Source: Fervidobacterium sp. (GTDB lineage Bacteria > Thermotogota > Thermotogae > Thermotogales > Fervidobacteriaceae). From it: a DNA stretch of 64,000 bases. Below the pieces are notes generated by a model. The model was given only the letters and a program-made list of their open reading frames with translations, made no database searches and was not told the DNA's origin. This document shows, piece after piece, positions 1-64,000 of the stretch; positions within the stretch are counted from its first letter, which is position 1, and every line of letters begins with the position of its first letter. The translations under genes and the position numbers were made by a program. The stretch covers positions 1 through 64,000 of the forward strand of contig JANZZV010000006.1 in assembly GCA_026419195.1 (NCBI GenBank), given 5' to 3'.

Positions 1-491
1 TGTTTGGCTTTATCTTTGTCTGATATGTGATCAAGTATTGGCTTTTCGTATTCGTCTATCAATAATACCACTTGTTTGTTGTATTTATAATACAACTCTT
101 CAATCAACTCTGAAAATCTTCCATCATATGTATTTCTTTTCAAACTGATATTATATTTCTGTGCAAGGAAACAAATTTCATCATCAAGCGATTGTTTAAA
201 TAAATCAGTATCTTCTGTGTTCAGTCTGTTCATATCCAATCTAACCACAGGAAAGCTTTCCCAGTTCCATTTCTCATATATCCATGTGTCAATAAATAGT
301 TCTTTCTCTCCTTTAAACAAACATTCAAGTACGCTCACAAGTAAACTCTTCCCAAACCTCCTCGGACGAGACAGGAATACATATTCACTGTTTCTTATCA
401 TTTCATACACATACCTTGTCTTGTCTACATATATGCACCCTTTTTCTTTTATCTTCCCAAAATCACTTATCCCTATAGGCAATGTTTTCAC
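1..491 (-). CDS. AAA-ATPase-like protein (DUF1703/PF09820 type), partial
   Basis: Reading the minus strand from a GTG at 491 gives an open frame that runs off the window edge, so only about 163 N-terminal residues are visible. It opens with LPIGISDFGKIKEKGCIYVDKT and continues with FLSRPRRFGKSLLVS, the P-loop-like RPRRFGKS motif typical of the AAA-ATPase-like family. A later VVLLIDEYEKPI is the Walker B segment. Family members usually carry a C-terminal PD-(D/E)XK nuclease-like domain, which would lie outside the window. GAGGTG six bases upstream supports the GTG at 491 over the in-frame GTG at 500. These genes occur in many scattered copies in anaerobes and their role is not established. Confidence 0.85.
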   Translation of the reverse strand, partial: MKTLPIGISDFGKIKEKGCIYVDKTRYVYEMIRNSEYVFLSRPRRFGKSLLVSVLECLFKGEKELFIDTWIYEKWNWESFPVVRLDMNRLNTEDTDLFKQSLDDEICFLAQKYNISLKRNTYDGRFSELIEELYYKYNKQVVLLIDEYEKPILDHISDKDKAK

Positions 492-627
492 TACTAACAC
501 CTCGGTTCAAACTGATTTTCAGATCCGAAACAATTATATCACAATCGCCAAACTTCTACTATTTATGCTATGTTAGAAGATCCTTTAAGTTCTTTTGGTT
601 GAAATCTACTTGCTGTAAGGTAGAAAA

Positions 628-656
628 TTGCGAAAAACTAGAAAATAGTGTAAAAT
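628..656 (+). promoter_or_regulatory. sigma-A type promoter for the small Cys-rich gene
   Basis: TTGCGA at 628-633 and TAAAAT at 651-656 are separated by 17 bases and sit 45 bases before the start codon at 702. The rest of the 500-701 interval shows no convincing gene. On the minus strand a TATAAT near 534-539 could serve the edge gene, but no good -35 was seen for it. Confidence 0.6.
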
Positions 657-701
657 ATTACCAGAATCCGAGCTCTTAAAGCTAAGAAAGGAGGTATAAA
701 C

Positions 702-911
702 ATGGTGACTTGTCCATCTATTCAAAGAAACATTCAAAGTTGTACGTGTACCTACATGTCCTGCGACAAGAGAGGAAAATGTTGTGAATGCGTAGCGTAC
801 CACCGGAGTCATGGGGAAATTCCTGGCTGTTTCTTTTCAAAGGAAGGCGAGCGTACATGGGATAGATCGGTCCAAAACTTCATAAAAGACAAAACACGCA
901 ATAAATTGTAA
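702..911 (+). CDS. DUF6485-like small cysteine-rich protein
   Basis: A 69-residue protein with eight cysteines (residues 4, 14, 16, 21, 27, 28, 30, 43) arranged as CTCTYMSC, then RGKCCECVAYH, then IPGCFF, followed by a charged tail with WDRSVQNFIKD. The pattern matches my recollection of the small family DUF6485, whose function is unknown. The clustered Cys and His suggest metal or Fe-S binding, which is inference. AAAGGAGG lies seven bases before the ATG, and an intrinsic terminator follows, so it is a one-gene transcript next to the zinc-uptake operon. No signal peptide is present, so the protein is probably cytoplasmic. Confidence 0.8.
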   Translation: MVTCPSIQRNIQSCTCTYMSCDKRGKCCECVAYHRSHGEIPGCFFSKEGERTWDRSVQNFIKDKTRNKL

Positions 912-970
912 TGTACTAAACAGAAAAACATAAACTTCGGTTTCAAAATACACAATTGTATAAAGAAACA

Positions 971-1000
971 AAAGGTAGGTGCCAACCTACCTTTTTTATT
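971..1000 (+). terminator. intrinsic terminator
   Basis: GGTAGGT (974-980), a four-base loop, ACCTACC (985-991) and a run of T form a clean rho-independent terminator. It separates the Cys-rich gene from the zinc operon. Confidence 0.85.
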
Positions 1001-1014
1001 TATTTTTTACTCTA

Positions 1015-1043
1015 TTGACTTTTCCTGCTGCACATGATATATT
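1015..1043 (+). promoter_or_regulatory. promoter of the zur-znuACB operon
   Basis: TTGACT at 1015-1020, a 17-base spacer and TATATT at 1038-1043 form a near-consensus promoter. Its -10 element abuts the palindromic operator, so a bound repressor would block polymerase or initiation. Confidence 0.8.
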
Positions 1044-1067
1044 TGCAAATGAAAATCGTTTGCAAAT
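1041..1067 (+). promoter_or_regulatory. 27 bp palindromic Fur/Zur-type operator
   Basis: The two 12-base arms (ATTTGCAAATGA and TCGTTTGCAAAT) are inverted copies with one mismatch, around a three-base AAA centre. The site overlaps the end of the -10 element and the expected transcription start. Its place directly before a Fur-family gene and a zinc ABC importer points to autoregulation by zinc. The TTTGCAAA core differs from the textbook Gram-positive Zur box, so the assignment rests on symmetry and position. Confidence 0.75.
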
Positions 1068-1093
1068 TTCTATATAAGGAGTGAAACAAAATT

Positions 1094-1465
1094 GTGAAGC
1101 TAACAAAAAACAGACAGCGAATTTACGAGACTATTTTTAACTCTAAAGTCCCGCTTAGTGCTTACGATATATCAAGCTTGTTAAAAAATATTAGTTTAAC
1201 AACGGTTTACAGAGCATTAGACTACCTTCAAAAAGAAGGTCGAATAAAATATATCGTTATCAATGATTTCAAGTACTATTACTCAACCGAAGTGCATCAA
1301 CACTTTTTTCAATGTATTAAATGCAAGAAGCTTTTTACGCTAAACGCCTGCTTTATACAGCCTTACGAGCAGTACATAGAAGACAACATGGGGTTCAAAA
1401 TAACTGAACATCTTGTCTTTTTTTCAGGCATCTGCAAAAATTGCCAAAGGGAGGAGCAAAAATGA
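1094..1465 (+). CDS. zur: Fur-family regulator, probably the zinc sensor Zur
   Basis: A 123-residue Fur-type repressor. The N-terminal winged helix (about residues 1-65) contains the recognition-helix segment SLTTVYRALDYL. The C-terminal half has HQHFFQC near residues 68-74, then CIKC (C74, C77) and CKNC (C114, C117), the paired CXXC structural zinc site of the family. It is the first gene of an operon with a zinc importer, and its stop overlaps the next start as ATGA, which favours Zur over Fur. The start is GTG, with AAGGAG 12 bases upstream, somewhat long. A second Fur-family gene in the window (33.5-33.9 kb) is longer and sits in another context. Confidence 0.85.
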   Translation: MKLTKNRQRIYETIFNSKVPLSAYDISSLLKNISLTTVYRALDYLQKEGRIKYIVINDFKYYYSTEVHQHFFQCIKCKKLFTLNACFIQPYEQYIEDNMGFKITEHLVFFSGICKNCQREEQK

Positions 1466-2301
1466 AAAGTATTTTTCTGGCATTTTTGTTATTTGGATGT
1501 ATTCTTGTATTTCCAAAGGACATTGTTACAACGTTAAATCCATATTATCTAATAACAAAAGAACTTGTACAAGACAAACTAAATGTTATCTTGCTTATTA
1601 AGTCGGCAGTTGACCCTCATGACTATAGCCCGACAGTTAATGATGTTAAAATTTTATCAAATGCATCGTTGATATTAGCAAACGGATTAGAACTTGATAA
1701 CAGGTATTTGAAAAACCACAAACGCGTGATTTACTTAGGTGAGCAAATCCCGGTTACAGAGCTTTTTGAAGGTAAAGCCAGTGAAGGTAAATACAATCCA
1801 CACGTATGGTTATCGTTGGACTTTTTGATAAAATACATTGTACCAACAATAACCGAGAGCGTATCTAAAGTTGACTCATCCAATAAGGAATTTTATGAAA
1901 ATAACGCACGAAAACTTATCTCTTCACTAAGAGAGGTCTCCAGAAAGTTTGATAGTTTGTTAAAAGGTTGTGATGGAACAGTTGTGGTTGTTGACCATCC
2001 CACGTTCGCGTATCTTTTCAAACGGTATGGTATAATGACACTTTCGATTGAAGAGGGACACGGAAAACAACCATCAATAAAACATATAAAAGATATCATT
2101 GAAACTGCCAAGAAAAATAGGTTGCTTGGAGTTTTTGTCGATCCACAATTCGATACATCCACAATCTCTATGATAATCAAAGAGCTGAATATAAAACCAA
2201 AAAGATTAGATTCACTTGGTTTTTCAACAAAAGTAAAAAGTATAACAGAGTTTTTCGAAAATATATATCTTGTACTTAAAGAAGCCATTCAAAGAAAGTG
2301 A
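1462..2301 (+). CDS. znuA: zinc ABC transporter substrate-binding protein (ZnuA-like)
   Basis: A 279-residue cluster A-I metal-binding protein. The likely ligands are visible: H53 in VDPHDYSPT, H114 in YNPHVWLS, H179 in VVDHPTFAYLF and D227 in GVFVDPQFD. The His/Asp-rich loop of many ZnuA proteins is missing. The N-terminus is hydrophobic, with LLFGC near residue 13. This could be a poor lipobox or a plain signal peptide, so anchoring is unsettled. I chose the ATG that overlaps the zur stop (ATGA), with GGGAGGAG just upstream. Together with the ATPase and permease downstream it forms a complete importer. Manganese cannot be excluded from sequence alone. Confidence 0.88.
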   Translation: MKSIFLAFLLFGCILVFPKDIVTTLNPYYLITKELVQDKLNVILLIKSAVDPHDYSPTVNDVKILSNASLILANGLELDNRYLKNHKRVIYLGEQIPVTELFEGKASEGKYNPHVWLSLDFLIKYIVPTITESVSKVDSSNKEFYENNARKLISSLREVSRKFDSLLKGCDGTVVVVDHPTFAYLFKRYGIMTLSIEEGHGKQPSIKHIKDIIETAKKNRLLGVFVDPQFDTSTISMIIKELNIKPKRLDSLGFSTKVKSITEFFENIYLVLKEAIQRK

Positions 2302-2310
2302 GACGATAAC

Positions 2311-3030
2311 ATGGATTGGGTGATACGAGTCAAAAACTTGAGTGTCAAATTGGGTGAGACAAACGTATTAAATAACGTATCTTTTGAAGTTAAAAAAGGT
2401 GAATTCACTGGTATTATAGGTCCCAATGGTGCCGGTAAAACTACGTTAATTAAAGCTTTACTAAAGCAGATCCCATTTACTGGTGAGGTAAAGATAAACG
2501 GGAAAATTGGTTATGTACCCCAGCTTTCAACCTTTAACAGGGAATTTCCACTTTCTGTGTACGAATTTGTGAAACTTCCAATAATGAAGGAGAAAAACTG
2601 GCGGCAACAAGTAGATATTTTACTTCGAAAAGTTGGGTTAGAAGGTTTTGGTGAAAAACTTGTGGGTAAACTATCCGGTGGTGAGTACCAGCGTATCTCG
2701 CTTGCAAGGGCACTAATCAACAAACCTGATGTTTTGATACTGGACGAACCTGAATCTGGAATAGACGAAATGGGAAAAGCGAGATTTTACGATCTTCTCA
2801 ATGAACTTAGAGTCGAAAAAGGTATAACAATACTCATGGTAAGTCATGATATAGGAATGATATTCGAAAAATGTACTAACATCATGTGTCTTAACAAAAC
2901 ACTTCATTGTCATGGACCAACTAAGGAAATAGAACCTTTGCAAGTGAAAAAAATTTTCGGCGAGTTTGATATATGGATTAGGTCAGAAAATCACTTTGAA
3001 ATCGAACGCAAACAAATCGAGAAAGAGTGA
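2311..3030 (+). CDS. znuC: zinc ABC transporter ATP-binding protein (ZnuC-like)
   Basis: A 239-residue ABC ATPase with Walker A GPNGAGKTT near residue 37, Q-loop YVPQLS, signature LSGGEYQR, Walker B VLILDEPES and H-loop MVSHD. This is the usual length for the metal-ion (ABC-3) importer family. It lies nine bases after znuA and four bases before the permease, so the three are translated from one message. The usual family role is to power zinc import from the cytoplasmic face. Confidence 0.9.
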   Translation: MDWVIRVKNLSVKLGETNVLNNVSFEVKKGEFTGIIGPNGAGKTTLIKALLKQIPFTGEVKINGKIGYVPQLSTFNREFPLSVYEFVKLPIMKEKNWRQQVDILLRKVGLEGFGEKLVGKLSGGEYQRISLARALINKPDVLILDEPESGIDEMGKARFYDLLNELRVEKGITILMVSHDIGMIFEKCTNIMCLNKTLHCHGPTKEIEPLQVKKIFGEFDIWIRSENHFEIERKQIEKE

Positions 3031-3034
3031 TAGC

Positions 3035-3856
3035 ATGGAATTCATAAAAGATATCATTCAGTACGAATTTCTACGCGTTTCGCTTGTATCTACCATACTT
3101 ACTTCTGCAATCACTTCTTTCATTTCACCGATAATTGTTTACAAGAAAATGGAATTCATCGGTGATGGACTTGCTCATGCAATATTTGCGGGTGTTGCAT
3201 TTGCTGTAATATTTCAATTTAACATCTTCTTTGGAGCAATATTGGCAACAATTGTATTCGCGTTTCTGACTTACAAAATAAGCCAATCGTACAAATTATC
3301 CGAAAGTACAATTATAGGAATTCTATTACCTGTCTTTATGTCCATAGGTACCGTACTATTTTCAAAAGCAAACAAGTACACATCCGATTTACTTTCATAT
3401 CTTTTTGGAAATCTATTGATGATTTCAGTCAACGATTTGTACTTTTTAATTGCAATAACCATATTTACAATAATATTTATAACAAGCAAAACATACGAAA
3501 TATCTTACTGGATAAGTGATGAATCAATGGCAGAATTTTACGGAATAAACACGAAAAAAATAAAGCTACTAACACTTATTAACATCTCATTTGCTGTAGT
3601 TGCTGCACTTAAAATAGCTGGTGTGGTTGTTATGGGTGCATTTCTTGTACTTCCAGGTGTCTTTGCAAAGAAAAACGCAAAATCCCTCATACATGCTGTT
3701 TATAAAGGATTGTTGTTTAACATGACTTGTTCTATCGTAGGTTTTATTGTATCATATTACCTCAACATACCTCCAGGTCCAAGCATAGTACTTATCTCAT
3801 TCACAATTCTTGTCCTTACATCTTTACATTTTGGAGAAGTCATAAAGACTTCTTGA
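3035..3856 (+). CDS. znuB: zinc ABC transporter permease (ZnuB-like)
   Basis: A 274-residue ABC-3 family permease with about eight hydrophobic segments. Recognisable family features include KKMEFIGDGLAHAIFAGVAF near the N-terminus and KIAGVVVMGAFLVLPG in the later half. The frame is open further upstream inside znuC, but the ATG four bases after the znuC stop gives the conserved N-terminus, so I use it. The ribosome site is weak (GAAAGAGTGA), consistent with translational coupling to znuC. Confidence 0.9.
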   Translation: MEFIKDIIQYEFLRVSLVSTILTSAITSFISPIIVYKKMEFIGDGLAHAIFAGVAFAVIFQFNIFFGAILATIVFAFLTYKISQSYKLSESTIIGILLPVFMSIGTVLFSKANKYTSDLLSYLFGNLLMISVNDLYFLIAITIFTIIFITSKTYEISYWISDESMAEFYGINTKKIKLLTLINISFAVVAALKIAGVVVMGAFLVLPGVFAKKNAKSLIHAVYKGLLFNMTCSIVGFIVSYYLNIPPGPSIVLISFTILVLTSLHFGEVIKTS

Positions 3857-3872
3857 GTGTATTGTAAGTCAA

Positions 3873-4211
3873 ATGCCAAATTACAATACATCTGTTGGCT
3901 GTGTTGTTGCAGATGTTTTGTCTCCCGATAAAAATGGTGTGACAATAATAACTCAATCAAAAACGACCTTGAAGATAAAAAAGGTAGCAGGGGGGATAAT
4001 AAAGATAATGATAGAGAACAGTGAAGTGATTTACATAATAGAGCGAAAGGCAGAAAAAAGCGAGAAAGAAGTATTTGGACAGATAAATGAAATTTGGCGA
4101 TTTAATAATAATAATAATCGACATTATCATTTTTTAGCATATCGTATGAATAAAAAAATACTGCGGAATATTTTTCCGCAGTATTTTTTTATTCGTTTTA
4201 CAAAAGCGTAG
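3873..4211 (+). CDS. doubtful open frame after znuB
   Basis: An open frame of 112 codons fills the stretch between znuB and argF. I recognise no family. The first 75 codons read like plausible protein (VLSPDKNGVTIITQSKTTL). It then runs through an (AAT)n microsatellite around 4104-4118 and straight through the terminator hairpin at 4152-4190, ending inside argF. There is no convincing ribosome site. It may be a small znu-operon protein with a decayed end, a gene fragment, or chance. If it is not a gene, the interval holds only the terminator. Confidence 0.25.
   Translation: MPNYNTSVGCVVADVLSPDKNGVTIITQSKTTLKIKKVAGGIIKIMIENSEVIYIIERKAEKSEKEVFGQINEIWRFNNNNNRHYHFLAYRMNKKILRNIFPQYFFIRFTKA
4152..4190. 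terminator. bidirectional intrinsic terminator between znu operon and argF
   Basis: A perfect 17 bp stem (4152-4168 with 4174-4190) around a TATTT loop, flanked by A7 on one side and T7 on the other, so it works in both directions. It ends the plus-strand zinc operon and the minus-strand argF transcript. Confidence 0.92.
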
Positions 4212-5139
4212 CTATTAAAACTGCCTTAATCGTATGTTTTCTATTTTCCGCTTCATCCCAAACTCTTGATTGTTTTCCTTCGATTACTTCAAATGTTACT
4301 TCTTCGCCTTTAACGGCTGGCAAGCAGTGCATGAATATTGTTTCTGGTTTTCCTGTTTTCTTCATCAATGCTTCGTTTACTTGATATGGCTGTAGTAATT
4401 TTCTTCTTTCGGCTGCTTTATCTTCTTCTCCCATTGATGCCCACACATCTGTGTAAATGACATCAGCATCTTTAACGGCTTCCTCTGGATTGTCTGTAAA
4501 TTCTATTTTTGCCCCGCTCTCAGCTGCAAATTTCATGCATTCATCCACTAACCATTTCTCTGGTCTTAGTGTTTCCGGTGAGCAGATTACATAGTGCATT
4601 CCCATCTTTGCTGCACCAACCATGAGTGAGTTTGCCATATTGTTTCTTCCATCACCCATAAATACCATTTTTATACCTTTGAGTTTTCCAAATTCTTCTT
4701 CTATAGTCTGTAAGTCAGCCAATACTTGTGTGGGGTGGAAAAGATCTGTTAAGCCATTATAAACAGGTACGCCTGAGTATTTTGCTAAGAGCTCTACAGT
4801 TTCCTGCTTAAATCCTCTAAACTCAATAGCGTCCACCATTCTACCAAGTACTCTTGCGGTATCTTCAACGGACTCCTTGGCACCAAGCTGTATGTCTTGA
4901 ATTGACAAGAATATTGGATGGCCGCCTTCTTCAGCAAAGGCCGTTTCAAATGCAAGTCTCGTCCTTGTTGATCTTTTTTCGAAAATCAGCGCGAGGGTTT
5001 TGCCAACAAACCTTTGATGCCTTATACCAGCCCTACTTTCCGCTTTCACTTGCTTTGCAATGTCAAGAAGATACCTAATTTCTTCGGGTGTGTTATCCAT
5101 AAGAGAAAGAAGTGAGCGACCTTTCATATTTACACCCAT
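4198..5139 (-). CDS. argF: ornithine carbamoyltransferase
   Basis: A 313-residue enzyme joining carbamoyl phosphate and ornithine to give citrulline. The carbamoyl-phosphate site STRTR, the HPTQ motif, FMGDGRNNMANS, DVWASMGEE (ornithine loop) and the HCLPA catalytic motif are all present. An upstream in-frame extension exists, but AAGGAGG lies directly before the ATG encoding MGVNMKGRS, so I start there. No other arginine or arginine-deiminase gene is nearby, so anabolic versus catabolic use is open. The roughly 170 bases upstream contain ATACGTTCGTAT near 5227-5238 and two AGCATACG copies, possible operator sequence but weak. Confidence 0.95.
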   Translation of the reverse strand: MGVNMKGRSLLSLMDNTPEEIRYLLDIAKQVKAESRAGIRHQRFVGKTLALIFEKRSTRTRLAFETAFAEEGGHPIFLSIQDIQLGAKESVEDTARVLGRMVDAIEFRGFKQETVELLAKYSGVPVYNGLTDLFHPTQVLADLQTIEEEFGKLKGIKMVFMGDGRNNMANSLMVGAAKMGMHYVICSPETLRPEKWLVDECMKFAAESGAKIEFTDNPEEAVKDADVIYTDVWASMGEEDKAAERRKLLQPYQVNEALMKKTGKPETIFMHCLPAVKGEEVTFEVIEGKQSRVWDEAENRKHTIKAVLIATLL

Positions 5140-5310
5140 GTTTTGTTCCTCCTTATTTTGATTTTGCGAGACACAAAGAATATACATTTCCTAGAAGAAA
5201 TTTTCAACTGCAGAATACAACAGCATACGTTCGTATAATGAAGCATACGGAAAAGTTCTAAAAAATTTTTTCCAAAATGCAAGGGAACAAACCAGATAAA
5301 CACAAGAACA

Positions 5311-5766
5311 CTAAAAAGTGTAACCAACGGAGAATTCTATACCCTCAACTTTTGTGCTGTCTATAAGATAGAAGCTAAAAAGTCCAGAGTTTACAAACAC
5401 GGAACCTAAGTAATATTTTGCACCTATTCTAACTATGCTTGTGATTTTATCAAACCCGAAGTCTACAATCGGCACAAGCATTCCACCCATACCATAAAGT
5501 GAAATAGTACCAATATCAACTTTAATATCGTATTTGGCAATACCACCTAAGGAAATATAGTGTTTTTCAAGATCTGAAAGAAATAACATAGAAAAACCAC
5601 TTGTTGTGTTTGGAGCATTCTTGGCTAATGATAAGCTGTTAAATTCAAAAGAATACAGTAGCTTGTTTGAAAAAGAGTACATAAAACCACCGTTTATTTC
5701 AGAGCAAAACGAAACTACACTCACAAAAAGAAGAACAGGAACTATCCACCTTAGCTTTTTTGTCAC
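5311..5766 (-). CDS. secreted hypothetical protein, beta-rich
   Basis: A 151-residue protein with a signal peptide (basic MTKKLRW, then a hydrophobic core and a probable cleavage after SFCS). The mature part alternates hydrophobic and polar residues with many Gly, Tyr and Phe, and ends in FSVGYTF. An aromatic C-terminus of this kind is typical of small outer-membrane or periplasmic beta-barrel proteins. I recognise no named family. The start is GTG, six bases after AAAGGAGG; an ATG just upstream is in another frame. It follows the LCP-like gene on the same strand after a 29-base gap. Confidence 0.65.
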   Translation of the reverse strand: MTKKLRWIVPVLLFVSVVSFCSEINGGFMYSFSNKLLYSFEFNSLSLAKNAPNTTSGFSMLFLSDLEKHYISLGGIAKYDIKVDIGTISLYGMGGMLVPIVDFGFDKITSIVRIGAKYYLGSVFVNSGLFSFYLIDSTKVEGIEFSVGYTF

Positions 5767-5795
5767 GCATATCCCTCCTTTAGAGAAAAGATATC

Positions 5796-6539
5796 TTACT
5801 TTACTAATTCATTCTTTAAATCATTAAGTTTTTCTTCATCTGCATAAATACGTATATATGTTTTACCTCCAACTTTAATTTTTATTGGAAATTTTGTCAA
5901 TGTTGGGACCTCGTAGTATCTAATGCTGAACTTGCCCAAGCTTTCGTATAATTTTGCTAAGGAAGCTTCAGTAATAACTGACTCCGGTCTTAAAGATTTA
6001 ACCTGACTTGCTAAAAAGAAGTAATCTGTGAATTTGAGGCCACGCTTACCAAGGTACTCTACAACTTCTTCAGCATTCTTGACACCTAATTTTTTTAAGT
6101 AGTCTTTTTTTAGTGTAATGTTATATGTGTAAGTTGACTTTATACCAAGCAGTTCGGCGAATAACGTAGTAAATTCCTGCGAATTTGCACTTTGAGCACT
6201 AACATTTTTTGAAAAAATGAAAAGATTTATCGGAACATTTACAATATGGACTATTTTTCTTTTACCTTCGACAATAATTAGTTTATTTAATCTTCCAAGA
6301 TTATTGCTTTTATTATCTGTGTTTTGCTGTTGTAACGAAGCTTCATAACTCAGATAATAAATTGACAAATTGTCCATACTGAATTCTTCTGAATTTCTGA
6401 TTGATAAAATACGCATGATAAAGTAAAGTACTACAATAAATATCAAAACGGATAGAACGATTATAACCGGTTTTATATAGTTTGCGTCTTTTTTGCCACC
6501 TAAGTAAGATCTTTTACCAACTCTTTTCTTAACCCTCAC
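5796..6539 (-). CDS. membrane-anchored protein, LytR-CpsA-Psr-like
   Basis: 247 residues: a short basic cytoplasmic tail (RVKKRVGKR), one membrane helix at about residues 23-46, then an external domain. The segment VHIVNVPINLFIF followed by LFAELLGIKSTYTYNITL resembles the N-terminal part of LCP enzymes that attach glycans to the cell wall. The Arg-rich catalytic pattern is not clear, so it may be degenerate. The GTG start overlaps the stop of the HD gene upstream (GTGA). A YqeK-LCP neighbourhood is common in Firmicutes, which supports but does not prove the call. Confidence 0.5.
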   Translation of the reverse strand: MRVKKRVGKRSYLGGKKDANYIKPVIIVLSVLIFIVVLYFIMRILSIRNSEEFSMDNLSIYYLSYEASLQQQNTDNKSNNLGRLNKLIIVEGKRKIVHIVNVPINLFIFSKNVSAQSANSQEFTTLFAELLGIKSTYTYNITLKKDYLKKLGVKNAEEVVEYLGKRGLKFTDYFFLASQVKSLRPESVITEASLAKLYESLGKFSIRYYEVPTLTKFPIKIKVGGKTYIRIYADEEKLNDLKNELVK

Positions 6540-7126
6540 TTTTCTTCCTCCTCCACCAATTTATTCCATGTTTCAAGTGTGTCAGGTAATACATAAAGGT
6601 TAAAACTTAAAGCGTATGTAATTTTGTTTTTTATTACTTCCTTAAAAGCTAAATCAATATCAAAAAATGCCAGTTCTCTAAGTTGATTAACCTTATCGTA
6701 TAATCTTGTAAATTCAAGTGAATCGGCAAGGACCAGTGCCTTTGAATAAATACCAAATTCTGGATGACCAGAGGTGTGATATGCAACCCCCAACAATATA
6801 TCTGTATCCTGAACACCGAATCTTTTTCTCAAGTATTCAGCGCTTACTAATCCATGCAAGAGTATCGGTTTTTTATCTAATAGTGTGGTTAAATTTATAC
6901 CGTAGCACTTTGCCATTTTTTTCAGTTTACTACCATCAATATCTCGGAATAGATCGTGTGCAAGTGCCATAACTTTCAACTTATCCATATCCATGCTATA
7001 TCTTTTTGCGAGCCGCTCACAAAAATCTACAACACCGTAAATGTGTTCAAAGCGTTCAGAATTTACAAGTAATTTTACTAAAATTTCAAGTTGTTTTGAA
7101 ACCAACTCATAATCTGGTACTTTCAT
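6536..7126 (-). CDS. YqeK-like HD-domain phosphohydrolase
   Basis: A 196-residue HD protein with an early His (FEHIYGVVDF), the HD pair in MALAHDLFRDI, HGLVSAEYL and YHTSGHPEF. This order matches the YqeK group, known elsewhere as symmetrical diadenosine tetraphosphate (Ap4A) hydrolases. TGGAGG lies five bases before the ATG of MKVPDYEL, so longer in-frame starts are less likely. It sits 25 bases after the DUF503 gene and overlaps the LCP-like gene. nadD and rsfS, often its neighbours, are not in the window. Confidence 0.75.
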   Translation of the reverse strand: MKVPDYELVSKQLEILVKLLVNSERFEHIYGVVDFCERLAKRYSMDMDKLKVMALAHDLFRDIDGSKLKKMAKCYGINLTTLLDKKPILLHGLVSAEYLRKRFGVQDTDILLGVAYHTSGHPEFGIYSKALVLADSLEFTRLYDKVNQLRELAFFDIDLAFKEVIKNKITYALSFNLYVLPDTLETWNKLVEEEEK

Positions 7127-7151
7127 GAAAGCCTCCATTACAGAGTTTGTT

Positions 7152-7433
7152 TTAGAAATGATGTAAGTCGTAAGTAAATTCTTCAATTGTATGAATTTTT
7201 TCTATGAAACTTTCAATACTGTCCATTTTTGCTTCACAATCACTTTCAGATAGGGTTGCAAAGGCAATACCCAACATCATGTAGTCTTTTGAATCATGTC
7301 TTCCGGATTCTATTACCGATATTTCGAATTTATTTTTGAGCTCGTTTATAAGGGTGCGAACCAAACTTCTTTTTTCTTTCAAAGAATTAATTCCAAAAAG
7401 TCTAATCAATATGTTAGCATATCCAACTACCAT
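7152..7433 (-). CDS. DUF503 (YlxP-like) protein
   Basis: A 93-residue protein with the family hallmark near the N-terminus: hydrophobic strand, then NSLKEKRSLVRTLINELKNKF, then a SVIESGRHD-type segment and MMLGIAFAT. DUF503/YlxP proteins are small and often linked with ribosome or translation genes; their molecular role is not settled. The ATG follows AAAGGTGG at a slightly long distance. It lies between hslV and the YqeK-like gene on the same strand and is probably cotranscribed. Confidence 0.85.
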   Translation of the reverse strand: MVVGYANILIRLFGINSLKEKRSLVRTLINELKNKFEISVIESGRHDSKDYMMLGIAFATLSESDCEAKMDSIESFIEKIHTIEEFTYDLHHF

Positions 7434-7475
7434 GGTAAACTTTCCACCTTTGTTAAATGAATTTCAAGCACTTTG

Positions 7476-8045
7476 TCATAGTTCTTCGATTAAAATATTA
7501 TCGTTAGTGTATATGCAAATTTCTCCAGCTATTTTCATTGCTTCTTGGACTATTTTCTTTGCATCAAAGTCAGTGTTTCTTAAAAGGGCGCGAGCTGCCG
7601 CCAATGCATATGGACCACCAGAACCTATTGCCGCTATATCCTCGTCTGGTTGGATTACTTCTCCTGTACCTGATAAGATGAGCAGATGTTCTTTATTGGC
7701 AACAATTAACATAGCTTCTAATCGTCTAAGTGCTCTATCAAGTCTCCAATCCTTAGCTAATTCGATAGCAGCCTTTAAGAGATTGCCGTTCCACTCTCTG
7801 TATTTGTTCTCGAATCTTTCAAGTAGTGTCATAGCATCAGCAACGGCACCAGCAAACCCAGCTAAAACCTGCCCATCCCCAATTTTTCTTACTTTTCTTG
7901 CGTTACCCTTCATTACCGTAGCACCGTACGTTACTTGACCATCTGCAGCCATAACCACTTTTCCATCTTTCTTCACCGCTAAAACGGTTGTTGAATGCCA
8001 TTTACTTTCTTTGTTTGATGTGTAGTTAATCACGTAATTATCCAA
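7476..8045 (-). CDS. hslV: HslV, ATP-dependent protease catalytic subunit
   Basis: 189 residues. After an 18-residue N-terminal extension comes [10 protein letters not shown] and [10 protein letters not shown], the start of the mature HslV fold, so T19 is the expected N-terminal nucleophile after propeptide removal. The later [14 protein letters not shown] is also characteristic. HslV forms a dodecameric peptidase gated by the HslU unfoldase. No hslU is adjacent on either side. The start is TTG, six bases after GAGGTGA; no other start codon lies before the catalytic Thr. It is 25 bases after the Sua5 gene's stop. Confidence 0.93.
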
Positions 8046-8070
8046 TTTAATTCACCTCACAATTTCAATT

Positions 8071-9069
8071 TTAATTTCCAGAGACAGCCTTTTTTATTCT
8101 GTTCATTATCGAGAAGAATATACCATATTCTGGTAGTTTTTCAATAACCCCACGTAAATATATACTTTTATCCAGTTCTCTAAAAGAGCGATAAAGATTC
8201 TGTGCTATGGTGTATGGTTTTTGTAATTCACCTATAACGTACACATTATCTGTATCCAGCAGGTACCTTTCTTTGGTTTCTTTTGTGCACAATATCAAAA
8301 CGTCACTGTTTTTGTAACCAACTAAGTTCTCTGCATTTGTTATTTCAAGACGTTTCTCGGGTGCGTAATGTCTATATTTCATTCCAGGTGCCAATGGTCT
8401 TTCATTGTTTTTAGGTTGATAATATTCTATTTTACCAAAGAGTTCGCTTAGCTCTTCAAGCGTTATCGGACCTGGTCTGAGTACAAGTGGAATATCTCTT
8501 GTCAAATCCAAAATAGTTGACTCTATGCCAAATGAACATTCACCAGCGTCTATTATACATTCAATCAATCCATACAGGTCTTCGATAACTGCTTTAGCAT
8601 CGGTAGGACTTGGTTTGCCTGAACGATTAGCACTTGGTGCTGCAATTGGGCCGGCACATTTTATTAATCTTTGAGCAACGGGGTGTGCTGGAATTCTGAT
8701 TCCTACACTATCAAGACCTGCTGTAACTTCTAATGGAATGATAGGCTTTTTTCTCAATACAAAAGTTATTGGACCTGGTGTTATCTTTTTTACAATTTCC
8801 AAATACTTATCGTCTATGTAAGCAAAATTAACGATTTCATCAACATCTGGAAGGTGCACTATCAGAGGATTATCTGAGGGTCTACCTTTGACTTCAAAAA
8901 TTTTCTTGACGGCTACAGGATTTGTCGCAATAGCACCAAGTCCATAAACAGTTTCAGTTGGGAAGGCAACAAGTCCTCCAGAACAGAGTACGTCACAAGC
9001 ATAGTTTATATCCGATTCGTATACGTCATCCAATTTTATAACGACAGTATCAATAATCCGTTGCATCAT
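8071..9069 (-). CDS. L-threonylcarbamoyladenylate synthase, Sua5 type
   Basis: About 332 residues. The YrdC-like domain comes first, with VAFPTETVYGLGA, KGRPSDNPLIVHL, GIRIPAHP and APSANRSGKPSPT. After it comes the extra Sua5 domain, starting with APGMKYRHYAPE. The enzyme makes threonylcarbamoyl-AMP from threonine, bicarbonate and ATP for the t6A37 modification of ANN-decoding tRNAs. The start overlaps the stop of the phospholipase-like gene (TGATG); two tandem ATG codons make the exact start uncertain by one residue. Confidence 0.92.
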   Translation of the reverse strand: MMQRIIDTVVIKLDDVYESDINYACDVLCSGGLVAFPTETVYGLGAIATNPVAVKKIFEVKGRPSDNPLIVHLPDVDEIVNFAYIDDKYLEIVKKITPGPITFVLRKKPIIPLEVTAGLDSVGIRIPAHPVAQRLIKCAGPIAAPSANRSGKPSPTDAKAVIEDLYGLIECIIDAGECSFGIESTILDLTRDIPLVLRPGPITLEELSELFGKIEYYQPKNNERPLAPGMKYRHYAPEKRLEITNAENLVGYKNSDVLILCTKETKERYLLDTDNVYVIGELQKPYTIAQNLYRSFRELDKSIYLRGVIEKLPEYGIFFSIMNRIKKAVSGN

Positions 9070-9962
9070 CACCACTTCCCATAATATAGCATTTTAAATA
9101 TAGCTTCGTAATTTGAAACAATATTTCTGTCTTTCGTAATCCAGATCATTTCAACGTTTCTATGAAATCCACTTTCGGTGTAGTTTGTTGAACCTGTTAA
9201 AAGAATATTATCCACCAATATAAACTTATGGTGCAACATTTTGCTACTCACAATTTTTGCACTTTCCAATGGAACATTACTTAATCTACTTGTATTGAAC
9301 CATTTATCGGTTATAATTCTCACGTCTACTCCGTTACTTGCTTTGTATTTCAGCACTGCTAGAATGTTTATATCCGAAAAGGCGTAAACACAAACCCAAA
9401 TTCTCCTTCTTGCCTTCAACAATAATTTTACTACATTTTCCTCAACTTTGTCTATTGGAGACACCAGAAAATCGTTAACTTTAATAACAGTACCATTATT
9501 CCAAAGGTTAAGAAAAAAGTCTCTAAACCTGGCTGAATAAGATTGTGGAAAGAACACCAGATCGTTCAAACCTGTTTCAAGTCCACTCATACTAAAATTT
9601 GCAGAGCCAAATATAACACCATGTTCATTTACCATAAACTTTACATGATGTAACCCCTTTGAGAAGTCAGTTTTTGAGGGGAGGTTAAAAACTGGTTTTT
9701 CTGAAATTACTCTCACGTCGACACCTTGTTTTTTCAGTTTTAATAGCTCGTTGGTAATTTCTGGGTGGCTTACATCAAGGGCGGAGACAAAAAGATATTG
9801 AACAGAACTTCTTATGAATTTCAAAACCTCTTTTGTTACTGGACCGTGTTCTGTGAAGTAAACAGCTGTAGCTTGTATTGTTGATATACAGATAAACGAT
9901 GAAAGCACCAAGAATATTAAAAATAGAGTTTTTTTAGGTTTAAGAAGATTAAAAAGATCCAC
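9069..9962 (-). CDS. secreted phospholipase-D-superfamily protein
   Basis: 297 residues with an N-terminal signal peptide or anchor (LKPKKTLFLIFLVLSSFICI). Two PLD repeats are visible. The first has HHVKFMVNEHGVIFGSANFS, in which the expected Asp of HxKx4D is Glu. The second has HHKFILVDNILLTGSTNYT, fully canonical. Family members cleave phosphodiester bonds of lipids or nucleic acids. The location suggests an envelope or external role. Start is GTG, six bases after AGGGTGA. It lies 28 bases after the ABC-2 permease and overlaps Sua5, so it may belong to the same transcript. Confidence 0.85.
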   Translation of the reverse strand: MDLFNLLKPKKTLFLIFLVLSSFICISTIQATAVYFTEHGPVTKEVLKFIRSSVQYLFVSALDVSHPEITNELLKLKKQGVDVRVISEKPVFNLPSKTDFSKGLHHVKFMVNEHGVIFGSANFSMSGLETGLNDLVFFPQSYSARFRDFFLNLWNNGTVIKVNDFLVSPIDKVEENVVKLLLKARRRIWVCVYAFSDINILAVLKYKASNGVDVRIITDKWFNTSRLSNVPLESAKIVSSKMLHHKFILVDNILLTGSTNYTESGFHRNVEMIWITKDRNIVSNYEAIFKMLYYGKW

Positions 9963-9990
9963 AAGTGTTCACCCTAAGGTATATGTTTTT

Positions 9991-11094
9991 TCATTCTTTC
10001 TGAAGCTTTTTTGCTCTAGAGGCAATTATTAAACAAGAAACTAAGATATAAATTAATGGTATCAAAATATGGCCGGATTCAAAAGAATTAAGCATTCTTA
10101 CACCTCTCATACTGTCTACAGTGTAAGTAATAGGCATGAGTCTTGCAAGATTTTGTATAATTGGATGTGTGAATCTTAACGGTATATAAAATCCTCCGAT
10201 AAACATTTGAACCTGGAAAAACACCTGTTGAAAAGCAAAAAGATTCGATGCTTTTTTTATAAATGTCATCAGTGCAAGTACAAATGATATCATAACAGCC
10301 GAAGATAAAAATAAATTAAATATAACACTTGGCAAATAACCAATAACATCGACACCTTTAAGGTATGCAACTATTGAAAGAATAAAAACACCAATGAAAA
10401 GTTCTATCACATTAACGATGGCACTTAGAACGTAAACCCAAACAATGTTGACGGGTGTTACCAAAAATCTCCTAATTAGTTTTCCTCGATGAAAATATTC
10501 AAGCTCATTCATAAAACCAAAAAGAAATGTCGAAAGTATAGCCATACCAATAACACCAGGATATATAAAATTATTATAATCGTATTTGTTATCGGCTAAA
10601 ATGTGTTCTTCAAGTTGAACACTCTCAAGAACATCTAAGGATTCAAATATGCCTTTAACTATATTTTTAGCAAGCTTTGAGCTATCTCTTTGCGGAACGT
10701 AATAAATCTCAATCGGTATTTTTTTCAGTAATTTTGTACGTTTTAGTAATAAGGCAGTAGTATAACGGGAATCAAAACTTTCTGGTAGTTTAATAACCAA
10801 ATCTATGTCACCTTTCTCAAGTTTCTTTACATAGTTTTCCAATTGATTGGTTTCATTTTGAATGTTCACAAACTCGACTTTGAACTGTTTAATTTTTTCA
10901 AACACTTTATGTAACGTATTGCTATAACCTATGATGTTTATTTTCATCTCCACGTTTTCTTCAATATTACCAAATATTGTTGTAAGTATGAGAAATAGGA
11001 TAACAGGAAATATGGTCAACCAAAAAACAGATTCCTTCGATCTGATAAAAAGTACCTTGAAAAGCGGATCAAATAACGCAAAAATTTTATTCAC
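9991..11094 (-). CDS. ABC-2 type exporter permease
   Basis: About 367 residues with the ABC-2 layout: one membrane helix near the N-terminus (SVFWLTIFPVILFLIL), a large external loop of about 140 residues, then five to six helices. GGFYIPLRF and LARLMPITYTVDSMRG are typical of the family's C-terminal half. I start at a GTG preceded by a GGGGGA ribosome site; a TTG at 11118, overlapping the upstream ATPase, is the alternative. With the ATPase and the second permease it would make a heterodimeric exporter. The substrate is unknown. Confidence 0.85.
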   Translation of the reverse strand: MNKIFALFDPLFKVLFIRSKESVFWLTIFPVILFLILTTIFGNIEENVEMKINIIGYSNTLHKVFEKIKQFKVEFVNIQNETNQLENYVKKLEKGDIDLVIKLPESFDSRYTTALLLKRTKLLKKIPIEIYYVPQRDSSKLAKNIVKGIFESLDVLESVQLEEHILADNKYDYNNFIYPGVIGMAILSTFLFGFMNELEYFHRGKLIRRFLVTPVNIVWVYVLSAIVNVIELFIGVFILSIVAYLKGVDVIGYLPSVIFNLFLSSAVMISFVLALMTFIKKASNLFAFQQVFFQVQMFIGGFYIPLRFTHPIIQNLARLMPITYTVDSMRGVRMLNSFESGHILIPLIYILVSCLIIASRAKKLQKE

Positions 11095-11110
11095 TTCAAT
11101 CCCCCGATTC

Positions 11111-12016
11111 TTATTCAATTTTTCTTCCGGTTAGCTTTAGGAAAACATCTTCAAGTGTTGGATGACGAACAACAAAATTGTATACCCCATTTTTAAGCAG
11201 CAATTCTATCGTTTTTACAGAATCCGAAACGTACACATAAGCGTATTCACCTGCGATTATGACTTCTTGTTCAAATTCATAATTATTCTCAAAAATAGCA
11301 GCATATTCTTTTGGAAATTCAATTATAGAGTTTAAACCCGAGGAGACAATAAGCTCATACGGTGAGCCACTTGCTATAATTTTACCATGGTCCATTATGT
11401 AAACTTTGTCTGAAAGTTGGTGGGCTTCGTCCATATAATGTGTGGTCAATACTATAGATTTTCCAAGATCTTTAAACCGCAAGATAATGTCCCACAAGTG
11501 TCTACGTGCATGTGGATCTAAACCAACTGTTGGCTCATCAAGAAAAATTATGTCTGGGTCATTTACAAAAGCCAGAGCAACGGCAAGCCTTTGTCTTTGT
11601 CCACCCGAAAGTTGTTTAACAAGTGCTTTCTTTTTGTCTGACAACTCGAATAAATCGAGAACCTCTTGAATCGGTAATTTTCTAGAGTAGAGGGAAGTAA
11701 ACAATTTCAAAGTTTCAATTACGGTCAAATCTTCAAAAAGAAAGTTCTCTTGAAAACATACTCCTATTCTATCTTTTACGTGTTTGTTTAAAGTATCGAA
11801 CTTTCCAAAGTATGTTATTTCTCCATCATCTTTTTGTCTAAGTCCCTCGATAATTTCAATAGTGGTTGTCTTGCCAGCACCGTTTGGTCCAAGTATTGAG
11901 ATAATTTGTCCTGGAAAGAGTTCGAAAGAGATACCATCTACAGCTTTAACTGAAGAATAGTATTTTTTCAAATTTGTTACCTGTAACACGGGAACTAATT
12001 GAGATTCACTCTTCAA
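11111..12016 (-). CDS. ABC-2 exporter ATP-binding protein
   Basis: About 301 residues of the DrrA/CcmA-like export ATPase type. Walker A GPNGAGKTT, Q-loop CFQENFLFEDLTV, signature LSGGQRQR, Walker B IIFLDEPTVGLDPHARR and H-loop TTHYMDEAHQLSD are all intact. The C-terminal 80 residues form the accessory domain usual in exporters, ending in HPTLEDVFLKLTGRKIE. The likely start is TTG six bases after GAGGTG; a GTG three codons earlier overlaps that ribosome site. It sits between the two permease genes. Confidence 0.9.
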   Translation of the reverse strand: MKSESQLVPVLQVTNLKKYYSSVKAVDGISFELFPGQIISILGPNGAGKTTTIEIIEGLRQKDDGEITYFGKFDTLNKHVKDRIGVCFQENFLFEDLTVIETLKLFTSLYSRKLPIQEVLDLFELSDKKKALVKQLSGGQRQRLAVALAFVNDPDIIFLDEPTVGLDPHARRHLWDIILRFKDLGKSIVLTTHYMDEAHQLSDKVYIMDHGKIIASGSPYELIVSSGLNSIIEFPKEYAAIFENNYEFEQEVIIAGEYAYVYVSDSVKTIELLLKNGVYNFVVRHPTLEDVFLKLTGRKIE

Positions 12017-12074
12017 AGATGCCACCTCACAGTTTTTTAAAATAAATTAAAGTTTACATTTTAGTAGTAAAAAA

Positions 12075-13076
12075 TCAGACAGAAGGTTTTAAAAATTTTT
12101 TCGTTGCATACGCACCGAGTAGTAGACCAGAAACTATAAAAAGCACATTAAGTGAGAAAAAATTAATGTTGCTTATCGATTCTATCCCGTAAACTTTCTG
12201 GAAGAGTATGTGAACGTATCTTGGTGGCATGAGGTAAGAAAGAATTCTAAGAGACGTAGGCAAGAACGAGATTGGAAAATACACACCTGAGAAAAATATG
12301 AAAATTGTATAAAGAAGTGAAGATATACTTTGAGCTGACTTTGCAAATAACAAACTCAATAGTACTCCGATAGATAAATTAAGCATGACAGCAGATATTA
12401 CAACCATTAAAAACAAAGGTAGATGATCGAATTTAACAAATAAATCTACCTTGTAGACAATTTTTGAAAGAAAGAGAATCAATATAGATGAAATAAGCCC
12501 AGTTAAAATTTGCGCACCCGAGCAGCTTAGTAAGAGAACCAATGAATTGACAGGTGTGGTTGCAAAACGCTTAAAAAGTCCATATCTGACGTAATTGGAA
12601 AATATACTTACACCTGCGTTCATACCAATAGAAAGCAAAGATATTGCCATTACTCCTATCATTATGTATTCAAGTTCATTCAGCTCTCTACGAAATTTCA
12701 CAGACCTGTCCGTTATATCAAACACGCTACTTGTAGATTTTGCACTTAAGTATTTGTTTCTAAATAAAAATAACTCTGGTTCAGATTGTGAGATTGTGTT
12801 CAAATAATAAATATCTATCTTGCCATTTTTCGCAATAACAACAATATCTGCTTTCATTTTTTTTATGTCTTGCAAACCATATGGCTCTTGGCTGAGCTTA
12901 GTCCATGATTTATTCTCCATGTAAAGTTCTCTATCTGAATAATATAACACTTTTGAACCGCTACCCTCCGTTCCAAAAATAGACCCAAATAAAAGCATAA
13001 AAACAATCGGAAGAATCAGATTGAGAACTAATGTAAACTTGTTTCTAAAATTCATGACAAGAAATGAATAAAACAA
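12075..13076 (-). CDS. ABC-2 type exporter permease
   Basis: 333 residues with the same plan as the other permease: an N-terminal helix (LVLNLILPIVFMLLFGSIFG), an external loop of about 100 residues, then about five helices including FFSGVYFPISFLPTSLRILSY. It resembles but is clearly not a copy of the permease downstream, so the pair probably makes a heterodimer with one shared ATPase. Start is TTG ten bases after AAAGGAG. It is 30 bases downstream of the large SLH gene. Confidence 0.85.
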   Translation of the reverse strand: MFYSFLVMNFRNKFTLVLNLILPIVFMLLFGSIFGTEGSGSKVLYYSDRELYMENKSWTKLSQEPYGLQDIKKMKADIVVIAKNGKIDIYYLNTISQSEPELFLFRNKYLSAKSTSSVFDITDRSVKFRRELNELEYIMIGVMAISLLSIGMNAGVSIFSNYVRYGLFKRFATTPVNSLVLLLSCSGAQILTGLISSILILFLSKIVYKVDLFVKFDHLPLFLMVVISAVMLNLSIGVLLSLLFAKSAQSISSLLYTIFIFFSGVYFPISFLPTSLRILSYLMPPRYVHILFQKVYGIESISNINFFSLNVLFIVSGLLLGAYATKKFLKPSV

Positions 13077-13106
13077 TATTCATCGACTCCTTTCAGATAA
13101 GTTATC

Positions 13107-16100
13107 TCATTTAAAGATTCCAACAAGAGCAATTATAATTGCTATAATACTTATTAGTATCAAAATATTTTGTGTACTTTGCATTCTTGCACGTTCTTGG
13201 CTTGATTTTTCAAGTTCTTGTTCCAAATACTTTGTTTTCTCTTCAAGCATTTTGATTCTATTAGCAGTTGTAGAAGCTTCATCTTTGTAGGATACTATGT
13301 GCAGATTTATAGTGTTATTCGATTTTTCTATTTGTTGTTCCAAGTTTTGGGTTTTTTCCTCGAGTGTCTTGATACGATCTGTGGCACTCGATAATTCTCC
13401 TCTGTATGAAACTAAGGTATTGTTTGTTTTTTCTACCTGTTGCTCTAAGTTTTGGGTTCTATTTTCAAAACTGTCTTCAAGTGTCTTAATGCGATTCAAA
13501 ATGTTTGATACCTCTTCTTTGTACGAAACTAAATTGTTGTTCGATTTTCGTATTTGTTCTTCCAAGTTTTTGGTTTTATCTTCAAGCGCCTGAATACGAT
13601 TTAAAATACTCAGCACTTCTGCTTTGTAAGAGGATAATGTGTCATTTGATTTTTCTATTTGCTTTTCTGAATTTTCAACTTTTTCTTCGAGAGCTCTGAT
13701 TTTGTTTAGAATGGCAGATAAATCTTCTTTGTAAGTGATTGCTAAGTTTTTTAGGTTGATGTCCTGCTCTTTGAAACTGGTAGTTAAAACATTTGTTTTT
13801 TGTTCAAGTGTTTCTATAATTTTTGAATTGTTGTCTTGTAGGTTCAAAAGTTGCTGGATTGAATTTTCCAAATCTTTCTTCAATATGGACAATTTTTCGT
13901 TAAGCGAATCAAACTGTGTTCCTGAATGTTGCTGTAAATCGTTTAGTTGCTGTAGGTATCTTGCGTTTTCACTCTCAATTTCGTCAACTTTCATGGTAAG
14001 AATTTTTTCAAGTCTCTGGATTTCATTCGGAATTTTTTCAGAAAAGTAAGAGGTTTGAAGTTCCTTTACCTTAGTTATTTCCGATTCGAGAAAAATTGTC
14101 TTTTCCATAAGCTGTGTTAGGATATTTCTTAATTGCTCCAGATCCTTGTTTGGATACGAAAATTCATTAGTTTTTTTCTCTAAAGTGTAAAGCCTATTTT
14201 CCAATTCAGAGTTACGGATTTCAAGTTGGTTCAACTTATTCCTAATCTCTTTTTCTAAAGGAAGCGAGCTGAGTGTTTCTTCGGAAGTCTGATAGGTTTT
14301 GGCCAAACTGTCAAGTCTTTCTGCGATGAACTTGACTTCACTTTTTAAGCTATCTATATTTTTCATGAGATCTTCATTTAAGGCGTAACTTTTATTACTA
14401 ATACCTTCAATTTTTGCATTAATTTCTTCGAGTTTAATTTTCAAGTTTTCTTTTTCAATTGTTGAAAGTTTGTTTTCTAAATTATCAGACTTATCTTTCA
14501 AAGACTTCATAGATATCTTGATATTTTCTAAGTCGCGGAGAAGCTCGTTTTGTTTATTTTGTAAATCATTTATTACCTTTTCGTATTTTATAGAGTTATC
14601 AGTCTGTAAATTTCCAGCTTCCTTTACCATCTTTTCCAAGTCTAACAACATTGAAAGTATTTTTTGAACATTTTGGTTTGTAGAATTAAGCTGAGATGTT
14701 GTAACTCTTTTTTGAACTTCTTCTTCAAGTTTTTTTACTTTGCCTTTTAAATCCGTTACATCTGCTTCTAAAAGAGTCAAAGCTGTGCTCTGTGATATTT
14801 TTGATGTCTCATTGATCAGGTTATTCAACTTTTCATTAATTGAATCTATCTTCTTTGAAAGATTTTGGGTGTATTGCGATAGTTCGGATATCTGTTTGTT
14901 CTTATCTTCCACGTTTTTAATCAACTCGCTTATATAAGATTCATCAATTTGAGCAAATTTTAACTGACTAAGTACTTCTTTCAAGGCTTCGAATTCTTTT
15001 CTTATCTGTTGTATATCATTTTTTGTGGAAGTTTCATTAATATTTGCGACCATCGTTTCTAAGTTCCTAAGTTTTGAGTTTATACTCTCGATTTCTTTTT
15101 CCAGTTGGCTTATTTGCTCGACAGATTCTAATACCATCAAAAACTCAGCAGATGAGTATATTTTTTCTCTCACTTGTTCAACCAATTTCTCTATATCTAA
15201 AATCACTGTTTGATTCTTAGACTTGTCGTCGTATGATTTCTCGGGTTCGTTTTTTCGACTTTCGGAAAGGAGTTTGTCTAATTTTACTTTAAGCTCTTCA
15301 ATCTTTATTTCCAAGTCACTATCTTTGTCTATCAAAGTGCTGCTTAGGGTTCGTACACGTTCTAAATCCGATTCGATTTTCTTTATTTTATCTGCGTGTT
15401 CATTTGTTATGGTAGTAACATTGTAAAGATTCTTAAGTTCAATTCTTAGGTTATCTAAGATACTGAAAACGCTGCTGATTTTTTTCTCCATTTCTGCTAA
15501 ACCACTATCTTCGTACGAACTTAGACTTATTTTTTTAAGGTTATCAATTTCCCCTTTAAGTTTGTTCACTTCGCTTTTTATTTCATTCAATTGTTCTTGA
15601 AGAGTTTTCACATATCTAAGTTGATCTGTTAAACTATCAATCTTTGCGTTTATTGATTTTATCTCTTCGTTATAACTCAGAGCAATAGCCTTTTCTTCAA
15701 CAACGTTGGTAGGAAAACCTGCCAAATTGCTGGTCTGTATAGAATTTAAAATTTCCTGGTATTTATCTTCCAATAGTTTCATCTTTTTTCTAAGTTCTTC
15801 ATCAGTACTTATCAATGATTGTATTTCGCTTTTCAGTAACAATACATTCCTGTTCAACGCCTCTTCGACGCCTTTTACCTTTGCCTCAATGTTTGTGAAA
15901 AGTAACGAAGACTGTTGGTAGTTGTTCTCTATCTCTTTAACTTTGTTCATTAGTGATGAATACTTTGAGTTCAAGCTTTCTACGAGAGATTTAAGGCTGT
16001 CATAGTTCTTCTTTCCTTCGTTTACATCTCCAGCAATTTTGTCAGTTCTACTGCTTAAATTATTTATATCGTTAGTAAGTTTTTTAACATCTTTTGAGAG

Positions 16101-16499
16101 TGATTCAATATAAGCTTTTAAAGAATTAATTTCCGAAGAAAGCTCTTTAATCTGAGAATCGAAAGTAGTAGAGGGTGTTTGGGATGGTAATTTTGAAGAA
16201 AGTTGGCCAGCCATTTTTGCTTCGAGACTTTCTATTTTGCTTTTTAGCTCGTTTACTTTGATGTCAAAGGAGTAGTAAAGTCTGTACATTAAAAGTGCAA
16301 CTTGAAATCTTGTTGTTGCTTCGTTACCTCTGTAAGTACCATCTGGAAATCCACTTACTATGCCAAGCCTTGTTAAGAATTCTACAGCTTCGTATGCCCA
16401 ATGAGATTGTGGCACGTCTTTGTAAGTATCAGCATAAGATGAGTTTGAAGTAAATACCAGAATTAAACCAACACAAATAATTATAAGCGCTTTTTTCAT
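13107..16499 (-). CDS. giant SLH-domain coiled-coil envelope protein (Omp-alpha-like)
   Basis: 1130 residues. A signal peptide (about 1-23, cleavage near SYADTYKD) is followed by one SLH domain (about 24-85) containing DVPQSHWAYEAVEFLTRLG and SGFPDGTYRGNEATTRFQ. About 1000 residues of almost unbroken heptad coiled coil come next, with very few Gly or Pro. A single membrane helix at about 1108-1127 closes the protein. Omp-alpha of Thermotoga has this architecture and spans the space between the cell body and the toga, with SLH on the wall side and the C-terminal anchor in the outer membrane. This copy is far longer than the usual 400 residues. The C-terminal part contains 35-39 residue tandem repeats. 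GGGGGG precedes the ATG and an extended -10 promoter lies just upstream. Confidence 0.92.
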   Translation of the reverse strand: MKKALIIICVGLILVFTSNSSYADTYKDVPQSHWAYEAVEFLTRLGIVSGFPDGTYRGNEATTRFQVALLMYRLYYSFDIKVNELKSKIESLEAKMAGQLSSKLPSQTPSTTFDSQIKELSSEINSLKAYIESLSKDVKKLTNDINNLSSRTDKIAGDVNEGKKNYDSLKSLVESLNSKYSSLMNKVKEIENNYQQSSLLFTNIEAKVKGVEEALNRNVLLLKSEIQSLISTDEELRKKMKLLEDKYQEILNSIQTSNLAGFPTNVVEEKAIALSYNEEIKSINAKIDSLTDQLRYVKTLQEQLNEIKSEVNKLKGEIDNLKKISLSSYEDSGLAEMEKKISSVFSILDNLRIELKNLYNVTTITNEHADKIKKIESDLERVRTLSSTLIDKDSDLEIKIEELKVKLDKLLSESRKNEPEKSYDDKSKNQTVILDIEKLVEQVREKIYSSAEFLMVLESVEQISQLEKEIESINSKLRNLETMVANINETSTKNDIQQIRKEFEALKEVLSQLKFAQIDESYISELIKNVEDKNKQISELSQYTQNLSKKIDSINEKLNNLINETSKISQSTALTLLEADVTDLKGKVKKLEEEVQKRVTTSQLNSTNQNVQKILSMLLDLEKMVKEAGNLQTDNSIKYEKVINDLQNKQNELLRDLENIKISMKSLKDKSDNLENKLSTIEKENLKIKLEEINAKIEGISNKSYALNEDLMKNIDSLKSEVKFIAERLDSLAKTYQTSEETLSSLPLEKEIRNKLNQLEIRNSELENRLYTLEKKTNEFSYPNKDLEQLRNILTQLMEKTIFLESEITKVKELQTSYFSEKIPNEIQRLEKILTMKVDEIESENARYLQQLNDLQQHSGTQFDSLNEKLSILKKDLENSIQQLLNLQDNNSKIIETLEQKTNVLTTSFKEQDINLKNLAITYKEDLSAILNKIRALEEKVENSEKQIEKSNDTLSSYKAEVLSILNRIQALEDKTKNLEEQIRKSNNNLVSYKEEVSNILNRIKTLEDSFENRTQNLEQQVEKTNNTLVSYRGELSSATDRIKTLEEKTQNLEQQIEKSNNTINLHIVSYKDEASTTANRIKMLEEKTKYLEQELEKSSQERARMQSTQNILILISIIAIIIALVGIFK
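13195..13737 (-). repeat. tandem 35-39 residue coiled-coil repeats in the SLH protein
   Basis: Five successive units begin with TYKEDLSAIL, SYKAEVLSIL, SYKEEVSNIL, SYRGELSSAT and SYKDEASTTA. Each continues with a NRI-ALE or DRIKTLE core and an LEQQIEKSNNT-type end. Unit spacing is about 105 bases (35 residues, five heptads) in two cases and about 117 bases (39 residues) in two, so the longer units add a four-residue stutter. Internal duplication by recombination is the likely origin. Confidence 0.8.
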
Positions 16500-16535
16500 G
16501 TTGCTCCCCCCTGCGAATTTTTTTATTCATACTCT

Positions 16536-16544
16536 ATTATACCA
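16536..16544 (-). promoter_or_regulatory. extended -10 promoter for the giant SLH gene
   Basis: On the minus strand TGG-TATAAT (TATAAT at 16541-16536) lies about 37 bases before the start codon. No good -35 hexamer is visible 17 bases upstream, which fits an extended -10 promoter. Confidence 0.6.
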
Positions 16545-16560
16545 GAACACCTCTAATTCA

Positions 16561-18162
16561 TTATACTGAAAAATATCTTCTTATGAATTCGTGGGTTTTA
16601 ATATCAAGTGTTGAGAAATCCTTATTCTTAATACGCTCAGCATTTTTCCTACCTACCCCGGGTATGTTTTCGAGTTCTTGTATAGTTAAATTATTTACAT
16701 TTGTTAATCTAATTCCCGTTAAAGAACGTTGCCCATGCCCTACTATAACAACATCAATAGGTCTCTCATGAACGCCGGGTATACCGATGAGTATAGGATA
16801 TGTTCCAAGAGGTCTCCCAAATGTGACGTTTCCCTCTTTAAATTCAGGTATAACGTAACGTATTATACTACCGGTAGGAAAAACTTTTTTCAACATTGGA
16901 TTATCAACATTTGTGCGTATGAGATATTTGTAATGCTCGAACAACTTTTTGTTGGGTTTTATTGTTTTCCGCTGAGATAAATAATAAAGCGGTGTTTCCG
17001 GAAAGATCATAATCTGTCTGAGGTTTATCCTTCTAAGTAATAAATCGCTGTCCAAATATTCCTTCAGTTTTTCATAATTTATTCGATAGGTTTGCTTGGA
17101 TTCACCAAATAAACCAAATATAAGATTTATTCCTGGGAGTAACTTTGGGATACCATCGTTATCTCTAAATCCGCCTATAGTGTTAACAATTTCTACAGCT
17201 TTATCTATATCTTCAACACTTCCTTCAATATTGTTCTTTTTTCTGACAATTGGGTCGAAAGATTCGACACCAAATGAAAGTATATCTCCCGATGTGTTGT
17301 ATTTTGCTATAACTTCAATTATTTTTGATGATTGTGGTAAGTTTTTTGAAATATAAGTTGGATTGGCATTGTCGGTATGCAAAACACGAATGTCTTTGCA
17401 TCTATCTCTTATACCAGAATACAGCTCATGCACTATTGTTGGGTTTATGGAACCGTTGTTAAAATCACTTCCATAAGCTACTATGTTTGCACTTCTGCCA
17501 AGTCTAAATGATTTTACACCATTTTTGTATAGTTTCTCTATCTCATCTAAAATATCGTTTACAGGCCTTGAAAAAAATTTTGGATAAAGTATTGGTTCGG
17601 TGCAGAATGTACAATACGTACGTCGCTCACAACCAAGCGAAATTTCTATCTCACATATTATGTCAGGATATCTTGGATGTAATCTCACAATCTCTGCACC
17701 TGATAGAGATGCTTTTTTGACTGCATCTGTATATTTAAGTTCTAATTCTTGTGAGATCCACTCGGTAAAATTTACAACTATCTCATCCACGTCAAACTCT
17801 TTTGCAGTGTACTTTGCCCTACTTGCGCCTTTTCCTGCGTAAGCTCTGCCAATGGCACCGATAAGTATGCGGTAAGCTTTTTTGTTTAGAATAAGCAGTT
17901 TCTTAACCTCATCTGGTGTGATGGGAGTACCTCCAACATATCTACCAGGTACCGTAACACCACCAATTATTGTAATTATATCGTAACCAGAAAATGCGTG
18001 CCACATATCGTTGGCACGCACTTGATCTATCGTATAGTAATCCACTTCAAAGCCTTTCATTATGAACAAGCCAGCTGTATACCTTACGTAGGTACTTACG
18101 TACGGAGGTACACCAAGCACTGCTGGTTCGTCCACATAACCATCAATTATCACGCATCGCAT
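16561..18162 (-). CDS. radical SAM protein with C-terminal helix-hairpin-helix (COG1031-like)
   Basis: 533 residues. The first about 130 residues form an alpha/beta domain of the B12-binding-like type (DIITIIGGVTVPGRYVGG). The radical SAM core follows, with cysteines at 178, 184 and 187 (GCERRTYCTFC), a CX5CX2C spacing instead of CX3CX2C; the codons confirm it. FGVESFD and LPGINLIFGLFGES are later core strands. The last 40 residues hold a helix-hairpin-helix (IQELENIPGVGRKNAERI), suggesting nucleic-acid contact. It resembles the uncharacterised COG1031 group known mainly from archaea and Thermotogae. Its start overlaps the upstream LolA/RseB-like gene by 20 bases, behind AAGGAG. Substrate unknown. 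Confidence 0.85.
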   Translation of the reverse strand: MRCVIIDGYVDEPAVLGVPPYVSTYVRYTAGLFIMKGFEVDYYTIDQVRANDMWHAFSGYDIITIIGGVTVPGRYVGGTPITPDEVKKLLILNKKAYRILIGAIGRAYAGKGASRAKYTAKEFDVDEIVVNFTEWISQELELKYTDAVKKASLSGAEIVRLHPRYPDIICEIEISLGCERRTYCTFCTEPILYPKFFSRPVNDILDEIEKLYKNGVKSFRLGRSANIVAYGSDFNNGSINPTIVHELYSGIRDRCKDIRVLHTDNANPTYISKNLPQSSKIIEVIAKYNTSGDILSFGVESFDPIVRKKNNIEGSVEDIDKAVEIVNTIGGFRDNDGIPKLLPGINLIFGLFGESKQTYRINYEKLKEYLDSDLLLRRINLRQIMIFPETPLYYLSQRKTIKPNKKLFEHYKYLIRTNVDNPMLKKVFPTGSIIRYVIPEFKEGNVTFGRPLGTYPILIGIPGVHERPIDVVIVGHGQRSLTGIRLTNVNNLTIQELENIPGVGRKNAERIKNKDFSTLDIKTHEFIRRYFSV

Positions 18163-18877
18163 TTTTAATCTCCTTCATTGTGGATTCCGAGGCTTTGAGA
18201 ACTTTTAAGTAGTAATTTCCTACTTTAAAATCACCAGAAACTTTACTTATTTCTAATTCAAGAGGTTTACCGTCTTTATCATAACCGCTTATTCTTAATG
18301 TATCCTTTACTTCTGAAACATTCGACCACAGAAAAAGTTTGAAAACATTGAAAAATACTTCTGGAATAGGGCTTTCTTCTACAAACTTGTATTTTGAAAG
18401 TATGTTTTTCATATCAAACTGCTTTGGAAATTTATTTATGTACATAGTTGTAGTGACATCACCAACTTTTCTTGTAACTCTTACTATTTCCTTGTCGACA
18501 ACAAAAATTTCTATGGAAAAGAAATCTTCGTTGAACTTGTAAACACCATCTCTTGATATGTCCAATTTTTTCTCTTTTATATATTCATAGGCAACGTCAA
18601 CCAAGTCCTTTATTGGAAACGTTCTCACCAATGTGTTTTTGTCACCAATATACCATCTATCTTTTATCCTTACCCATGTGAAATTTTGAGGCATGCTGAC
18701 AATAACGACCTTTACATCCGCTGTTTCGTAAACTTCCTCCGAACGCATAAAAGTTCCTGACCTGCTGGATTCATAAATCATTCTAACACAATAGCTATCT
18801 GCGAAAAGATGAACTGCAATTAAAACGAAATTTAAAGCTAAAACTTTCTTTCCAATCATTTTTTTAAATCTTTCCAT
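18143..18877 (-). CDS. periplasmic LolA/RseB-like protein
   Basis: About 244 residues with a signal peptide (basic MERFKKMIGKK, hydrophobic core, cleavage near HLFADS). The mature part has strand-rich segments such as FTWVRIKDRWYIGD, VYKFNEDFFSIEIFVVD and VTRKVGDVTTTMYIN, which recall the LolA/RseB lipoprotein-like fold. The call is by pattern and context, since no diagnostic motif exists. It follows an ECF sigma factor and a single-helix anti-sigma candidate, the place RseB holds in E. coli. I start at the ATG preceded by GGGTGAG; a longer frame overlapping the anti-sigma gene lacks a ribosome site. Confidence 0.55.
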   Translation of the reverse strand: MERFKKMIGKKVLALNFVLIAVHLFADSYCVRMIYESSRSGTFMRSEEVYETADVKVVIVSMPQNFTWVRIKDRWYIGDKNTLVRTFPIKDLVDVAYEYIKEKKLDISRDGVYKFNEDFFSIEIFVVDKEIVRVTRKVGDVTTTMYINKFPKQFDMKNILSKYKFVEESPIPEVFFNVFKLFLWSNVSEVKDTLRISGYDKDGKPLELEISKVSGDFKVGNYYLKVLKASESTMKEIKNAMRDN

Positions 18878-18932
18878 GATTTTGCTCACCCGTTTTTTGA
18901 TGATCTTTTTAACTTGGTAATTATAATAAATA

Positions 18933-19367
18933 CTACCAACCATTGTCATTTGCTATTGAGACGTATCTTATAATTTTAAATACTTTATCAACTTCCTCGT
19001 TAAATGCAGCATTTTCATCACTTTCGATGTTCTTCTCACTGAAACTCAGGTCAAATGTTTTTGCTGGGATGTTTGTTTTCAAATTAAAGCTTGTTTTATT
19101 TTCATTTTGGACAAGCTGATTCTCAAAATTTTCGGAAAGCGAGAAAACTTTACCAAATTCTTTTACTATGGCTTGGTGCGGGCCTAAGAACACTGCAATG
19201 AGCAATATAAAGACTACAACACTCAATCTATAAAAAATTACCAAGCGCTTTTGCTTTCTAATGCACTTTACTATCTTTTCTTCCATCAAAGGGCCTGGTT
19301 TATAGCTAAAACTTACGGAGACAGTTTTAAGAATTTGTGAAAACCTTTTATCTTTCTCCTCATTCAT
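18933..19367 (-). CDS. candidate membrane anti-sigma factor
   Basis: 144 residues. A cytoplasmic N-terminal part of about 40 residues (MNEEKDKRFSQILKTVSV) is followed by one membrane helix near residues 42-60 (RLSVVVFILLIAVFLG), then an external Asn/Lys/Glu-rich domain. Single-pass topology, size and an eight-base overlap with the sigma gene (ATGAATGA) are what anti-sigma factors show. No zinc-binding HxxxCxxC motif is present. The ribosome site AGGAGG lies inside the sigma gene end, so translation is coupled. No sequence family is recognised with certainty. Confidence 0.65.
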   Translation of the reverse strand: MNEEKDKRFSQILKTVSVSFSYKPGPLMEEKIVKCIRKQKRLVIFYRLSVVVFILLIAVFLGPHQAIVKEFGKVFSLSENFENQLVQNENKTSFNLKTNIPAKTFDLSFSEKNIESDENAAFNEEVDKVFKIIRYVSIANDNGW

Positions 19368-19983
19368 CTCTCGTAACCTCCTCAAGTGCTTTTCTTATCT
19401 TTTCCTTTATGTAATGTAATCTGCTTTTGACTGTACCTTCCGGCTTTTTAAGTATGTTTCCTATTTCTTCATAGGTTAAACCGTCTATTTCTTTCATAAA
19501 CAAAAGTGCTCTGTCTTCAGGATTTAGTGTATCTAAAGTTTTTCTCAGCTTTTCATATAAAATTTCATCTGCCACATTCTTCTTCACGTCTTCTTCTGTC
19601 GGAAATTGATACGTGTATTCATCGCTCTCGTTTGATTCAGTAATATCCATAATTATTCCTTTGCTTTTTAGTTTTTTATAAACATTGTTACAAACATTAA
19701 CTGTTATACGATAAATCCAGGTTGATAATTTAGACTCCCCTCTGAATTTTTTGATATTTTTGTAAATTCTCAAAAATACTTCCTGAATAACATCATCTAT
19801 ATCATCAGTTCCGAGATAACTTTTAACAAGTGCACCTATCTTTGGTGCGTAAGTCTTGTACAGGTACCTATAAGCTTCCTCGTCGCCTTTTGATAGAGCC
19901 TTAATAAACAAACTTTCATCCTTCCAAGTATTTTGACCTTGATTCTCTTCACTACGTTCATTCCTGCTGTTAGAAAATTCCAA
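19360..19983 (-). CDS. ECF-family RNA polymerase sigma factor
   Basis: 207 residues. Region 2 runs over about residues 40-105 with YRYLYKTYAPKIGALVKSYL, DDIDDVIQEVFLRIYKNI and FRGESKLSTWIYRITVNVC. A linker of about 35 residues follows. Region 4 runs over about 145-200 with TLNPEDRALLFMKEIDGLTYEEIGNIL and a helix-turn-helix ending in PEGTVKSRLHYIKEKIRK. The TTG start follows GGGGGG inside the end of the DUF72 gene, a 14-base overlap. The anti-sigma candidate directly after it suggests control by an envelope signal. The target promoters cannot be read from this window. Confidence 0.93.
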   Translation of the reverse strand: MEFSNSRNERSEENQGQNTWKDESLFIKALSKGDEEAYRYLYKTYAPKIGALVKSYLGTDDIDDVIQEVFLRIYKNIKKFRGESKLSTWIYRITVNVCNNVYKKLKSKGIIMDITESNESDEYTYQFPTEEDVKKNVADEILYEKLRKTLDTLNPEDRALLFMKEIDGLTYEEIGNILKKPEGTVKSRLHYIKEKIRKALEEVTRDE

Positions 19984-20776
19984 TTTTTTCGCCCCCCACG
20001 ATATCTCTAAACATCAAGGCATTCTTGAGCGCTTGTCCTCTGTAACAGTTGTTAAAAAACACATATGCATTTTGTATTTTTTCAGGAAGTACTGTTTCAA
20101 TTATATCTTTTAGTTCTTTCTCAGTATAATTGTAATTGTAACGTGTTTTTTCGTCTGAAGTAAACCAATTTGGATTTCTACCGTGTAACCTGAGATAAAC
20201 AGTTTCGCTCTTGGCTTTTATCAATGGAAACAATCCGATTATTTTGGGAAGATCAGGTATTACTAAATAAACATTATTGTGACATTGCGTAAGCTCAGGG
20301 CAGTTTACCCAACTTTTGTGTCTGAATTCAAGAAAAATATTTGCCGGTCCAAGAATTCGTATGATTTTTCTAACATAATTCAGACTTTCTTCGTTTTTTC
20401 TGAAGTTATATGGAAACTGTGCAAGATAACCTATCATCTTTTCCTCTTCGATTAAAATATTGCAGGCTTTCAAAAAACTTTCAATATTCTCGGCACTTCC
20501 TCCGTGAGTTATGGAATTGTGTAATTTCACAGCGAATTTGAAGCCAGCAGGTGCTCTTCTCAGTAAGTTTAATATAACTTTTTGCGTGGGTATTTGATAA
20601 AATGTAAAATTAAGTTCAACACTGTTGAAACCATAATGTTGCCAGTAGTAAGTAAACATTTCTGTTTTTCTTATGTATTCCGGGTAAACGGTTCCTACCC
20701 AATCATCAAAAGAAAAACCACTGGTACCTATATACCATTTAACGTCACTGGCTATCCAAATTATCTGACCCTCCAA
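19970..20776 (-). CDS. DUF72 family protein
   Basis: About 268 residues of a TIM-barrel-like family of unknown function. Typical family segments are WYIGTSGFSFDDWVGTVYP, NSVELNFTFYQIPT, FKFAVKLHNSITH, FLEFRHKSWV, VYLRLHGRN and a near-terminal YVFFNNCYRGQALKNA. The start is unclear: the TTG used here has no ribosome site, while GGAGGG lies just inside the frame before ATA and ATT codons. The true N-terminus could be about six residues shorter with a non-standard start. It overlaps both the helicase stop and the sigma start. Confidence 0.85.
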   Translation of the reverse strand: MEGQIIWIASDVKWYIGTSGFSFDDWVGTVYPEYIRKTEMFTYYWQHYGFNSVELNFTFYQIPTQKVILNLLRRAPAGFKFAVKLHNSITHGGSAENIESFLKACNILIEEEKMIGYLAQFPYNFRKNEESLNYVRKIIRILGPANIFLEFRHKSWVNCPELTQCHNNVYLVIPDLPKIIGLFPLIKAKSETVYLRLHGRNPNWFTSDEKTRYNYNYTEKELKDIIETVLPEKIQNAYVFFNNCYRGQALKNALMFRDIVGGEKIGIF

Positions 20777-22719
20777 AATTCAACAAGATGGGGTGGGATT
20801 TCTTCAACAAAATCTCTCTCTAAAGATTTTGTTGTGTAAAGATTGTATGAATTGTAATTGTTTCTTGAAAGTACAGAATGTGTTATGTACAATATGTCCT
20901 TTGCCCTTGTAATGGCAACGTAAAAAAGTCTTTCCTCTTCATCTAAACAATTATCTTTTGCGGCCAAGAAATGTGGAAAATCACCCGGATTGACACCTAT
21001 TACAAACACAATCTTCCATTCCAGTCCTTTTGCTTGATGAACAGTCGTCAGGGTTACTTTCCCTTCTGTTTCCACCTCATTAGCACCTTTTACATCTTCG
21101 GAGATGAGTATCTCATTTAGAAAATCCTCTGTAGAATCGTAAAACCCTGCCATTTCGATAAGTCTTTCTATATCTTCCTCTCTATCTCTAAAATCAATAT
21201 ACTCTCTTTCGATTACATTTGCGTAAAACCCTTTGTAGAAATTTTCTATTTGTACTTGTGGAGGTCTATTAATTGAATCCATCATCACTTTTTTGAGTTC
21301 GTCGATGTTTGAACTTCTTATTTTAGTTTCTAAGAAAATATCTATCGGTGTTTTTTCAGCATGTTCTCCAATAATGTGAGCAATTATTTTTTCGGCCGTT
21401 GCATCACCCACATTTTCGAGTAACTTTAATATACGTGTCCATGAAATTGTATCATAAGGGTTTAGTATTATCTTTAGAAAAGCAATCACATCTTTAACGT
21501 GGGCTGTTTCTGTAAACCTTATCCCAGATAGTATTCTGAATGGAATGTTTCTTTTCGAGAGCTCTACTTGCAACTCAAGCGAGTGAGAATGTGCTCTGTA
21601 TAAAATACCGATATCTTCGTATCCAAAGCCTTCGTTTATCAATTCGATTATTCTTTGCCCAACAAAAGATGCCTCATCGAAATGATCATAAGTATTCACT
21701 ACAACAGGTTTTTGAGGGCTTGTTCGGACAGCCTTTAATTTTTTTGGAACTGAGTTTTTTGGTATCATGTGGTTTACTAATTCTACTATCTTGTCTGTGC
21801 TTCTATAGTTTGTCTGCAATTTGAAAATATTTGCATCTTTCATGATTTCTCTAACATTTTCAAACCGTGCCCCTCTAAAGGAATATATACTTTGTGCATC
21901 ATCAGCAACGACAAACAAATTTCCATGAACTTCCGATAGATATTCAACAATTTTTAATTGAAGTATGTTTGTATCTTGAAATTCATCGACCAGTATCCAC
22001 TTAAACTTCGATGAGATATGTTCTCTTATTTGGGGATTGTTTTCCAACATCCGTAATGTTTTGACTAACAAATCATCGTAATCTACAACATTTTGCTTTT
22101 CTTTTTCGAGTTCGTATTCTTGGAATATCTTTTCTATTACGTCTATAACTTGTATCCACCTTTTGGCTTTTCTAACAACAGTTTCGTAAGGGGTAAGCAT
22201 CGTATTGTTTGAGTAAGAATAAATTGAATAAAGTTCGTTGTGTGTTGGTAATGCTTTGTTCATCTGTTTTGATGTTACGTATCTATTTCTTGATATTTTC
22301 ATCAAATCTTTACTATCGCTTTCATCTAAAATAGTAAAATTAGGCTTTAAACCTATAGCACTTCCATACTTTCTCAACAATAAGTTACACACATGATGAA
22401 AGGTTCCAGCCATCATTTCTGACAAATCTCTCTTAGTTACCCGCTGTGCTCTTTCTATCATTTCGCGTGCAGCAGCCCTTGTGAACGTTACAAGCATAAT
22501 TTCAGAGGGTTTGATATTATTAAGTAATAAATACGCAATTTTGTAAGTTATCACCTTTGTTTTGCCACTTCCAGGACCAGCGATGACTACGCATTTTCCA
22601 TGCGATTTTATGACGGCTTCTTTTTGTTCTTCGTCAAGCTCTCGGAGGACTCCATCAATAAAGTCTTCCCTGTTTTTTTCTCTTTGTAATCTATATTCTC
22701 TGAGCTCTTGGTTATCCAT
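20761..22719 (-). CDS. UvrD/PcrA-type SF1 DNA helicase
   Basis: About 652 residues, the usual length of the UvrD/PcrA group. All SF1A motifs are visible in order: GPGSGKTKVITYK (I), VTFTRAAAREM (Ia), VDEFQDTNILQ (II), ADDAQSIYSFRG (III), LQTNYRST (IV), TTVHQAKGLEWKIVFVIG (V) and RLFYVAITRAKD (VI). Such helicases unwind DNA in repair and remove stalled proteins. I start at the ATG six bases after AAGGTGA rather than at the TTG two codons upstream. It is the first gene of the overlapping chain that leads into the ECF sigma factor. Confidence 0.92.
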   Translation of the reverse strand: MDNQELREYRLQREKNREDFIDGVLRELDEEQKEAVIKSHGKCVVIAGPGSGKTKVITYKIAYLLLNNIKPSEIMLVTFTRAAAREMIERAQRVTKRDLSEMMAGTFHHVCNLLLRKYGSAIGLKPNFTILDESDSKDLMKISRNRYVTSKQMNKALPTHNELYSIYSYSNNTMLTPYETVVRKAKRWIQVIDVIEKIFQEYELEKEKQNVVDYDDLLVKTLRMLENNPQIREHISSKFKWILVDEFQDTNILQLKIVEYLSEVHGNLFVVADDAQSIYSFRGARFENVREIMKDANIFKLQTNYRSTDKIVELVNHMIPKNSVPKKLKAVRTSPQKPVVVNTYDHFDEASFVGQRIIELINEGFGYEDIGILYRAHSHSLELQVELSKRNIPFRILSGIRFTETAHVKDVIAFLKIILNPYDTISWTRILKLLENVGDATAEKIIAHIIGEHAEKTPIDIFLETKIRSSNIDELKKVMMDSINRPPQVQIENFYKGFYANVIEREYIDFRDREEDIERLIEMAGFYDSTEDFLNEILISEDVKGANEVETEGKVTLTTVHQAKGLEWKIVFVIGVNPGDFPHFLAAKDNCLDEEERLFYVAITRAKDILYITHSVLSRNNYNSYNLYTTKSLERDFVEEIPPHLVEFWRVR

Positions 22720-22771
22720 GAACAATCACCTTAACCTCAGCTATTATAAAATTAGCTGACGATCCACGTTT

Positions 22772-23617
22772 TCAGCTTACAGCACACAGGAACTTGCTCA
22801 ATAGTTTATAAGGTATATCCATTCCAAGCTTCACTGAAGGCCTGTTATCGCCATGAAAATCGCTACCAGCAGTTATCATTAAATCGTATTTTCTTGCAAT
22901 TTTTAATAAATCGTTAGTTTGGGAAGGCGTGTGTGTTGAATAAAAAACTTCGATGCCATCAAGTCCGTAATCTACGAGCTTCAAGATAAGTCTTTCAATG
23001 TAGCTGAGATCATCTTCATTTGTATTTTTTGCCCTTAATATCTCAAATGGGTGTGCTAAAATAGCTATTCCACCGGCATTTTTAATCAAGTCTATTGCTT
23101 CTTTTGGTTTTAATCTTCTTTTTTCAACAAACAATAAACCACCATCTCTTAGGTATTTTTCAAATGCTTCGTCTATACTTCTGACATACCCTTTGTTTGC
23201 CATTAAACGAGCAAAGTGAGGTCGACCTATAGCCTCTCCTTTGGCTATTTGTTTTATTTCTTCTAAAGTTGCGCTGAAACCCATTTCGTTCATTTTCTGG
23301 ATTATAATTTCGTTCCTTTTGTTTCTGTATTCCAAAAGCTCATTCAAAACCTTGCCAATAGCATCTATATCTTTGAAATTGTAACCAATTATATGCAGTG
23401 AGTCTGTTGGGTATTCGACACTTATCTCAACCCCACGCAAAAGTTTTATACCAAGATCATCTTCAAATATATTACCAAGTTCGTAAAAGGCACTAATAGT
23501 ATCGTGATCTGTTATAGCCAATACTTCAAGACCTATCAGCTTTGCTTTTCTTACAAGTGATTCTGGAGTTAACGTACCATCCGAGCTTGTAGTGTGTGTA
23601 TGTAGGTCTACTAACAC
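22772..23617 (-). CDS. PHP-domain phosphoesterase (YciV/RNase AM-like)
   Basis: 281 residues of the PHP superfamily, with metal-binding motifs VDLHTHTTSSDGTL, ITDHDTISAF, GVEISVEY, GRPHFARLM, ILAHPFE and AGSDFHGD. This arrangement, with the middle insertion (about residues 100-180), matches the 3',5'-nucleoside bisphosphate phosphatase / RNA 5'-end exonuclease group (YciV/TrpH-like). The substrate is inferred. The start is GTG, ten bases after GGAGG. It stands 52 bases before the helicase and has its own extended -10 promoter. Confidence 0.85.
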   Translation of the reverse strand: MLVDLHTHTTSSDGTLTPESLVRKAKLIGLEVLAITDHDTISAFYELGNIFEDDLGIKLLRGVEISVEYPTDSLHIIGYNFKDIDAIGKVLNELLEYRNKRNEIIIQKMNEMGFSATLEEIKQIAKGEAIGRPHFARLMANKGYVRSIDEAFEKYLRDGGLLFVEKRRLKPKEAIDLIKNAGGIAILAHPFEILRAKNTNEDDLSYIERLILKLVDYGLDGIEVFYSTHTPSQTNDLLKIARKYDLMITAGSDFHGDNRPSVKLGMDIPYKLLSKFLCAVS

Positions 23618-23686
23618 TTACAATATACCTCCTCACTCTATTGTTCAGCAATCTTGTCTTACCGATATTACCAAAGTTCTAAAACT

Positions 23687-23695
23687 ATTATACCA
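23687..23695 (-). promoter_or_regulatory. extended -10 promoter for the PHP gene
   Basis: TGG-TATAAT on the minus strand, about 70 bases before the PHP start codon, without a clear -35. It lies in the divergent 23618-23832 interval. Confidence 0.55.
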
Positions 23696-23750
23696 TAACC
23701 AAGATCCATTAACTTAAATTCGCTTGTTCATAAGGTTAGCTACGTACTTT

Positions 23751-23779
23751 TTGCATTATTAATGATTTCATGGTAAAAT
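23751..23779 (+). promoter_or_regulatory. promoter for the plus-strand thrS cluster
   Basis: TTGCAT (23751-23756), 17 bases, then TGG-TAAAAT (-10 at 23774-23779), 54 bases before the HD gene start. Both a -35 and an extended -10 are present. Confidence 0.7.
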
Positions 23780-23832
23780 ATTAAAAACTAAATAATGAAC
23801 GTTTAAAATTTATATGTATGGAGGTGGTAAAT

Positions 23833-24375
23833 TTGAAACGAGAAGAAGCACTCGAGCTTTTGAAAAAACATGTCTCAAACAAAAATCTCGTAAACCATTG
23901 CCTTGCCTGCGAGGCAATTATGAGAAGACTTGCAAAACATTTTGGAGAAGACGAGGAAACATGGGGGCTTACTGGATTGTTACATGATCTCGATTATGAT
24001 TACACAAAAGATAAGCCCGAAGAACACGGTTACAAGACTGTCGAAATACTTGGAGATCTGGTAACAGAGGATATCAAGAATGCTATTTTAGCACATTGCG
24101 AGAAAAAAATACCGGAAACCTTGATGGAAAAAGCGCTTTATGCAGTTGATCCAACAAGTGGTTTTATTGTAGCGGCAGCGCTCATAAGACCTGAAAAGAA
24201 ACTTGAGTTTATTGATGTGGAATTTCTCAAAAATAGGTTTAAAGAAAAGGGATTTGCGAAGGGCGCAAATAGGCAACAAATGATGTCATGTGAAAATATA
24301 GGACTTTCGCTTGAGGAATTTTATTCTTTGTCACTAGAGGCTATGAAAGAAATAGCGAAAGATATAGGATTGTAA
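23833..24375 (+). CDS. HD-superfamily hydrolase (COG2316-like)
   Basis: 180 residues. The His/Asp set of a small HD fold is seen in VNHCLACEAIM, TGLLHDLDYDYT and AILAHCEKK, with SGFIVAAALIRPEKKLE following. This matches the predicted HD hydrolase group COG2316, whose substrate is unknown. A TTG six bases after GGAGGTG gives the most natural start; an ATG five codons earlier overlaps the ribosome site. It heads the transcript that continues into a small membrane protein and thrS. Confidence 0.8.
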   Translation: MKREEALELLKKHVSNKNLVNHCLACEAIMRRLAKHFGEDEETWGLTGLLHDLDYDYTKDKPEEHGYKTVEILGDLVTEDIKNAILAHCEKKIPETLMEKALYAVDPTSGFIVAAALIRPEKKLEFIDVEFLKNRFKEKGFAKGANRQQMMSCENIGLSLEEFYSLSLEAMKEIAKDIGL

Positions 24376-24392
24376 TATTTGAGGTGAAATAT

Positions 24393-24791
24393 GTGGGTTT
24401 TATTGTTTGGATAAGTGCCTTTTCATCGTTGCTTTTGGACAACGTGTTCAGAGAGTATTTCACACTTACACCTTTATATTTTCTTTTGGAATCAGTGTAC
24501 AACGAAAAGTTACAATGGAAGATTGCCAGGATATTTCTTTTTTCATTGTTGTACCAAAGCTTTTCATATCAGGAGTTAAACTTTTTGTGGTTTATTATAA
24601 CTTTTTCGGTAATTATGATAGAATTGTATAGAGATGCATTTTATTATTCTTGGAGTGCATCTTTGCTGCAGTCTCTTATCTTTGTTTTGCCTTATTATTT
24701 AAATGTCCCGCTTTCCTTTGTCTATGGATTTGTTGTTGATTGTTTACTCTTTGCCTACGTTTACAGAAAATTAGATCTTGGAGGTGCTTGA
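24393..24791 (+). CDS. small integral membrane protein, MreD-like size
   Basis: 132 residues with four or five hydrophobic helices and few charges. Length and topology resemble MreD-type shape proteins, but no motif confirms this and mreB/mreC are absent. The GTG lies five bases after GAGGTGA; an upstream GTG at 24384 is part of that site. It ends five bases before thrS and its last codons contain the GGAGGTG that probably serves thrS, so the two are coupled. Confidence 0.6.
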
Positions 24792-24796
24792 CAATT

Positions 24797-26725
24797 ATGA
24801 AGATCAAATTGCCGGATGGAAGCATTAAAGAATACTCTGAAGCTGTAACACCTGCTCAAATTGCTAAGGAAATTTCCGAAGGTTTGTGGAGAAACGCAGT
24901 TGGTGCAATGGTAAATGGACAGCTATGGGATTTAGAAAAGCCCGTTGATTTTGATTGTGAGTTGAAAATAATAAAAATTGATGATCCACAAGCAAAGGAT
25001 ATATATAGACACACAATGTCTCACATCATGGCACAAGCAGTGATGAGAATTTACGGTCAGGAAAATGTAAAGCTTGGTATAGGACCGACTATAGAGAATG
25101 GATTTTATTACGATTTCGATATCGCAAATGGAAAAATAACAGAAGAAGATCTCCCAAAGATTGAGGAAGAAATGAAGAAAATAATAAAAGAAGATATAAA
25201 AATCGAAAGATTTGAACTCACAAAAGATGACGCAATAAGACTTATGGAAGAAAAGGGACAAATTTACAAGATCGAGCTAATCAGAGAGATTCCTGATGAA
25301 AAGGTGAGTTTCTATAAACAGGGTGAATTTATTGACCTTTGTAGAGGTCCGCATTTGCCAAGTACGGGTAAGATAAAGCATTTCAAATTACTTTCCGTAT
25401 CAGGTGCATATTGGCGTGGTAATGAAAAAAATCCCATGCTTCAACGTATTTATGGTACAGCATTTTCCAAAAAGGAAGAACTTGATGAATATTTAAAAAT
25501 GCTTGAAGAAGCAAAGAAAAGAGACCATAGAAAACTTGGTCCACAACTTGAATTATTCTTTATAAATACAGATGTAGCAGCTGGCATGCCTATATTTCTT
25601 CCGTACGGTATGACTGTGCTTAAAGAATTAATGAATTTGTCGAGGATCCTCCACAAAAAATATGGTTACGTAGAGGTTGGTACTCCCTTGATAATGCATG
25701 AAAAACTCTGGCGACAGAGTGGTCACTGGGATCATTACAAAAATAACATGTATTTTACAGAAAAAGAAGAAGTTATCTATGCTGTTAAACCTATGAACTG
25801 TCCAGGGCACATACTGATTTACAAAAATAAACCTGTTTCTTATAAAGACTTGCCAATAAGGTTGTTCGAATTTGGTAGAGTACACAGGTATGAACGTGGT
25901 GGAGTTTTACACGGATTGTTGAGAGTTAGAACATTCACCCAAGATGATGCGCATATATTCTGTAGAGAGGATCAAATAGTTGATGAAGTTACAAATGTAG
26001 TAAGATTCATAAACGAACTATACGGGATATTTGGATTTTCTTACAGAGCAACTCTTAGCACAATGCCTGAAGATCATATGGGAGATGAGGCAACGTGGGA
26101 AAGGGCAACCGAAGGATTAAAAAATGCCTTAGAAAATATGAACGTACCTTACGAAGTAGCTGAAGGAGAAGGGGCATTTTATGGCCCGAAAATTGATTTT
26201 CATGTGAAAGATGTTATAGGAAGAGAGTGGCAATGTGCAACTATCCAAATGGATTTTCAAATGCCAGAAAGATTTGAACTAACTTACAAAACTTCAGATG
26301 GTAGTGAGAAGAGACCTGTTATGATACATAGGGCGCTCTATGGTTCGATTGAAAGATTTTTTGGTATACTTATCGAACATTATGCAGGTGCTTTCCCAAC
26401 CTGGCTTGCTCCTGTACAATGCGTTGTACTACCAGTTTCCGAAAAGCATATTGACTATGCACAGCAAGTGGCAAATGTACTTAGTCAGAATGAAATACGT
26501 GTTGAAATTGACGATCGAAATGAAACTCTTGGTTACAGGATACGAGAAAACCAACTGAAAAAAGTTCCTTATATGATTATATTGGGTGATAAGGAAAAAG
26601 AAAACAACAGCATTACTCTTAGAACAAGGCAAGGAAAAGATGTACATGATGTAAATCTTGAAAACTTTGTCGAAAGAATAAAAGATGAAATTGCAAAAAG
26701 AGCGAACGAAATTTCGATAGTTTAA
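24797..26725 (+). CDS. thrS: threonyl-tRNA synthetase
   Basis: 642 residues with the full bacterial domain order. The TGS domain (about 1-60) and the editing domain ([16 protein letters not shown] and later [13 protein letters not shown]) come first. The class II catalytic core follows, with [13 protein letters not shown], the motif 2 region [25 protein letters not shown] and [19 protein letters not shown]. The C-terminal anticodon-binding domain carries [16 protein letters not shown]. It charges tRNA-Thr and edits mischarged Ser-tRNA. The ATG is the first Met of the conserved N-terminus; GGAGGTG lies about 12 bases upstream. No T-box leader is possible in the five-base gap. Confidence 0.97.
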
Positions 26726-26777
26726 AATCACTAGATTATAAAAAATTATCGGTTATCTTACAAAAGGTGGTGATATC

Positions 26778-27587
26778 TTGTTAACTGAATCATTTATAAA
26801 ATTGTTCAAAGAGGCGTTTGGTAAGGAACCTGAGTGCGGATTCGAGAAAAAAGATACTTGTATATATAAGGAAGGCGATAAGATCATAATTAAAAAAGAG
26901 GGGAAAAAAATAGCAGAATTCATCGATGAAGAAGGTGACTATGGATTGATATTACAGTATTTTGCCAAAAAGGCTGGGTTAATCAATCCACCTAACAAAC
27001 AAATAGAAGAACTTTTACGTTCTCTGTTTGCGAACATAATTGTTTTAACGGAAGTTGAGGACAAAGATGGTTTTTCTCATTCGCAACGCGTAGCGAAGTT
27101 ATCTGAGGAATTCGCCAGATATTTGGGTTGGAGTGAGGAAAAGGCAAACGAGATGATGCATCATGGTATATTACATGATGTTGGTAAAATAGCCATTGAA
27201 CAGTTAATGCTGTATTCTCCCACGCGTTTACGAACGATCGAGACACATTATGAAGATCATCCAGTAATGGGAACAATCTATCTTTCAATTAACGAAAATT
27301 TGTGGAAATACATACCAACTGTGCGACATCATCATGAACGCTGGGATGGAAGAGGATTTCCGGATGGTTTAAAAGGTGAAGAAATTCCATTGTGTGCACG
27401 AATAATCGCTATTATAGATTACTACGATGAAGTAACCAACTTTGTATCAGCTGATTGGGATTCTGAACTAAAAACACCAAAACAGGCTTTGGAGGAAATT
27501 CGTAGAATGGAAGGGACATATTTTGATCCAGAACTTGCAGAAAAGTTTATCGAATTTATGAAGACAATACAAAAAATTGAATTGTGA
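26778..27587 (+). CDS. HD-GYP-like domain protein
   Basis: 269 residues. The first about 75 residues form a small unrecognised N-terminal domain. The rest is an HD-GYP-type phosphodiesterase domain with GFSHSQRVAKLSEEFARYLG, HHGILHDVGKIAIEQ, HYEDHPVMG, RHHHERWDGRGFPDGLKG and IAIIDYYDEVTN. The metal ligands of the HD fold are kept, but the signature GYP reads GFP. Such proteins usually degrade cyclic di-GMP; whether this one does is open. Start is TTG after AAAGGTGGTGA. Confidence 0.85.
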   Translation: MLTESFIKLFKEAFGKEPECGFEKKDTCIYKEGDKIIIKKEGKKIAEFIDEEGDYGLILQYFAKKAGLINPPNKQIEELLRSLFANIIVLTEVEDKDGFSHSQRVAKLSEEFARYLGWSEEKANEMMHHGILHDVGKIAIEQLMLYSPTRLRTIETHYEDHPVMGTIYLSINENLWKYIPTVRHHHERWDGRGFPDGLKGEEIPLCARIIAIIDYYDEVTNFVSADWDSELKTPKQALEEIRRMEGTYFDPELAEKFIEFMKTIQKIEL

Positions 27588-27631
27588 AATAATTGAAACA
27601 CGATAAATTAAATTACAAAGGGGGGTATGTA

Positions 27632-28096
27632 ATGTTCACACCTGTTGCTTTTTGGATAATATTCGGGGTTATATTAATGGTAATAGAAATATTTACTCCC
27701 ACATTTTTCATATTCTGGTTTGGACTTGGTAGCCTTGCTGCGGCAGTTGTGGCGTATTTTTACGAAAATACTCTCTTTGAACTTCTTACATTTGTAATAG
27801 TATCCGGCATTTTGGTTCTTTCAACCCGCAAACTTGCGAAGAAGATTTCTGGTGAAGAAATCAGGAGTATAAACGTGGATGAAATTGTTGGAAAAGAAGC
27901 TGTTGTAATAGAAAAAATAGATAACAAATTAAGTAAAGGTGTAGTCAAAGTTGGTGGAGATATGTGGCGTGCGGTCTCTTTTGATGACAAGGTAACGTTC
28001 GAACAGGGAGAATTTGTTGTAATCGAAAAAGTGGAAGGTGCCCATGTTGTTGTAAAACCGAAAATCGAAAAGCAAGTTGAGGAAACCAAAAATTGA
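27632..28096 (+). CDS. NfeD-family membrane protein
   Basis: 154 residues. Two to three N-terminal helices (WIIFGVILMVIEIF, FIFWFGLGSLAAAVVAYF) lead into a C-terminal OB-fold-like domain of about 80 residues (VGKEAVVIEKIDN, KVGGDMWRAVS). This is the short, protease-less NfeD type that nearly always pairs with an SPFH protein, as here. The ATG follows AAGGGGGG by six bases. The pair is thought to organise membrane microdomains or membrane-protein quality control. Confidence 0.88.
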   Translation: MFTPVAFWIIFGVILMVIEIFTPTFFIFWFGLGSLAAAVVAYFYENTLFELLTFVIVSGILVLSTRKLAKKISGEEIRSINVDEIVGKEAVVIEKIDNKLSKGVVKVGGDMWRAVSFDDKVTFEQGEFVVIEKVEGAHVVVKPKIEKQVEETKN

Positions 28097-28132
28097 ATAG
28101 TTTCTCAAATTTAGTTAATGGGAGGGAGATTT

Positions 28133-29056
28133 ATGTACGTAGTTTTACTTGCACTTGCCTTTTTGTTATTAATAATCGCTGCTACCGGTATTAGGATAGT
28201 AAGACCGTATGAAAGAGGTCTTATCGAGAGACTTGGTAAGTTTAAAAAAGAAGTGAGAGCTGGTTTACATTTCATTGTCCCTTTCTTTGATAAGATGATA
28301 AAAGTTGACATGAGAGAACATGTTATAGATGTTCCACCACAAGAAGTTATAACAAAAGATAACGTTGTAGTTGTAGTTGATGCAGTTATATACTACGAAG
28401 TTACAGATGCTTTTAAATCTGTCTATAATGTCAACAATTTCGAATTTGCGACAATCAAACTTGCTCAAACAAACTTGAGAAATGTGATAGGCGAACTTGA
28501 ACTTGACCAGACTCTCACTTCGAGAGAGAGTATAAACGCAAAGCTGAGAACGGTACTCGATGAGGCAACGGACAAATGGGGAATAAGGATAACAAGAGTT
28601 GAAATCAAAAAGATAGATCCACCAAAAGATATTATGGAAGCCATGAGTAAACAAATGAAAGCTGAAAGAACTAAACGTGCGGCCATTCTTGAAGCAGAAG
28701 GTATTAGACAGTCAGAAATCTTAAAAGCTGAAGGTGAAAAGCAAGCAGCAATATTAAAAGCTGAGGGTGAAGCAGAAGCTATAAAGAGAGTGGCTGAAGC
28801 TAATAAATACAAACTCATTGCCGAAGCAGAAGGTCAGGCACTTGCTATTACCAATGTTTTCAAAGCTATTCACGAAGGGAATCCAACAAATGATTTAATT
28901 GCTATAAAGTATCTTGAAACACTAAGAGAAGTTGCAAATGGTCAAGCTACGAAGATATTCTTACCACTCGAAACCTCTTCTGTACTTGCTTCTGTTGGCG
29001 CAATGGCAGAACTATTTAAAGATAAGAATTCTCAGTCGGAGGAAAAGCGTAAGTAA
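28133..29056 (+). CDS. SPFH/stomatin-like membrane protein
   Basis: 307 residues: one N-terminal membrane helix (about 3-22), then the SPFH domain beginning [18 protein letters not shown] and containing [21 protein letters not shown] long Ala/Glu-rich helix ([20 protein letters not shown]) drives oligomerisation. Overall it is the stomatin/paraslipin (QmcA-like) type. It lies 36 bases after the NfeD gene. GGGAGGGAG precedes the ATG. Confidence 0.92.
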
Positions 29057-29547
29057 TGGCCGAGATATTTCAACATATAGTATTTGGTTCCCTGATCAGT
29101 ACGCTGGTCGGGAGCCTTTTTTCTGTGCTCATTGCTTACGAAATAGTTGCAAAAAGAGCAAGGTTCACATACCAGCCTCTTTATCTGTTCAACGAAATTA
29201 TGACCATTGGAGGACTAATTTTACTTTGGTTTTACATAGAAAACATTGTGTTCGTCTTCACACTCCTTGCTTTACTCTCTATAATGTACCAACTTTATAA
29301 GCTTTTCGTAAGTGTTTATTCATCTGACAAACGTTTTAGATTACTCATACTTGCACTTGGCGCAAGTCGCTTGGAGTATTCAAAGTTTGTTCTCGAGAAG
29401 AATCTTGGAAAAATGTTTGGGAATTTAATAAAGTTTTATACACTTTCCTTGATAGGTTTTCTCATATCCCTTACTCCGTATGCCTCTGACATAGGTTTTT
29501 TTTCTTTGATTGTAGGTCTTATCTTAACACTATTACAAGTAGACTAA
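29056..29547 (+). CDS. integral membrane protein of unknown function
   Basis: 163 residues with four probable helices; the middle part has the soluble stretch SSDKRFRLLILALGASRLEYSK. LGASRLEYSKFVLEKNL faintly recalls the coupling segment of binding-protein-dependent ABC permeases, but the protein is too short and no ATPase is near. The start overlaps the SPFH stop (TAATG), so it is translated with the NfeD/SPFH pair and may work with it. Confidence 0.6.
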   Translation: MAEIFQHIVFGSLISTLVGSLFSVLIAYEIVAKRARFTYQPLYLFNEIMTIGGLILLWFYIENIVFVFTLLALLSIMYQLYKLFVSVYSSDKRFRLLILALGASRLEYSKFVLEKNLGKMFGNLIKFYTLSLIGFLISLTPYASDIGFFSLIVGLILTLLQVD

Positions 29548-29576
29548 CACTTTGGAGATTGGAAAGGAGATAACTT

Positions 29577-30776
29577 ATGGTTGATACGACACTTTTAAAA
29601 AGCTATGCGCAGGCAATCCTAAAGATAGGAGTTAATCTCCAAGATGGTCAAAAATTAATAGTTAGTGCATCGGTGGATCATAAAGACTTCGTTCGTCTTT
29701 TTGTAGAGCAAGCTTATGATCTTGGTGCAGATGAAGTGCTTGTTGTTTGGAATGATACATATGTTACAAAACAAAAATTGTTAAAAGCCCCTGAAGAGGT
29801 ATTGAAAAACGTTTACAAATGGGAAGTAGATATGGCAATGAGCTTTCTTGATCAAGGTGCAGCTTCGATTTCTCTTGTAGGTTCTTACGCAGATTTACTT
29901 TCCGAGGTTCCATCAAATAGGCTTGGAATGAATGTGAAGGCTCGTCAAATTGCCTTCAAAGATGTTATGGAACGCACAATGATGAACAAGAATAGATGGT
30001 GTGTGGCTGGTGTACCAAACCCAGAATGGGCACAAAAAATTTACGGGACCTGTGACGTTGAACAGCTTTGGAAAGATATACTTTACATGGCAAGAATAGA
30101 TGAAAATGGATATGAAAAGTTAGTTGAGCATCTTGAAAATTTGAAGAAGAGAAAAGATTACTTGAATCAAATGCATTTTGATGCTTTAAGATACGAAAGT
30201 TCAAAGACCAACGTTTTAGTAGAATTGGCTCCAAAGCATATTTGGCTTAGTGGAATAGAACATGATGCCAACGGTATTCCATTTTTGCCAAATATCCCAA
30301 CTGAGGAAGTCTTCACTGCACCATTTAAATATGGGACCAACGGTGTCGTTTACAGCAGTATGCCTCTTGTTTACCAAGGAAACGTAATAGATGAATTTTG
30401 GTTAGAATTTAAAAATGGAAAAGTTATAAACTTTGATGCCAAAAGAGGAAAGGACGTACTTAAAGAATTAATCGAGACCGACGAAGGTGCAAGCTATCTT
30501 GGAGAAGTTGCACTTGTTGATATCAACTCGCCTATCTATAAGCTGAAGAAAATATTCTATAACACACTATACGATGAAAATGCCGCCTCACACTTTGCAC
30601 TTGGAAGAGCTTATCCAACATGTGTTGAAGATTTCGATGGAGACACTGAAAAATCTGGAATAAACATGAGTTTGACCCATGTTGATTTTATGATTGGAAA
30701 CAGCGAAATGAATGTCTACGGAGTTAAAGATGGAAAAGAAACACTTTTAATAGAAAATGGCGTGTGGAAAATATGA
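29577..30776 (+). CDS. M29-family aminopeptidase
   Basis: 399 residues of the AmpS/PepS/aminopeptidase T family. Diagnostic parts are GVNLQDGQKLIVSASVDHKD at the N-terminus, the IPTEEVFTAP metal-site motif, the EGASYLGEVALVD-type strand, and the C-terminal HFALGRAYPTC and SLTHVDFMIGNSEMNVYG. These enzymes release N-terminal residues from peptides with two metal ions. GGAAAGGAG precedes the ATG. The gene may share a transcript with the membrane genes upstream. Confidence 0.93.
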   Translation: MVDTTLLKSYAQAILKIGVNLQDGQKLIVSASVDHKDFVRLFVEQAYDLGADEVLVVWNDTYVTKQKLLKAPEEVLKNVYKWEVDMAMSFLDQGAASISLVGSYADLLSEVPSNRLGMNVKARQIAFKDVMERTMMNKNRWCVAGVPNPEWAQKIYGTCDVEQLWKDILYMARIDENGYEKLVEHLENLKKRKDYLNQMHFDALRYESSKTNVLVELAPKHIWLSGIEHDANGIPFLPNIPTEEVFTAPFKYGTNGVVYSSMPLVYQGNVIDEFWLEFKNGKVINFDAKRGKDVLKELIETDEGASYLGEVALVDINSPIYKLKKIFYNTLYDENAASHFALGRAYPTCVEDFDGDTEKSGINMSLTHVDFMIGNSEMNVYGVKDGKETLLIENGVWKI

Positions 30777-30783
30777 AACTTTA

Positions 30784-30792
30784 TGGTATAAT
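30784..30792 (+). promoter_or_regulatory. extended -10 promoter for phosphoglycerate mutase
   Basis: TGG-TATAAT ends 75 bases before the GTG start. No clear -35. The leader between them holds an 11 bp direct repeat, TAATTAATTGG, at 30789-30799 and 30828-30838. Confidence 0.5.
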
Positions 30793-30866
30793 TAATTGGT
30801 GAAAAACTTCACTTGATGATAAGATTGTAATTAATTGGCTAAATTAATTAAATGGAGGGATGGACT

Positions 30867-32078
30867 GTGAGCGTTGATAAACAAGAATTTGTACGTGAGT
30901 TAATTGCGCCAAACAACAGTAAGATTGTTTTACTTGTTATGGATGGTATAGGTGATCTTCCTAATGAAGAAGGGGTTACCCCACTTATGAAAGCAAATAC
31001 CCCTAACCTTGACAAAGTAGCAATGCTTAGTGATCTTGGTCAAACTGTACCTGTCTTACCTGGTATAACTCCTGGTAGTGGGCCTGGACATCTTGGTTTA
31101 TTTGGTTATGATCCTATAAAATATCAAATAGGCCGTGGAATTCTTGAAGCACTTGGTGAAGATATAGAGGTTGGTGAGCTTGATGTTGTTGCAAGAGGTA
31201 ATTTTGCAACGATTAGTGGTGAGATTGTAGTGGACAGAAGGGCTGGAAGACCTACAACGGAAGAGAGTGCAAAGGTAGTTGAAATTTTGAATAACAACAT
31301 AAAGGAAATTGAAGATGTTAGAATAACATTTTACCCAGGGAAAGAACATAGGTTTGTTTTGAAACTCACAGCAGAAGGCTTGTCCGATAAAATTGAGGAC
31401 GCAGACCCACAGAAAGAGGGTAAACCAATAAAATACACAACAGCCCTTGAACCGGAAGCAGAAAAGACTGCCAGAGTAATTAACAAATTGCTTGACAGAA
31501 TAAAAGAGGTTCTTGTAGATCAACCGAAGATGAATTTTGCACTTGTAAGGGGTTTTTCAAAGTATCCGCAACTTCCACAATTCCCTGAGGTTTATAAATT
31601 AAAAGCAGGTGCAATTGCGGTTTATCCAATGTATAAGGGTCTTGCAAAGTTAGTTGGAATGACAATAATACCAACTGGTCAAACAATAGAAGACGAGATA
31701 GAAACTCTGAAAAAGGAATGGAACAATTATGATTTCTTCTTTGTACACATAAAGAAAACAGATTCGTACGGTGAAGATGGTAAATTTGACGAAAAGGTAC
31801 ACGTAATTGAAAACGTTGATAAAGTCATTCCTGAAATACTTTCACTTAATCCCGATGTGCTTGTTGTGACCGGTGATCATTCAACACCTTGTGCAATGAA
31901 ATCTCACTCATTCCATCCAATACCGATCATGTTCTGTGCCAAGCACACAAGGAAAGGGCTTTCAAAGGCATTCAACGAATTTGAATGTGCAAGAGGGACA
32001 CTTGGCACTATACACGCAACAGATGTTATGAATCTTATCTTAGCTTACTCTGGAAGGTTAGAAAAGTTCGGAGCATAA
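30867..32078 (+). CDS. apgM: 2,3-bisphosphoglycerate-independent phosphoglycerate mutase, archaeal type
   Basis: 403 residues of the ApgM branch of the alkaline phosphatase superfamily. Metal and active-site regions are LLVMDGIGDLPNEEGVTPL, ANTPNLDKVA, GSGPGHLGLFGYDP and VTGDHSTPCAMKSHSFHPIP. It interconverts 3- and 2-phosphoglycerate in glycolysis. The archaeal-type enzyme is common in Thermotogales. I use the GTG seven bases after GGAGGG; an ATG five codons earlier is inside that site. It works with the gap-pgk-tpi cluster located 10 kb away. Confidence 0.92.
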   Translation: MSVDKQEFVRELIAPNNSKIVLLVMDGIGDLPNEEGVTPLMKANTPNLDKVAMLSDLGQTVPVLPGITPGSGPGHLGLFGYDPIKYQIGRGILEALGEDIEVGELDVVARGNFATISGEIVVDRRAGRPTTEESAKVVEILNNNIKEIEDVRITFYPGKEHRFVLKLTAEGLSDKIEDADPQKEGKPIKYTTALEPEAEKTARVINKLLDRIKEVLVDQPKMNFALVRGFSKYPQLPQFPEVYKLKAGAIAVYPMYKGLAKLVGMTIIPTGQTIEDEIETLKKEWNNYDFFFVHIKKTDSYGEDGKFDEKVHVIENVDKVIPEILSLNPDVLVVTGDHSTPCAMKSHSFHPIPIMFCAKHTRKGLSKAFNEFECARGTLGTIHATDVMNLILAYSGRLEKFGA

Positions 32079-32152
32079 AATCGCAATGCATGGTTTTATT
32101 TTTGTAAACTTGCAATTATCCATACTTTATAGATGATGCGGATAGTACGGGG

Positions 32153-33421
32153 GTGTACTCAAGGGTGGGTTTTAAAAATTACCTTTCGTTTTTTTACTTT
32201 GGAAGTGCTGTACTAGGTGCGATAGTGGGAACTTACGTAAAGTTCCCACTTTTATTTATCTTCTTGCCTATTTTTGTGCTTGTACTTACCAAAAAGCCAC
32301 GCTTGTCACTTTTCATCGCGCTTTTCATAATTTCAAACTTGTCAATAGTAAGTGAAGTAAAAATGAAAAATGTTCAGTTTGTTGGCACGATTAAAAATGT
32401 GCAGGCCGATTCTTCTATAGCTTCTTTAAGATTTTACGATGGTATAAGATGGAGACGTTTGTGGTTTGACGTAAAACTTTACAAAAAAGAGAAGGTTGGT
32501 ACGATAGTTTACTTCATCGGAGAGCTTATAAAAACAAACTCATATCCAAAATACTATGCAAAAACTACGTTTTATGCAACAGCTACTAATTACACCCCGA
32601 CATCTTTAATTTATGAATCATTTGAATCATTTAGAAGCTTCATAGCCAAAGTTGATCCATTCTATCAAAATCTATTTGGCAACCAGACAAGAGATGAAAA
32701 TTTCGTAAAGAGCGGTTTGTACCATATATTTTGCGTTTCTGGAATGCATGTGAGTTTGCTTTATTTGTTCAGCTACTATTTAGCTTCTCTTATCACCTAT
32801 CAAAAAATCATCAAGATAATACTTTCCTTAATTTTCCCAACGATCTTTGTAATAGGCTCTGGAATGAATTTGCCGTCACAAAGAGCTCTTTGGATGTTAA
32901 TGCTTTCGTCGATATTTAATATATTTGATTACAAAGTGAGACCGATAAACACGGTCTCACTTGTGGGACTCTTTCTTGTCCTGGTTAATCCAGAAATTGT
33001 ACTTTCTTTATCCTTTTATATGACATTTTTCTCAACAATAGGTGTACTATCTGCCACAAATAATTTCTTTGCCAACATAGGGGGTTTCCTCGGTAGCGCG
33101 CCGTACGTATCTCTGATTTCTTCTACAAATGTATTTTCAATAATAGCAACAATTCTTGTTTCAGTACCAGTTCAAATAATCATGTTTTGTTTATCTATTG
33201 CTTATGTACTTTACGTTATGAAACTGCACATTTTAAGCATGTTTTTGCTTTACTCGATTCTACCGTTTGCACAGTTTGTAAAATTAATAGCCAACACATT
33301 TTCGAAATTTCCACTCATACCACAACATATTATAGTCTCAATTGCCTTTTCAATAACGTTTATAATCTACTTGGCAATTATGCAAGAATATCAAAGTAAA
33401 AAGCTAATGCACAATTCTTAA
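32153..33421 (+). CDS. short ComEC/Rec2-family membrane protein
   Basis: 422 residues. Two or three N-terminal helices are followed by an OB-like segment (VQFVGTIKNVQADSSIASL), then the competence channel domain with YHIFCVSGMHVSLLY, GSGMNLPSQRALWMLML and LVNPEIVLSLSFYMTFFS. The C-terminal metallo-beta-lactamase domain of long ComEC proteins is absent. The family carries single-stranded DNA across the membrane in transformation. The start is uncertain between this GTG and another four codons on; both have weak ribosome sites. Confidence 0.85.
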   Translation: MYSRVGFKNYLSFFYFGSAVLGAIVGTYVKFPLLFIFLPIFVLVLTKKPRLSLFIALFIISNLSIVSEVKMKNVQFVGTIKNVQADSSIASLRFYDGIRWRRLWFDVKLYKKEKVGTIVYFIGELIKTNSYPKYYAKTTFYATATNYTPTSLIYESFESFRSFIAKVDPFYQNLFGNQTRDENFVKSGLYHIFCVSGMHVSLLYLFSYYLASLITYQKIIKIILSLIFPTIFVIGSGMNLPSQRALWMLMLSSIFNIFDYKVRPINTVSLVGLFLVLVNPEIVLSLSFYMTFFSTIGVLSATNNFFANIGGFLGSAPYVSLISSTNVFSIIATILVSVPVQIIMFCLSIAYVLYVMKLHILSMFLLYSILPFAQFVKLIANTFSKFPLIPQHIIVSIAFSITFIIYLAIMQEYQSKKLMHNS

Positions 33422-33453
33422 ACATGAAGTAGAATTTTTCTTAACTTACTAAT

Positions 33454-33915
33454 TTAGTTCCCAAGTTTTTTACTTTTTTTCTTAGAACATTTAGGGCATG
33501 TACCTCTGAATTTCAAATCAAATTCTTCAACAACATAACCAGATTCTACTAATAAATTAACGTATTCCTTCATAACATTTTCAGGTGAAAGTTCACCTTT
33601 CAACTCGTATATCTTTCCACAAGAGTTGCAGATAAAATGAGAGTGTTTACTTTCTTTGTCGACCAATTCATAGCGATAAACTCCTTCATCAAACTGGAGT
33701 CTTCTCAAAAATCCAAGTTCAACAAGCAAGTCTATGGTCCTGTAAACAGTCGCTTTGCTCACATTAGTTCTCTTACTTATTAAATACCTGTAAACCTCTT
33801 CCGCGCCAAGGTGTTCACTGTTTGTTTCAATAAAAACCTTTAGTACCTGCTCTCGTTGAGGAGTCATTCTCCACTTTCTATTTTTTAGTTCTTTTTTTAA
33901 ACTATCCACGTGCAT
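33454..33915 (-). CDS. Fur-family metal-dependent regulator
   Basis: 153 residues with the classic Fur plan. The winged helix contains MTPQREQVLKVF and VSKATVYRTIDLLVELGFL; the sensory part contains ESKHSHFICNSCGKIYEL and a C-terminal GTCPKCSKK pair (two CXXC zinc motifs). It is the last gene of rimP-nusA-fur, 33 bases after nusA. Whether it senses iron, peroxide or another metal is not decided by sequence. No palindromic operator was seen next to it. Confidence 0.88.
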   Translation of the reverse strand: MHVDSLKKELKNRKWRMTPQREQVLKVFIETNSEHLGAEEVYRYLISKRTNVSKATVYRTIDLLVELGFLRRLQFDEGVYRYELVDKESKHSHFICNSCGKIYELKGELSPENVMKEYVNLLVESGYVVEEFDLKFRGTCPKCSKKKSKKLGN

Positions 33916-33948
33916 TTTACCTCTCCCCTAATTTATAATTTGTTCATG

Positions 33949-34983
33949 CTAAACGTTCATAACAGGTTTAATATCAATCTTCCAACCTGTCAGTTTTGCA
34001 GCGAGTCTGGCATTTTGACCTGATTTTCCTATTGCGAGCGAGAGTTGATTTGGAGAAACGAGTACCCTTGATGCCTTTGACTCGTAATCCAATATCTCCA
34101 CATCTATCACTGTTGCAGGAAGGAGTGCATAGGCAATTAACTCTTTCGGGTCGTTTGACCATTTAATTACGTCTATTTTTTCGACCTTTAACTCGCGCAG
34201 AATTGGTAATATTCTCGAGCCCTCAGGTCCAATGCATGAACCAACTGGATCAACCTTTGGATCACGAGACGAAACTGCTACCTTTGTTCTGATACCAGGT
34301 TCTCTAACAACTTTAACAATCTCAATAAGCCCGTTCTCTATTTCTGGTACCTCCAATTTCAGTAAACCAATGATAAACTCAGGATCTGTTCTTGAAACGA
34401 TTATCTTTGGACCCTTTTTGTCCTTTTTGACTTCTCGTACATACACCTTTATCAGGTCTGATTGTTCGAATTCTTCGCCAGGAATCCATTCCTTTTTGGG
34501 AAGATGTGTCTCAAGCTTACCGATTCTAATATCAAGCCATTCTGGTGTAACTTTCAATACCTCAGCAGTTACAACTCTTCCAACAAGATCTGAATATCTC
34601 TCGTACTGCTTTTCTTTTTCTATTTCTCTTATCTTTTGGATTAAGACTTGTTTCGCCACTTGAACAGCAAATCTACCTAATTTCTTTATATTCATTTTTC
34701 TTTTTACAATATCGCCTATCACAGCATCTGGTTTTATCTTCAAAGCTTCATCGAGTGATATTTGCAAGTTTTCATTTTCTACCTTATCTACGACCTCAAG
34801 AAGTTGATATGCTTCTATTTCTCCAGAAAGTTTGTTTATAACTATTTCCACATTTCTCTCACCTGTCTTGTTTTTGTAAGCGCTCATCAAAGCCTTTTCT
34901 AAAATTTGTATAGATTCATCAATCGAAATACCCTTTTCTCTTTCTAATTCCCTAAGTGCTTCAAGTAACATGGGACTGTTCAT
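33949..34983 (-). CDS. nusA: transcription termination/antitermination factor NusA
   Basis: 344 residues, the short form without C-terminal acidic repeats. The N-terminal polymerase-binding domain (about 1-125) is followed by S1 (VGRVVTAEVLKVTPEWLDI), KH1 (RDPKVDPVGSCIGPEGSRI) and KH2 (VSPNQLSLAIGKSGQNARLAAKLTGW). NusA promotes pausing and folding of terminator hairpins. The ATG follows GGGAGGG. It lies 24 bases after rimP in an operon that starts at a tRNA gene. Confidence 0.95.
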   Translation of the reverse strand: MNSPMLLEALRELEREKGISIDESIQILEKALMSAYKNKTGERNVEIVINKLSGEIEAYQLLEVVDKVENENLQISLDEALKIKPDAVIGDIVKRKMNIKKLGRFAVQVAKQVLIQKIREIEKEKQYERYSDLVGRVVTAEVLKVTPEWLDIRIGKLETHLPKKEWIPGEEFEQSDLIKVYVREVKKDKKGPKIIVSRTDPEFIIGLLKLEVPEIENGLIEIVKVVREPGIRTKVAVSSRDPKVDPVGSCIGPEGSRILPILRELKVEKIDVIKWSNDPKELIAYALLPATVIDVEILDYESKASRVLVSPNQLSLAIGKSGQNARLAAKLTGWKIDIKPVMNV

Positions 34984-35007
34984 ATATAAATTTCCCTCCC
35001 TGCAGAA

Positions 35008-35466
35008 TTAAAATTCAATTTCCAAATTTGCAGTCTTTATATCAGAAAAGTTTATAGCCACCAACTGTTCATCAACTTCCAATATAATCTCACCTGTTTT
35101 AGTATCCACATCCTTTATGTAACCTTTGTATGTTTTCTTTGCTTTAACCTTTGCAAGTTTTCCTTTGAATCGTTCAAAATCTTTTATACTTCTAAGAGGT
35201 CTATCCAAGCCAGGTGAAGAAACTTCAAGATAGTATCTTCCAGGTATTATGTCTTGTGAGTCAAGTTCCTTTTCAATACTGTACGAGACAAGTTCACAAT
35301 CTTTTGTGCTCACATAATCGTTTGGTTTGTCTATAAATATGGTTAATATCCATTTGCCACTTTGCGATTTATACTTTACATCAAACAATTCAAGTCCCAG
35401 CGAAGAAACTATCGGTTTAGCAATCGCAGTAACTTTTTCAACTATTTCCTTTGGATTCAAACTCAT
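35008..35466 (-). CDS. rimP: ribosome maturation factor RimP
   Basis: 152 residues. The N-terminal half contains LELFDVKYKSQSGKWILTIFID and DCELVSYSIEKELD, then YYLEVSSPGLDRPL, the family's strongest motif. The C-terminal SH3-like part follows (GKLAKVKAKKTYKGYIKDVD). RimP is needed for 30S subunit maturation and is commonly next to nusA. AAGGAGAG precedes the ATG. Only 27 bases separate the start from the tRNA terminator, leaving no room for a separate promoter. Confidence 0.95.
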   Translation of the reverse strand: MSLNPKEIVEKVTAIAKPIVSSLGLELFDVKYKSQSGKWILTIFIDKPNDYVSTKDCELVSYSIEKELDSQDIIPGRYYLEVSSPGLDRPLRSIKDFERFKGKLAKVKAKKTYKGYIKDVDTKTGEIILEVDEQLVAINFSDIKTANLEIEF

Positions 35467-35493
35467 AAATATCTCTCCTTATTTTAATAATCG

Positions 35494-35516
35494 AAAAACC
35501 GGGACGTATGTCCCGG
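35494..35516 (-). terminator. intrinsic terminator between tRNA-Ser and rimP
   Basis: CCGGGAC, a four-base loop and GTCCCGG (35516-35499 on the minus strand) followed by five T. It lies 16 bases after the tRNA CCA end and directly before the rimP ribosome site. Confidence 0.88.
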
Positions 35517-35532
35517 CTATGAATAATTTTTC

Positions 35533-35623
35533 TGGCGGAGAGGGTGGGATTTGAACCCACGGGTGGTTTGTGGCCACCGCACGCTCTCCAGGCGTGTGCC
35601 TTAGACCACTCGGCCACCTCTCC
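35533..35623 (-). tRNA. tRNA-Ser (GGA anticodon)
   Basis: 91 nt including an encoded CCA. The acceptor stem is GGAGAGG/CCTCTCC with discriminator G. The anticodon loop is CTGGAGA on a CACGC/GCGTG stem, giving anticodon GGA. A long variable arm (GGTGG/CCACC) marks it as a class II tRNA, and the T arm is GTGGG-TTCAAAT-CCCAC. It reads UCC and UCU. It has a strong promoter and its own terminator. Confidence 0.97.
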
Positions 35624-35660
35624 ACAACGCCTGAGAAGCAAACTAACTAAACCGCTATGG

Positions 35661-35689
35661 ATTATACCATAGCTACAAGAAAAATTCAA
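35661..35689 (-). promoter_or_regulatory. promoter of tRNA-Ser and probably of rimP-nusA-fur
   Basis: On the minus strand TTGAAT (35689-35684), 17 bases, then TATGG-TATAAT (-10 at 35666-35661). This is the best -35/-10 pair seen in this part of the window. It overlaps the last codons of the glycosyltransferase gene upstream. Confidence 0.8.
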
Positions 35690-36882
35690 GTATCTTGAGT
35701 TACATCTCGATATATTTGTATTTCTTTCCTGATTAAGTTTTCCCAATTATAGAACTTTGCTCTATTAACAAACAAATTACTATCATATTCATGAAGCAAG
35801 ACTTCTACAACTTTTTCGGCAAAGCGCTTTTCGAAATTTTTGCCATCGATTACTACAAATTCATCAAATCCTATTGCTTCTGGAATACCGCCGTTACTGC
35901 TACCTATAACACAAGTTCCGCACGCTTGAGCTTCAAGACATACTGTACCAAATCCTTCATTTCTGCTTGGAAGTATCATCACATCCATTGCGCTCATATA
36001 TTTTGCAACTTCCGTTTGAGGTATTCTACCGGTAAATAAAACATTTAAACCAAGTTTAGAAATTTTCTTTTGAACAAGCTTTCGAAGTTCACCATCTCCG
36101 ACAATTATGAATTTTGTCTCTGGTATTTTTGTCGCAATCTGGTAAAATATTTCAGGGAGCTTGTCAGCACGTTTGACATATTTCAATCCGCCCACGTAAC
36201 CGACGTATTTAGTTTTTGGAATAAATATATTTAATTCTTGCCTCACTTCATCTTTGTTTCTTGGAAAAAAAATGTCTGAGTCAAAGCCGTTAGGAATAAT
36301 GACCGAATTTTTACCTGAATATCCGTAAGACTTTGCTGTTTCAAGGAGACGGTTGCTCACGAAAATAACTTTTGAGGCTTCTTCAAGAACAGAAATGTAT
36401 AGTTTTTTCACTTTTTCACGTTTCATTTGGTAATTCACTTCACTGCCGTGAAGTGTAATTAGGTAGGGAACATTCAATTTTTTTGATAACTCGCGCGCCA
36501 CGAGACCAGCCGGAATAGGCAAAGACATACCATGCGCATGGATTAAATTGTGTGTTTCAAAAAGTAAAAGATCAGCTATTTTCTTACACTGATTTACCAT
36601 TAAATCGATATTATTCAATCTATGAAAGATAACAGATATGATTCCTCTTTTAACGGTTATATATTCATATTTTAAATTGTCAAAATATTCTAATGGTTCC
36701 AACAAAGGAATTTTTAAAAGCTCTTTTGTAAATCTTAACAGTTTTGTTTCTTTGTAAGATATTCCTAGAACTTTGAATTCTAAGTTAAAATTCTTATATT
36801 GTTCGATTCTTTTCGAAACAAAGATACCTCTTACAGGATTGTTTTTATAAGGAAAAAAGTTTGTAAGTATCAAGATTTTCAC
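35686..36882 (-). CDS. GT4-type glycosyltransferase
   Basis: 398 residues of GT-B fold. The N-terminal domain has FFPYKNNPVRGIFVSKRIEQ and LIHAHGMSLPIPAG. The C-terminal donor domain has KYVGYVGGLKYVKRADKLP, FIIVGDGELRKL, TGRIPQTEVAKYMSAMD and the ER-type LPSRNEGFGTVCLEAQACG motif with its Glu pair. It transfers a sugar from a nucleotide donor to a growing glycan. The start is GTG five bases after GAGGTGA. It is divergent from the other four glycan genes and shares an 84-base intergenic region with them. Confidence 0.9.
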   Translation of the reverse strand: MKILILTNFFPYKNNPVRGIFVSKRIEQYKNFNLEFKVLGISYKETKLLRFTKELLKIPLLEPLEYFDNLKYEYITVKRGIISVIFHRLNNIDLMVNQCKKIADLLLFETHNLIHAHGMSLPIPAGLVARELSKKLNVPYLITLHGSEVNYQMKREKVKKLYISVLEEASKVIFVSNRLLETAKSYGYSGKNSVIIPNGFDSDIFFPRNKDEVRQELNIFIPKTKYVGYVGGLKYVKRADKLPEIFYQIATKIPETKFIIVGDGELRKLVQKKISKLGLNVLFTGRIPQTEVAKYMSAMDVMILPSRNEGFGTVCLEAQACGTCVIGSSNGGIPEAIGFDEFVVIDGKNFEKRFAEKVVEVLLHEYDSNLFVNRAKFYNWENLIRKEIQIYRDVTQDT

Positions 36883-36966
36883 GAGATCACCTCTGCGACT
36901 GTCTAAGAAATCAGTCTATTGTTTTTATAAATTTTATTATATCATCAACTTTGGAGGAATTCAAAC

Positions 36967-38136
36967 ATGAGAGTAGCAATGGTGTCTTCGGACAATTCTA
37001 AAATTGTACGTCGTGGAGGTAAGCACATACATCAAGATTTGTTGGAGAGAGGTTTAAGGCACATTGGCGTGAGTGTTGAAACTTTCTATCCAGAAGTTAT
37101 ACTATCGAAATTTGATTTTTTCAAGAAGTTACTGAAAACCGATCCTTTATCAATTTTTTCCAAGAAAAAAAGGGTAATAGCTAATACAAACAGGTTGCTA
37201 AGATTTTTTTCAAATTTACAGCTTTCCATGTTTGATTTGGTGCACTGCCATGATGTGATAGCAGTGCAAGGTGTTAACCATGAAAATATCATTCTCACTT
37301 TGCATGGATATCTTGCAAAAGAGGCTGTAAATTACATGGGGGATAAGTATTCTCAAAAGGTAAAAAAAGAGGTACACGATTTCTTGGCTGATGTAGAAAA
37401 AAGTGCAATGCGAAAGGCAAAACACATAATTGTTGTTGATAGCCGTATAAAGTCTTACGTAATTGATGAGTTAAATTATTCAGCTGAAAACGTGACCGTC
37501 TTGTACAACGCTATAGACACAGACCTGTTTACACCTGTAGATGAGCAAGAAAAGATAAAACTTCGACAAAAATTGAAAATTCCAGTAGATGCGTTTATTG
37601 TACTTGTTCCAAGAAGATACGTTAAGAAAAATGGAGTTTTATATGCTGCGGAGGCCTTTAGCAAAATTAAAAGTCATGATTTCTTCTTCGTCTTTGCTGG
37701 AGGGGGACATCTAAAAAAAGAACTTGAGAAGCTGCTTGAAAATAATAAAAATAAACTAATATTAGATAGTATACCTAATGAAACTATACATGAATATTAC
37801 AAGGCAAGCGATGTAGTATTGATACCGAGTGTATCTTCTGACGGTGTTGAAGAGGCGACGTCTTTGAGTATGCTTGAAGGTATGGCTTGTGGAAAGGTAA
37901 CAATTTGTAGTAGCATAGGTGGAATGAAAGAAGTTGTAAAACACTCTGAAAATGGTCTTTTGATTGAGCAGGCAAGTCCTAAGTCAATAATTGAGTCAAT
38001 AATATTTGTTAAAGAAAATTATGCTAGTTTGGAAACTCTTCGAAGAAATGCAAGAAATTACGTTGTAAAAAACCATTCTTACATTGAGCATGCAAAGAAA
38101 GTTTATGAGATATATCAAAGGGTGAATAAGAAATGA
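36967..38136 (+). CDS. GT4-type glycosyltransferase
   Basis: 389 residues of GT-B fold. RRGGKHIHQDLLERGLRHIG near the N-terminus is the acceptor-side loop; the donor half includes VLVPRRYVKKNGVLYAAEAF, FVFAGGGHLKKEL, IPNETIHEYYKASD and EEATSLSMLEGMACGK with the catalytic Glu pair. GGAGG precedes the ATG. Its stop overlaps the next start as ATGA. It is the first of four plus-strand genes likely to build and export a surface glycan. Confidence 0.9.
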   Translation: MRVAMVSSDNSKIVRRGGKHIHQDLLERGLRHIGVSVETFYPEVILSKFDFFKKLLKTDPLSIFSKKKRVIANTNRLLRFFSNLQLSMFDLVHCHDVIAVQGVNHENIILTLHGYLAKEAVNYMGDKYSQKVKKEVHDFLADVEKSAMRKAKHIIVVDSRIKSYVIDELNYSAENVTVLYNAIDTDLFTPVDEQEKIKLRQKLKIPVDAFIVLVPRRYVKKNGVLYAAEAFSKIKSHDFFFVFAGGGHLKKELEKLLENNKNKLILDSIPNETIHEYYKASDVVLIPSVSSDGVEEATSLSMLEGMACGKVTICSSIGGMKEVVKHSENGLLIEQASPKSIIESIIFVKENYASLETLRRNARNYVVKNHSYIEHAKKVYEIYQRVNKK

Positions 38137-39248
38137 AAGTATCTGTTCTTATGCCAACGTACAACGATGAGAAATATCTTGGAGAAGCTATAGAAAGTGT
38201 ATTGGTTCAAGAAGGTATCGATGTTGAGGTTGTGGTAGTTAACGATGGTTCAACTGACAACACAGATGAAGTAATCAAGAGGTTTAAAAGTAGGAAAATA
38301 ATATACGTTAAACAAGAAAACAAAGGGCAACTAAATGCACTGTTTACTGCTTCTAGGTACCTAACAGGAGATTTTGTTTGTCTTTTTCATTCAGATGATT
38401 TGATTGTAAACAAGAACTCGTTTGTGAAGAATGTAGATTTCATACTGTCGAATAACCTTGATGGCTGCTATGGAGATTACGTGAAAATTGACGAAACAGG
38501 GAATGAGAAGGGTTTACTGGAAGTACCAAAAAGATTAAAAACACAAGATACGTTAAAACTGCTACTTCTTAAGGGGTCGAATTTTATAGGGGACCACTTT
38601 TTTGTAACCCGATTTGCTTTTTATAAAAGCGTTTTAACAAATTATGTGATTTGGAACATGCCTTATTGGTTTTACAAAAACAAGAATCAACTAAAGATAT
38701 TGAATTTAAAGTATAATCCTGAGCCTTGGTATAAATACAGGGTACATTCTGAGAACTATGTCCACAGTGAAATTGGTAAATTAGAGATTTTCAACGGTGT
38801 TGCAAGGACAATAGTAACACTTTCAAATTATTACAACGTTATTCCTCTGCCATATCAAAAAAAGCTACCTGTGCAACTTTATAAACTGCCTTTTACCAAT
38901 AGATCACTTAAAGAATTTCAAGTATATGCCTTGCTCAAATCTCTATTAAAGAAATACTCAATTAAGAAACAGGATCCTTACTTTAATGCAGTTTTGAATT
39001 CTTACAGATTCAAAAGCAATGAGTTGGTAAATTTAGATCCTGAGGAGGTCAAGTCAATACCAATTCTCTTAGGAAAAGATGCCCGGTTGTTTTTTACTAA
39101 GCTAAGGGAAAAGTTTAAGTTATACGAAAATTTGATTGAGAAAGCTACTCACGGCAAATTTACAGTGTGTGTGGATAAAAGGTTTGAACGGAAGCTTAAC
39201 TCAATAAGAAGGTTTTTAAACATAAACTTCGATATAAGAGCGGGCTAA
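38133..39248 (+). CDS. GT2-type glycosyltransferase
   Basis: 371 residues with a GT-A fold in the first about 210. SVLMPTYNDEKYLGEAIESV, VNDGSTDNTDEV and the DXD-like FHSDD are the nucleotide-sugar and metal sites. The C-terminal 150 residues (SLKEFQVYALLKSLLKKYSI) are soluble and not recognised; there is no membrane helix. Coupled to the gene upstream by a four-base overlap and followed 16 bases later by the flippase. Confidence 0.88.
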   Translation: MKVSVLMPTYNDEKYLGEAIESVLVQEGIDVEVVVVNDGSTDNTDEVIKRFKSRKIIYVKQENKGQLNALFTASRYLTGDFVCLFHSDDLIVNKNSFVKNVDFILSNNLDGCYGDYVKIDETGNEKGLLEVPKRLKTQDTLKLLLLKGSNFIGDHFFVTRFAFYKSVLTNYVIWNMPYWFYKNKNQLKILNLKYNPEPWYKYRVHSENYVHSEIGKLEIFNGVARTIVTLSNYYNVIPLPYQKKLPVQLYKLPFTNRSLKEFQVYALLKSLLKKYSIKKQDPYFNAVLNSYRFKSNELVNLDPEEVKSIPILLGKDARLFFTKLREKFKLYENLIEKATHGKFTVCVDKRFERKLNSIRRFLNINFDIRAG

Positions 39249-39264
39249 GATACGGAGTGAAGCT

Positions 39265-40695
39265 ATGAAAAATGGGGTGTTTAAGAATTACCTTGCTTTT
39301 TCCGTTGGTACTTGGGTTAGTTTGGTTATCAGCTTTTTCTCAACACCGATTACCTCTTATTTGATACCACCAGGGGAATTTGGAAAAGCTTCACTATTTT
39401 ATACAATTTATTCTCTTGTCTCACTCATCGTACAGTGTGGCACTTTGAATTCGTTGATGCGTTTCTATTACAAATATGATGAAAAGAGCACACTTTTTTA
39501 CAGCTCAATTCTAATACCATTTTTTGGGATTCTCGTCGTTACTCCGGTATTGTTTGCTTTGAAGGAAAAAATTGGTAGCGTTTTTCAAACCGGTTATCCG
39601 GTTACTTTTGTTTTAGCTATGTTATTTTCACTTTTATTCAGTATAATTCAGCAATATACTTTAACCCTTCTTAGAGTTCAGCAGAAAGGAGTTTTGTACT
39701 CTTTTTTGAGTATTTTGACGCAGATCGTAAATTTGGCAGTAGCGATAATTTATTCTCTGTTTATCAACAAGAGTTTTTATGCACTTGTTATCTCTCAATT
39801 GATCTCTTACATCACAGTTTCTGTAGTAGGTATATTTCTGCTTAAGGATTTACTTAAAAAAATAAAGATAGATTTAGAAATTACAAAGAAAGTGTTTATG
39901 TACGGATATCCCTTTTTATTCACTGCTATTGTTTGGTGGATTGTCTCTGGAACAGACAAGATAATGATAAGATTTTATAAAGATTTCTCACAACTTGGAC
40001 TCTATGCTGCAGCGAACAAATTGGTGGCTGCAATGGGAATTTTTACATCCGGTTTTAATACTATGTGGTATCCCTATGTGTATGAAAAATACGAAAAGGA
40101 AGGAGAAGGTATCAGAGAGAGGATTTCAAGGATATTTAATTATGTATCATTCTTGGTAGTATCGTTGTCTGTGTTGTTAATGTCGTTCAAAGATGTGATT
40201 TTTTTGCTATTTGCAAAGCAGTACCGTAACGCTGCAAGCATATCACCTTTTTTATTGACATACCCAGCTATTATGTCTATGGCAATTGTTGTGGCAAGAG
40301 GAATAGATTTTAAAAATAAAACATATTGGTTTATAGTAAGTGATACATTCGGTGCAGTTTCAAATGTTATATTAAATATATTACTGATTCCAGTTCTTGG
40401 AGCAAGAGGTGCTGCTATCGCCTCCGGTGTTTCGTATTTTCTCATATTCTTAGTTGAGTTCACTGTTTCACAAAAACTCTTTTATGTTCTTTACGATAAG
40501 CTCAAAGTTTTCTTTGGAATAGTCTTGCTTTATTTATCGGCAATTATCAATACTTTCCTCTCCAAAAGCCTATTGTTATTTTGTTTCAATCTGGTCATTA
40601 TATCTGTTTTGGTAATGATTTACAAGATAGAGGTGTTGTACATTATAAAGAATGTTAAAAAGATAATCAATAGCAAAGGAGTAAAAAGGTTATGA
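39265..40695 (+). CDS. polysaccharide flippase (Wzx-like)
   Basis: 476 residues with 12-14 hydrophobic helices. The N-terminus SVGTWVSLVISFFSTPITSY and the segment SGTDKIMIRFYKDFSQLGLY match the Wzx/MurJ-type flippases of the MOP superfamily. Its role is to move undecaprenyl-linked oligosaccharide across the membrane. GGAGTGA precedes the ATG. No polymerase (Wzy) or ligase gene is visible nearby. Confidence 0.88.
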   Translation: MKNGVFKNYLAFSVGTWVSLVISFFSTPITSYLIPPGEFGKASLFYTIYSLVSLIVQCGTLNSLMRFYYKYDEKSTLFYSSILIPFFGILVVTPVLFALKEKIGSVFQTGYPVTFVLAMLFSLLFSIIQQYTLTLLRVQQKGVLYSFLSILTQIVNLAVAIIYSLFINKSFYALVISQLISYITVSVVGIFLLKDLLKKIKIDLEITKKVFMYGYPFLFTAIVWWIVSGTDKIMIRFYKDFSQLGLYAAANKLVAAMGIFTSGFNTMWYPYVYEKYEKEGEGIRERISRIFNYVSFLVVSLSVLLMSFKDVIFLLFAKQYRNAASISPFLLTYPAIMSMAIVVARGIDFKNKTYWFIVSDTFGAVSNVILNILLIPVLGARGAAIASGVSYFLIFLVEFTVSQKLFYVLYDKLKVFFGIVLLYLSAIINTFLSKSLLLFCFNLVIISVLVMIYKIEVLYIIKNVKKIINSKGVKRL

Positions 40696-41789
40696 AAACA
40701 GTATTAATCGTTGGTTATATGCACTCAAAATATGACAAGAGGGTTTTTAGAACTGTCCAAGCACTTTCAAAGTACACAAAGGTAGTGTATCAATATATTA
40801 CGGAAGATTATGAAAAACCGAGTGAAATTGATAACGTTTTCTACTATCCTATAAGGTGGAAAGAACAAACTGGAATAAGTCAGGTTAAGAAGTTTTTCCA
40901 AAGACGAAAGTTAGATGATCAAATAATTAAGCTTATTTTTTCAACAAATTTCGATATACTTTATCTACATCATTTTTTGCCGAGTAAACCTTTGTTACCT
41001 TTCAAATGGGCAAAATCGCGTGGAAAAAAAGTTGTGTTTGATGTTCACGAGTATCATCCACAAAATTTTTTGAGTAACCTTGGAGGATTTTTTGGGAAGG
41101 TAAAGGAACAGCTTATGGTTAATATCTTTAAAGAGCAGATGCAGCTGGCTGATAAATTAATCTTTGTTAGCAAGGAGATCCCAGAAGACTTGGGTATAAC
41201 CAAAGATTTTCTTGTCATACCAAATTATGCCGAGAGAATAGACTTGCAAATTGATCTAAAAGCTAAGATTGAGAGTAAAGAAATTGTATTTGTCGGAAAA
41301 GTTGCAAGGAAACTACAGGAAGAAAAAAGTATACTTACAAAGCTGAAAGATAATGGTTTTTCTTTTCACGTTATAGGTATGGATGATAAGCTTTTTGAAG
41401 ATTTACCTCACAAAGCAACTAAGTTTCTACCATATAAGGAGATGATAAAAGAATTATCAAGAGCCACTTTTTCCTTAGTTTCGTACTCAACGATTGGGAC
41501 AAATGATTATAGAAACGACTTGTACTCACTTCCTCATAAATTTTACGATTCTTTGGCGGCAAGAACACCTGTTGTAGTTCGATATGATTTTGTTTCGATG
41601 AGAAAGATTGTTGAAAGATGTAAAGTTGGGGTTATCATAAAACCTTCGGATGTTCAAGATTCTGTTCACAGAATCTTAGAAGCATATGCCAATTATCATG
41701 CATTGATAGAGAACATTGAAGAACACATTGACGAGTTTACTTGGAATGAGAGAAAAGAAAAAGAGTTTACAGATTACATTCTCAAATAA
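40692..41789 (+). CDS. GT-B fold glycosyltransferase
   Basis: 365 residues. HSKYDKRVFRTVQALSKY at the N-terminus and VVFDVHEYHPQNF mark the acceptor domain. KLIFVSKEI and EIVFVGKVARKLQEEKS begin the donor domain, which ends in YSLPHKFYDSLAARTPVVV. The usual EX7E motif is not obvious, so it is a divergent GT4-like enzyme. Its start overlaps the flippase stop (ATGA). It is the last gene of the cluster, closed by a terminator. Confidence 0.82.
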   Translation: MKTVLIVGYMHSKYDKRVFRTVQALSKYTKVVYQYITEDYEKPSEIDNVFYYPIRWKEQTGISQVKKFFQRRKLDDQIIKLIFSTNFDILYLHHFLPSKPLLPFKWAKSRGKKVVFDVHEYHPQNFLSNLGGFFGKVKEQLMVNIFKEQMQLADKLIFVSKEIPEDLGITKDFLVIPNYAERIDLQIDLKAKIESKEIVFVGKVARKLQEEKSILTKLKDNGFSFHVIGMDDKLFEDLPHKATKFLPYKEMIKELSRATFSLVSYSTIGTNDYRNDLYSLPHKFYDSLAARTPVVVRYDFVSMRKIVERCKVGVIIKPSDVQDSVHRILEAYANYHALIENIEEHIDEFTWNERKEKEFTDYILK

Positions 41790-41795
41790 AAAGCT

Positions 41796-41825
41796 AAAAA
41801 GCCCCGGCGAATACCAGGGCTTTTT
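41796..41825. terminator. bidirectional terminator between the glycan cluster and tpi
   Basis: AAAAAGCCCCGG (41796-41807), loop CGAATA, CCAGGGCTTTTT (41814-41825): a 12 bp stem with one C-A mismatch and A/T tracts on both ends. Confidence 0.9.
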
Positions 41826-41830
41826 GATCC

Positions 41831-42601
41831 TTATTGTATTACTCTTTTCATAATCATTGCCAATTCGATAAAACTTTCTTTCAAACTTGCCCCACCTACA
41901 AGTGCGCCGTCGATGTCTTTTTTCACAAACAATCCAAACCAATTTTCTGGTGTTACACTACCTCCATAGAGTATTGTGATGTTTTCAGCAGTTTGAGTAT
42001 CGTAGATCTGAGCAAGCAACTTTCTTACAAATTCATGTGCTTCTTGTGCTTGTTGTGGTGTTGCTACAACTCCTGTTCCAATTGCCCACACAGGTTCGTA
42101 TGCAATAACAACTTTGAGTGCATCTTCCTTTTTTAGCCCATAAAGACCTTCCTTGACCTGTTTTTCAATAACACAGAAAGTTAAACCTTTTTGCCTTTCT
42201 TCTAATGTTTCTCCTATACAAAATATCGGTGTCAAACCTTCGGAGATTGCCTTTTTTATCTTTTTATTAATCAACTCATCCGTTTCACCGAATATCTTTC
42301 TTCTTTCACTGTGTCCAATTATAACAGCCGATACATTCAATTCTTTAAGCATCTTAGCAGATATCTCTCCAGTGTATGCTCCACTATCTTCGTAGTACAT
42401 ATTTTGTGCCGCAAGTTTTACGTTACTTGAATTAATTACTTCCCTAACTCTATCAAGCGCAGTAAATGTTGGAGCAATGTATATATCAAAAGTTCCAATA
42501 CCTGCAAGTGCGTTTACTAAGATATTTGCAAATTGCTGAGACTCATATGGTGTTTTGTTCATCTTCCAATTTCCAGCTAAGATGTATCTCCTACCAATTA
42601 T
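41831..42601 (-). CDS. tpiA: triosephosphate isomerase, expressed as a PGK-TIM fusion by -1 frameshift
   Basis: 256 codons of complete [15 protein letters not shown] (catalytic Asn and Lys) at the start, then [19 protein letters not shown] (catalytic Glu) and YGGSVTPEN, with GALVGGASL. No ATG, GTG or TTG precedes the conserved N-terminus; the first ATG (42562) lies after the catalytic Lys and would give a dead enzyme. The frame is open upstream only to the A9 run ending pgk, where it joins pgk in the -1 frame (ATA ATT GGT AGG AGA TAC). The product should be a PGK-TIM fusion of about 655 residues. T. maritima makes such a bifunctional enzyme beside free PGK. Confidence 0.92.
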
Positions 42602-42610
42602 TTTTTTTTA
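42598..42610 (-). promoter_or_regulatory. -1 frameshift site at the pgk-tpi junction
   Basis: On the minus strand the end of pgk reads GAT followed by nine A (42609-42601), then the TAA stop (42600-42598). In the -1 frame TAA closes the reading immediately before the A run (T42610 plus two A). The switch must therefore occur inside the nine A. The run fits the A-AAA-AAA slippery pattern and could also cause polymerase slippage. Confidence 0.9.
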
Positions 42611-43797
42611 TCTGCTATCGATGCAATACCGGGTAGTTCTTTTCCTTCAAGGAATTCAAGAGAAGCTCCACCACCTGTTGAAACATGACTGAACTTCTTT
42701 TCAAGCCCAAATTGACTTACTGCTGCTGCACTGTCTCCACCACCAACAACCGTTGTAACACCTTTATCCGTTAATGAACCGATGAATTCAGCAACTGCCT
42801 TTGTTCCCACAGCGAAATCCTCAATTTCGAAAACTCCAAGTGGTCCATTCCAAACAACAGTCTTAGCGTCAGCAAGTTTTGATTTAATAAGTTCTGTACT
42901 TGCAGGACCTATGTCGTAACCAGCCCAACCTTCTGGTATTCCCTCTTCACAAGTAAAGACCTTTTTCTCAACACCTGCTTCCATCTTTTGTGCGCAAACA
43001 GCGTCCGTTGGTATAACTAGTTCCACTCCTTTTTCTTTTGCTTGTTCTAAGAGCTGTCTTGCCAGCTCTATTTTGTCTTCTTCAACAAGAGAATTTCCTG
43101 TTTGCTTCCCAAGGGCTTTCCAGAACGTAAACATCATAGCTCCACCGATGATTATTCTATCTGCCTTGTTGAGTAAGTTAGTTATAACTCCAATCTTATC
43201 AGAAACCTTTGCTCCGCCGAGTACAACAACATAAGGTTTATCGGGGTTAAGGGTCGCTTTTGCAAGAAACTTGATTTCCTTTTCCATCAAAAAGCCTGCT
43301 ACACTTGGTATATATTGAGCAATACCAACATTACTTGAATGTGCTCTGTGAGCAGTACCGAATGCATCGTTCACGTGAATATCCGCGAGTGCTGCCCATT
43401 TTTTGGCAAGTTCAAGATCATTTTTTTCTTCCCCTGGATCAAATCTTGTGTTTTCAAGCATAAGAACTTCGCCTTCTTTTAATTCTGATACAGCCTTCTC
43501 GACTTCTTCTCCATACAATGCTGGAACAAATTTTACTTCCTTACCAAGTAATTGAGCAAGTCTTTCAGCAGCAGGTTTGACTGTGTATTTCGGATCTGGA
43601 CCACCTTTAGGTCTACCAAGGTGGGAAAGGAGGATTACTTTTGCACCTTGATCAAGTACGTATTTAATTGTTGGAATCGCTTCAACAATTCTCGTATCGT
43701 CTGTAACAACACCGTCTTTTACTGGAACGTTGAAGTCAACACGCATGATTACTCTTTTACCTTTGAGATCAACATCACGGATTGTAAGCTTTTCCAT
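42598..43797 (-). CDS. pgk: phosphoglycerate kinase
   Basis: 399 residues, full length. [38 protein letters not shown] and [15 protein letters not shown] belong to the 3-phosphoglycerate side. [30 protein letters not shown] and [11 protein letters not shown] belong to the nucleotide side. It makes ATP and 3-phosphoglycerate from 1,3-bisphosphoglycerate. GGAGGTG precedes the ATG. The last codons are three Lys in an A9 run that doubles as the slip site, so two products are expected: free PGK and PGK-TIM. It lies downstream of gap in one operon. Confidence 0.97.
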
Positions 43798-43850
43798 TTT
43801 TTACACCTCCCAAATAATTTAATATGTAAAGAAGTAACGCACTTCAAATA

Positions 43851-43874
43851 AAGGGGGGAAAATATCCCCCCCTT
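43851..43874 (-). terminator. intercistronic hairpin between gap and pgk
   Basis: On the minus strand AAGGGGGG, a loop of about seven to eight bases, CCCCCCTT, then TTATTTG. A strong GC stem with only a short, interrupted T tract, so a partial terminator or an RNA-stabilising hairpin is more likely than a full stop. Confidence 0.55.
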
Positions 43875-43887
43875 CGGTTTCTTAAGA

Positions 43888-45208
<1,321 letters not shown>

Positions 45209-46153
45209 TTGGTCCTATCGATCTTGCTGCTTGTAGTTGGTTTTTTGTTTGTTACCTTAGGTTCAGACAAGGTAGTGGAAGGTTCAGCAGCAATAGCTAA
45301 AAAGCTGAAAGTGTCAGATCTTGTTATAGGGTTAACTATTGTATCGTTTGGTACTTCGTCACCAGAATTAGCTGTAAACATAGTATCTTCAATTAAAGGA
45401 AATTCAGATATAAGTCTTGGGAATATAATAGGTAGCAATATCTTTAATATACTGGTAGTCACAGGACTTTCAGCTGTGGTTAAAAGTATAACAGTTCAGT
45501 ACTCAACTTTAAGAAAAGAAATACCTTTAAGTTTGATAGCAGCAATATCAGTACTCGCTCTTGGTAACAAACAACCATCTATAATTACCCGTGGGGATGG
45601 TGTGGTATTGTTATTGTTTTTTGCAATATTTATGTCTTACATATTCGAAATGGCAAAAAAAGACAGAGAGATGTTTGAAGAACTTGAAAAAACAAAGGAA
45701 AAGCAAATTAGCTTGTTTACTGCTACCTTGTATGTAATAGGTGGTCTTGCTGGTTTGGTATTAGGTGGTAGGTGGATAGTCAATGGTGCCGTAGATATAG
45801 CAAAACTTTTTGGTGTATCTGATAAGTTAATAGGATTAACTATAGTTGCTGCAGGTACATCAATTCCCGAACTTGCTACATCTTTAGCTGCTGTTGCTAA
45901 AGGAAACAATGAGATAGCGCTTGGAAATGTTATTGGTTCTAATATATTCAATATATTCTTCATACTTGGAATTTCTGCAACCATAAACCCGATAAGTTAT
46001 CCAACTGTATTAAACATAGATGTTACATTACTTATAGTTATAACAAGCGTGTTAGTATTGCTTTCGAAAGACTTGAAACTTAGCCGTGTCGAAGGTACAC
46101 TTCTGTTTTTAACGTACATAGGTTACACTGCCTACCTCATTTACAGAAAATAA
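45209..46153 (+). CDS. Ca2+/cation antiporter (CaCA family, YrbG-like)
   Basis: 314 residues with ten hydrophobic helices and the two inverted alpha repeats of the family: FGTSSPELAVNIVSS followed by GNIIGSNIFNIL, and AAGTSIPELATSLAAV followed by GNVIGSNIFNIF. The acidic residues in both PEL motifs bind the cation. It exchanges Ca2+ (or Na+/K+) across the membrane. The start is TTG, seven bases after GAGGTG. The pcm gene follows after 23 bases. Confidence 0.92.
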   Translation: MVLSILLLVVGFLFVTLGSDKVVEGSAAIAKKLKVSDLVIGLTIVSFGTSSPELAVNIVSSIKGNSDISLGNIIGSNIFNILVVTGLSAVVKSITVQYSTLRKEIPLSLIAAISVLALGNKQPSIITRGDGVVLLLFFAIFMSYIFEMAKKDREMFEELEKTKEKQISLFTATLYVIGGLAGLVLGGRWIVNGAVDIAKLFGVSDKLIGLTIVAAGTSIPELATSLAAVAKGNNEIALGNVIGSNIFNIFFILGISATINPISYPTVLNIDVTLLIVITSVLVLLSKDLKLSRVEGTLLFLTYIGYTAYLIYRK

Positions 46154-46176
46154 GCCACTTCTTGGAGGTGGCAATT

Positions 46177-46773
46177 GTGTATGAGCATCTTGAGTATTAC
46201 GGTGTTTCAAAAAAGGTTATAGAAGCTATGAATATTGTGGACAGAAAATTATTTGTACCGGAAGAATACGTTGATAGCGCATATATCGATACACCTTTGC
46301 CAATTGGTTATGGTCAGACTATATCTGCCCCCCATATGATTGGTATGATGTGCGAATATCTTCAGTTAAAAGTTGGGGACAAAGTTCTTGAAATTGGAAC
46401 AGGAAGCGGTTACAATGCCGCAGTGATGAGCGTGCTTGTAGGTGAATCTGGATGGATCTACACAATAGAACGAATACCGCAGTTAGCACAAAGCGCGTTG
46501 GAGAGATTAAAAAAATTAGAAATTAAAAACGTTACAGTAATTACGGGTGATGGCAAAGAAGGTCTAATAGAGTATGCTCCGTTTGACAAAATAACGGTTA
46601 CTTGTTATGCGAAAAGAATTCCTGAAAAACTTACTCAACAATTAAAAAACTTAGGTATTATGATTATTCCAATAGGTGATGAATTTGTGCAAATACTTAC
46701 TAAAATAACAAAAATCAACGATGAGTTAAAAATAGAAAAGTTAAGTTATGTAAAATTCGTTCCCATGCAGTAA
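46177..46773 (+). CDS. pcm: protein-L-isoaspartate O-methyltransferase
   Basis: 198 residues. PLPIGYGQTISAPHMIGMM is the isoaspartate-binding segment; VLEIGTGSGYNAAVMSVLVG is the SAM-binding motif I; IYTIERIPQLAQSALERL and ITGDGKEGLIEYAPFDKI follow. It repairs isoaspartyl damage in aged proteins, useful at high temperature. A GTG six bases after GGAGGTG is the best start; an upstream TTG overlaps the ribosome site. Convergent with the MATE gene 23 bases later. Confidence 0.92.
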   Translation: MYEHLEYYGVSKKVIEAMNIVDRKLFVPEEYVDSAYIDTPLPIGYGQTISAPHMIGMMCEYLQLKVGDKVLEIGTGSGYNAAVMSVLVGESGWIYTIERIPQLAQSALERLKKLEIKNVTVITGDGKEGLIEYAPFDKITVTCYAKRIPEKLTQQLKNLGIMIIPIGDEFVQILTKITKINDELKIEKLSYVKFVPMQ

Positions 46774-46796
46774 AACATTTATAACTCACCTTAAAG

Positions 46797-48173
46797 TTAA
46801 GACTTTGAGTTTTCAAATTTTATTTTAAGTTTCTCTATCGTTATTTTTCCCCAGCTGTATGTAACCATGGATGCAGTCGCGTTACCAACGACTATACCCC
46901 ACCAAACGCCGCTTAATCCTATTTTGAAAACATCTACAAATATCCACGTCCAGAAAATTTGAAAAACCATGGTTCTTAATATAGTTGTGGCAAGACTTTT
47001 AAAGCCTTGTCCAATTCCTTGAAACATCCCGGAAGTCAACATACCAAATGGTGTACCAGGTAAAAACAAACACAAGATTCTTAATGCTTGAGCAATATTT
47101 TCAAGTAAACTTGTTGACGATTTTGTGTAAGAAAATAAGAAAGCCAACGGCCTTGCGAAGACAAAAATAAGTACCATTATAGAAATTCCAAATATTTCGC
47201 CGAATCTTATTGCGTAGGTCAATGAATTTTTGAGCCTTGCTATATCCTTTGCTCCATAAGCAACACCAGTAACAGAAGTAACCGCTGAAGAAATTCCTAT
47301 TATCGTTAACGTTCCAAGGTTTATTATTCGCCAGGCAGCTGTAAAAGTTGCAATTCCTGTATTTCCTCCAACTTTTGCGACAAAAATATTCAAAACATAT
47401 ATCGCAACAGACATTGTTATTTGAGCAAGTGCTGTTGGAAACCCGACAAAAAAAGTGTCCTTGATAAAAAGAGAATTGTACGAAAAGTTCTTAAAAGAAA
47501 TTCTCAGAAATGTATTTTTTGAAACAAAGAGTAAATATGATAGTATGAAAAAAGCAAACAGTATCGATACACCTGTTGCCCATGCCGCACCAGATATACC
47601 AAGTTTAAAAGTGTAAATAAATATTGGATCAAGCACAATATTCAAAATTGAGCTGGATATAACAGCATACATTGGGCGCTTTGAATCACCTTCACCTCTG
47701 AGAATGCCGATGGCTGTGTTGTTAAACATAAGTGGTAAAGTAAAAATGTAAATGATAAAACCATATTCATAAGCCTTTTCTAAAGCTTGGCCAGTTGCAC
47801 CAATACCAATAAGTACTGTTTTAAGTGAAAGAATACCAAAAACCATAGTAAAGATGCCAATTATTAAAGCTAACAAAAGTGAGTGTTCCGCAATTGATCT
47901 TGCACTATTGTAATCTTTGGCACCTATTTTTCTTGATATGGCTGAGCTCGTACCGATTGTAATTCCAGTAGCTATGGACATCACGATCATAAATATCGGG
48001 AAAAAGAAACCCATAGCAGCAAGATCAACAGTTCCAAGTCCAGCAACCCAGATTGCGTCTACAAGATTATAAATTGTCTGAACGAGCATTGAAATCATAT
48101 TGGGTATGGAGAGTCTCACGATAGCTTTCTTATAATCCCCGAGTAGAAGATCTAAACTAGCGTTTTTTTGCAT
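46797..48173 (-). CDS. MATE-family efflux transporter
   Basis: 458 residues, 12 predicted helices in two halves. IPNMISMLVQTIYNLVDAIWVAGLG and the equivalent segment VGFPTALAQITMSVAIYVLN in the second half are typical of the MATE/NorM group; GEGDSKRPMYAVISSSILNIVLDPIF is a strongly conserved loop. Such transporters expel drugs or metabolites using Na+ or H+. The ATG directly follows the trmFO stop (TAAATG), so it is translated with trmFO. Confidence 0.9.
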   Translation of the reverse strand: MQKNASLDLLLGDYKKAIVRLSIPNMISMLVQTIYNLVDAIWVAGLGTVDLAAMGFFFPIFMIVMSIATGITIGTSSAISRKIGAKDYNSARSIAEHSLLLALIIGIFTMVFGILSLKTVLIGIGATGQALEKAYEYGFIIYIFTLPLMFNNTAIGILRGEGDSKRPMYAVISSSILNIVLDPIFIYTFKLGISGAAWATGVSILFAFFILSYLLFVSKNTFLRISFKNFSYNSLFIKDTFFVGFPTALAQITMSVAIYVLNIFVAKVGGNTGIATFTAAWRIINLGTLTIIGISSAVTSVTGVAYGAKDIARLKNSLTYAIRFGEIFGISIMVLIFVFARPLAFLFSYTKSSTSLLENIAQALRILCLFLPGTPFGMLTSGMFQGIGQGFKSLATTILRTMVFQIFWTWIFVDVFKIGLSGVWWGIVVGNATASMVTYSWGKITIEKLKIKFENSKS

Positions 48174-49460
48174 TTAATTGATTACCTCCTGATAGAATAC
48201 TTTCATGTTTTCAATAGCTCTTAATGCTTTATTTTCACGATCTTTAGCACCTTCCAGTAGTCCAAAGTTAGCATACATTGGTTTTAACTCCCTTGCGTTG
48301 GTAATGTACTTTAAGAGTGCGCCGCACATAGTTTTTTCTGGAAATTTCACCATGTCTTTTCCACTCAATAATCTTGCTATATTTATTCCAACGTACATAC
48401 CAGTCATTGCGGATTCCACGTATCCTTCTACGCCCGTGATTTGACCAGCGAAGAAGATTTCTAGATTTGATTTAAGTCTAAGAAATTCATCTAACACTTT
48501 TGGTGAGTTAATATAACTGTTTCTGTGCATCACACCATAGCGCAATATTTCTACGTTCTGTAACCCTGGTACAAGTCTCAATATTCGTTCTTGTTCTTTC
48601 CATTTTAAACGTGTTTGAAACCCTACAACGTTATACATTGTTCCTTCAACATTTTCCTTACGTAATTGAACAACTGCATAAGGCTCTCTACCACTCCTAG
48701 GATCAGTAAGTCCAACAGGTCTGAGAGGTCCATATCTCATTGCATCTTTACCACTTTTGGCTATCTCTTCTATAGGTTGGCACCGTTCAAATAATAATTT
48801 TCTGTCGAAGTCTTTCATTTCGATGACTTCTGCGTTCACCAGTTCATTCCAAAATCTTTCATACTCTTCTTTATTCATTGGGCAATTTATATAGTCTCCT
48901 GTTCCAATACCATATCTGTCTGCAATGTAGCATACGTTCATATCTATACTATCTGCACTTACTATCGGAGCGACTGCGTCAAAGAAATTAAAAAAACCAC
49001 CCGTTTGATTGATTATCCATTCTGCGAGTTTCCCCTCCGTAGTTGGACCTGTTGCAATAATCCATATACCATTTGAATATGGTTCTTTTACTTCTTCCCA
49101 CACTATGTCAACGAGTTCTGTTGACATTAACATCTGTGTGACACATTCTGAAAATTTCTCTCTGTCAACTGCCAAAGCCTTTCCGGCAGGTACTCGATTC
49201 CTTTTAGCGCATTCAAGTATTAAACTACCGAATATTTCCATCTCTGCTTTCAATAATCCCTCGGCGTTTGTTAGCTCAACAGACTTGAGTGAGTTACTAC
49301 AAACAAGCTCTGCAAAATTTTCACTGCTGTGTACAGGAGATTTTTTAATTTTCTTCATATCGTGTATGATAACCTTGTAACCTCTTTTTACAATTTGCCA
49401 GGCTGCTTCACTACCCGCAAGCCCCGCGCCAACAATGTGTACGTCTATTTCTTCACGCAT
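48174..49460 (-). CDS. trmFO: TrmFO, folate/FAD-dependent tRNA m5U54 methyltransferase
   Basis: 428 residues. The FAD-binding N-terminus VHIVGAGLAGSEAAWQI is followed by the family segments SSENFAELVCSNSLKS, LLKAEMEIFGSLI and VPAGKALAVDREKF. The C-terminal half has YGPLRPVGLTDPR, GFQTRLKWKEQERI and FFAGQITGVEGYVESAMTG. It forms ribothymidine at tRNA position 54 using methylene-tetrahydrofolate. I start at the ATG of MREEIDVHIVG behind AAAGGAG; the longer frame overlaps that site. Confidence 0.95.
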   Translation of the reverse strand: MREEIDVHIVGAGLAGSEAAWQIVKRGYKVIIHDMKKIKKSPVHSSENFAELVCSNSLKSVELTNAEGLLKAEMEIFGSLILECAKRNRVPAGKALAVDREKFSECVTQMLMSTELVDIVWEEVKEPYSNGIWIIATGPTTEGKLAEWIINQTGGFFNFFDAVAPIVSADSIDMNVCYIADRYGIGTGDYINCPMNKEEYERFWNELVNAEVIEMKDFDRKLLFERCQPIEEIAKSGKDAMRYGPLRPVGLTDPRSGREPYAVVQLRKENVEGTMYNVVGFQTRLKWKEQERILRLVPGLQNVEILRYGVMHRNSYINSPKVLDEFLRLKSNLEIFFAGQITGVEGYVESAMTGMYVGINIARLLSGKDMVKFPEKTMCGALLKYITNARELKPMYANFGLLEGAKDRENKALRAIENMKVFYQEVIN

Positions 49461-49633
49461 ATTAATACATACTCCTTTCAAAAAATTCAGTATTGTGTGA
49501 TATCATAAAATTTTACCATACAGCACGTGAAAGTTAAATATCATGTTGAAAAACGAAAAAACTACAAACTATCCAATGAGAAGTTTATGTATTAAACTAT
49601 AATTGTATGAAAAAATACGGAGGTGAAATTTAT

Positions 49634-50998
49634 ATGTACGATGCTGCTATTATAGGTGGAGGACCAGGGGGATATGTTTGTGCAATCAAGTTGGCTCACT
49701 ATGGTAAGAGAGTTGTTCTCATCGAAAAAGAGAATCTCGGTGGAACCTGTACAAACTGGGGCTGTATACCAACAAAAGCTTTATTGACAGTTGCACATTT
49801 GCTCGATGAAGTGAAGGAAAAAAGTGATAAATTTGGATTGAAACTCTCCATTGAAGGTTTTGAACTATCAAAAATCATGGCACATGCTCAAAAAAGTGTT
49901 ATGATGTCAAGAAAAGGTATAGAATACTTGATGAAAAAAAATAATATCGATGTTATCAAGGGAACCGGTGAGATTATTGATAAAAACAAAATTAAGATTA
50001 AAGAGACAAATCAACAGATAGAATGTAAAAATCTTGTACTTGCACATGGTTCAGTTCCCATAGTTTTTTCTCCTTTCGATCAAGTAGAAGGGATATGGAC
50101 GAGTAATGATGTTTTTAAAATGGATAGATTGCCAAAAAGCATACTAATAGTTGGGGGAGGAGTTATTGGGGTTGAATTTGCAACATTTTTTAGTTCCTTA
50201 GGTACTAAGGTAATAATCGTTGAGCTTGCAGAACATATATTACCGTACGAAGACGAAGATGTAGCAGAGGAATTAAAAAAGTCCCTTGCAAGAAGATCAG
50301 TCGAAATGAGGGAAAAAAGTAAAGTTATTGCACTTTCTAAGAATGACAACGGTTACAAAGTGACTGTTGAACTTTCTGATGGGAGTGAAGTTTATTACGA
50401 AATTGAGAAAGTTTTACTGGCAGTCGGTAGAAAACCAAATATACCAGAAGATGTAAGAAACTTGGGATTGGAAATTGAAAAGGGTATCAAAACTGATAGT
50501 AGAATGAAAACAAATTTAGATAGTGTGTATGCAATAGGCGATATCAGAGGACATGTAATGTTAGCCCACGTTGCTTCGTATGAAGGGGTAATAGCAGCAA
50601 AAAATATTGCAGGATTTGAAGCATATATGGATTACTCCGCAGTTCCTTCCGTAGTATTTACAAATCCGGAAATTGCATCAGTTGGCTTAAAGGAAAAAGA
50701 TACCGATAAAACAAAAGTCAAAATTTCAAAGTTTCCCTTGTCTGCTAACGGAAGAGCAAGGACAATGATTGAGAATATTGGATTTGCTAAAGTGATTGCC
50801 GACAAAGAAACAGACATAGTTTTAGGCATGACAATAGTTTCTCCCTTTGCAACAGAATTAATAATGGAAGGTGTTATTGCGGTCAAGAATAAATTAACGG
50901 CACATCAATTGGAAAATTCAATACACCCTCACCCAACCTTAAGCGAAACACTACTTGGTGCAGTTGAGGGGATTGTAGAAAAAACTATACATATGTAA
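49634..50998 (+). CDS. lpd: dihydrolipoamide dehydrogenase
   Basis: 454 residues. FAD motif IIGGGPGGYVCAIKLA, redox disulfide GGTCTNWGCIPTKAL, NAD motif ILIVGGGVIGVEFATFF, second FAD motif VYAIGDIRGHVMLAHVA and the C-terminal HPHPTLSE His-Glu pair are all present, so the enzyme looks functional. It reoxidises dihydrolipoamide of 2-oxoacid complexes or the glycine cleavage system; none of these partners is in the window. GGAGGTGAAA precedes the ATG and a possible -10 TATAAT lies at 49598-49603. Confidence 0.92.
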   Translation: MYDAAIIGGGPGGYVCAIKLAHYGKRVVLIEKENLGGTCTNWGCIPTKALLTVAHLLDEVKEKSDKFGLKLSIEGFELSKIMAHAQKSVMMSRKGIEYLMKKNNIDVIKGTGEIIDKNKIKIKETNQQIECKNLVLAHGSVPIVFSPFDQVEGIWTSNDVFKMDRLPKSILIVGGGVIGVEFATFFSSLGTKVIIVELAEHILPYEDEDVAEELKKSLARRSVEMREKSKVIALSKNDNGYKVTVELSDGSEVYYEIEKVLLAVGRKPNIPEDVRNLGLEIEKGIKTDSRMKTNLDSVYAIGDIRGHVMLAHVASYEGVIAAKNIAGFEAYMDYSAVPSVVFTNPEIASVGLKEKDTDKTKVKISKFPLSANGRARTMIENIGFAKVIADKETDIVLGMTIVSPFATELIMEGVIAVKNKLTAHQLENSIHPHPTLSETLLGAVEGIVEKTIHM

Positions 50999-51081
50999 AT
51001 ATTCAATCGCAAGTATTCTGAAATTGTTAAGCTAAGGGACTTCACTAAATTCTCTCACATATAAATTTACTGCTTTTTGGT

Positions 51082-51112
51082 AAAAAATCGCCCACACTTT
51101 TTAAGTGTGGGC
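51082..51112 (-). terminator. intrinsic terminator after the alkaline phosphatase gene
   Basis: A 10 bp perfect stem GCCCACACTT/AAGTGTGGGC (51090-51112, three-base loop) followed on the minus strand by GATTTTTT. It faces the phosphatase transcript and may also end the lpd transcript from the other side, where the T tract is poor. Confidence 0.8.
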
Positions 51113-51145
51113 TTGTCTCATTTAAAAAGAAGTATAAGAAATCAT

Positions 51146-52447
51146 TTACTTTGAACTGACAGTTGGAAATGTTACCGAGGAGACACCTGTAATCCTCATA
51201 AGAGTCTTTGCTATGTCTGTGTTATCCATTACACCAGTAAACAAATGAGCCCCAGGTCCAAATGCATAAACTGGTACAGGTTGTGCTGTATGATCGTAAG
51301 TTGTCCAACCGAAACCTACTTTGAAACTGACATATCTTGCAAGTTCTCTTCTCAAATTGTTAGTTGGTACCTTTCTAAGTGTTTCATATTCTGCATCACT
51401 CATTGTAATATCGTACCATTCTTTTATACCTTTGATGAACGCATCCTTGTTGTTTATATCGTATTGCTTTAAGAACATTGCTGTTGTACCTTTTGCTTTT
51501 CTTGCCTGTTCTACGTTAATGGTATATCCACCAGCAGATAACGAAAGCCCACCTGTTTCGTGATCACCAACTACTATAACAAGTGTGTTACCATCTCTTT
51601 TCGCAAAATCAAGAGCTACTTTTACTGCATTGTCAAACTCCACAACCTCTTTCCACGTACCGTAAAAGTCATTTGCATGGCATTCCCAGTCTATTTGTGA
51701 TCCTTCAATCATAAGCATGAATGGTTGACCACTTGCGGAAAGAATTTCAATTGCTTTCTTAGTCATAACGTCAAGCGTTGGTTGACTTGCTGGTCTTTCC
51801 GACACTGGTTCAAGGTAGTTTTTAGCAAATAATCCAAGTACTTTTCTACTGGCAGTGCTTAAATTTTCAAGTTCTCTTGGCGTTGTTATATAAGTGTAAC
51901 CTTTGGATTTTGCAATCTCTATAAGATCAATACCGTCTTTTCTAACACCGCCTTTGCTTTCGGGTAAAAACCACTGCCATCCACCACCAAGCACAACATC
52001 AACGACATCCCCGTCGATCAGTTGCTTGGCTATCGTAACCTCGTCATTTCTGTTGGCAACGTGGGCATACACTGCAGCAGGAGTAGCGTGTGTAACTTGA
52101 CAAGTAACTGCTAATCCTATCTTGTATCCAGCTCTCTTAGCCATTTCAAAAGCTGAATAAACAACTTCGTTGTTTGGAAGAACACCAATAGCTCTGTTTA
52201 AAGCTTTAAAACCAGCAAATAAAGCAGTTCCAGCTGGTGCGGAATCTGTAACCCATGCATCTGCACTGTAGGTGGTTGTAAGGCCTGTGTAAGGTAATGT
52301 CATAATATTTAGTATCCTACCTTCGAGTATGCTTGCTAAAAACAACTGGTTTGTTGACATCCCATCACCGACAAGAAATATAACGTTCAAAGCAAAAGCT
52401 GAGTAAACAAGCAAAAGCCCGCATAATGTTGCAAGTCCCTTTTTCAT
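51146..52447 (-). CDS. secreted alkaline phosphatase
   Basis: 433 residues with a signal peptide (MKKGLATLCGLLLVYSAFA). The mature enzyme starts with the metal site IFLVGDGMS and carries the phosphorylated Ser in VTDSAPAGTALFAG; THATPAAVYAHVANR, FMLMIEGSQIDWECHAN, VVGDHETGGLSL and YDHTAQPVPVYAFGPGA complete the zinc/magnesium ligands. It releases phosphate from monoesters in the periplasm or outside. GGGAGGGAG precedes the ATG. No Pho-box was recognised. Confidence 0.95.
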   Translation of the reverse strand: MKKGLATLCGLLLVYSAFALNVIFLVGDGMSTNQLFLASILEGRILNIMTLPYTGLTTTYSADAWVTDSAPAGTALFAGFKALNRAIGVLPNNEVVYSAFEMAKRAGYKIGLAVTCQVTHATPAAVYAHVANRNDEVTIAKQLIDGDVVDVVLGGGWQWFLPESKGGVRKDGIDLIEIAKSKGYTYITTPRELENLSTASRKVLGLFAKNYLEPVSERPASQPTLDVMTKKAIEILSASGQPFMLMIEGSQIDWECHANDFYGTWKEVVEFDNAVKVALDFAKRDGNTLVIVVGDHETGGLSLSAGGYTINVEQARKAKGTTAMFLKQYDINNKDAFIKGIKEWYDITMSDAEYETLRKVPTNNLRRELARYVSFKVGFGWTTYDHTAQPVPVYAFGPGAHLFTGVMDNTDIAKTLMRITGVSSVTFPTVSSK

Positions 52448-52536
52448 CTTCCTCTCCCTCCCATTTATAGGTTTAGAGTTACACCGAAATTATACAACTA
52501 GTTTCTTAAAATGAGATTTTGAATTCTTAAGAATTA

Positions 52537-53622
52537 TCAAGGAATTTTGCAATACTTATCTTTTATCTCCTCGTAAGCCTCTTTCAGATTTTCAGAAGAA
52601 TAACTTCCTGGAGTTGAGTTTATGTGGGAGCTTATGGATACTATTTTTACCCAACGTTCTATTTCTTCTTCACTGATATTGATGTCCAAATTGATTCCAA
52701 GTAGCCAATAATAATCTTCTAAAGATCCTTCGAAAATCTTGAGCACAGTTTCAACTTTTTCCTTTGCCACTTTTCTTGCTTGTCTTAATTCAAATGGCAA
52801 AAATACAGCTGTAGCAAGTCCATGTCTGACTGATTTCTCAGTTGTTAAGTTATAACCAAGTGCATGCGCTATCGTGGTACCAGTTTGGGATATGACCATT
52901 CCTGCTACAGTTGATGCAAACATCATTCTTTCACGATAGAAAACGTTCTCAGGATCGTCCAACAATTTTGGGAAACAATCTTTTATTATTTTCATTGCCT
53001 CTAAAGCAAGCAGGTCACTAAATGGTGTAGACTTCAGGGAGAGAAAACCTTCTAAAGCATGTGAAAGTGCATCAAGACCTGTAGATAATGTGATTTCTTT
53101 TCCAAGAGTTAAGGTGTATCGATAATCTACGAAAGCATATTTTGGAAAAATACATTCGTGGGAAAATCCTTTTTTTCTACCGTTAAAGGTCAATACAGAA
53201 TATTGTGTAACCTCACTACCTGTTCCAGCCGTGGTTGGGATACATATTATTGGTTTTGCACGTTTGTATTTTTCATTTGAATACAAATCTTCGGGTTCCA
53301 AATTCGGATTTTCAATTAATACCGCCACAGCTTTGGCTGTATCCATAGGACTTCCTCCGCCAAGTCCTATCACAACCTCAGCATCTCCAAACTTTTCCGC
53401 TAATGGTTTAATGATGTCTAAAGATGGATTTTCTGGTGTGTCATCGTATAAATAAATTCTCTTTCTTTCAAGCACATCTAACAAATCATCAAGACTACCG
53501 TTTTTCTTTGAACTTTTTCCAGTTATAATAAGAATAGGTTCATCTAAATCTTGGAATATTTCTCTGTGCTTTAACACAGCTTCTTCCTTGTAGATAACCT
53601 TTGTAGGCATAAAAAAACTCAT
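52537..53622 (-). CDS. iron-containing alcohol dehydrogenase
   Basis: 361 residues of the group III (iron) alcohol dehydrogenases. The NAD(P) motif GLGGGSPMDTAKAVA and the conserved TTAGTGSEVTQYSV are present. The metal ligands lie in LSTGLDALSHALEGF (Asp, His), TIAHALGYNLTT and VRHGLATAVFLPF. It probably interconverts alcohols and aldehydes during fermentation; the substrate is not predictable. GGAGGTG precedes the ATG. It stands alone between the phosphatase gene and the second SLH gene. Confidence 0.92.
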   Translation of the reverse strand: MSFFMPTKVIYKEEAVLKHREIFQDLDEPILIITGKSSKKNGSLDDLLDVLERKRIYLYDDTPENPSLDIIKPLAEKFGDAEVVIGLGGGSPMDTAKAVAVLIENPNLEPEDLYSNEKYKRAKPIICIPTTAGTGSEVTQYSVLTFNGRKKGFSHECIFPKYAFVDYRYTLTLGKEITLSTGLDALSHALEGFLSLKSTPFSDLLALEAMKIIKDCFPKLLDDPENVFYRERMMFASTVAGMVISQTGTTIAHALGYNLTTEKSVRHGLATAVFLPFELRQARKVAKEKVETVLKIFEGSLEDYYWLLGINLDINISEEEIERWVKIVSISSHINSTPGSYSSENLKEAYEEIKDKYCKIP

Positions 53623-53654
53623 TTAAAAACACCTCCAATTTTTGTATGTACAAA

Positions 53655-53679
53655 TAAAAAAGCTGGCCTTACGACCAGC
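53655..53679 (-). terminator. intrinsic terminator after the second SLH gene
   Basis: On the minus strand GCTGG, an eight-base loop, CCAGC, then six T. Short but well placed, 30 bases after the SLH stop. Confidence 0.75.
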
Positions 53680-53708
53680 CTTTAACCCACAGGTTTTAAT
53701 GAACTATT

Positions 53709-55658
53709 TTATTTGTTAAATACAAAGTATAGAGCTACTCCGCCAAGCACAATGCCTAATAAGCTGAATATAAGTGCAAATACATCAGTATTCTTTGATT
53801 TTACGGCTTCTAATTCCTTTTTCAATTTTTCATTCTCCTCTTTCAATCTCTGAACACTATCGTTTGCTTGAGAAACATTTTCAGACACGCGCGCAAGATC
53901 ACTTTTTGTATTCACAATTTCATTTTTCAAAGTTGAAATTTCAGAAGATTGTTGAGAGATTTGTGAATTCAAACCTGAGATTTTTTGGTTGATTTTGTCA
54001 ACATCTGAGACGTTTGCCTTAGAAGTATCGAGTGTAGCTATCTTCTTTGAAATGTTACTTTCTAAGTCTTTTAATTTGGAGTCAATTTGTTGACTTATTT
54101 GCTGGGTATTTTGTGACAGTTGGATCATCTCAACTTTCAAATCACCCTTAAGAGCCTCTATTTCTCCTCTCGTTGCATAATCGGTGGTTATTGTATCTAT
54201 CTTCTTACTCAAACCAGATATTTTTTTGTCAAGCTCAGAATCTGTTAACTTTAAAGAATCAACGCTCTTCATAAGCTCGTTGCTGTTTTTCTCAAGATTA
54301 TTTAGTTTATTTGTAACATCTGAGATACTTTTTGTAACATCTGAGATACTTTTGCTTAGATTTGATACCTTGTTGTCAACTTCTACCTTTAATGTATTTA
54401 AATCCTTTTGTGTTTCACTAACTGTTTTTTCAACGTTTGATATTCTGCCTGATACTTCTGAAATGCCTTTTCCGACTTCTGTTTTCAAAGCATCCATACT
54501 TTTTTCAACGTTTGATACTTTGCTGGTTGCTTCTGAAATATTCTTCGTAGTTTCTGCTTTCAAAGAATCTATGCCTTTTTCAACATTTGATAGTCTAGTG
54601 GATAATTCTGAAATACTCTTGCTTGTTTCAGTTTTCAAAGAATTTATATTTTTTTCGAGCTCACTTGTTGTCTTTTGAACGTTAGAAATGTTTGTCGAGG
54701 CGTTAGTTAACTGAGTTGTTAATGAATTGATTCTTTCGTTTATTTTTGTTATGTTTTCATCAATATTCTTAATTTTATTATCAATTGATGAAATATCCAC
54801 AGGTGTTGGAGCCAGGTTTTTTGTCCTATCTTCTAAAGCTTTTATTCGATCGGAGATTACGATATAGTTATTTGAAAGCCCGTTCATTGTATTTTCCATA
54901 CTTGAAAGTTTGGAATTCAAATTAGCAATATTTCCTTCAAAATTTGATAGTCTCGAGCTCAGCGAATCCGCCCTTGCTGTTAATGCTGAAAGGTTATCCG
55001 ATAAAGTTTTTGATGTAGTTCTCAGACTATTTATGTCGTTTTTCATGCTTCCAATATCTTGTTTTACCACGGCCAAATCCTGAGCTAATGCATTTATACT
55101 TTGTCCAGTGGGAGTAACAGCAACCAGTCCCCTTAGTTCTGTTACCTTTTGTACCAAAGCATCGTAAAGTGATTGCAAATCAGAAACCCTCGATTTGACG
55201 CTGTTCAAGTCTTGAGACACGGTGGCCAAACTTCTTTCGTTTGAATCCATTCTCTGAGTTAGGGAATCAATTCTTGAAGTGAGTGTTTTATTTGTGTTTG
55301 CTACAGAAAGTATCTGGTCAGATAGATTTTTTAATTGAGAATCCACATCGGTTGGGACTTGCGTTGTCGTTTTTTGAGTAGTTGGAGAAGTCGGAATTTT
55401 TTTCTCAACGCTCGAAATCCGGTCACTTAAAACTGAAAGAAGCCTGTATAAAGAAACCGCAAGTTGGTACCTTGTAACAGCTTGGTTACCTTGAAATGTC
55501 CCATCTGGCATGCCACTTAAAACTCCAAGTCTCGTCAATTCCTGAATAGCATCGTAAGCCCAATGGTTAGCCGGAACATCTTTGTAAGTACTTGAAAAGG
55601 CGCTTACAATAGTTAGCGTTACGAAAACAAAAGTAAGAAGTTTCTTGAAACTCACCAT
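53709..55658 (-). CDS. SLH-domain coiled-coil envelope protein (Omp-alpha-like), shorter paralogue
   Basis: 649 residues with the same plan as the 1130-residue protein at 13-16 kb. Signal peptide (about 1-22), one SLH domain (STYKDVPANHWAYDAIQELTRLG, then SGMPDGTFQGNQAVTRYQ), about 540 residues of heptad coiled coil and a C-terminal helix (ALIFSLLGIVLGGVALYFVF). The SLH and the anchor are clearly related between the two, while the rods differ in length and sequence. It should link the cell wall to the outer membrane of the toga. GGAGGTG precedes the ATG. The rod contains 25-residue repeats with SNVEK cores. Confidence 0.92.
   Translation of the reverse strand: MVSFKKLLTFVFVTLTIVSAFSSTYKDVPANHWAYDAIQELTRLGVLSGMPDGTFQGNQAVTRYQLAVSLYRLLSVLSDRISSVEKKIPTSPTTQKTTTQVPTDVDSQLKNLSDQILSVANTNKTLTSRIDSLTQRMDSNERSLATVSQDLNSVKSRVSDLQSLYDALVQKVTELRGLVAVTPTGQSINALAQDLAVVKQDIGSMKNDINSLRTTSKTLSDNLSALTARADSLSSRLSNFEGNIANLNSKLSSMENTMNGLSNNYIVISDRIKALEDRTKNLAPTPVDISSIDNKIKNIDENITKINERINSLTTQLTNASTNISNVQKTTSELEKNINSLKTETSKSISELSTRLSNVEKGIDSLKAETTKNISEATSKVSNVEKSMDALKTEVGKGISEVSGRISNVEKTVSETQKDLNTLKVEVDNKVSNLSKSISDVTKSISDVTNKLNNLEKNSNELMKSVDSLKLTDSELDKKISGLSKKIDTITTDYATRGEIEALKGDLKVEMIQLSQNTQQISQQIDSKLKDLESNISKKIATLDTSKANVSDVDKINQKISGLNSQISQQSSEISTLKNEIVNTKSDLARVSENVSQANDSVQRLKEENEKLKKELEAVKSKNTDVFALIFSLLGIVLGGVALYFVFNK
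54310..54351 (-). repeat. perfect 21 bp tandem duplication inside the SLH coiled coil
   Basis: Two identical adjacent 21-base units (54310-54330 and 54331-54351) encode SISDVTK and SISDVTN, adding exactly one heptad. The exact DNA identity suggests a recent duplication. Confidence 0.9.
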
Positions 55659-55824
55659 CTGAACACCTCCTATGATAGTCTTCTGATATGATAGATTTTT
55701 GATAAATTTTTTAGATTACTGTAAGAAAATGTAGAACATATTATTGTCGAAATCTTAAATTTAACGAAAGATGTGTAAACAAAAATAAAAAAGTTGCGAA
55801 TTGGCTAATGAAGTACCTTTAACG

Positions 55825-56862
55825 TCAAATAATTTCAATTAGTTTTTCAGGGATTTTGTCGGCAGGTAACACAAAATCAGCGTAACCTTCATCAACAACA
55901 GCTTTAGGCATCCCGTACACCACACACGTTTCCGGACTTTCAGCGATAACAGTACCTTTGAAGAATTTGACTTTAAAGGCCCCTTTTGCACCATCCCTTC
56001 CCATTCCTGTTAGTATGACCGCCACTGTTTTCTCCTTGTATACTTCAGCAACTTTATCGAGTGTATAATCGACTGAAGGTCTTACATTGTTAATCTTTTG
56101 CGTCTTTTTATCAAGGTATATTATACTTTTTCTATCTTGATACTTTATTCCCATGTGATAATCACCTGGTGCGACATATACCCACCCTGGTTTTAACTCG
56201 TCACCTTCCTCCGCTTCTTTCACAGAAAGATTTGATATTCTGTCAAGTCTTTGAGCGAGTGATCTTGTGAAACCAGCTGGCATGTGCTGAACAATCAATA
56301 TTGGTACAGGAAAATCTTTTGGAAGAGGAGGTATAACAAGGTCAAGAGATCTTGGGCCACCTGTGGACGAGCCAATAACAACTATTTTACTTGAAACTAT
56401 AGACCTTATCTTTAATCCAGATGCAGGTCTTTTGTTAAGTAATACGCGAGTTATTTCTATTTTCATAGCATCACGAATTTTTTGAACAAGTTCAGGTCCC
56501 ATTTTTCTAAAATCCATTGAAACACTACCTGAAGGTTTTGTAATAAAATCTACAGCACCAAGCTCAAGGGCTAGAAGTGTTATTTCGGCACCTTCCTCGG
56601 TAAGACTACTTACCATTATTATCCTTGTTGGAGAGCGTTTCATTATTTCTTTGAGCGCTTCTATACCATTTAATTTTGGCATTTCAACATCCATAGTAAC
56701 TATATCTGGTTTATATTTCAAACATAGCTCGACAGCCTCCATTCCATCTCTTGCTGTAGCAACTACTTGCATGTCTGTCTGCTGATCGATGATGTCTTTT
56801 AATATCATTCTCATAAAGGGAGAATCATCAACTATCATTACTTTTATCTTTTTCTCCTCCAA
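55825..56862 (-). CDS. cheB: CheB, chemotaxis protein-glutamate methylesterase
   Basis: About 345 residues. The receiver domain comes first (VMIVDDSPFMRMIL, phosphoacceptor Asp in PDIVTMDVEMPKLNG, Lys in DFITKPSG). After a linker comes the esterase domain with VVIGSSTGGPRSL (catalytic Ser), LIVQHMPAGFT (His) and LTGMGRDGAKG (Asp). It demethylates chemoreceptors. I start at TTG behind AAGGTGGTGA; this overlaps the dgkA end by 19 bases. It is the last gene of an otherwise metabolic operon, without cheR nearby. Confidence 0.93.
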   Translation of the reverse strand: MEEKKIKVMIVDDSPFMRMILKDIIDQQTDMQVVATARDGMEAVELCLKYKPDIVTMDVEMPKLNGIEALKEIMKRSPTRIIMVSSLTEEGAEITLLALELGAVDFITKPSGSVSMDFRKMGPELVQKIRDAMKIEITRVLLNKRPASGLKIRSIVSSKIVVIGSSTGGPRSLDLVIPPLPKDFPVPILIVQHMPAGFTRSLAQRLDRISNLSVKEAEEGDELKPGWVYVAPGDYHMGIKYQDRKSIIYLDKKTQKINNVRPSVDYTLDKVAEVYKEKTVAVILTGMGRDGAKGAFKVKFFKGTVIAESPETCVVYGMPKAVVDEGYADFVLPADKIPEKLIEII

Positions 56863-57296
56863 TTTCTCACCACCTTGAAACTTAGTAACGGAAAGGATAT
56901 CAAAGATATTATAGCAAAAATTTTTCCAACTTCCAAGCTCCAATTAAATAAAAGCTCTCCAAACACTATTATTCCAACAGTTACGGAAAATATGGTTGCC
57001 CAAAGAACAACTCCAGCACTTACATCCTTGATTATTTTTATAACAGGGTGAAAATCTTTGCTGTATAAATTCATTAAATGTTCTATTATAGTGTTCACTA
57101 ATTCAGACCAGATTACGAAGAATACAGCAAAAATAATCCACAACAAATCCTCCCTTTTTACAGGGAGGAAGAGTGTAGTAACAAGAACGATGAGACCTAT
57201 TAAGAAATGTATTCTAAGATTTCTTTCCGTGAGTATGGATTCTACGATTCCTTCAATTGCGTGAGAAAAAGATTCTACAATATTACTCGAACCCAA
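56844..57296 (-). CDS. dgkA: DgkA-type diacylglycerol/undecaprenol kinase
   Basis: About 150 residues with four helices. FSHAIEGIVESILTERNLRIH is the amphipathic N-terminal region; the family signature is seen in WSELVNTIIEHLMNL (Glu and Asn) and IKIIKDVSAGVVLWATI. It phosphorylates undecaprenol or diacylglycerol in the membrane. The gene starts within the end of the oxidoreductase gamma gene; a TTG after GAAAGAG is my choice, but the start is uncertain by some codons. Confidence 0.85.
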   Translation of the reverse strand: MGSSNIVESFSHAIEGIVESILTERNLRIHFLIGLIVLVTTLFLPVKREDLLWIIFAVFFVIWSELVNTIIEHLMNLYSKDFHPVIKIIKDVSAGVVLWATIFSVTVGIIVFGELLFNWSLEVGKIFAIISLISFPLLSFKVVRNWRRKR

Positions 57297-57879
57297 TTGT
57301 TCTCTTTCTCTTTCTTGAAATTCGCGGCTTAAAAACTTTATCCGTGAGCGAGGCTCCAAATTTGATCGCCTCCACATTCATGTCAAAGTATTTTGGACTA
57401 ACTTCTTTTTTGACTGCTTCAAAAAGTACTTCAAAATCCACTATAGCGGTACTTTTCACAAACGCACCAAGCAAGATCATATTAGATACCATAGCATTTC
57501 CATATTTTTCGATAGCATGTTTACTTGCTGGCACGTTGATAACCCTACGTGTTATTCTCTTTATCTCATTTGGTAAATCGTTAATATATGTGCTATCGTA
57601 TATTATTATACCATTAGTTGCAACGAATTTTCCATGACCTACCATAGAAGGATGCATAATTATTAGTGAATCAAACATCACTGCTCTTGGATACAAGATC
57701 GGATCATCTGACATCAGGACATCGCAGTAACTTGGTCCACCTCTAACTTGTTCACTATAATTTTGCGTCTGAATCACGTACTTTTCAAGCAAGACGAAGG
57801 CTTCAGATAATATATAACCAGCCAACAGATTCCCCTGTCCGCCTATACCAGCTATTCTGATAGAAAATGGTCTATTCAT
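57283..57879 (-). CDS. 2-oxoacid:ferredoxin oxidoreductase, gamma subunit
   Basis: About 198 residues. IRIAGIGGQGNLLAGYILSEA is the family's glycine-rich N-terminal motif, followed by TQNYSEQVRGGPSYCDVLMS, both characteristic of PorG/KorC-type gamma domains. The subunit is part of a CoA-dependent 2-oxoacid oxidoreductase that reduces ferredoxin. The ATG follows GGAGGGAG and overlaps the beta gene by eight bases. No alpha or delta subunit is adjacent. Confidence 0.88.
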   Translation of the reverse strand: MNRPFSIRIAGIGGQGNLLAGYILSEAFVLLEKYVIQTQNYSEQVRGGPSYCDVLMSDDPILYPRAVMFDSLIIMHPSMVGHGKFVATNGIIIYDSTYINDLPNEIKRITRRVINVPASKHAIEKYGNAMVSNMILLGAFVKSTAIVDFEVLFEAVKKEVSPKYFDMNVEAIKFGASLTDKVFKPRISRKRKRTIGFE

Positions 57880-58696
57880 TTTTACTCCCTCCAACGTAAG
57901 TTAGCCTGTAGCGAGTGTAGAAGTCTGGTTTGGATTCATCTTTTTTGAAAACACCTATTATTATCTTTCCATTTAATTCTTCCTTAGTCATTTTGTCTGC
58001 TTTTTCTTTCATGACAGCTGCTTCTTTGAAAAATTCCATCATCTGCCAAGGCTCTCTTAAAAGATTGTATCTTCCGTAGTATGTATGACAATTCGACATA
58101 ACTTCGACAACAGAAACTCCTTTATGCAGTAAGGCTTCTTTTATATACCTAACCGTTAATGGGTAATGATAAACTGTGGAACGAGCAACATACGTTGCAC
58201 CACACGCAACCGCAAGATTTACTATATCAAATTGCTCTTCAACGTTTCCCATAGGCATTGTACCTGCGATTTTTCCACTCGGTGTTGTTGGAGAATGTTG
58301 ACCTCCAGTCATACCGTAAATCATATTGTTATATATTATAATTGTCAAATTTATATTCCTCCTGCAGGCGTGGATGAAATGATTACCACCTATGGCTGTT
58401 ATGTCTCCGTCTCCACCCATGACCACCACTTTAAAATCCGGGCGAGAGAGAGCAACTCCTGTTGCAAATGCTACTGCTCTTCCGTGTAAAGTATGTAATG
58501 TATTAAAATCTATATAACCCGTTGCTCGGGAAGAGCAACCTATACCCGAAACTACGGCTGTTTCTTCTGGTTTCAATCCGGTTTGATCAAAGGCATCAAG
58601 GAAACTCTTCAGTATGATACCATTACCACATCCTGGGCACCAAACTGTTGGCCATCTGTCGCTTCTGAGATACTGAACTAATCTATCCCTCTTCAA
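57872..58696 (-). CDS. 2-oxoacid:ferredoxin oxidoreductase, beta subunit (TPP-binding)
   Basis: About 274 residues. WCPGCGNGIILKSFLDA is the family N-terminus; GIGCSSRATGYIDFNTLHTLHGRA and the thiamine-diphosphate motif GGDGDITAIGGNHFIHACRRN through NNMIYGMTGGQ are intact. The KorB-like form suggests 2-oxoglutarate or a related 2-oxoacid. TTG six bases after GGAGGTG is the best start. Overlaps dCMP deaminase upstream by 14 bases and gamma downstream. Confidence 0.9.
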   Translation of the reverse strand: MKRDRLVQYLRSDRWPTVWCPGCGNGIILKSFLDAFDQTGLKPEETAVVSGIGCSSRATGYIDFNTLHTLHGRAVAFATGVALSRPDFKVVVMGGDGDITAIGGNHFIHACRRNINLTIIIYNNMIYGMTGGQHSPTTPSGKIAGTMPMGNVEEQFDIVNLAVACGATYVARSTVYHYPLTVRYIKEALLHKGVSVVEVMSNCHTYYGRYNLLREPWQMMEFFKEAAVMKEKADKMTKEELNGKIIIGVFKKDESKPDFYTRYRLTYVGGSKNE

Positions 58697-59195
58697 CTTT
58701 GCCACCTCCATTCAGTTCGACTCCACATGTCTGAAAGAAGAAATCCGTAAGTGGATCTGGATAACCATCTATGTAAACAACTCGCTTTATGCCAGCATTT
58801 ATTATCAACCTTGCGCAGACAGAACAAGGTTTGTGAGTAACATAAATTGTGGCACCGTCAGTTGAAATACCAAATCTTGCAGCTTGCATTAAAGCATTTT
58901 GTTCAGCGTGAAGCCCGTAACAAATTTCTTGATTTCTTCCAGAAGCGATATTCAAGTCATCCCTGATACAACCAATTTGATCACAATGTGGGAATCCAGA
59001 AGGTGGTTGGTTGTAACCAGTTGCAAGAATTCTTTTGTCCTTAACTATGAGTGCTCCAACCTTTCTATGAACACATGTTGATCTATCTGCGATGACTTTT
59101 GCCAATCTTTTAAAATAATCATCCCAACTTTCTCGTTTATTGGTTTGAGGTTTTATGATAATATTGTTTAGGTACTTTTCAATATCGATGTTCAA
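58683..59195 (-). CDS. dCMP deaminase (ComEB-type)
   Basis: 170 residues of the zinc cytidine-deaminase fold. The zinc ligands and catalytic Glu are in YGLHAEQNALMQAA and THKPCSVCARLIINAG. TCVHRKVGALIVKDKRILATGYNQPP precedes them and HCDQIGCIRDDLNI is the insertion typical of dCMP deaminase. It makes dUMP from dCMP for thymidylate synthesis. The start is TTG after AAGGGGCGA. First gene of the operon that ends with cheB. Confidence 0.92.
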   Translation of the reverse strand: MNIDIEKYLNNIIIKPQTNKRESWDDYFKRLAKVIADRSTCVHRKVGALIVKDKRILATGYNQPPSGFPHCDQIGCIRDDLNIASGRNQEICYGLHAEQNALMQAARFGISTDGATIYVTHKPCSVCARLIINAGIKRVVYIDGYPDPLTDFFFQTCGVELNGGGKVEEG

Positions 59196-59294
59196 AGTAA
59201 TCGCCCCTTGGATTTGGAATACAACTTAACATTCATGTCTCTATTTTAAACTGAATATTCTACCTTAGCAACTTATAAGTTAGGAGGTATATCT

Positions 59295-59756
59295 ATGGAA
59301 AGTTATGAAATTTCAGTTGTTAGATGCGAAATTGGAAGTATTCTCATCTATACTTCTTCTGATGTTTGTCACAAGATAGAGTTTTCAAACGAAATCTTAC
59401 CAGAAGTTGGTCATAACATATTCACAACCCAAATAAAAGAGTACCTAAATAAAAAACGACAGAAACTTGATTTTCCTATATTTTACAACACTGGTCCAAT
59501 TTTTAATACGGTCTGGCGTTATTTGGGAGAAAACGTAAGGTATGGTACAATTATTACATACGGGCAGTTGGCAAGAATGTGCGCTACAACTCCTAAGGTA
59601 ATAGGATACGCGATGGCTTCGAATCCCTTACCAATTTACATACCATGTCATAGGGTAGTGGGTAAAAACAACATAGGAGGCTTTGGTGGAAAAAACAGAA
59701 GAGCAGATTTAATTAAATGGAAAGAATACCTACTAAGTTTGGAGGGATGCATTTGA
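59295..59756 (+). CDS. ogt: O6-alkylguanine-DNA alkyltransferase (Ogt/MGMT)
   Basis: 153 residues. The C-terminal half has FNTVWRYLGENVRYGTIITYGQLA, the helix-turn-helix, and the acceptor Cys motif IPCHRVVGKNN followed by GGFGGKNRRADLIKWKEYLL. It removes alkyl groups from guanine in a single suicide reaction. The N-terminal domain is short. GGAGG precedes the ATG. Its stop overlaps the PBP start by four bases. Confidence 0.92.
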   Translation: MESYEISVVRCEIGSILIYTSSDVCHKIEFSNEILPEVGHNIFTTQIKEYLNKKRQKLDFPIFYNTGPIFNTVWRYLGENVRYGTIITYGQLARMCATTPKVIGYAMASNPLPIYIPCHRVVGKNNIGGFGGKNRRADLIKWKEYLLSLEGCI

Positions 59757-61750
59757 AAAAATTAATACTTTTTTTAGTGTTATTTGTAGTGTTTCTTTTC
59801 ATAACATTTTCTATATGTTTGCAAATATATAGGAATTACACAGCCAAACTAGAGTTACCTGTTAATAAAACACCAGCAAGTTTAACGGTGGAATACTCTG
59901 ATGGAACACCACTTTATACACCGAAAAACATTTGGGTAGATTACGAGGACATTCCAGCCATGGTGAAAGATAGCATAATAGCTTCAGAAGATAGGAGGTT
60001 TTACTCACACAGCGGTGTAGACATAAAAGGTATTATTCGATCATTGTTTGTTATAATTACAACAGATGAAGTGCAAGGTGGAAGTACAATAACTCAGCAA
60101 CTTGCAAGAACACTTTACCTCTCTCAAGAAAGAACTTGGAAAAGAAAAATAAAAGAAATTTTCATTGCTTTGTGGCTTGAGCAAAACTACTCCAAGGAAG
60201 AAATCCTTGAAATGTATGTAAATTCGGTCTATCTTGGGAACGGTTTGTACGGCTTTCCGGCAGCAGCAAAGCATTATTTTGGGAAGACGCTTGATGAACT
60301 TCAACCTGTTGAAATTGCAATGCTCGTTTCAACTTTAAGATCTCCTGAAAAAGCAAACCCATCAAAAGATTTAAACGTGGAATTTAGCAGGATAACTTTA
60401 AGAAAGATGAAAGAAAACGGTGTTATAAGTGAATCAGAGTATCAAAACGCACTTTCCCAACTTTCCGCAGAAAATGTGAAAAATTTTAGAAAACAATATA
60501 ATTCGTTTGACGAAGATCTTTTTTGGATGATAGTTCTTGAGTTAAAGGAGCTGAATTTCGATCTTAGCTCACTAAGGAATGGATTTCGTGTTCGAACAAC
60601 GATAGATAAAAGACTACAAAGTCTTTTGCAAAACAATATTGACAAAAGAAATATGGCAGGATTAATAATAGAACACTCAACAGGAAAAATCCGGGCTGCG
60701 TATGGACTTGGAATAAACTCAGGAAAACGACAGATTGGTTCAATTGTAAAGCCGCTGTATTATTATTTAGCATTTATGGCCGGAAGAAACAAAAGTGATA
60801 TTCTTCAAGATAAACCAATCACAATTGGTACATGGACTCCCCAAAACTTTGACAAGGAGTACTGGCAAGAGGTTACTCTTGAGAATGCACTTATCTACTC
60901 AAGAAATGTTCCGTCTGTTAATCTTTTCATGCAACTCGGACAGAGCAACGTGAGAAACTTTTTGAAAAACAGACTTATGATCGAAGGTTATTATCCAAAC
61001 GATGCTACTATATCTCTTGGTACGGTAGAAACGTCATTATTTGATATTTCAAAAGGGTTTCAACCAATATTTAACGGAGGGGTAATATTCAAACCAAAGC
61101 TTATTGAATTTGTAAGAGATAAAGATGGTATCACATACTACACTTACAAACCGGAGATACTGAATGTAATAAAACCACTAAGAAGTTTTGATCAGAGAGC
61201 ACCTTTGGAAGCTGCTGTGTTGACACTACAATTGATGGAAAAGGTTGTGACAATGGGTACGGGTAAATCTGCTTATATTCCAGGGAGAAAAATTTACGGA
61301 AAAACTGGCACTGCTGAAAAAAATGCTTGGTTTGTTGGAGGAGATGGAAAATACCTATTTCTTTTGACAAAAGATGGTAAGAATCTTACAGGTGGTAAAG
61401 ACGTAGCACCTATTTGGAAAAAAATAGCACTAGATACTGATATCGGAACAACACCAATTTCTCTACCAATCCAAGTTCAGATACCGGCTATTACAAGGTC
61501 AAAAGAACCATCAAATCAGGAATCTCAAACAAGTACTTCTACGTCTGAGAATTTGACCCAACAGAGTGTAGGATTAGAAAAGATGTACGAAAATGTTAAA
61601 AATAAGACTATTACTTCAGATGAAATTGTGAACATATTAAAAACCTTAGATTCCGATAAGCAACGTGAGATATTAAGCAAGATTAACGAAATAGATCCTT
61701 ATATGGCCTCGGAAGTGTACGAAAAATTGCTTGGTGGAGGAGAGTTCTAA
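59753..61750 (+). CDS. class A penicillin-binding protein (bifunctional peptidoglycan synthase)
   Basis: About 665 residues: short cytoplasmic tail and one membrane helix, then a GT51 transglycosylase domain (IIASEDRRFYSHSGVDIKG, GGSTITQQLARTLYL, EILEMYVNSVYLGNGLYG). The transpeptidase domain has GSIVKP (catalytic Ser), SRN and KTGTAEKNAWFVGG. About 90 polar residues rich in Ser, Thr and Gln close it. The transpeptidase part is on the short side but has all three motifs. The start is TTG six bases after GGAGGG, overlapping the ogt stop. Confidence 0.92.
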   Translation: MKKLILFLVLFVVFLFITFSICLQIYRNYTAKLELPVNKTPASLTVEYSDGTPLYTPKNIWVDYEDIPAMVKDSIIASEDRRFYSHSGVDIKGIIRSLFVIITTDEVQGGSTITQQLARTLYLSQERTWKRKIKEIFIALWLEQNYSKEEILEMYVNSVYLGNGLYGFPAAAKHYFGKTLDELQPVEIAMLVSTLRSPEKANPSKDLNVEFSRITLRKMKENGVISESEYQNALSQLSAENVKNFRKQYNSFDEDLFWMIVLELKELNFDLSSLRNGFRVRTTIDKRLQSLLQNNIDKRNMAGLIIEHSTGKIRAAYGLGINSGKRQIGSIVKPLYYYLAFMAGRNKSDILQDKPITIGTWTPQNFDKEYWQEVTLENALIYSRNVPSVNLFMQLGQSNVRNFLKNRLMIEGYYPNDATISLGTVETSLFDISKGFQPIFNGGVIFKPKLIEFVRDKDGITYYTYKPEILNVIKPLRSFDQRAPLEAAVLTLQLMEKVVTMGTGKSAYIPGRKIYGKTGTAEKNAWFVGGDGKYLFLLTKDGKNLTGGKDVAPIWKKIALDTDIGTTPISLPIQVQIPAITRSKEPSNQESQTSTSTSENLTQQSVGLEKMYENVKNKTITSDEIVNILKTLDSDKQREILSKINEIDPYMASEVYEKLLGGGEF

Positions 61751-62286
61751 TGAAGTTTTTTTACAATATTGAAAGAGTTGATAGCTTTGAATACATAGTA
61801 GTTAAGGTTCAAGAAAATGGAATAGAAGGTGTGGGAGCTATCTTACCGGTTAGGAAAAATGGAGAAAATTACAAAATCTTTATGGGAGTAATAGAAGAGT
61901 ATAGAACCGTTGTTGAAAGATCAAAAGTAGAAGATGCATTTATTATTTCTCAAGTCCTTCGTGAACATTTTCCTAACCATCCAAAGGTTGTGTTCGCCAT
62001 TCAGGCTGCATTTTTGAGTTTGTTTTGCAAGAAATACAAGCTTGATTTAGGAAAACTCATTGGTGGTAACGTTGTTCCAAGAGATGAAAAATGTGGAGAA
62101 CGTATTTTTCCTGAATATTTAGGAGATGTGATATTGGCAAGGTGCATTAATAACATTAATGGCTCGAATTTAGACAAAACCTTTGTCATGACAAAGTATC
62201 CAAAAAACGAGATGGATGATGTTTTAAGTGCCCTTTCTACCAATTACAAGTACTTGGAGGTGTTATCTTGGAGAGAACTTTTATAA
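61750..62286 (+). CDS. enolase-superfamily N-terminal domain protein, catalytic barrel missing
   Basis: 178 residues. IVVKVQENGIEGVGAILPV, AFIISQVLREHFPNHPKVVFAIQAAFLSLFCKKYKLDLGKLIGGN matches the capping domain of muconate-lactonizing/dipeptide-epimerase enzymes up to the usual LLGG point. In those enzymes about 230 residues of barrel with the KxK, Asp, Glu and Asp ligands follow. Here only about 70 residues follow, without these motifs, before the stop. The start overlaps the PBP stop (TAATG) and the end overlaps ndk by 19 bases, so the gene is neatly packed and not an obvious wreck. Function unknown. Confidence 0.65.
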   Translation: MKFFYNIERVDSFEYIVVKVQENGIEGVGAILPVRKNGENYKIFMGVIEEYRTVVERSKVEDAFIISQVLREHFPNHPKVVFAIQAAFLSLFCKKYKLDLGKLIGGNVVPRDEKCGERIFPEYLGDVILARCINNINGSNLDKTFVMTKYPKNEMDDVLSALSTNYKYLEVLSWRELL

Positions 62287-62711
62287 TACTCAAACCCAAT
62301 GCCGTTAGAAGAGGACTTGTTGGAGAGATACTTAAAAGATTCGAGCAAAGGGGAATAAAAATAGTTGGTCTAAAATTTTTGAAAATGAGTCGTGAACAGG
62401 CAGAAAAACTTTATGAGCCTCATAAAGGAAAAACATTTTATGAGGAGTTGCTTAATTTCATGCTCAGTGGACCTGTTGTTGCGATTATTTTAGAGGCTCC
62501 AAGAGTTCTTGAACTTGTGAGACATATTGTTGGTGCGACTGATCCATTGAAAGCGGAGGCTGGTTCTATCAGAGGAGAATTTGCTTTGACTGTTACTAAG
62601 AATCTTATCCATGCAAGTGACAGCTTAGAAAGTTTCGAAAGAGAGGCTTCGATTTTTTTCACAGAAGATGAGATAATAGATTATTACTTGGACGTTCAGG
62701 ACGACATATAA
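62268..62711 (+). CDS. ndk: nucleoside diphosphate kinase
   Basis: 147 residues. RTFIILKPNAVRRGLVGEIL opens the fold; the catalytic His is in NLIHASDSLESFEREASIFF. GPVVAIILEAPRVLELVRHIVGATDP is typical. It balances NTP and dNTP pools. The start is TTG six bases after GGAGGTG, inside the end of the gene upstream, so the two are coupled. Confidence 0.95.
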   Translation: MERTFIILKPNAVRRGLVGEILKRFEQRGIKIVGLKFLKMSREQAEKLYEPHKGKTFYEELLNFMLSGPVVAIILEAPRVLELVRHIVGATDPLKAEAGSIRGEFALTVTKNLIHASDSLESFEREASIFFTEDEIIDYYLDVQDDI

Positions 62712-62742
62712 CAGTATTTTAGCAATCGGGGGTGTGTAGCTG

Positions 62743-63399
62743 TTGAAAAGAAGTGATTTATTATCTGTAAGTTTTTTTGTCGCGATTGCATTAATACTTC
62801 TCAACGATAATTCAAGAAATGTGTATGTTTTTCTGAATAACTCGCACCCATACATCATGGGGTTTTTGAAAGTTGGAGTTTTGGCAAGTTTTGGTGAAAT
62901 ACTTGCGCTACGTATCTTGAAAGGTAAATACGTTTTTCCTGTTGGTTTTATTTACAGATTTTTTGTTTGGGGATTTTTGGGTGTTGTTTTTGTTTTGGTA
63001 TTTGAATTGTTTGCAAGTGGGACAGCAATTCTTTTAGAGAAAAATCTTTTGCCATACACACATACCAGTAAGAAATTTCTTCAGGCATTTTATACAAGTG
63101 TGTTAATGAATCTCATATTTGCCCCTACTTTTATGGCTTTTCATAGAATTACTGATGCTTATATAGACCTGTCCGGCGGAAAATTAAATAAGATGCTCAG
63201 GGTAAAAATAAATGAGGTAATGAATTACATAGATTGGAATAAATTTGTAAATTTTGTAATCCTCAAAACAATTCCGTTTTTTTGGATCCCTGCACATACT
63301 ATAACTTTTCTACTTCCAACAGCGTATCGTGTACTTGTCGCAGCTTTATTATCCATTGTACTCGGATTAATACTATCGATAAGAAAAAAGCAACAGTAA
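62743..63399 (+). CDS. Mpv17/PMP22-like integral membrane protein
   Basis: 218 residues with about five helices. The C-terminal third, IDWNKFVNFVILKTIPFFWIPAHTITFLLPTAYRVLVAA, resembles the W...F.N F..IP...YRVL signature of the Mpv17/PMP22 family, mostly known from eukaryotic organelles and some bacteria. This call is by eye and needs a profile search. The start is TTG after GGGGGTG. It follows ndk by 31 bases. Confidence 0.5.
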   Translation: MKRSDLLSVSFFVAIALILLNDNSRNVYVFLNNSHPYIMGFLKVGVLASFGEILALRILKGKYVFPVGFIYRFFVWGFLGVVFVLVFELFASGTAILLEKNLLPYTHTSKKFLQAFYTSVLMNLIFAPTFMAFHRITDAYIDLSGGKLNKMLRVKINEVMNYIDWNKFVNFVILKTIPFFWIPAHTITFLLPTAYRVLVAALLSIVLGLILSIRKKQQ

Positions 63400-63444
63400 A
63401 TTGAACATATATTTACAGCAAGAAAATAATAAGTTGATACAAAC

Positions 63445-64000
63445 CTACGAATCTTTTTTGACTGAATTTTCTAAAAATTTTAATGAATTTCTTAGTATGA
63501 ATCTTCTAAACGCATAAGATGACTTATGACCAGATGGTACAACTATCTTCTTTGCATTTGGAATCAATCTGTACAAACTGTTGAAAGCTTGCCGCGGAAT
63601 GACCTTATCAAAAACTCCTTGAAACATTAAAGTTGGTTGCTTCACAAATTTTGCGTAAGATATTGGATCGTAGTGGAAACACGTAGGTTTTAGCTCTAAG
63701 ATTTGAAAAATTGATTTTAAGTTGTGTAATTTTTTTCTTCCTTCGTTTCTAAGTTGTATGCATTTTTCTTCATCGAAGCATCCCCATTCATTGCTGAACT
63801 TTTTGTATCCTTCCCTTACTGGTTCTACATAAGGGGAATACCAATTTATCCATCTCCAATCACCACCTGTAAATGCTAATATACCGACTTTAATTCTTTC
63901 GTCAATAGCCATACTCATTGTGGCTATCATTCCACCGAAGCTGAATCCCATAATAGCAATTGGCAGACTTTGTAGTTTGTCAAACGTTTGGATTAAATCT
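63445..64000 (-). CDS. alpha/beta hydrolase, 5' end outside the window
   Basis: About 185 C-terminal residues; the frame continues in phase to the window edge (IQTFDKLQSLPIAIMGFSFGG). The nucleophile elbow is GFSFGG (Ser). The acid Asp is in FQGVFDKVIPR and the His in VVPSGHKSSYAF. The layout, with an insertion after the elbow (WRWINWYSPYVEPVREGY), resembles acyl-peptide or acetyl-ester hydrolases of the dienelactone/BAAT type. Substrate unknown. Confidence 0.85.
   Translation of the reverse strand, partial: DLIQTFDKLQSLPIAIMGFSFGGMIATMSMAIDERIKVGILAFTGGDWRWINWYSPYVEPVREGYKKFSNEWGCFDEEKCIQLRNEGRKKLHNLKSIFQILELKPTCFHYDPISYAKFVKQPTLMFQGVFDKVIPRQAFNSLYRLIPNAKKIVVPSGHKSSYAFRRFILRNSLKFLENSVKKDS

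What the first reader, a model, noticed from the sequence alone, without database searches (positions are those of the whole stretch)
17595..17640. Radical SAM cluster motif with CX5CX2C spacing
The codons at this site read GCERRTYCTFC, so the first spacing is five, not three. A few radical SAM enzymes with altered spacing (such as HmdB, CX5CX2C) are known. Combined with the N-terminal B12-like domain and the C-terminal HhH it suggests a distinct reaction.
Basis: partly seen in the sequence, partly recalled or inferred. Interest (0 to 1): 0.55.

Follow-up and report, generated by a model that had tools for sequence, protein, structure and literature searches.

The report
Radical SAM enzyme with variable cluster loop
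The unusual cysteine spacing is real but is just one of five loop lengths in a widespread, uncharacterised archaeal and Thermotogota enzyme family, which may possibly be the unknown maker of a chemically mysterious base in the ribosome's decoding centre.

Summary
In detail: the 533-codon minus-strand gene at 16561-18162 reads GC-ERRTY-C-TF-C, i.e. CX5CX2C (codons 17602-17631). The interpretation does not. In 191 distinct homologues collected here the three cysteines are kept, but the first gap is 3 (84), 4 (16), 5 (68), 6 (13) or 7 (10) residues. Full-length haloarchaeal homologues, 39-44% identical and with a HhH-like tail, carry the canonical CX3CX2C. On a tree built without the loop, its length changed at least nine times. 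So CX5 is neither an isolated insertion nor a sign of a distinct reaction. The family (COG1031 by recall) is a radical SAM enzyme with a MiaB/MgmA/AprD4-like two-domain body and usually a C-terminal helix-hairpin-helix. It was found in 88 of 103 Thermotogota genomes, 376 of 392 relatives of a haloarchaeal genome, and 11 of 287 other bacteria. In one haloarchaeal genome it is one of two radical SAM genes without an NCBIfam family, and by far the closest radical SAM match to Thermotoga. I infer a nucleobase or nucleic-acid modifier. The boldest open reading is that it makes N-330, the unexplained cytidine at 16S position 1404 of Haloferax volcanii and Thermotoga maritima.

The parts
   Evidence: ORF; Pfam PF04055 1e-11; homologues
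17713..18162 (-). N-terminal Rossmann-like domain (about residues 1-150), B12-binding/UPF0004-like fold, no cysteine conserved in all rows
   Evidence: model; VIA-align; conservation
16813..17670 (-). radical SAM barrel (about residues 165-450)
   Evidence: Pfam; model
17602..17634 (-). GCERRTYCTFC, the [4Fe-4S] cysteine motif, CX5CX2C (C178, C184, C187)
   Evidence: cysteines 122 of 122
17614..17628 (-). five-residue loop between first and second cysteine; 3-7 residues in the family
16627..16701 (-). C-terminal helix-hairpin-helix (residues 488-512)
   Evidence: Pfam HHH E 0.00039, under cut-off; family members to 1.4e-6
18143..18949 (-). upstream ORF overlapping the start codon of the radical SAM gene; about 240-aa protein with a hydrophobic, signal-like N-terminus, no known family
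   Evidence: homologue detected in 23 of 29 loci of the window's order
18933..19385 (-). small ORF with one hydrophobic stretch between the sigma gene and 18143-18949
   Evidence: detected in 9 of 29 loci
19360..19983 (-). ECF-type sigma factor gene, first gene of the conserved cluster
   Evidence: Pfam; homologue in the flank of 29 of 29 loci of the window's order

Best explanation
The motif is an ordinary radical SAM [4Fe-4S] site whose first inter-cysteine loop is allowed to vary in length. Shown: the three cysteines with CX2C, and nearly always a following CxE, are kept while the loop is 3-7 residues. Inferred from established radical SAM chemistry: the three cysteines hold a site-differentiated [4Fe-4S] cluster that cleaves SAM to the 5'-deoxyadenosyl radical, as HcgA does with the same CX5CX2C spacing; the loop sits outside the reaction. 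Inferred with less certainty: the substrate is a nucleobase in nucleic acid, most likely RNA. The two-domain body is that of MiaB/RimO-type and B12-type radical SAM enzymes, a helix-hairpin-helix tail would grip the polymer, and the deep Streptomyces branch, which lacks the tail, sits among nucleoside-metabolism genes and so may act on a free nucleoside.
For: Loop variation: 191 distinct sequences, lengths 3/4/5/6/7 = 84/16/68/13/10 (with L199). Tree of 122 rows with the loop residues removed needs at least 9 length changes, Thermotogota one clade (SH-aLRT 98) with lengths 5 (37 rows) and 6 (12 rows). Cys 178/184/187, E171, R199, E207, R220, G222, H262, D264, N265, E300, N346, R378, N380, R382 in 122 of 122; E189 in 121. 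CX5 and CX3 models find the same best folds: MgmA Z 21.5 and 21.7, RimO 19.5 and 18.7, AprD4 19.2 and 19.8, MiaB 18.6 and 19.1. PMC10100467 passages: HcgA with CX5CX2C has a [4Fe-4S] cluster and makes 5'-deoxyadenosine. QueE: canonical site with one extended loop (PMC4389238 passage). HhH; tails of 40 or more residues in 113 of 122. Streptomyces gene cluster: PfkB and Nuc_deoxyrib_tr over cut-off, kinase-like (dNK/thymidylate kinase) and MazG-like matches under cut-off, radical SAM members without HhH.
Against: No experiment shows a cluster or a substrate. Both models are only moderate (mean pLDDT 68.9 and 69.7) and low at the loop, so geometry is not shown. HhH tails bind DNA at least as often as RNA (recalled), and a loose HhH core pattern was found in only 90 of 122 tails. 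In the window's order the gene follows an ECF-sigma gene cluster, which suggests envelope-stress regulation rather than RNA modification. Among 82 loci compared, no specific gene kept a fixed place beside it across groups; the widest cluster was ABC-transporter-type ATPases, 12 loci of 4 groups at scattered positions. The Streptomyces branch is far away and may do something else.
Confidence: 0.5

Rival explanations
1. Same ordinary cluster site, but the enzyme is a cobalamin-dependent (or B12-fold) radical SAM enzyme acting on a protein or small molecule, like MgmA or AprD4; the HhH is a dimerisation or accessory element.
For: Best fold and best profile match is MgmA (Foldseek 1.5e-15, Z 21.5, profile 1.3e-10); best NCBIfam model of the Thermotoga member is TIGR04013 B12_SAM_MJ_1487 (79.7 bits, cut-off 251).
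Against: No Pfam B12-binding match in the window protein or in the nine A2 members; all NCBIfam matches of three family members far below cut-off; no conserved protein partner found next to the gene.
Confidence: 0.25
2. DNA repair or DNA-base chemistry: the HhH binds DNA and the radical reverses or processes a lesion, in the manner of spore photoproduct lyase.
For: HhH weakly resembles ComEA/RecR types; a Cdc6-like ATPase gene is next downstream in 4 archaeal loci (label recalled from the sequence, not searched).
Against: Spore photoproduct lyase is a distant fold match (Z 10.9); a neighbour in 4 of the 82 loci compared is weak.
Confidence: 0.12
3. One reading: CX5CX2C marks a distinct reaction that depends on the altered spacing.
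For: HmdB/HcgA share the spacing and do unusual chemistry.
Against: Lengths 3-7 occur inside one family with the same architecture; CX3 haloarchaeal members are 39-44% identical to the window protein; HcgA resembles HydE/BioB instead.
Confidence: 0.04

Closest known systems
MiaB/RimO/MtaB methylthiotransferases
   Same: Rossmann N-domain plus radical SAM barrel; within the motif the alignment to TM_1862 needs one two-residue gap; Z 17.7-19.5
   Different: No three conserved N-terminal cysteines for a second cluster, no TRAM domain match in Pfam at E <= 1, CX3CX2C in MiaB/RimO, 39.8 bits against a 251 cut-off
MgmA (MJ_0865-type Mcr glutamine C-methyltransferase) and other B12 radical SAM enzymes
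   Same: best fold and profile match
   Different: No Pfam B12 domain match; 22.3 bits against cut-off 360 for TIGR04014; HhH tail
HmdB/HcgA
   Same: CX5CX2C spacing (passages read)
   Different: HcgA is similar to HydE/BioB and makes a pyridinol; here the spacing is one of five lengths
COG1031 (radical SAM with C-terminal HhH; name recalled, no COG library here)
   Same: this protein and its homologues fit that description
   Different: nothing seen; 0 papers in the held library hold the term

Membership tests
radical SAM superfamily | PF04055 match over the curated cut-off | tested here: met
   45.7 bits, cut-off 29.5; 9 of 9 members of A2 match
radical SAM superfamily | three conserved cysteines for the cluster | tested here: met
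   122 of 122
radical SAM superfamily | binds [4Fe-4S] and cleaves SAM | not testable with these tools
   needs EPR/Mossbauer and HPLC
MiaB/RimO methylthiotransferase | second cluster bound by three N-terminal cysteines | tested here: not met
   only C178/C184/C187 in all rows; the other cysteine columns over 30% are C170 (82 of 122) and the column of V15 (47 of 122)
MiaB/RimO methylthiotransferase | NCBIfam TIGR00089 over cut-off | tested here: not met
   39.8 bits, cut-off 251
cobalamin-dependent radical SAM | N-terminal B12-binding domain by sequence profile | tested here: not met
   no Pfam B12 match at E <= 1 in the window protein or in 9 members
cobalamin-dependent radical SAM | B12-binding fold | tested here: inconclusive
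   aligned to MgmA, OxsB, TsrM from the first residues, but equally to MiaB, RimO and AprD4
HmdB/HcgA | CX5CX2C | tested here: met
   but not diagnostic,
HmdB/HcgA | HydE/BioB-like sequence and hcg gene cluster | tested here: inconclusive
   no hcg-like named family among the NCBIfam matches of the window protein; whether NCBIfam holds such a model was not checked, and the hcg genes were not searched for
COG1031 | radical SAM domain plus C-terminal HhH, archaea and Thermotogota | tested here: inconclusive
   domains; distribution; no COG profile available here

The most novel reading that the evidence does not exclude
This family is the missing enzyme for N-330, the cytidine derivative of unsolved structure (Mr 330.117) at 16S rRNA position 1404 in Haloferax volcanii and Thermotoga maritima. 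It would build a C3H5NO2 substituent, perhaps an alanin-3-yl group joined through carbon to C5 of the base, by radical C-C bond formation in the decoding centre.
Probability: 0.17. Interest if true: 0.8.

Novelty: new member of a known kind. Interest (0 to 1): 0.45.

Why it matters
It removes a tempting but wrong inference (spacing implies new chemistry) and shows that loop length is a poor guide inside a radical SAM family. More usefully, it puts a very common haloarchaeal and Thermotogota enzyme without a function beside an rRNA nucleoside for which I found neither a structure nor an enzyme in the held papers; the link can be tested with one gene deletion in Haloferax volcanii, or with Thermotogota that seem to have lost the gene (nine genomes of 99% completeness).

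Tried and rejected
Viral and phage relatives: none confirmed (IMG/VR pattern scans; phage records). Conserved gene neighbours: among 82 loci no specific gene kept a fixed place across groups; clusters seen in three or more groups were ABC-type ATPases (12 loci), a response-regulator-like protein (5), a small HTH regulator-like protein (4) and an isoleucyl-tRNA-synthetase-like protein (4), the last three labelled from sequence by recall. A TRAM-protein homologue lies in the flank of 48 of 80 haloarchaeal loci, 35 of them within 250 bases downstream, but of 41 within 1500 bases only 27 are on the same strand, and 1 of 51 other loci has it, so I do not treat it as an operon. Lipid synthesis shared by archaea and Thermotogota (membrane-spanning lipids) was considered and set aside because haloarchaea do not make tetraethers (recalled). 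RseB-like identity of the upstream protein: not supported by Pfam or PDB profile search. Reading loop geometry from the models: dropped, pLDDT under 50 there. Literature: COG1031 gave 0 papers. N-330 searches gave Grosjean 2008 (PMC2584109) alone. Searches gave listings (51 showed 25 of 104, 98 showed 15 of 21, the rest in full) in which no title or abstract start named an enzyme for it. Passages searched in PMC7694415, PMC11698992 and PMC7897474 said nothing of N-330. The two primary N-330 papers (Kowalak 2000, recalled; Guymon 2007, seen only as a reference in PMC2584109) were not read; the latter is not held.

Full report
The observation. The gene is a 533-codon ORF on the minus strand, 16561-18162. 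The motif reads GCERRTYCTFCTEP: first cysteine C178 at 17629-17631, C184 at 17611-17613, C187 at 17602-17604, so CX5CX2C as claimed. The ORF matches Pfam Radical_SAM over its cut-off, and within the motif its alignment to Thermotoga TM_1862 needs one two-residue gap between first and second cysteine.

Is the spacing a signature? A profile search of the loci then held gave 209 ORFs, 191 distinct after merging copies. First spacing: 3 in 84, 4 in 16, 5 in 68, 6 in 13, 7 in 10 (the 68 include L199, missed by the pattern and read). The 84 with CX3CX2C are 79 loci titled as haloarchaea and 5 unnamed loci that group with them on the tree. The set is uneven: it depends on which loci were fetched, and the 84 are near relatives of one another. 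With these thinned to 15, the 122-row set holds 15, 16, 68, 13 and 10 for lengths 3 to 7. On an IQ-TREE quick tree (LG+G4) with the loop residues removed, length needs at least nine changes; Thermotogota form one clade (SH-aLRT 98) that holds 37 rows with 5 and 12 with 6. Several long branches meet in that tree, so single joins are unsure; the count of changes is a parsimony minimum. The three cysteines stay fixed in 122 of 122 and the glutamate two after the third cysteine in 121. So CX5 is a normal length in this family, not an isolated insertion and not a mark of separate chemistry.

Architecture. Rows within 1 of each other are tied. Thus the N-terminal domain is of the B12/UPF0004 Rossmann type; Pfam finds no B12-binding domain by sequence, and AprD4 and MiaB (no cobalamin, as I recall) fit as well as the cobalamin enzymes. 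The methylthiotransferase second-cluster cysteines are absent. The C-terminal HhH is weak in the window protein and clearer in some relatives; 9 of 122 rows lack a tail, one of them because its contig ends (L021).

Distribution. In Thermotogota 88 of 103 genomes hold it at E <= 1e-20; of the 15 without, nine are 99% complete and belong to three genera of one family, and six are 60-98% complete. Among 287 other bacteria, 11 hold it. In the Halobacteriota sample 182 of 246 hold it (completeness of these genomes is not told), and of 392 relatives drawn around a Natronorubrum genome 376 do (the tool tells no group for these, so that they are haloarchaea is my inference from how relatives are drawn). 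Other archaeal phyla could not be reached. Three genomes, G090, G092 and G093, have a stretch 100% identical to T. maritima TM_1862 and all carry the gene at 48% identity; so T. maritima very probably has it. Five named Haloferax species (L101-L105) and Haloferax sp. Q22 (L097) carry it; H. volcanii itself was not named in any hit. That E. coli and Thermus lack it was not tested.

An orphan among radical SAM genes. One haloarchaeal genome (G348; its family protein is 89% identical to Halolamina salifodinae) has ten Radical_SAM matches, nine over the Pfam cut-off; the tenth, at 24.7 bits, is the RaSEA gene. Eight score over the cut-off of an NCBIfam model: MoaA, e-MtaB, LipA, CofG, Elp3, CofH, RaSEA, and TIGR04053, a model whose name tells no function. 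The two without any are this family and a 332-aa protein, L228. So function is open for three of the ten. Against the 36 Radical_SAM matches of the T. maritima-group genome G092, this family is by far the closest pair: 44% over 544 residues, 5e-149, reciprocal best; the next is the e-MtaB pair at 32% (9e-52), the TIGR04053 protein reaches 24% over 334 residues, and L228 has no match.

What it may modify. The Streptomyces plasmid members are a distant branch without the HhH. Two annotated loci and, read by eye, one unannotated locus show them beside a kinase of the PfkB family, a nucleoside 2-deoxyribosyltransferase and small unnamed genes; in the one locus scanned these are an arylmalonate-decarboxylase-like protein and, under cut-off, kinase-like and MazG-like proteins. 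That suggests a nucleoside substrate for that branch, and, with the HhH tail elsewhere, a nucleobase in a polymer. This is inference. Against it: in the window's order the gene follows an ECF-sigma cluster (sigma homologue in 29 of 29 loci, the ORF next upstream in 23 of 29, the small ORF in 9 of 29), which hints at stress regulation and says nothing of RNA.

The bold reading. Grosjean 2008 (PMC2584109, passages read) lists a cytidine of unknown structure, N-330 (330.117), at H. volcanii 16S C1352 (E. coli 1404), the same in T. maritima, gene unknown. The only CHNO addition to cytidine within 6 mDa, in the ranges I enumerated, is C3H5NO2, which equals serine minus water or an alanin-3-yl group in place of H. 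Coureux 2020 (PMC7005279, passages read) modelled P. abyssi C1378, the same site, tentatively as 5-hydroxymethylcytidine, yet did not see that nucleoside by mass spectrometry and noted an unknown modification there in some archaea; it lists E. coli, yeast and human as unmodified C and T. thermophilus as m5C. A C5-CH2 start of a larger group would fit. If N-330 is made by a radical SAM enzyme, this family is the strongest candidate from the comparison of G348 with G092. But N-330 may not need a radical enzyme at all (a PLP-type addition of serine is conceivable), Grosjean also says N-330 is found in many bacteria, which fits the rarity of this gene in other bacteria poorly, the sigma-factor neighbourhood does not suggest it, and many genes are shared by archaea and Thermotogota through transfer (recalled). 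I put it at 0.17.

Verdict. The spacing is real and ordinary. The interest lies in the family: conserved, common, unassigned, and with one concrete, testable suggestion.

Noticed in passing
window 18143-19983 (minus): ECF sigma factor, small ORF with one hydrophobic stretch and a protein with a signal-like start and no known family precede the radical SAM gene; sigma homologue in the flank of 29 of 29 loci of the window's order and the last protein in 23 of 29, a layout like rpoE-rseA-rseB.
   Followed up: partly
L054, L055, L056 (Streptomyces plasmids), about 11400-17200: Distant radical SAM homologues lie first in a same-strand gene run with PfkB and nucleoside 2-deoxyribosyltransferase genes; in L054 also arylmalonate-decarboxylase-like and, weakly, kinase-like and MazG-like genes; possible nucleoside pathway.
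   Followed up: partly
L228 880-1875 (minus), genome G348: 332-aa radical SAM protein, the other one of the ten in this haloarchaeal genome without an NCBIfam family at its cut-off; motif CDQRDCFYC.
   Followed up: partly
G035-G037, G047-G052: Nine Thermotogota genomes of 99% completeness, one family and three genera, have no match to the family at E <= 1e-20: likely loss.
   Followed up: no
L053 7983-9710 (same plasmid copy as L058) and L057: Natronorubrum bangense has two copies of the gene, one on the chromosome and one on an 828-kb plasmid, with equal match scores to the window protein.
   Followed up: no
window 13107-16499 (minus): 1130-aa protein with one S-layer homology domain and long coiled-coil-like stretches, directly downstream of the radical SAM gene.
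   Followed up: no
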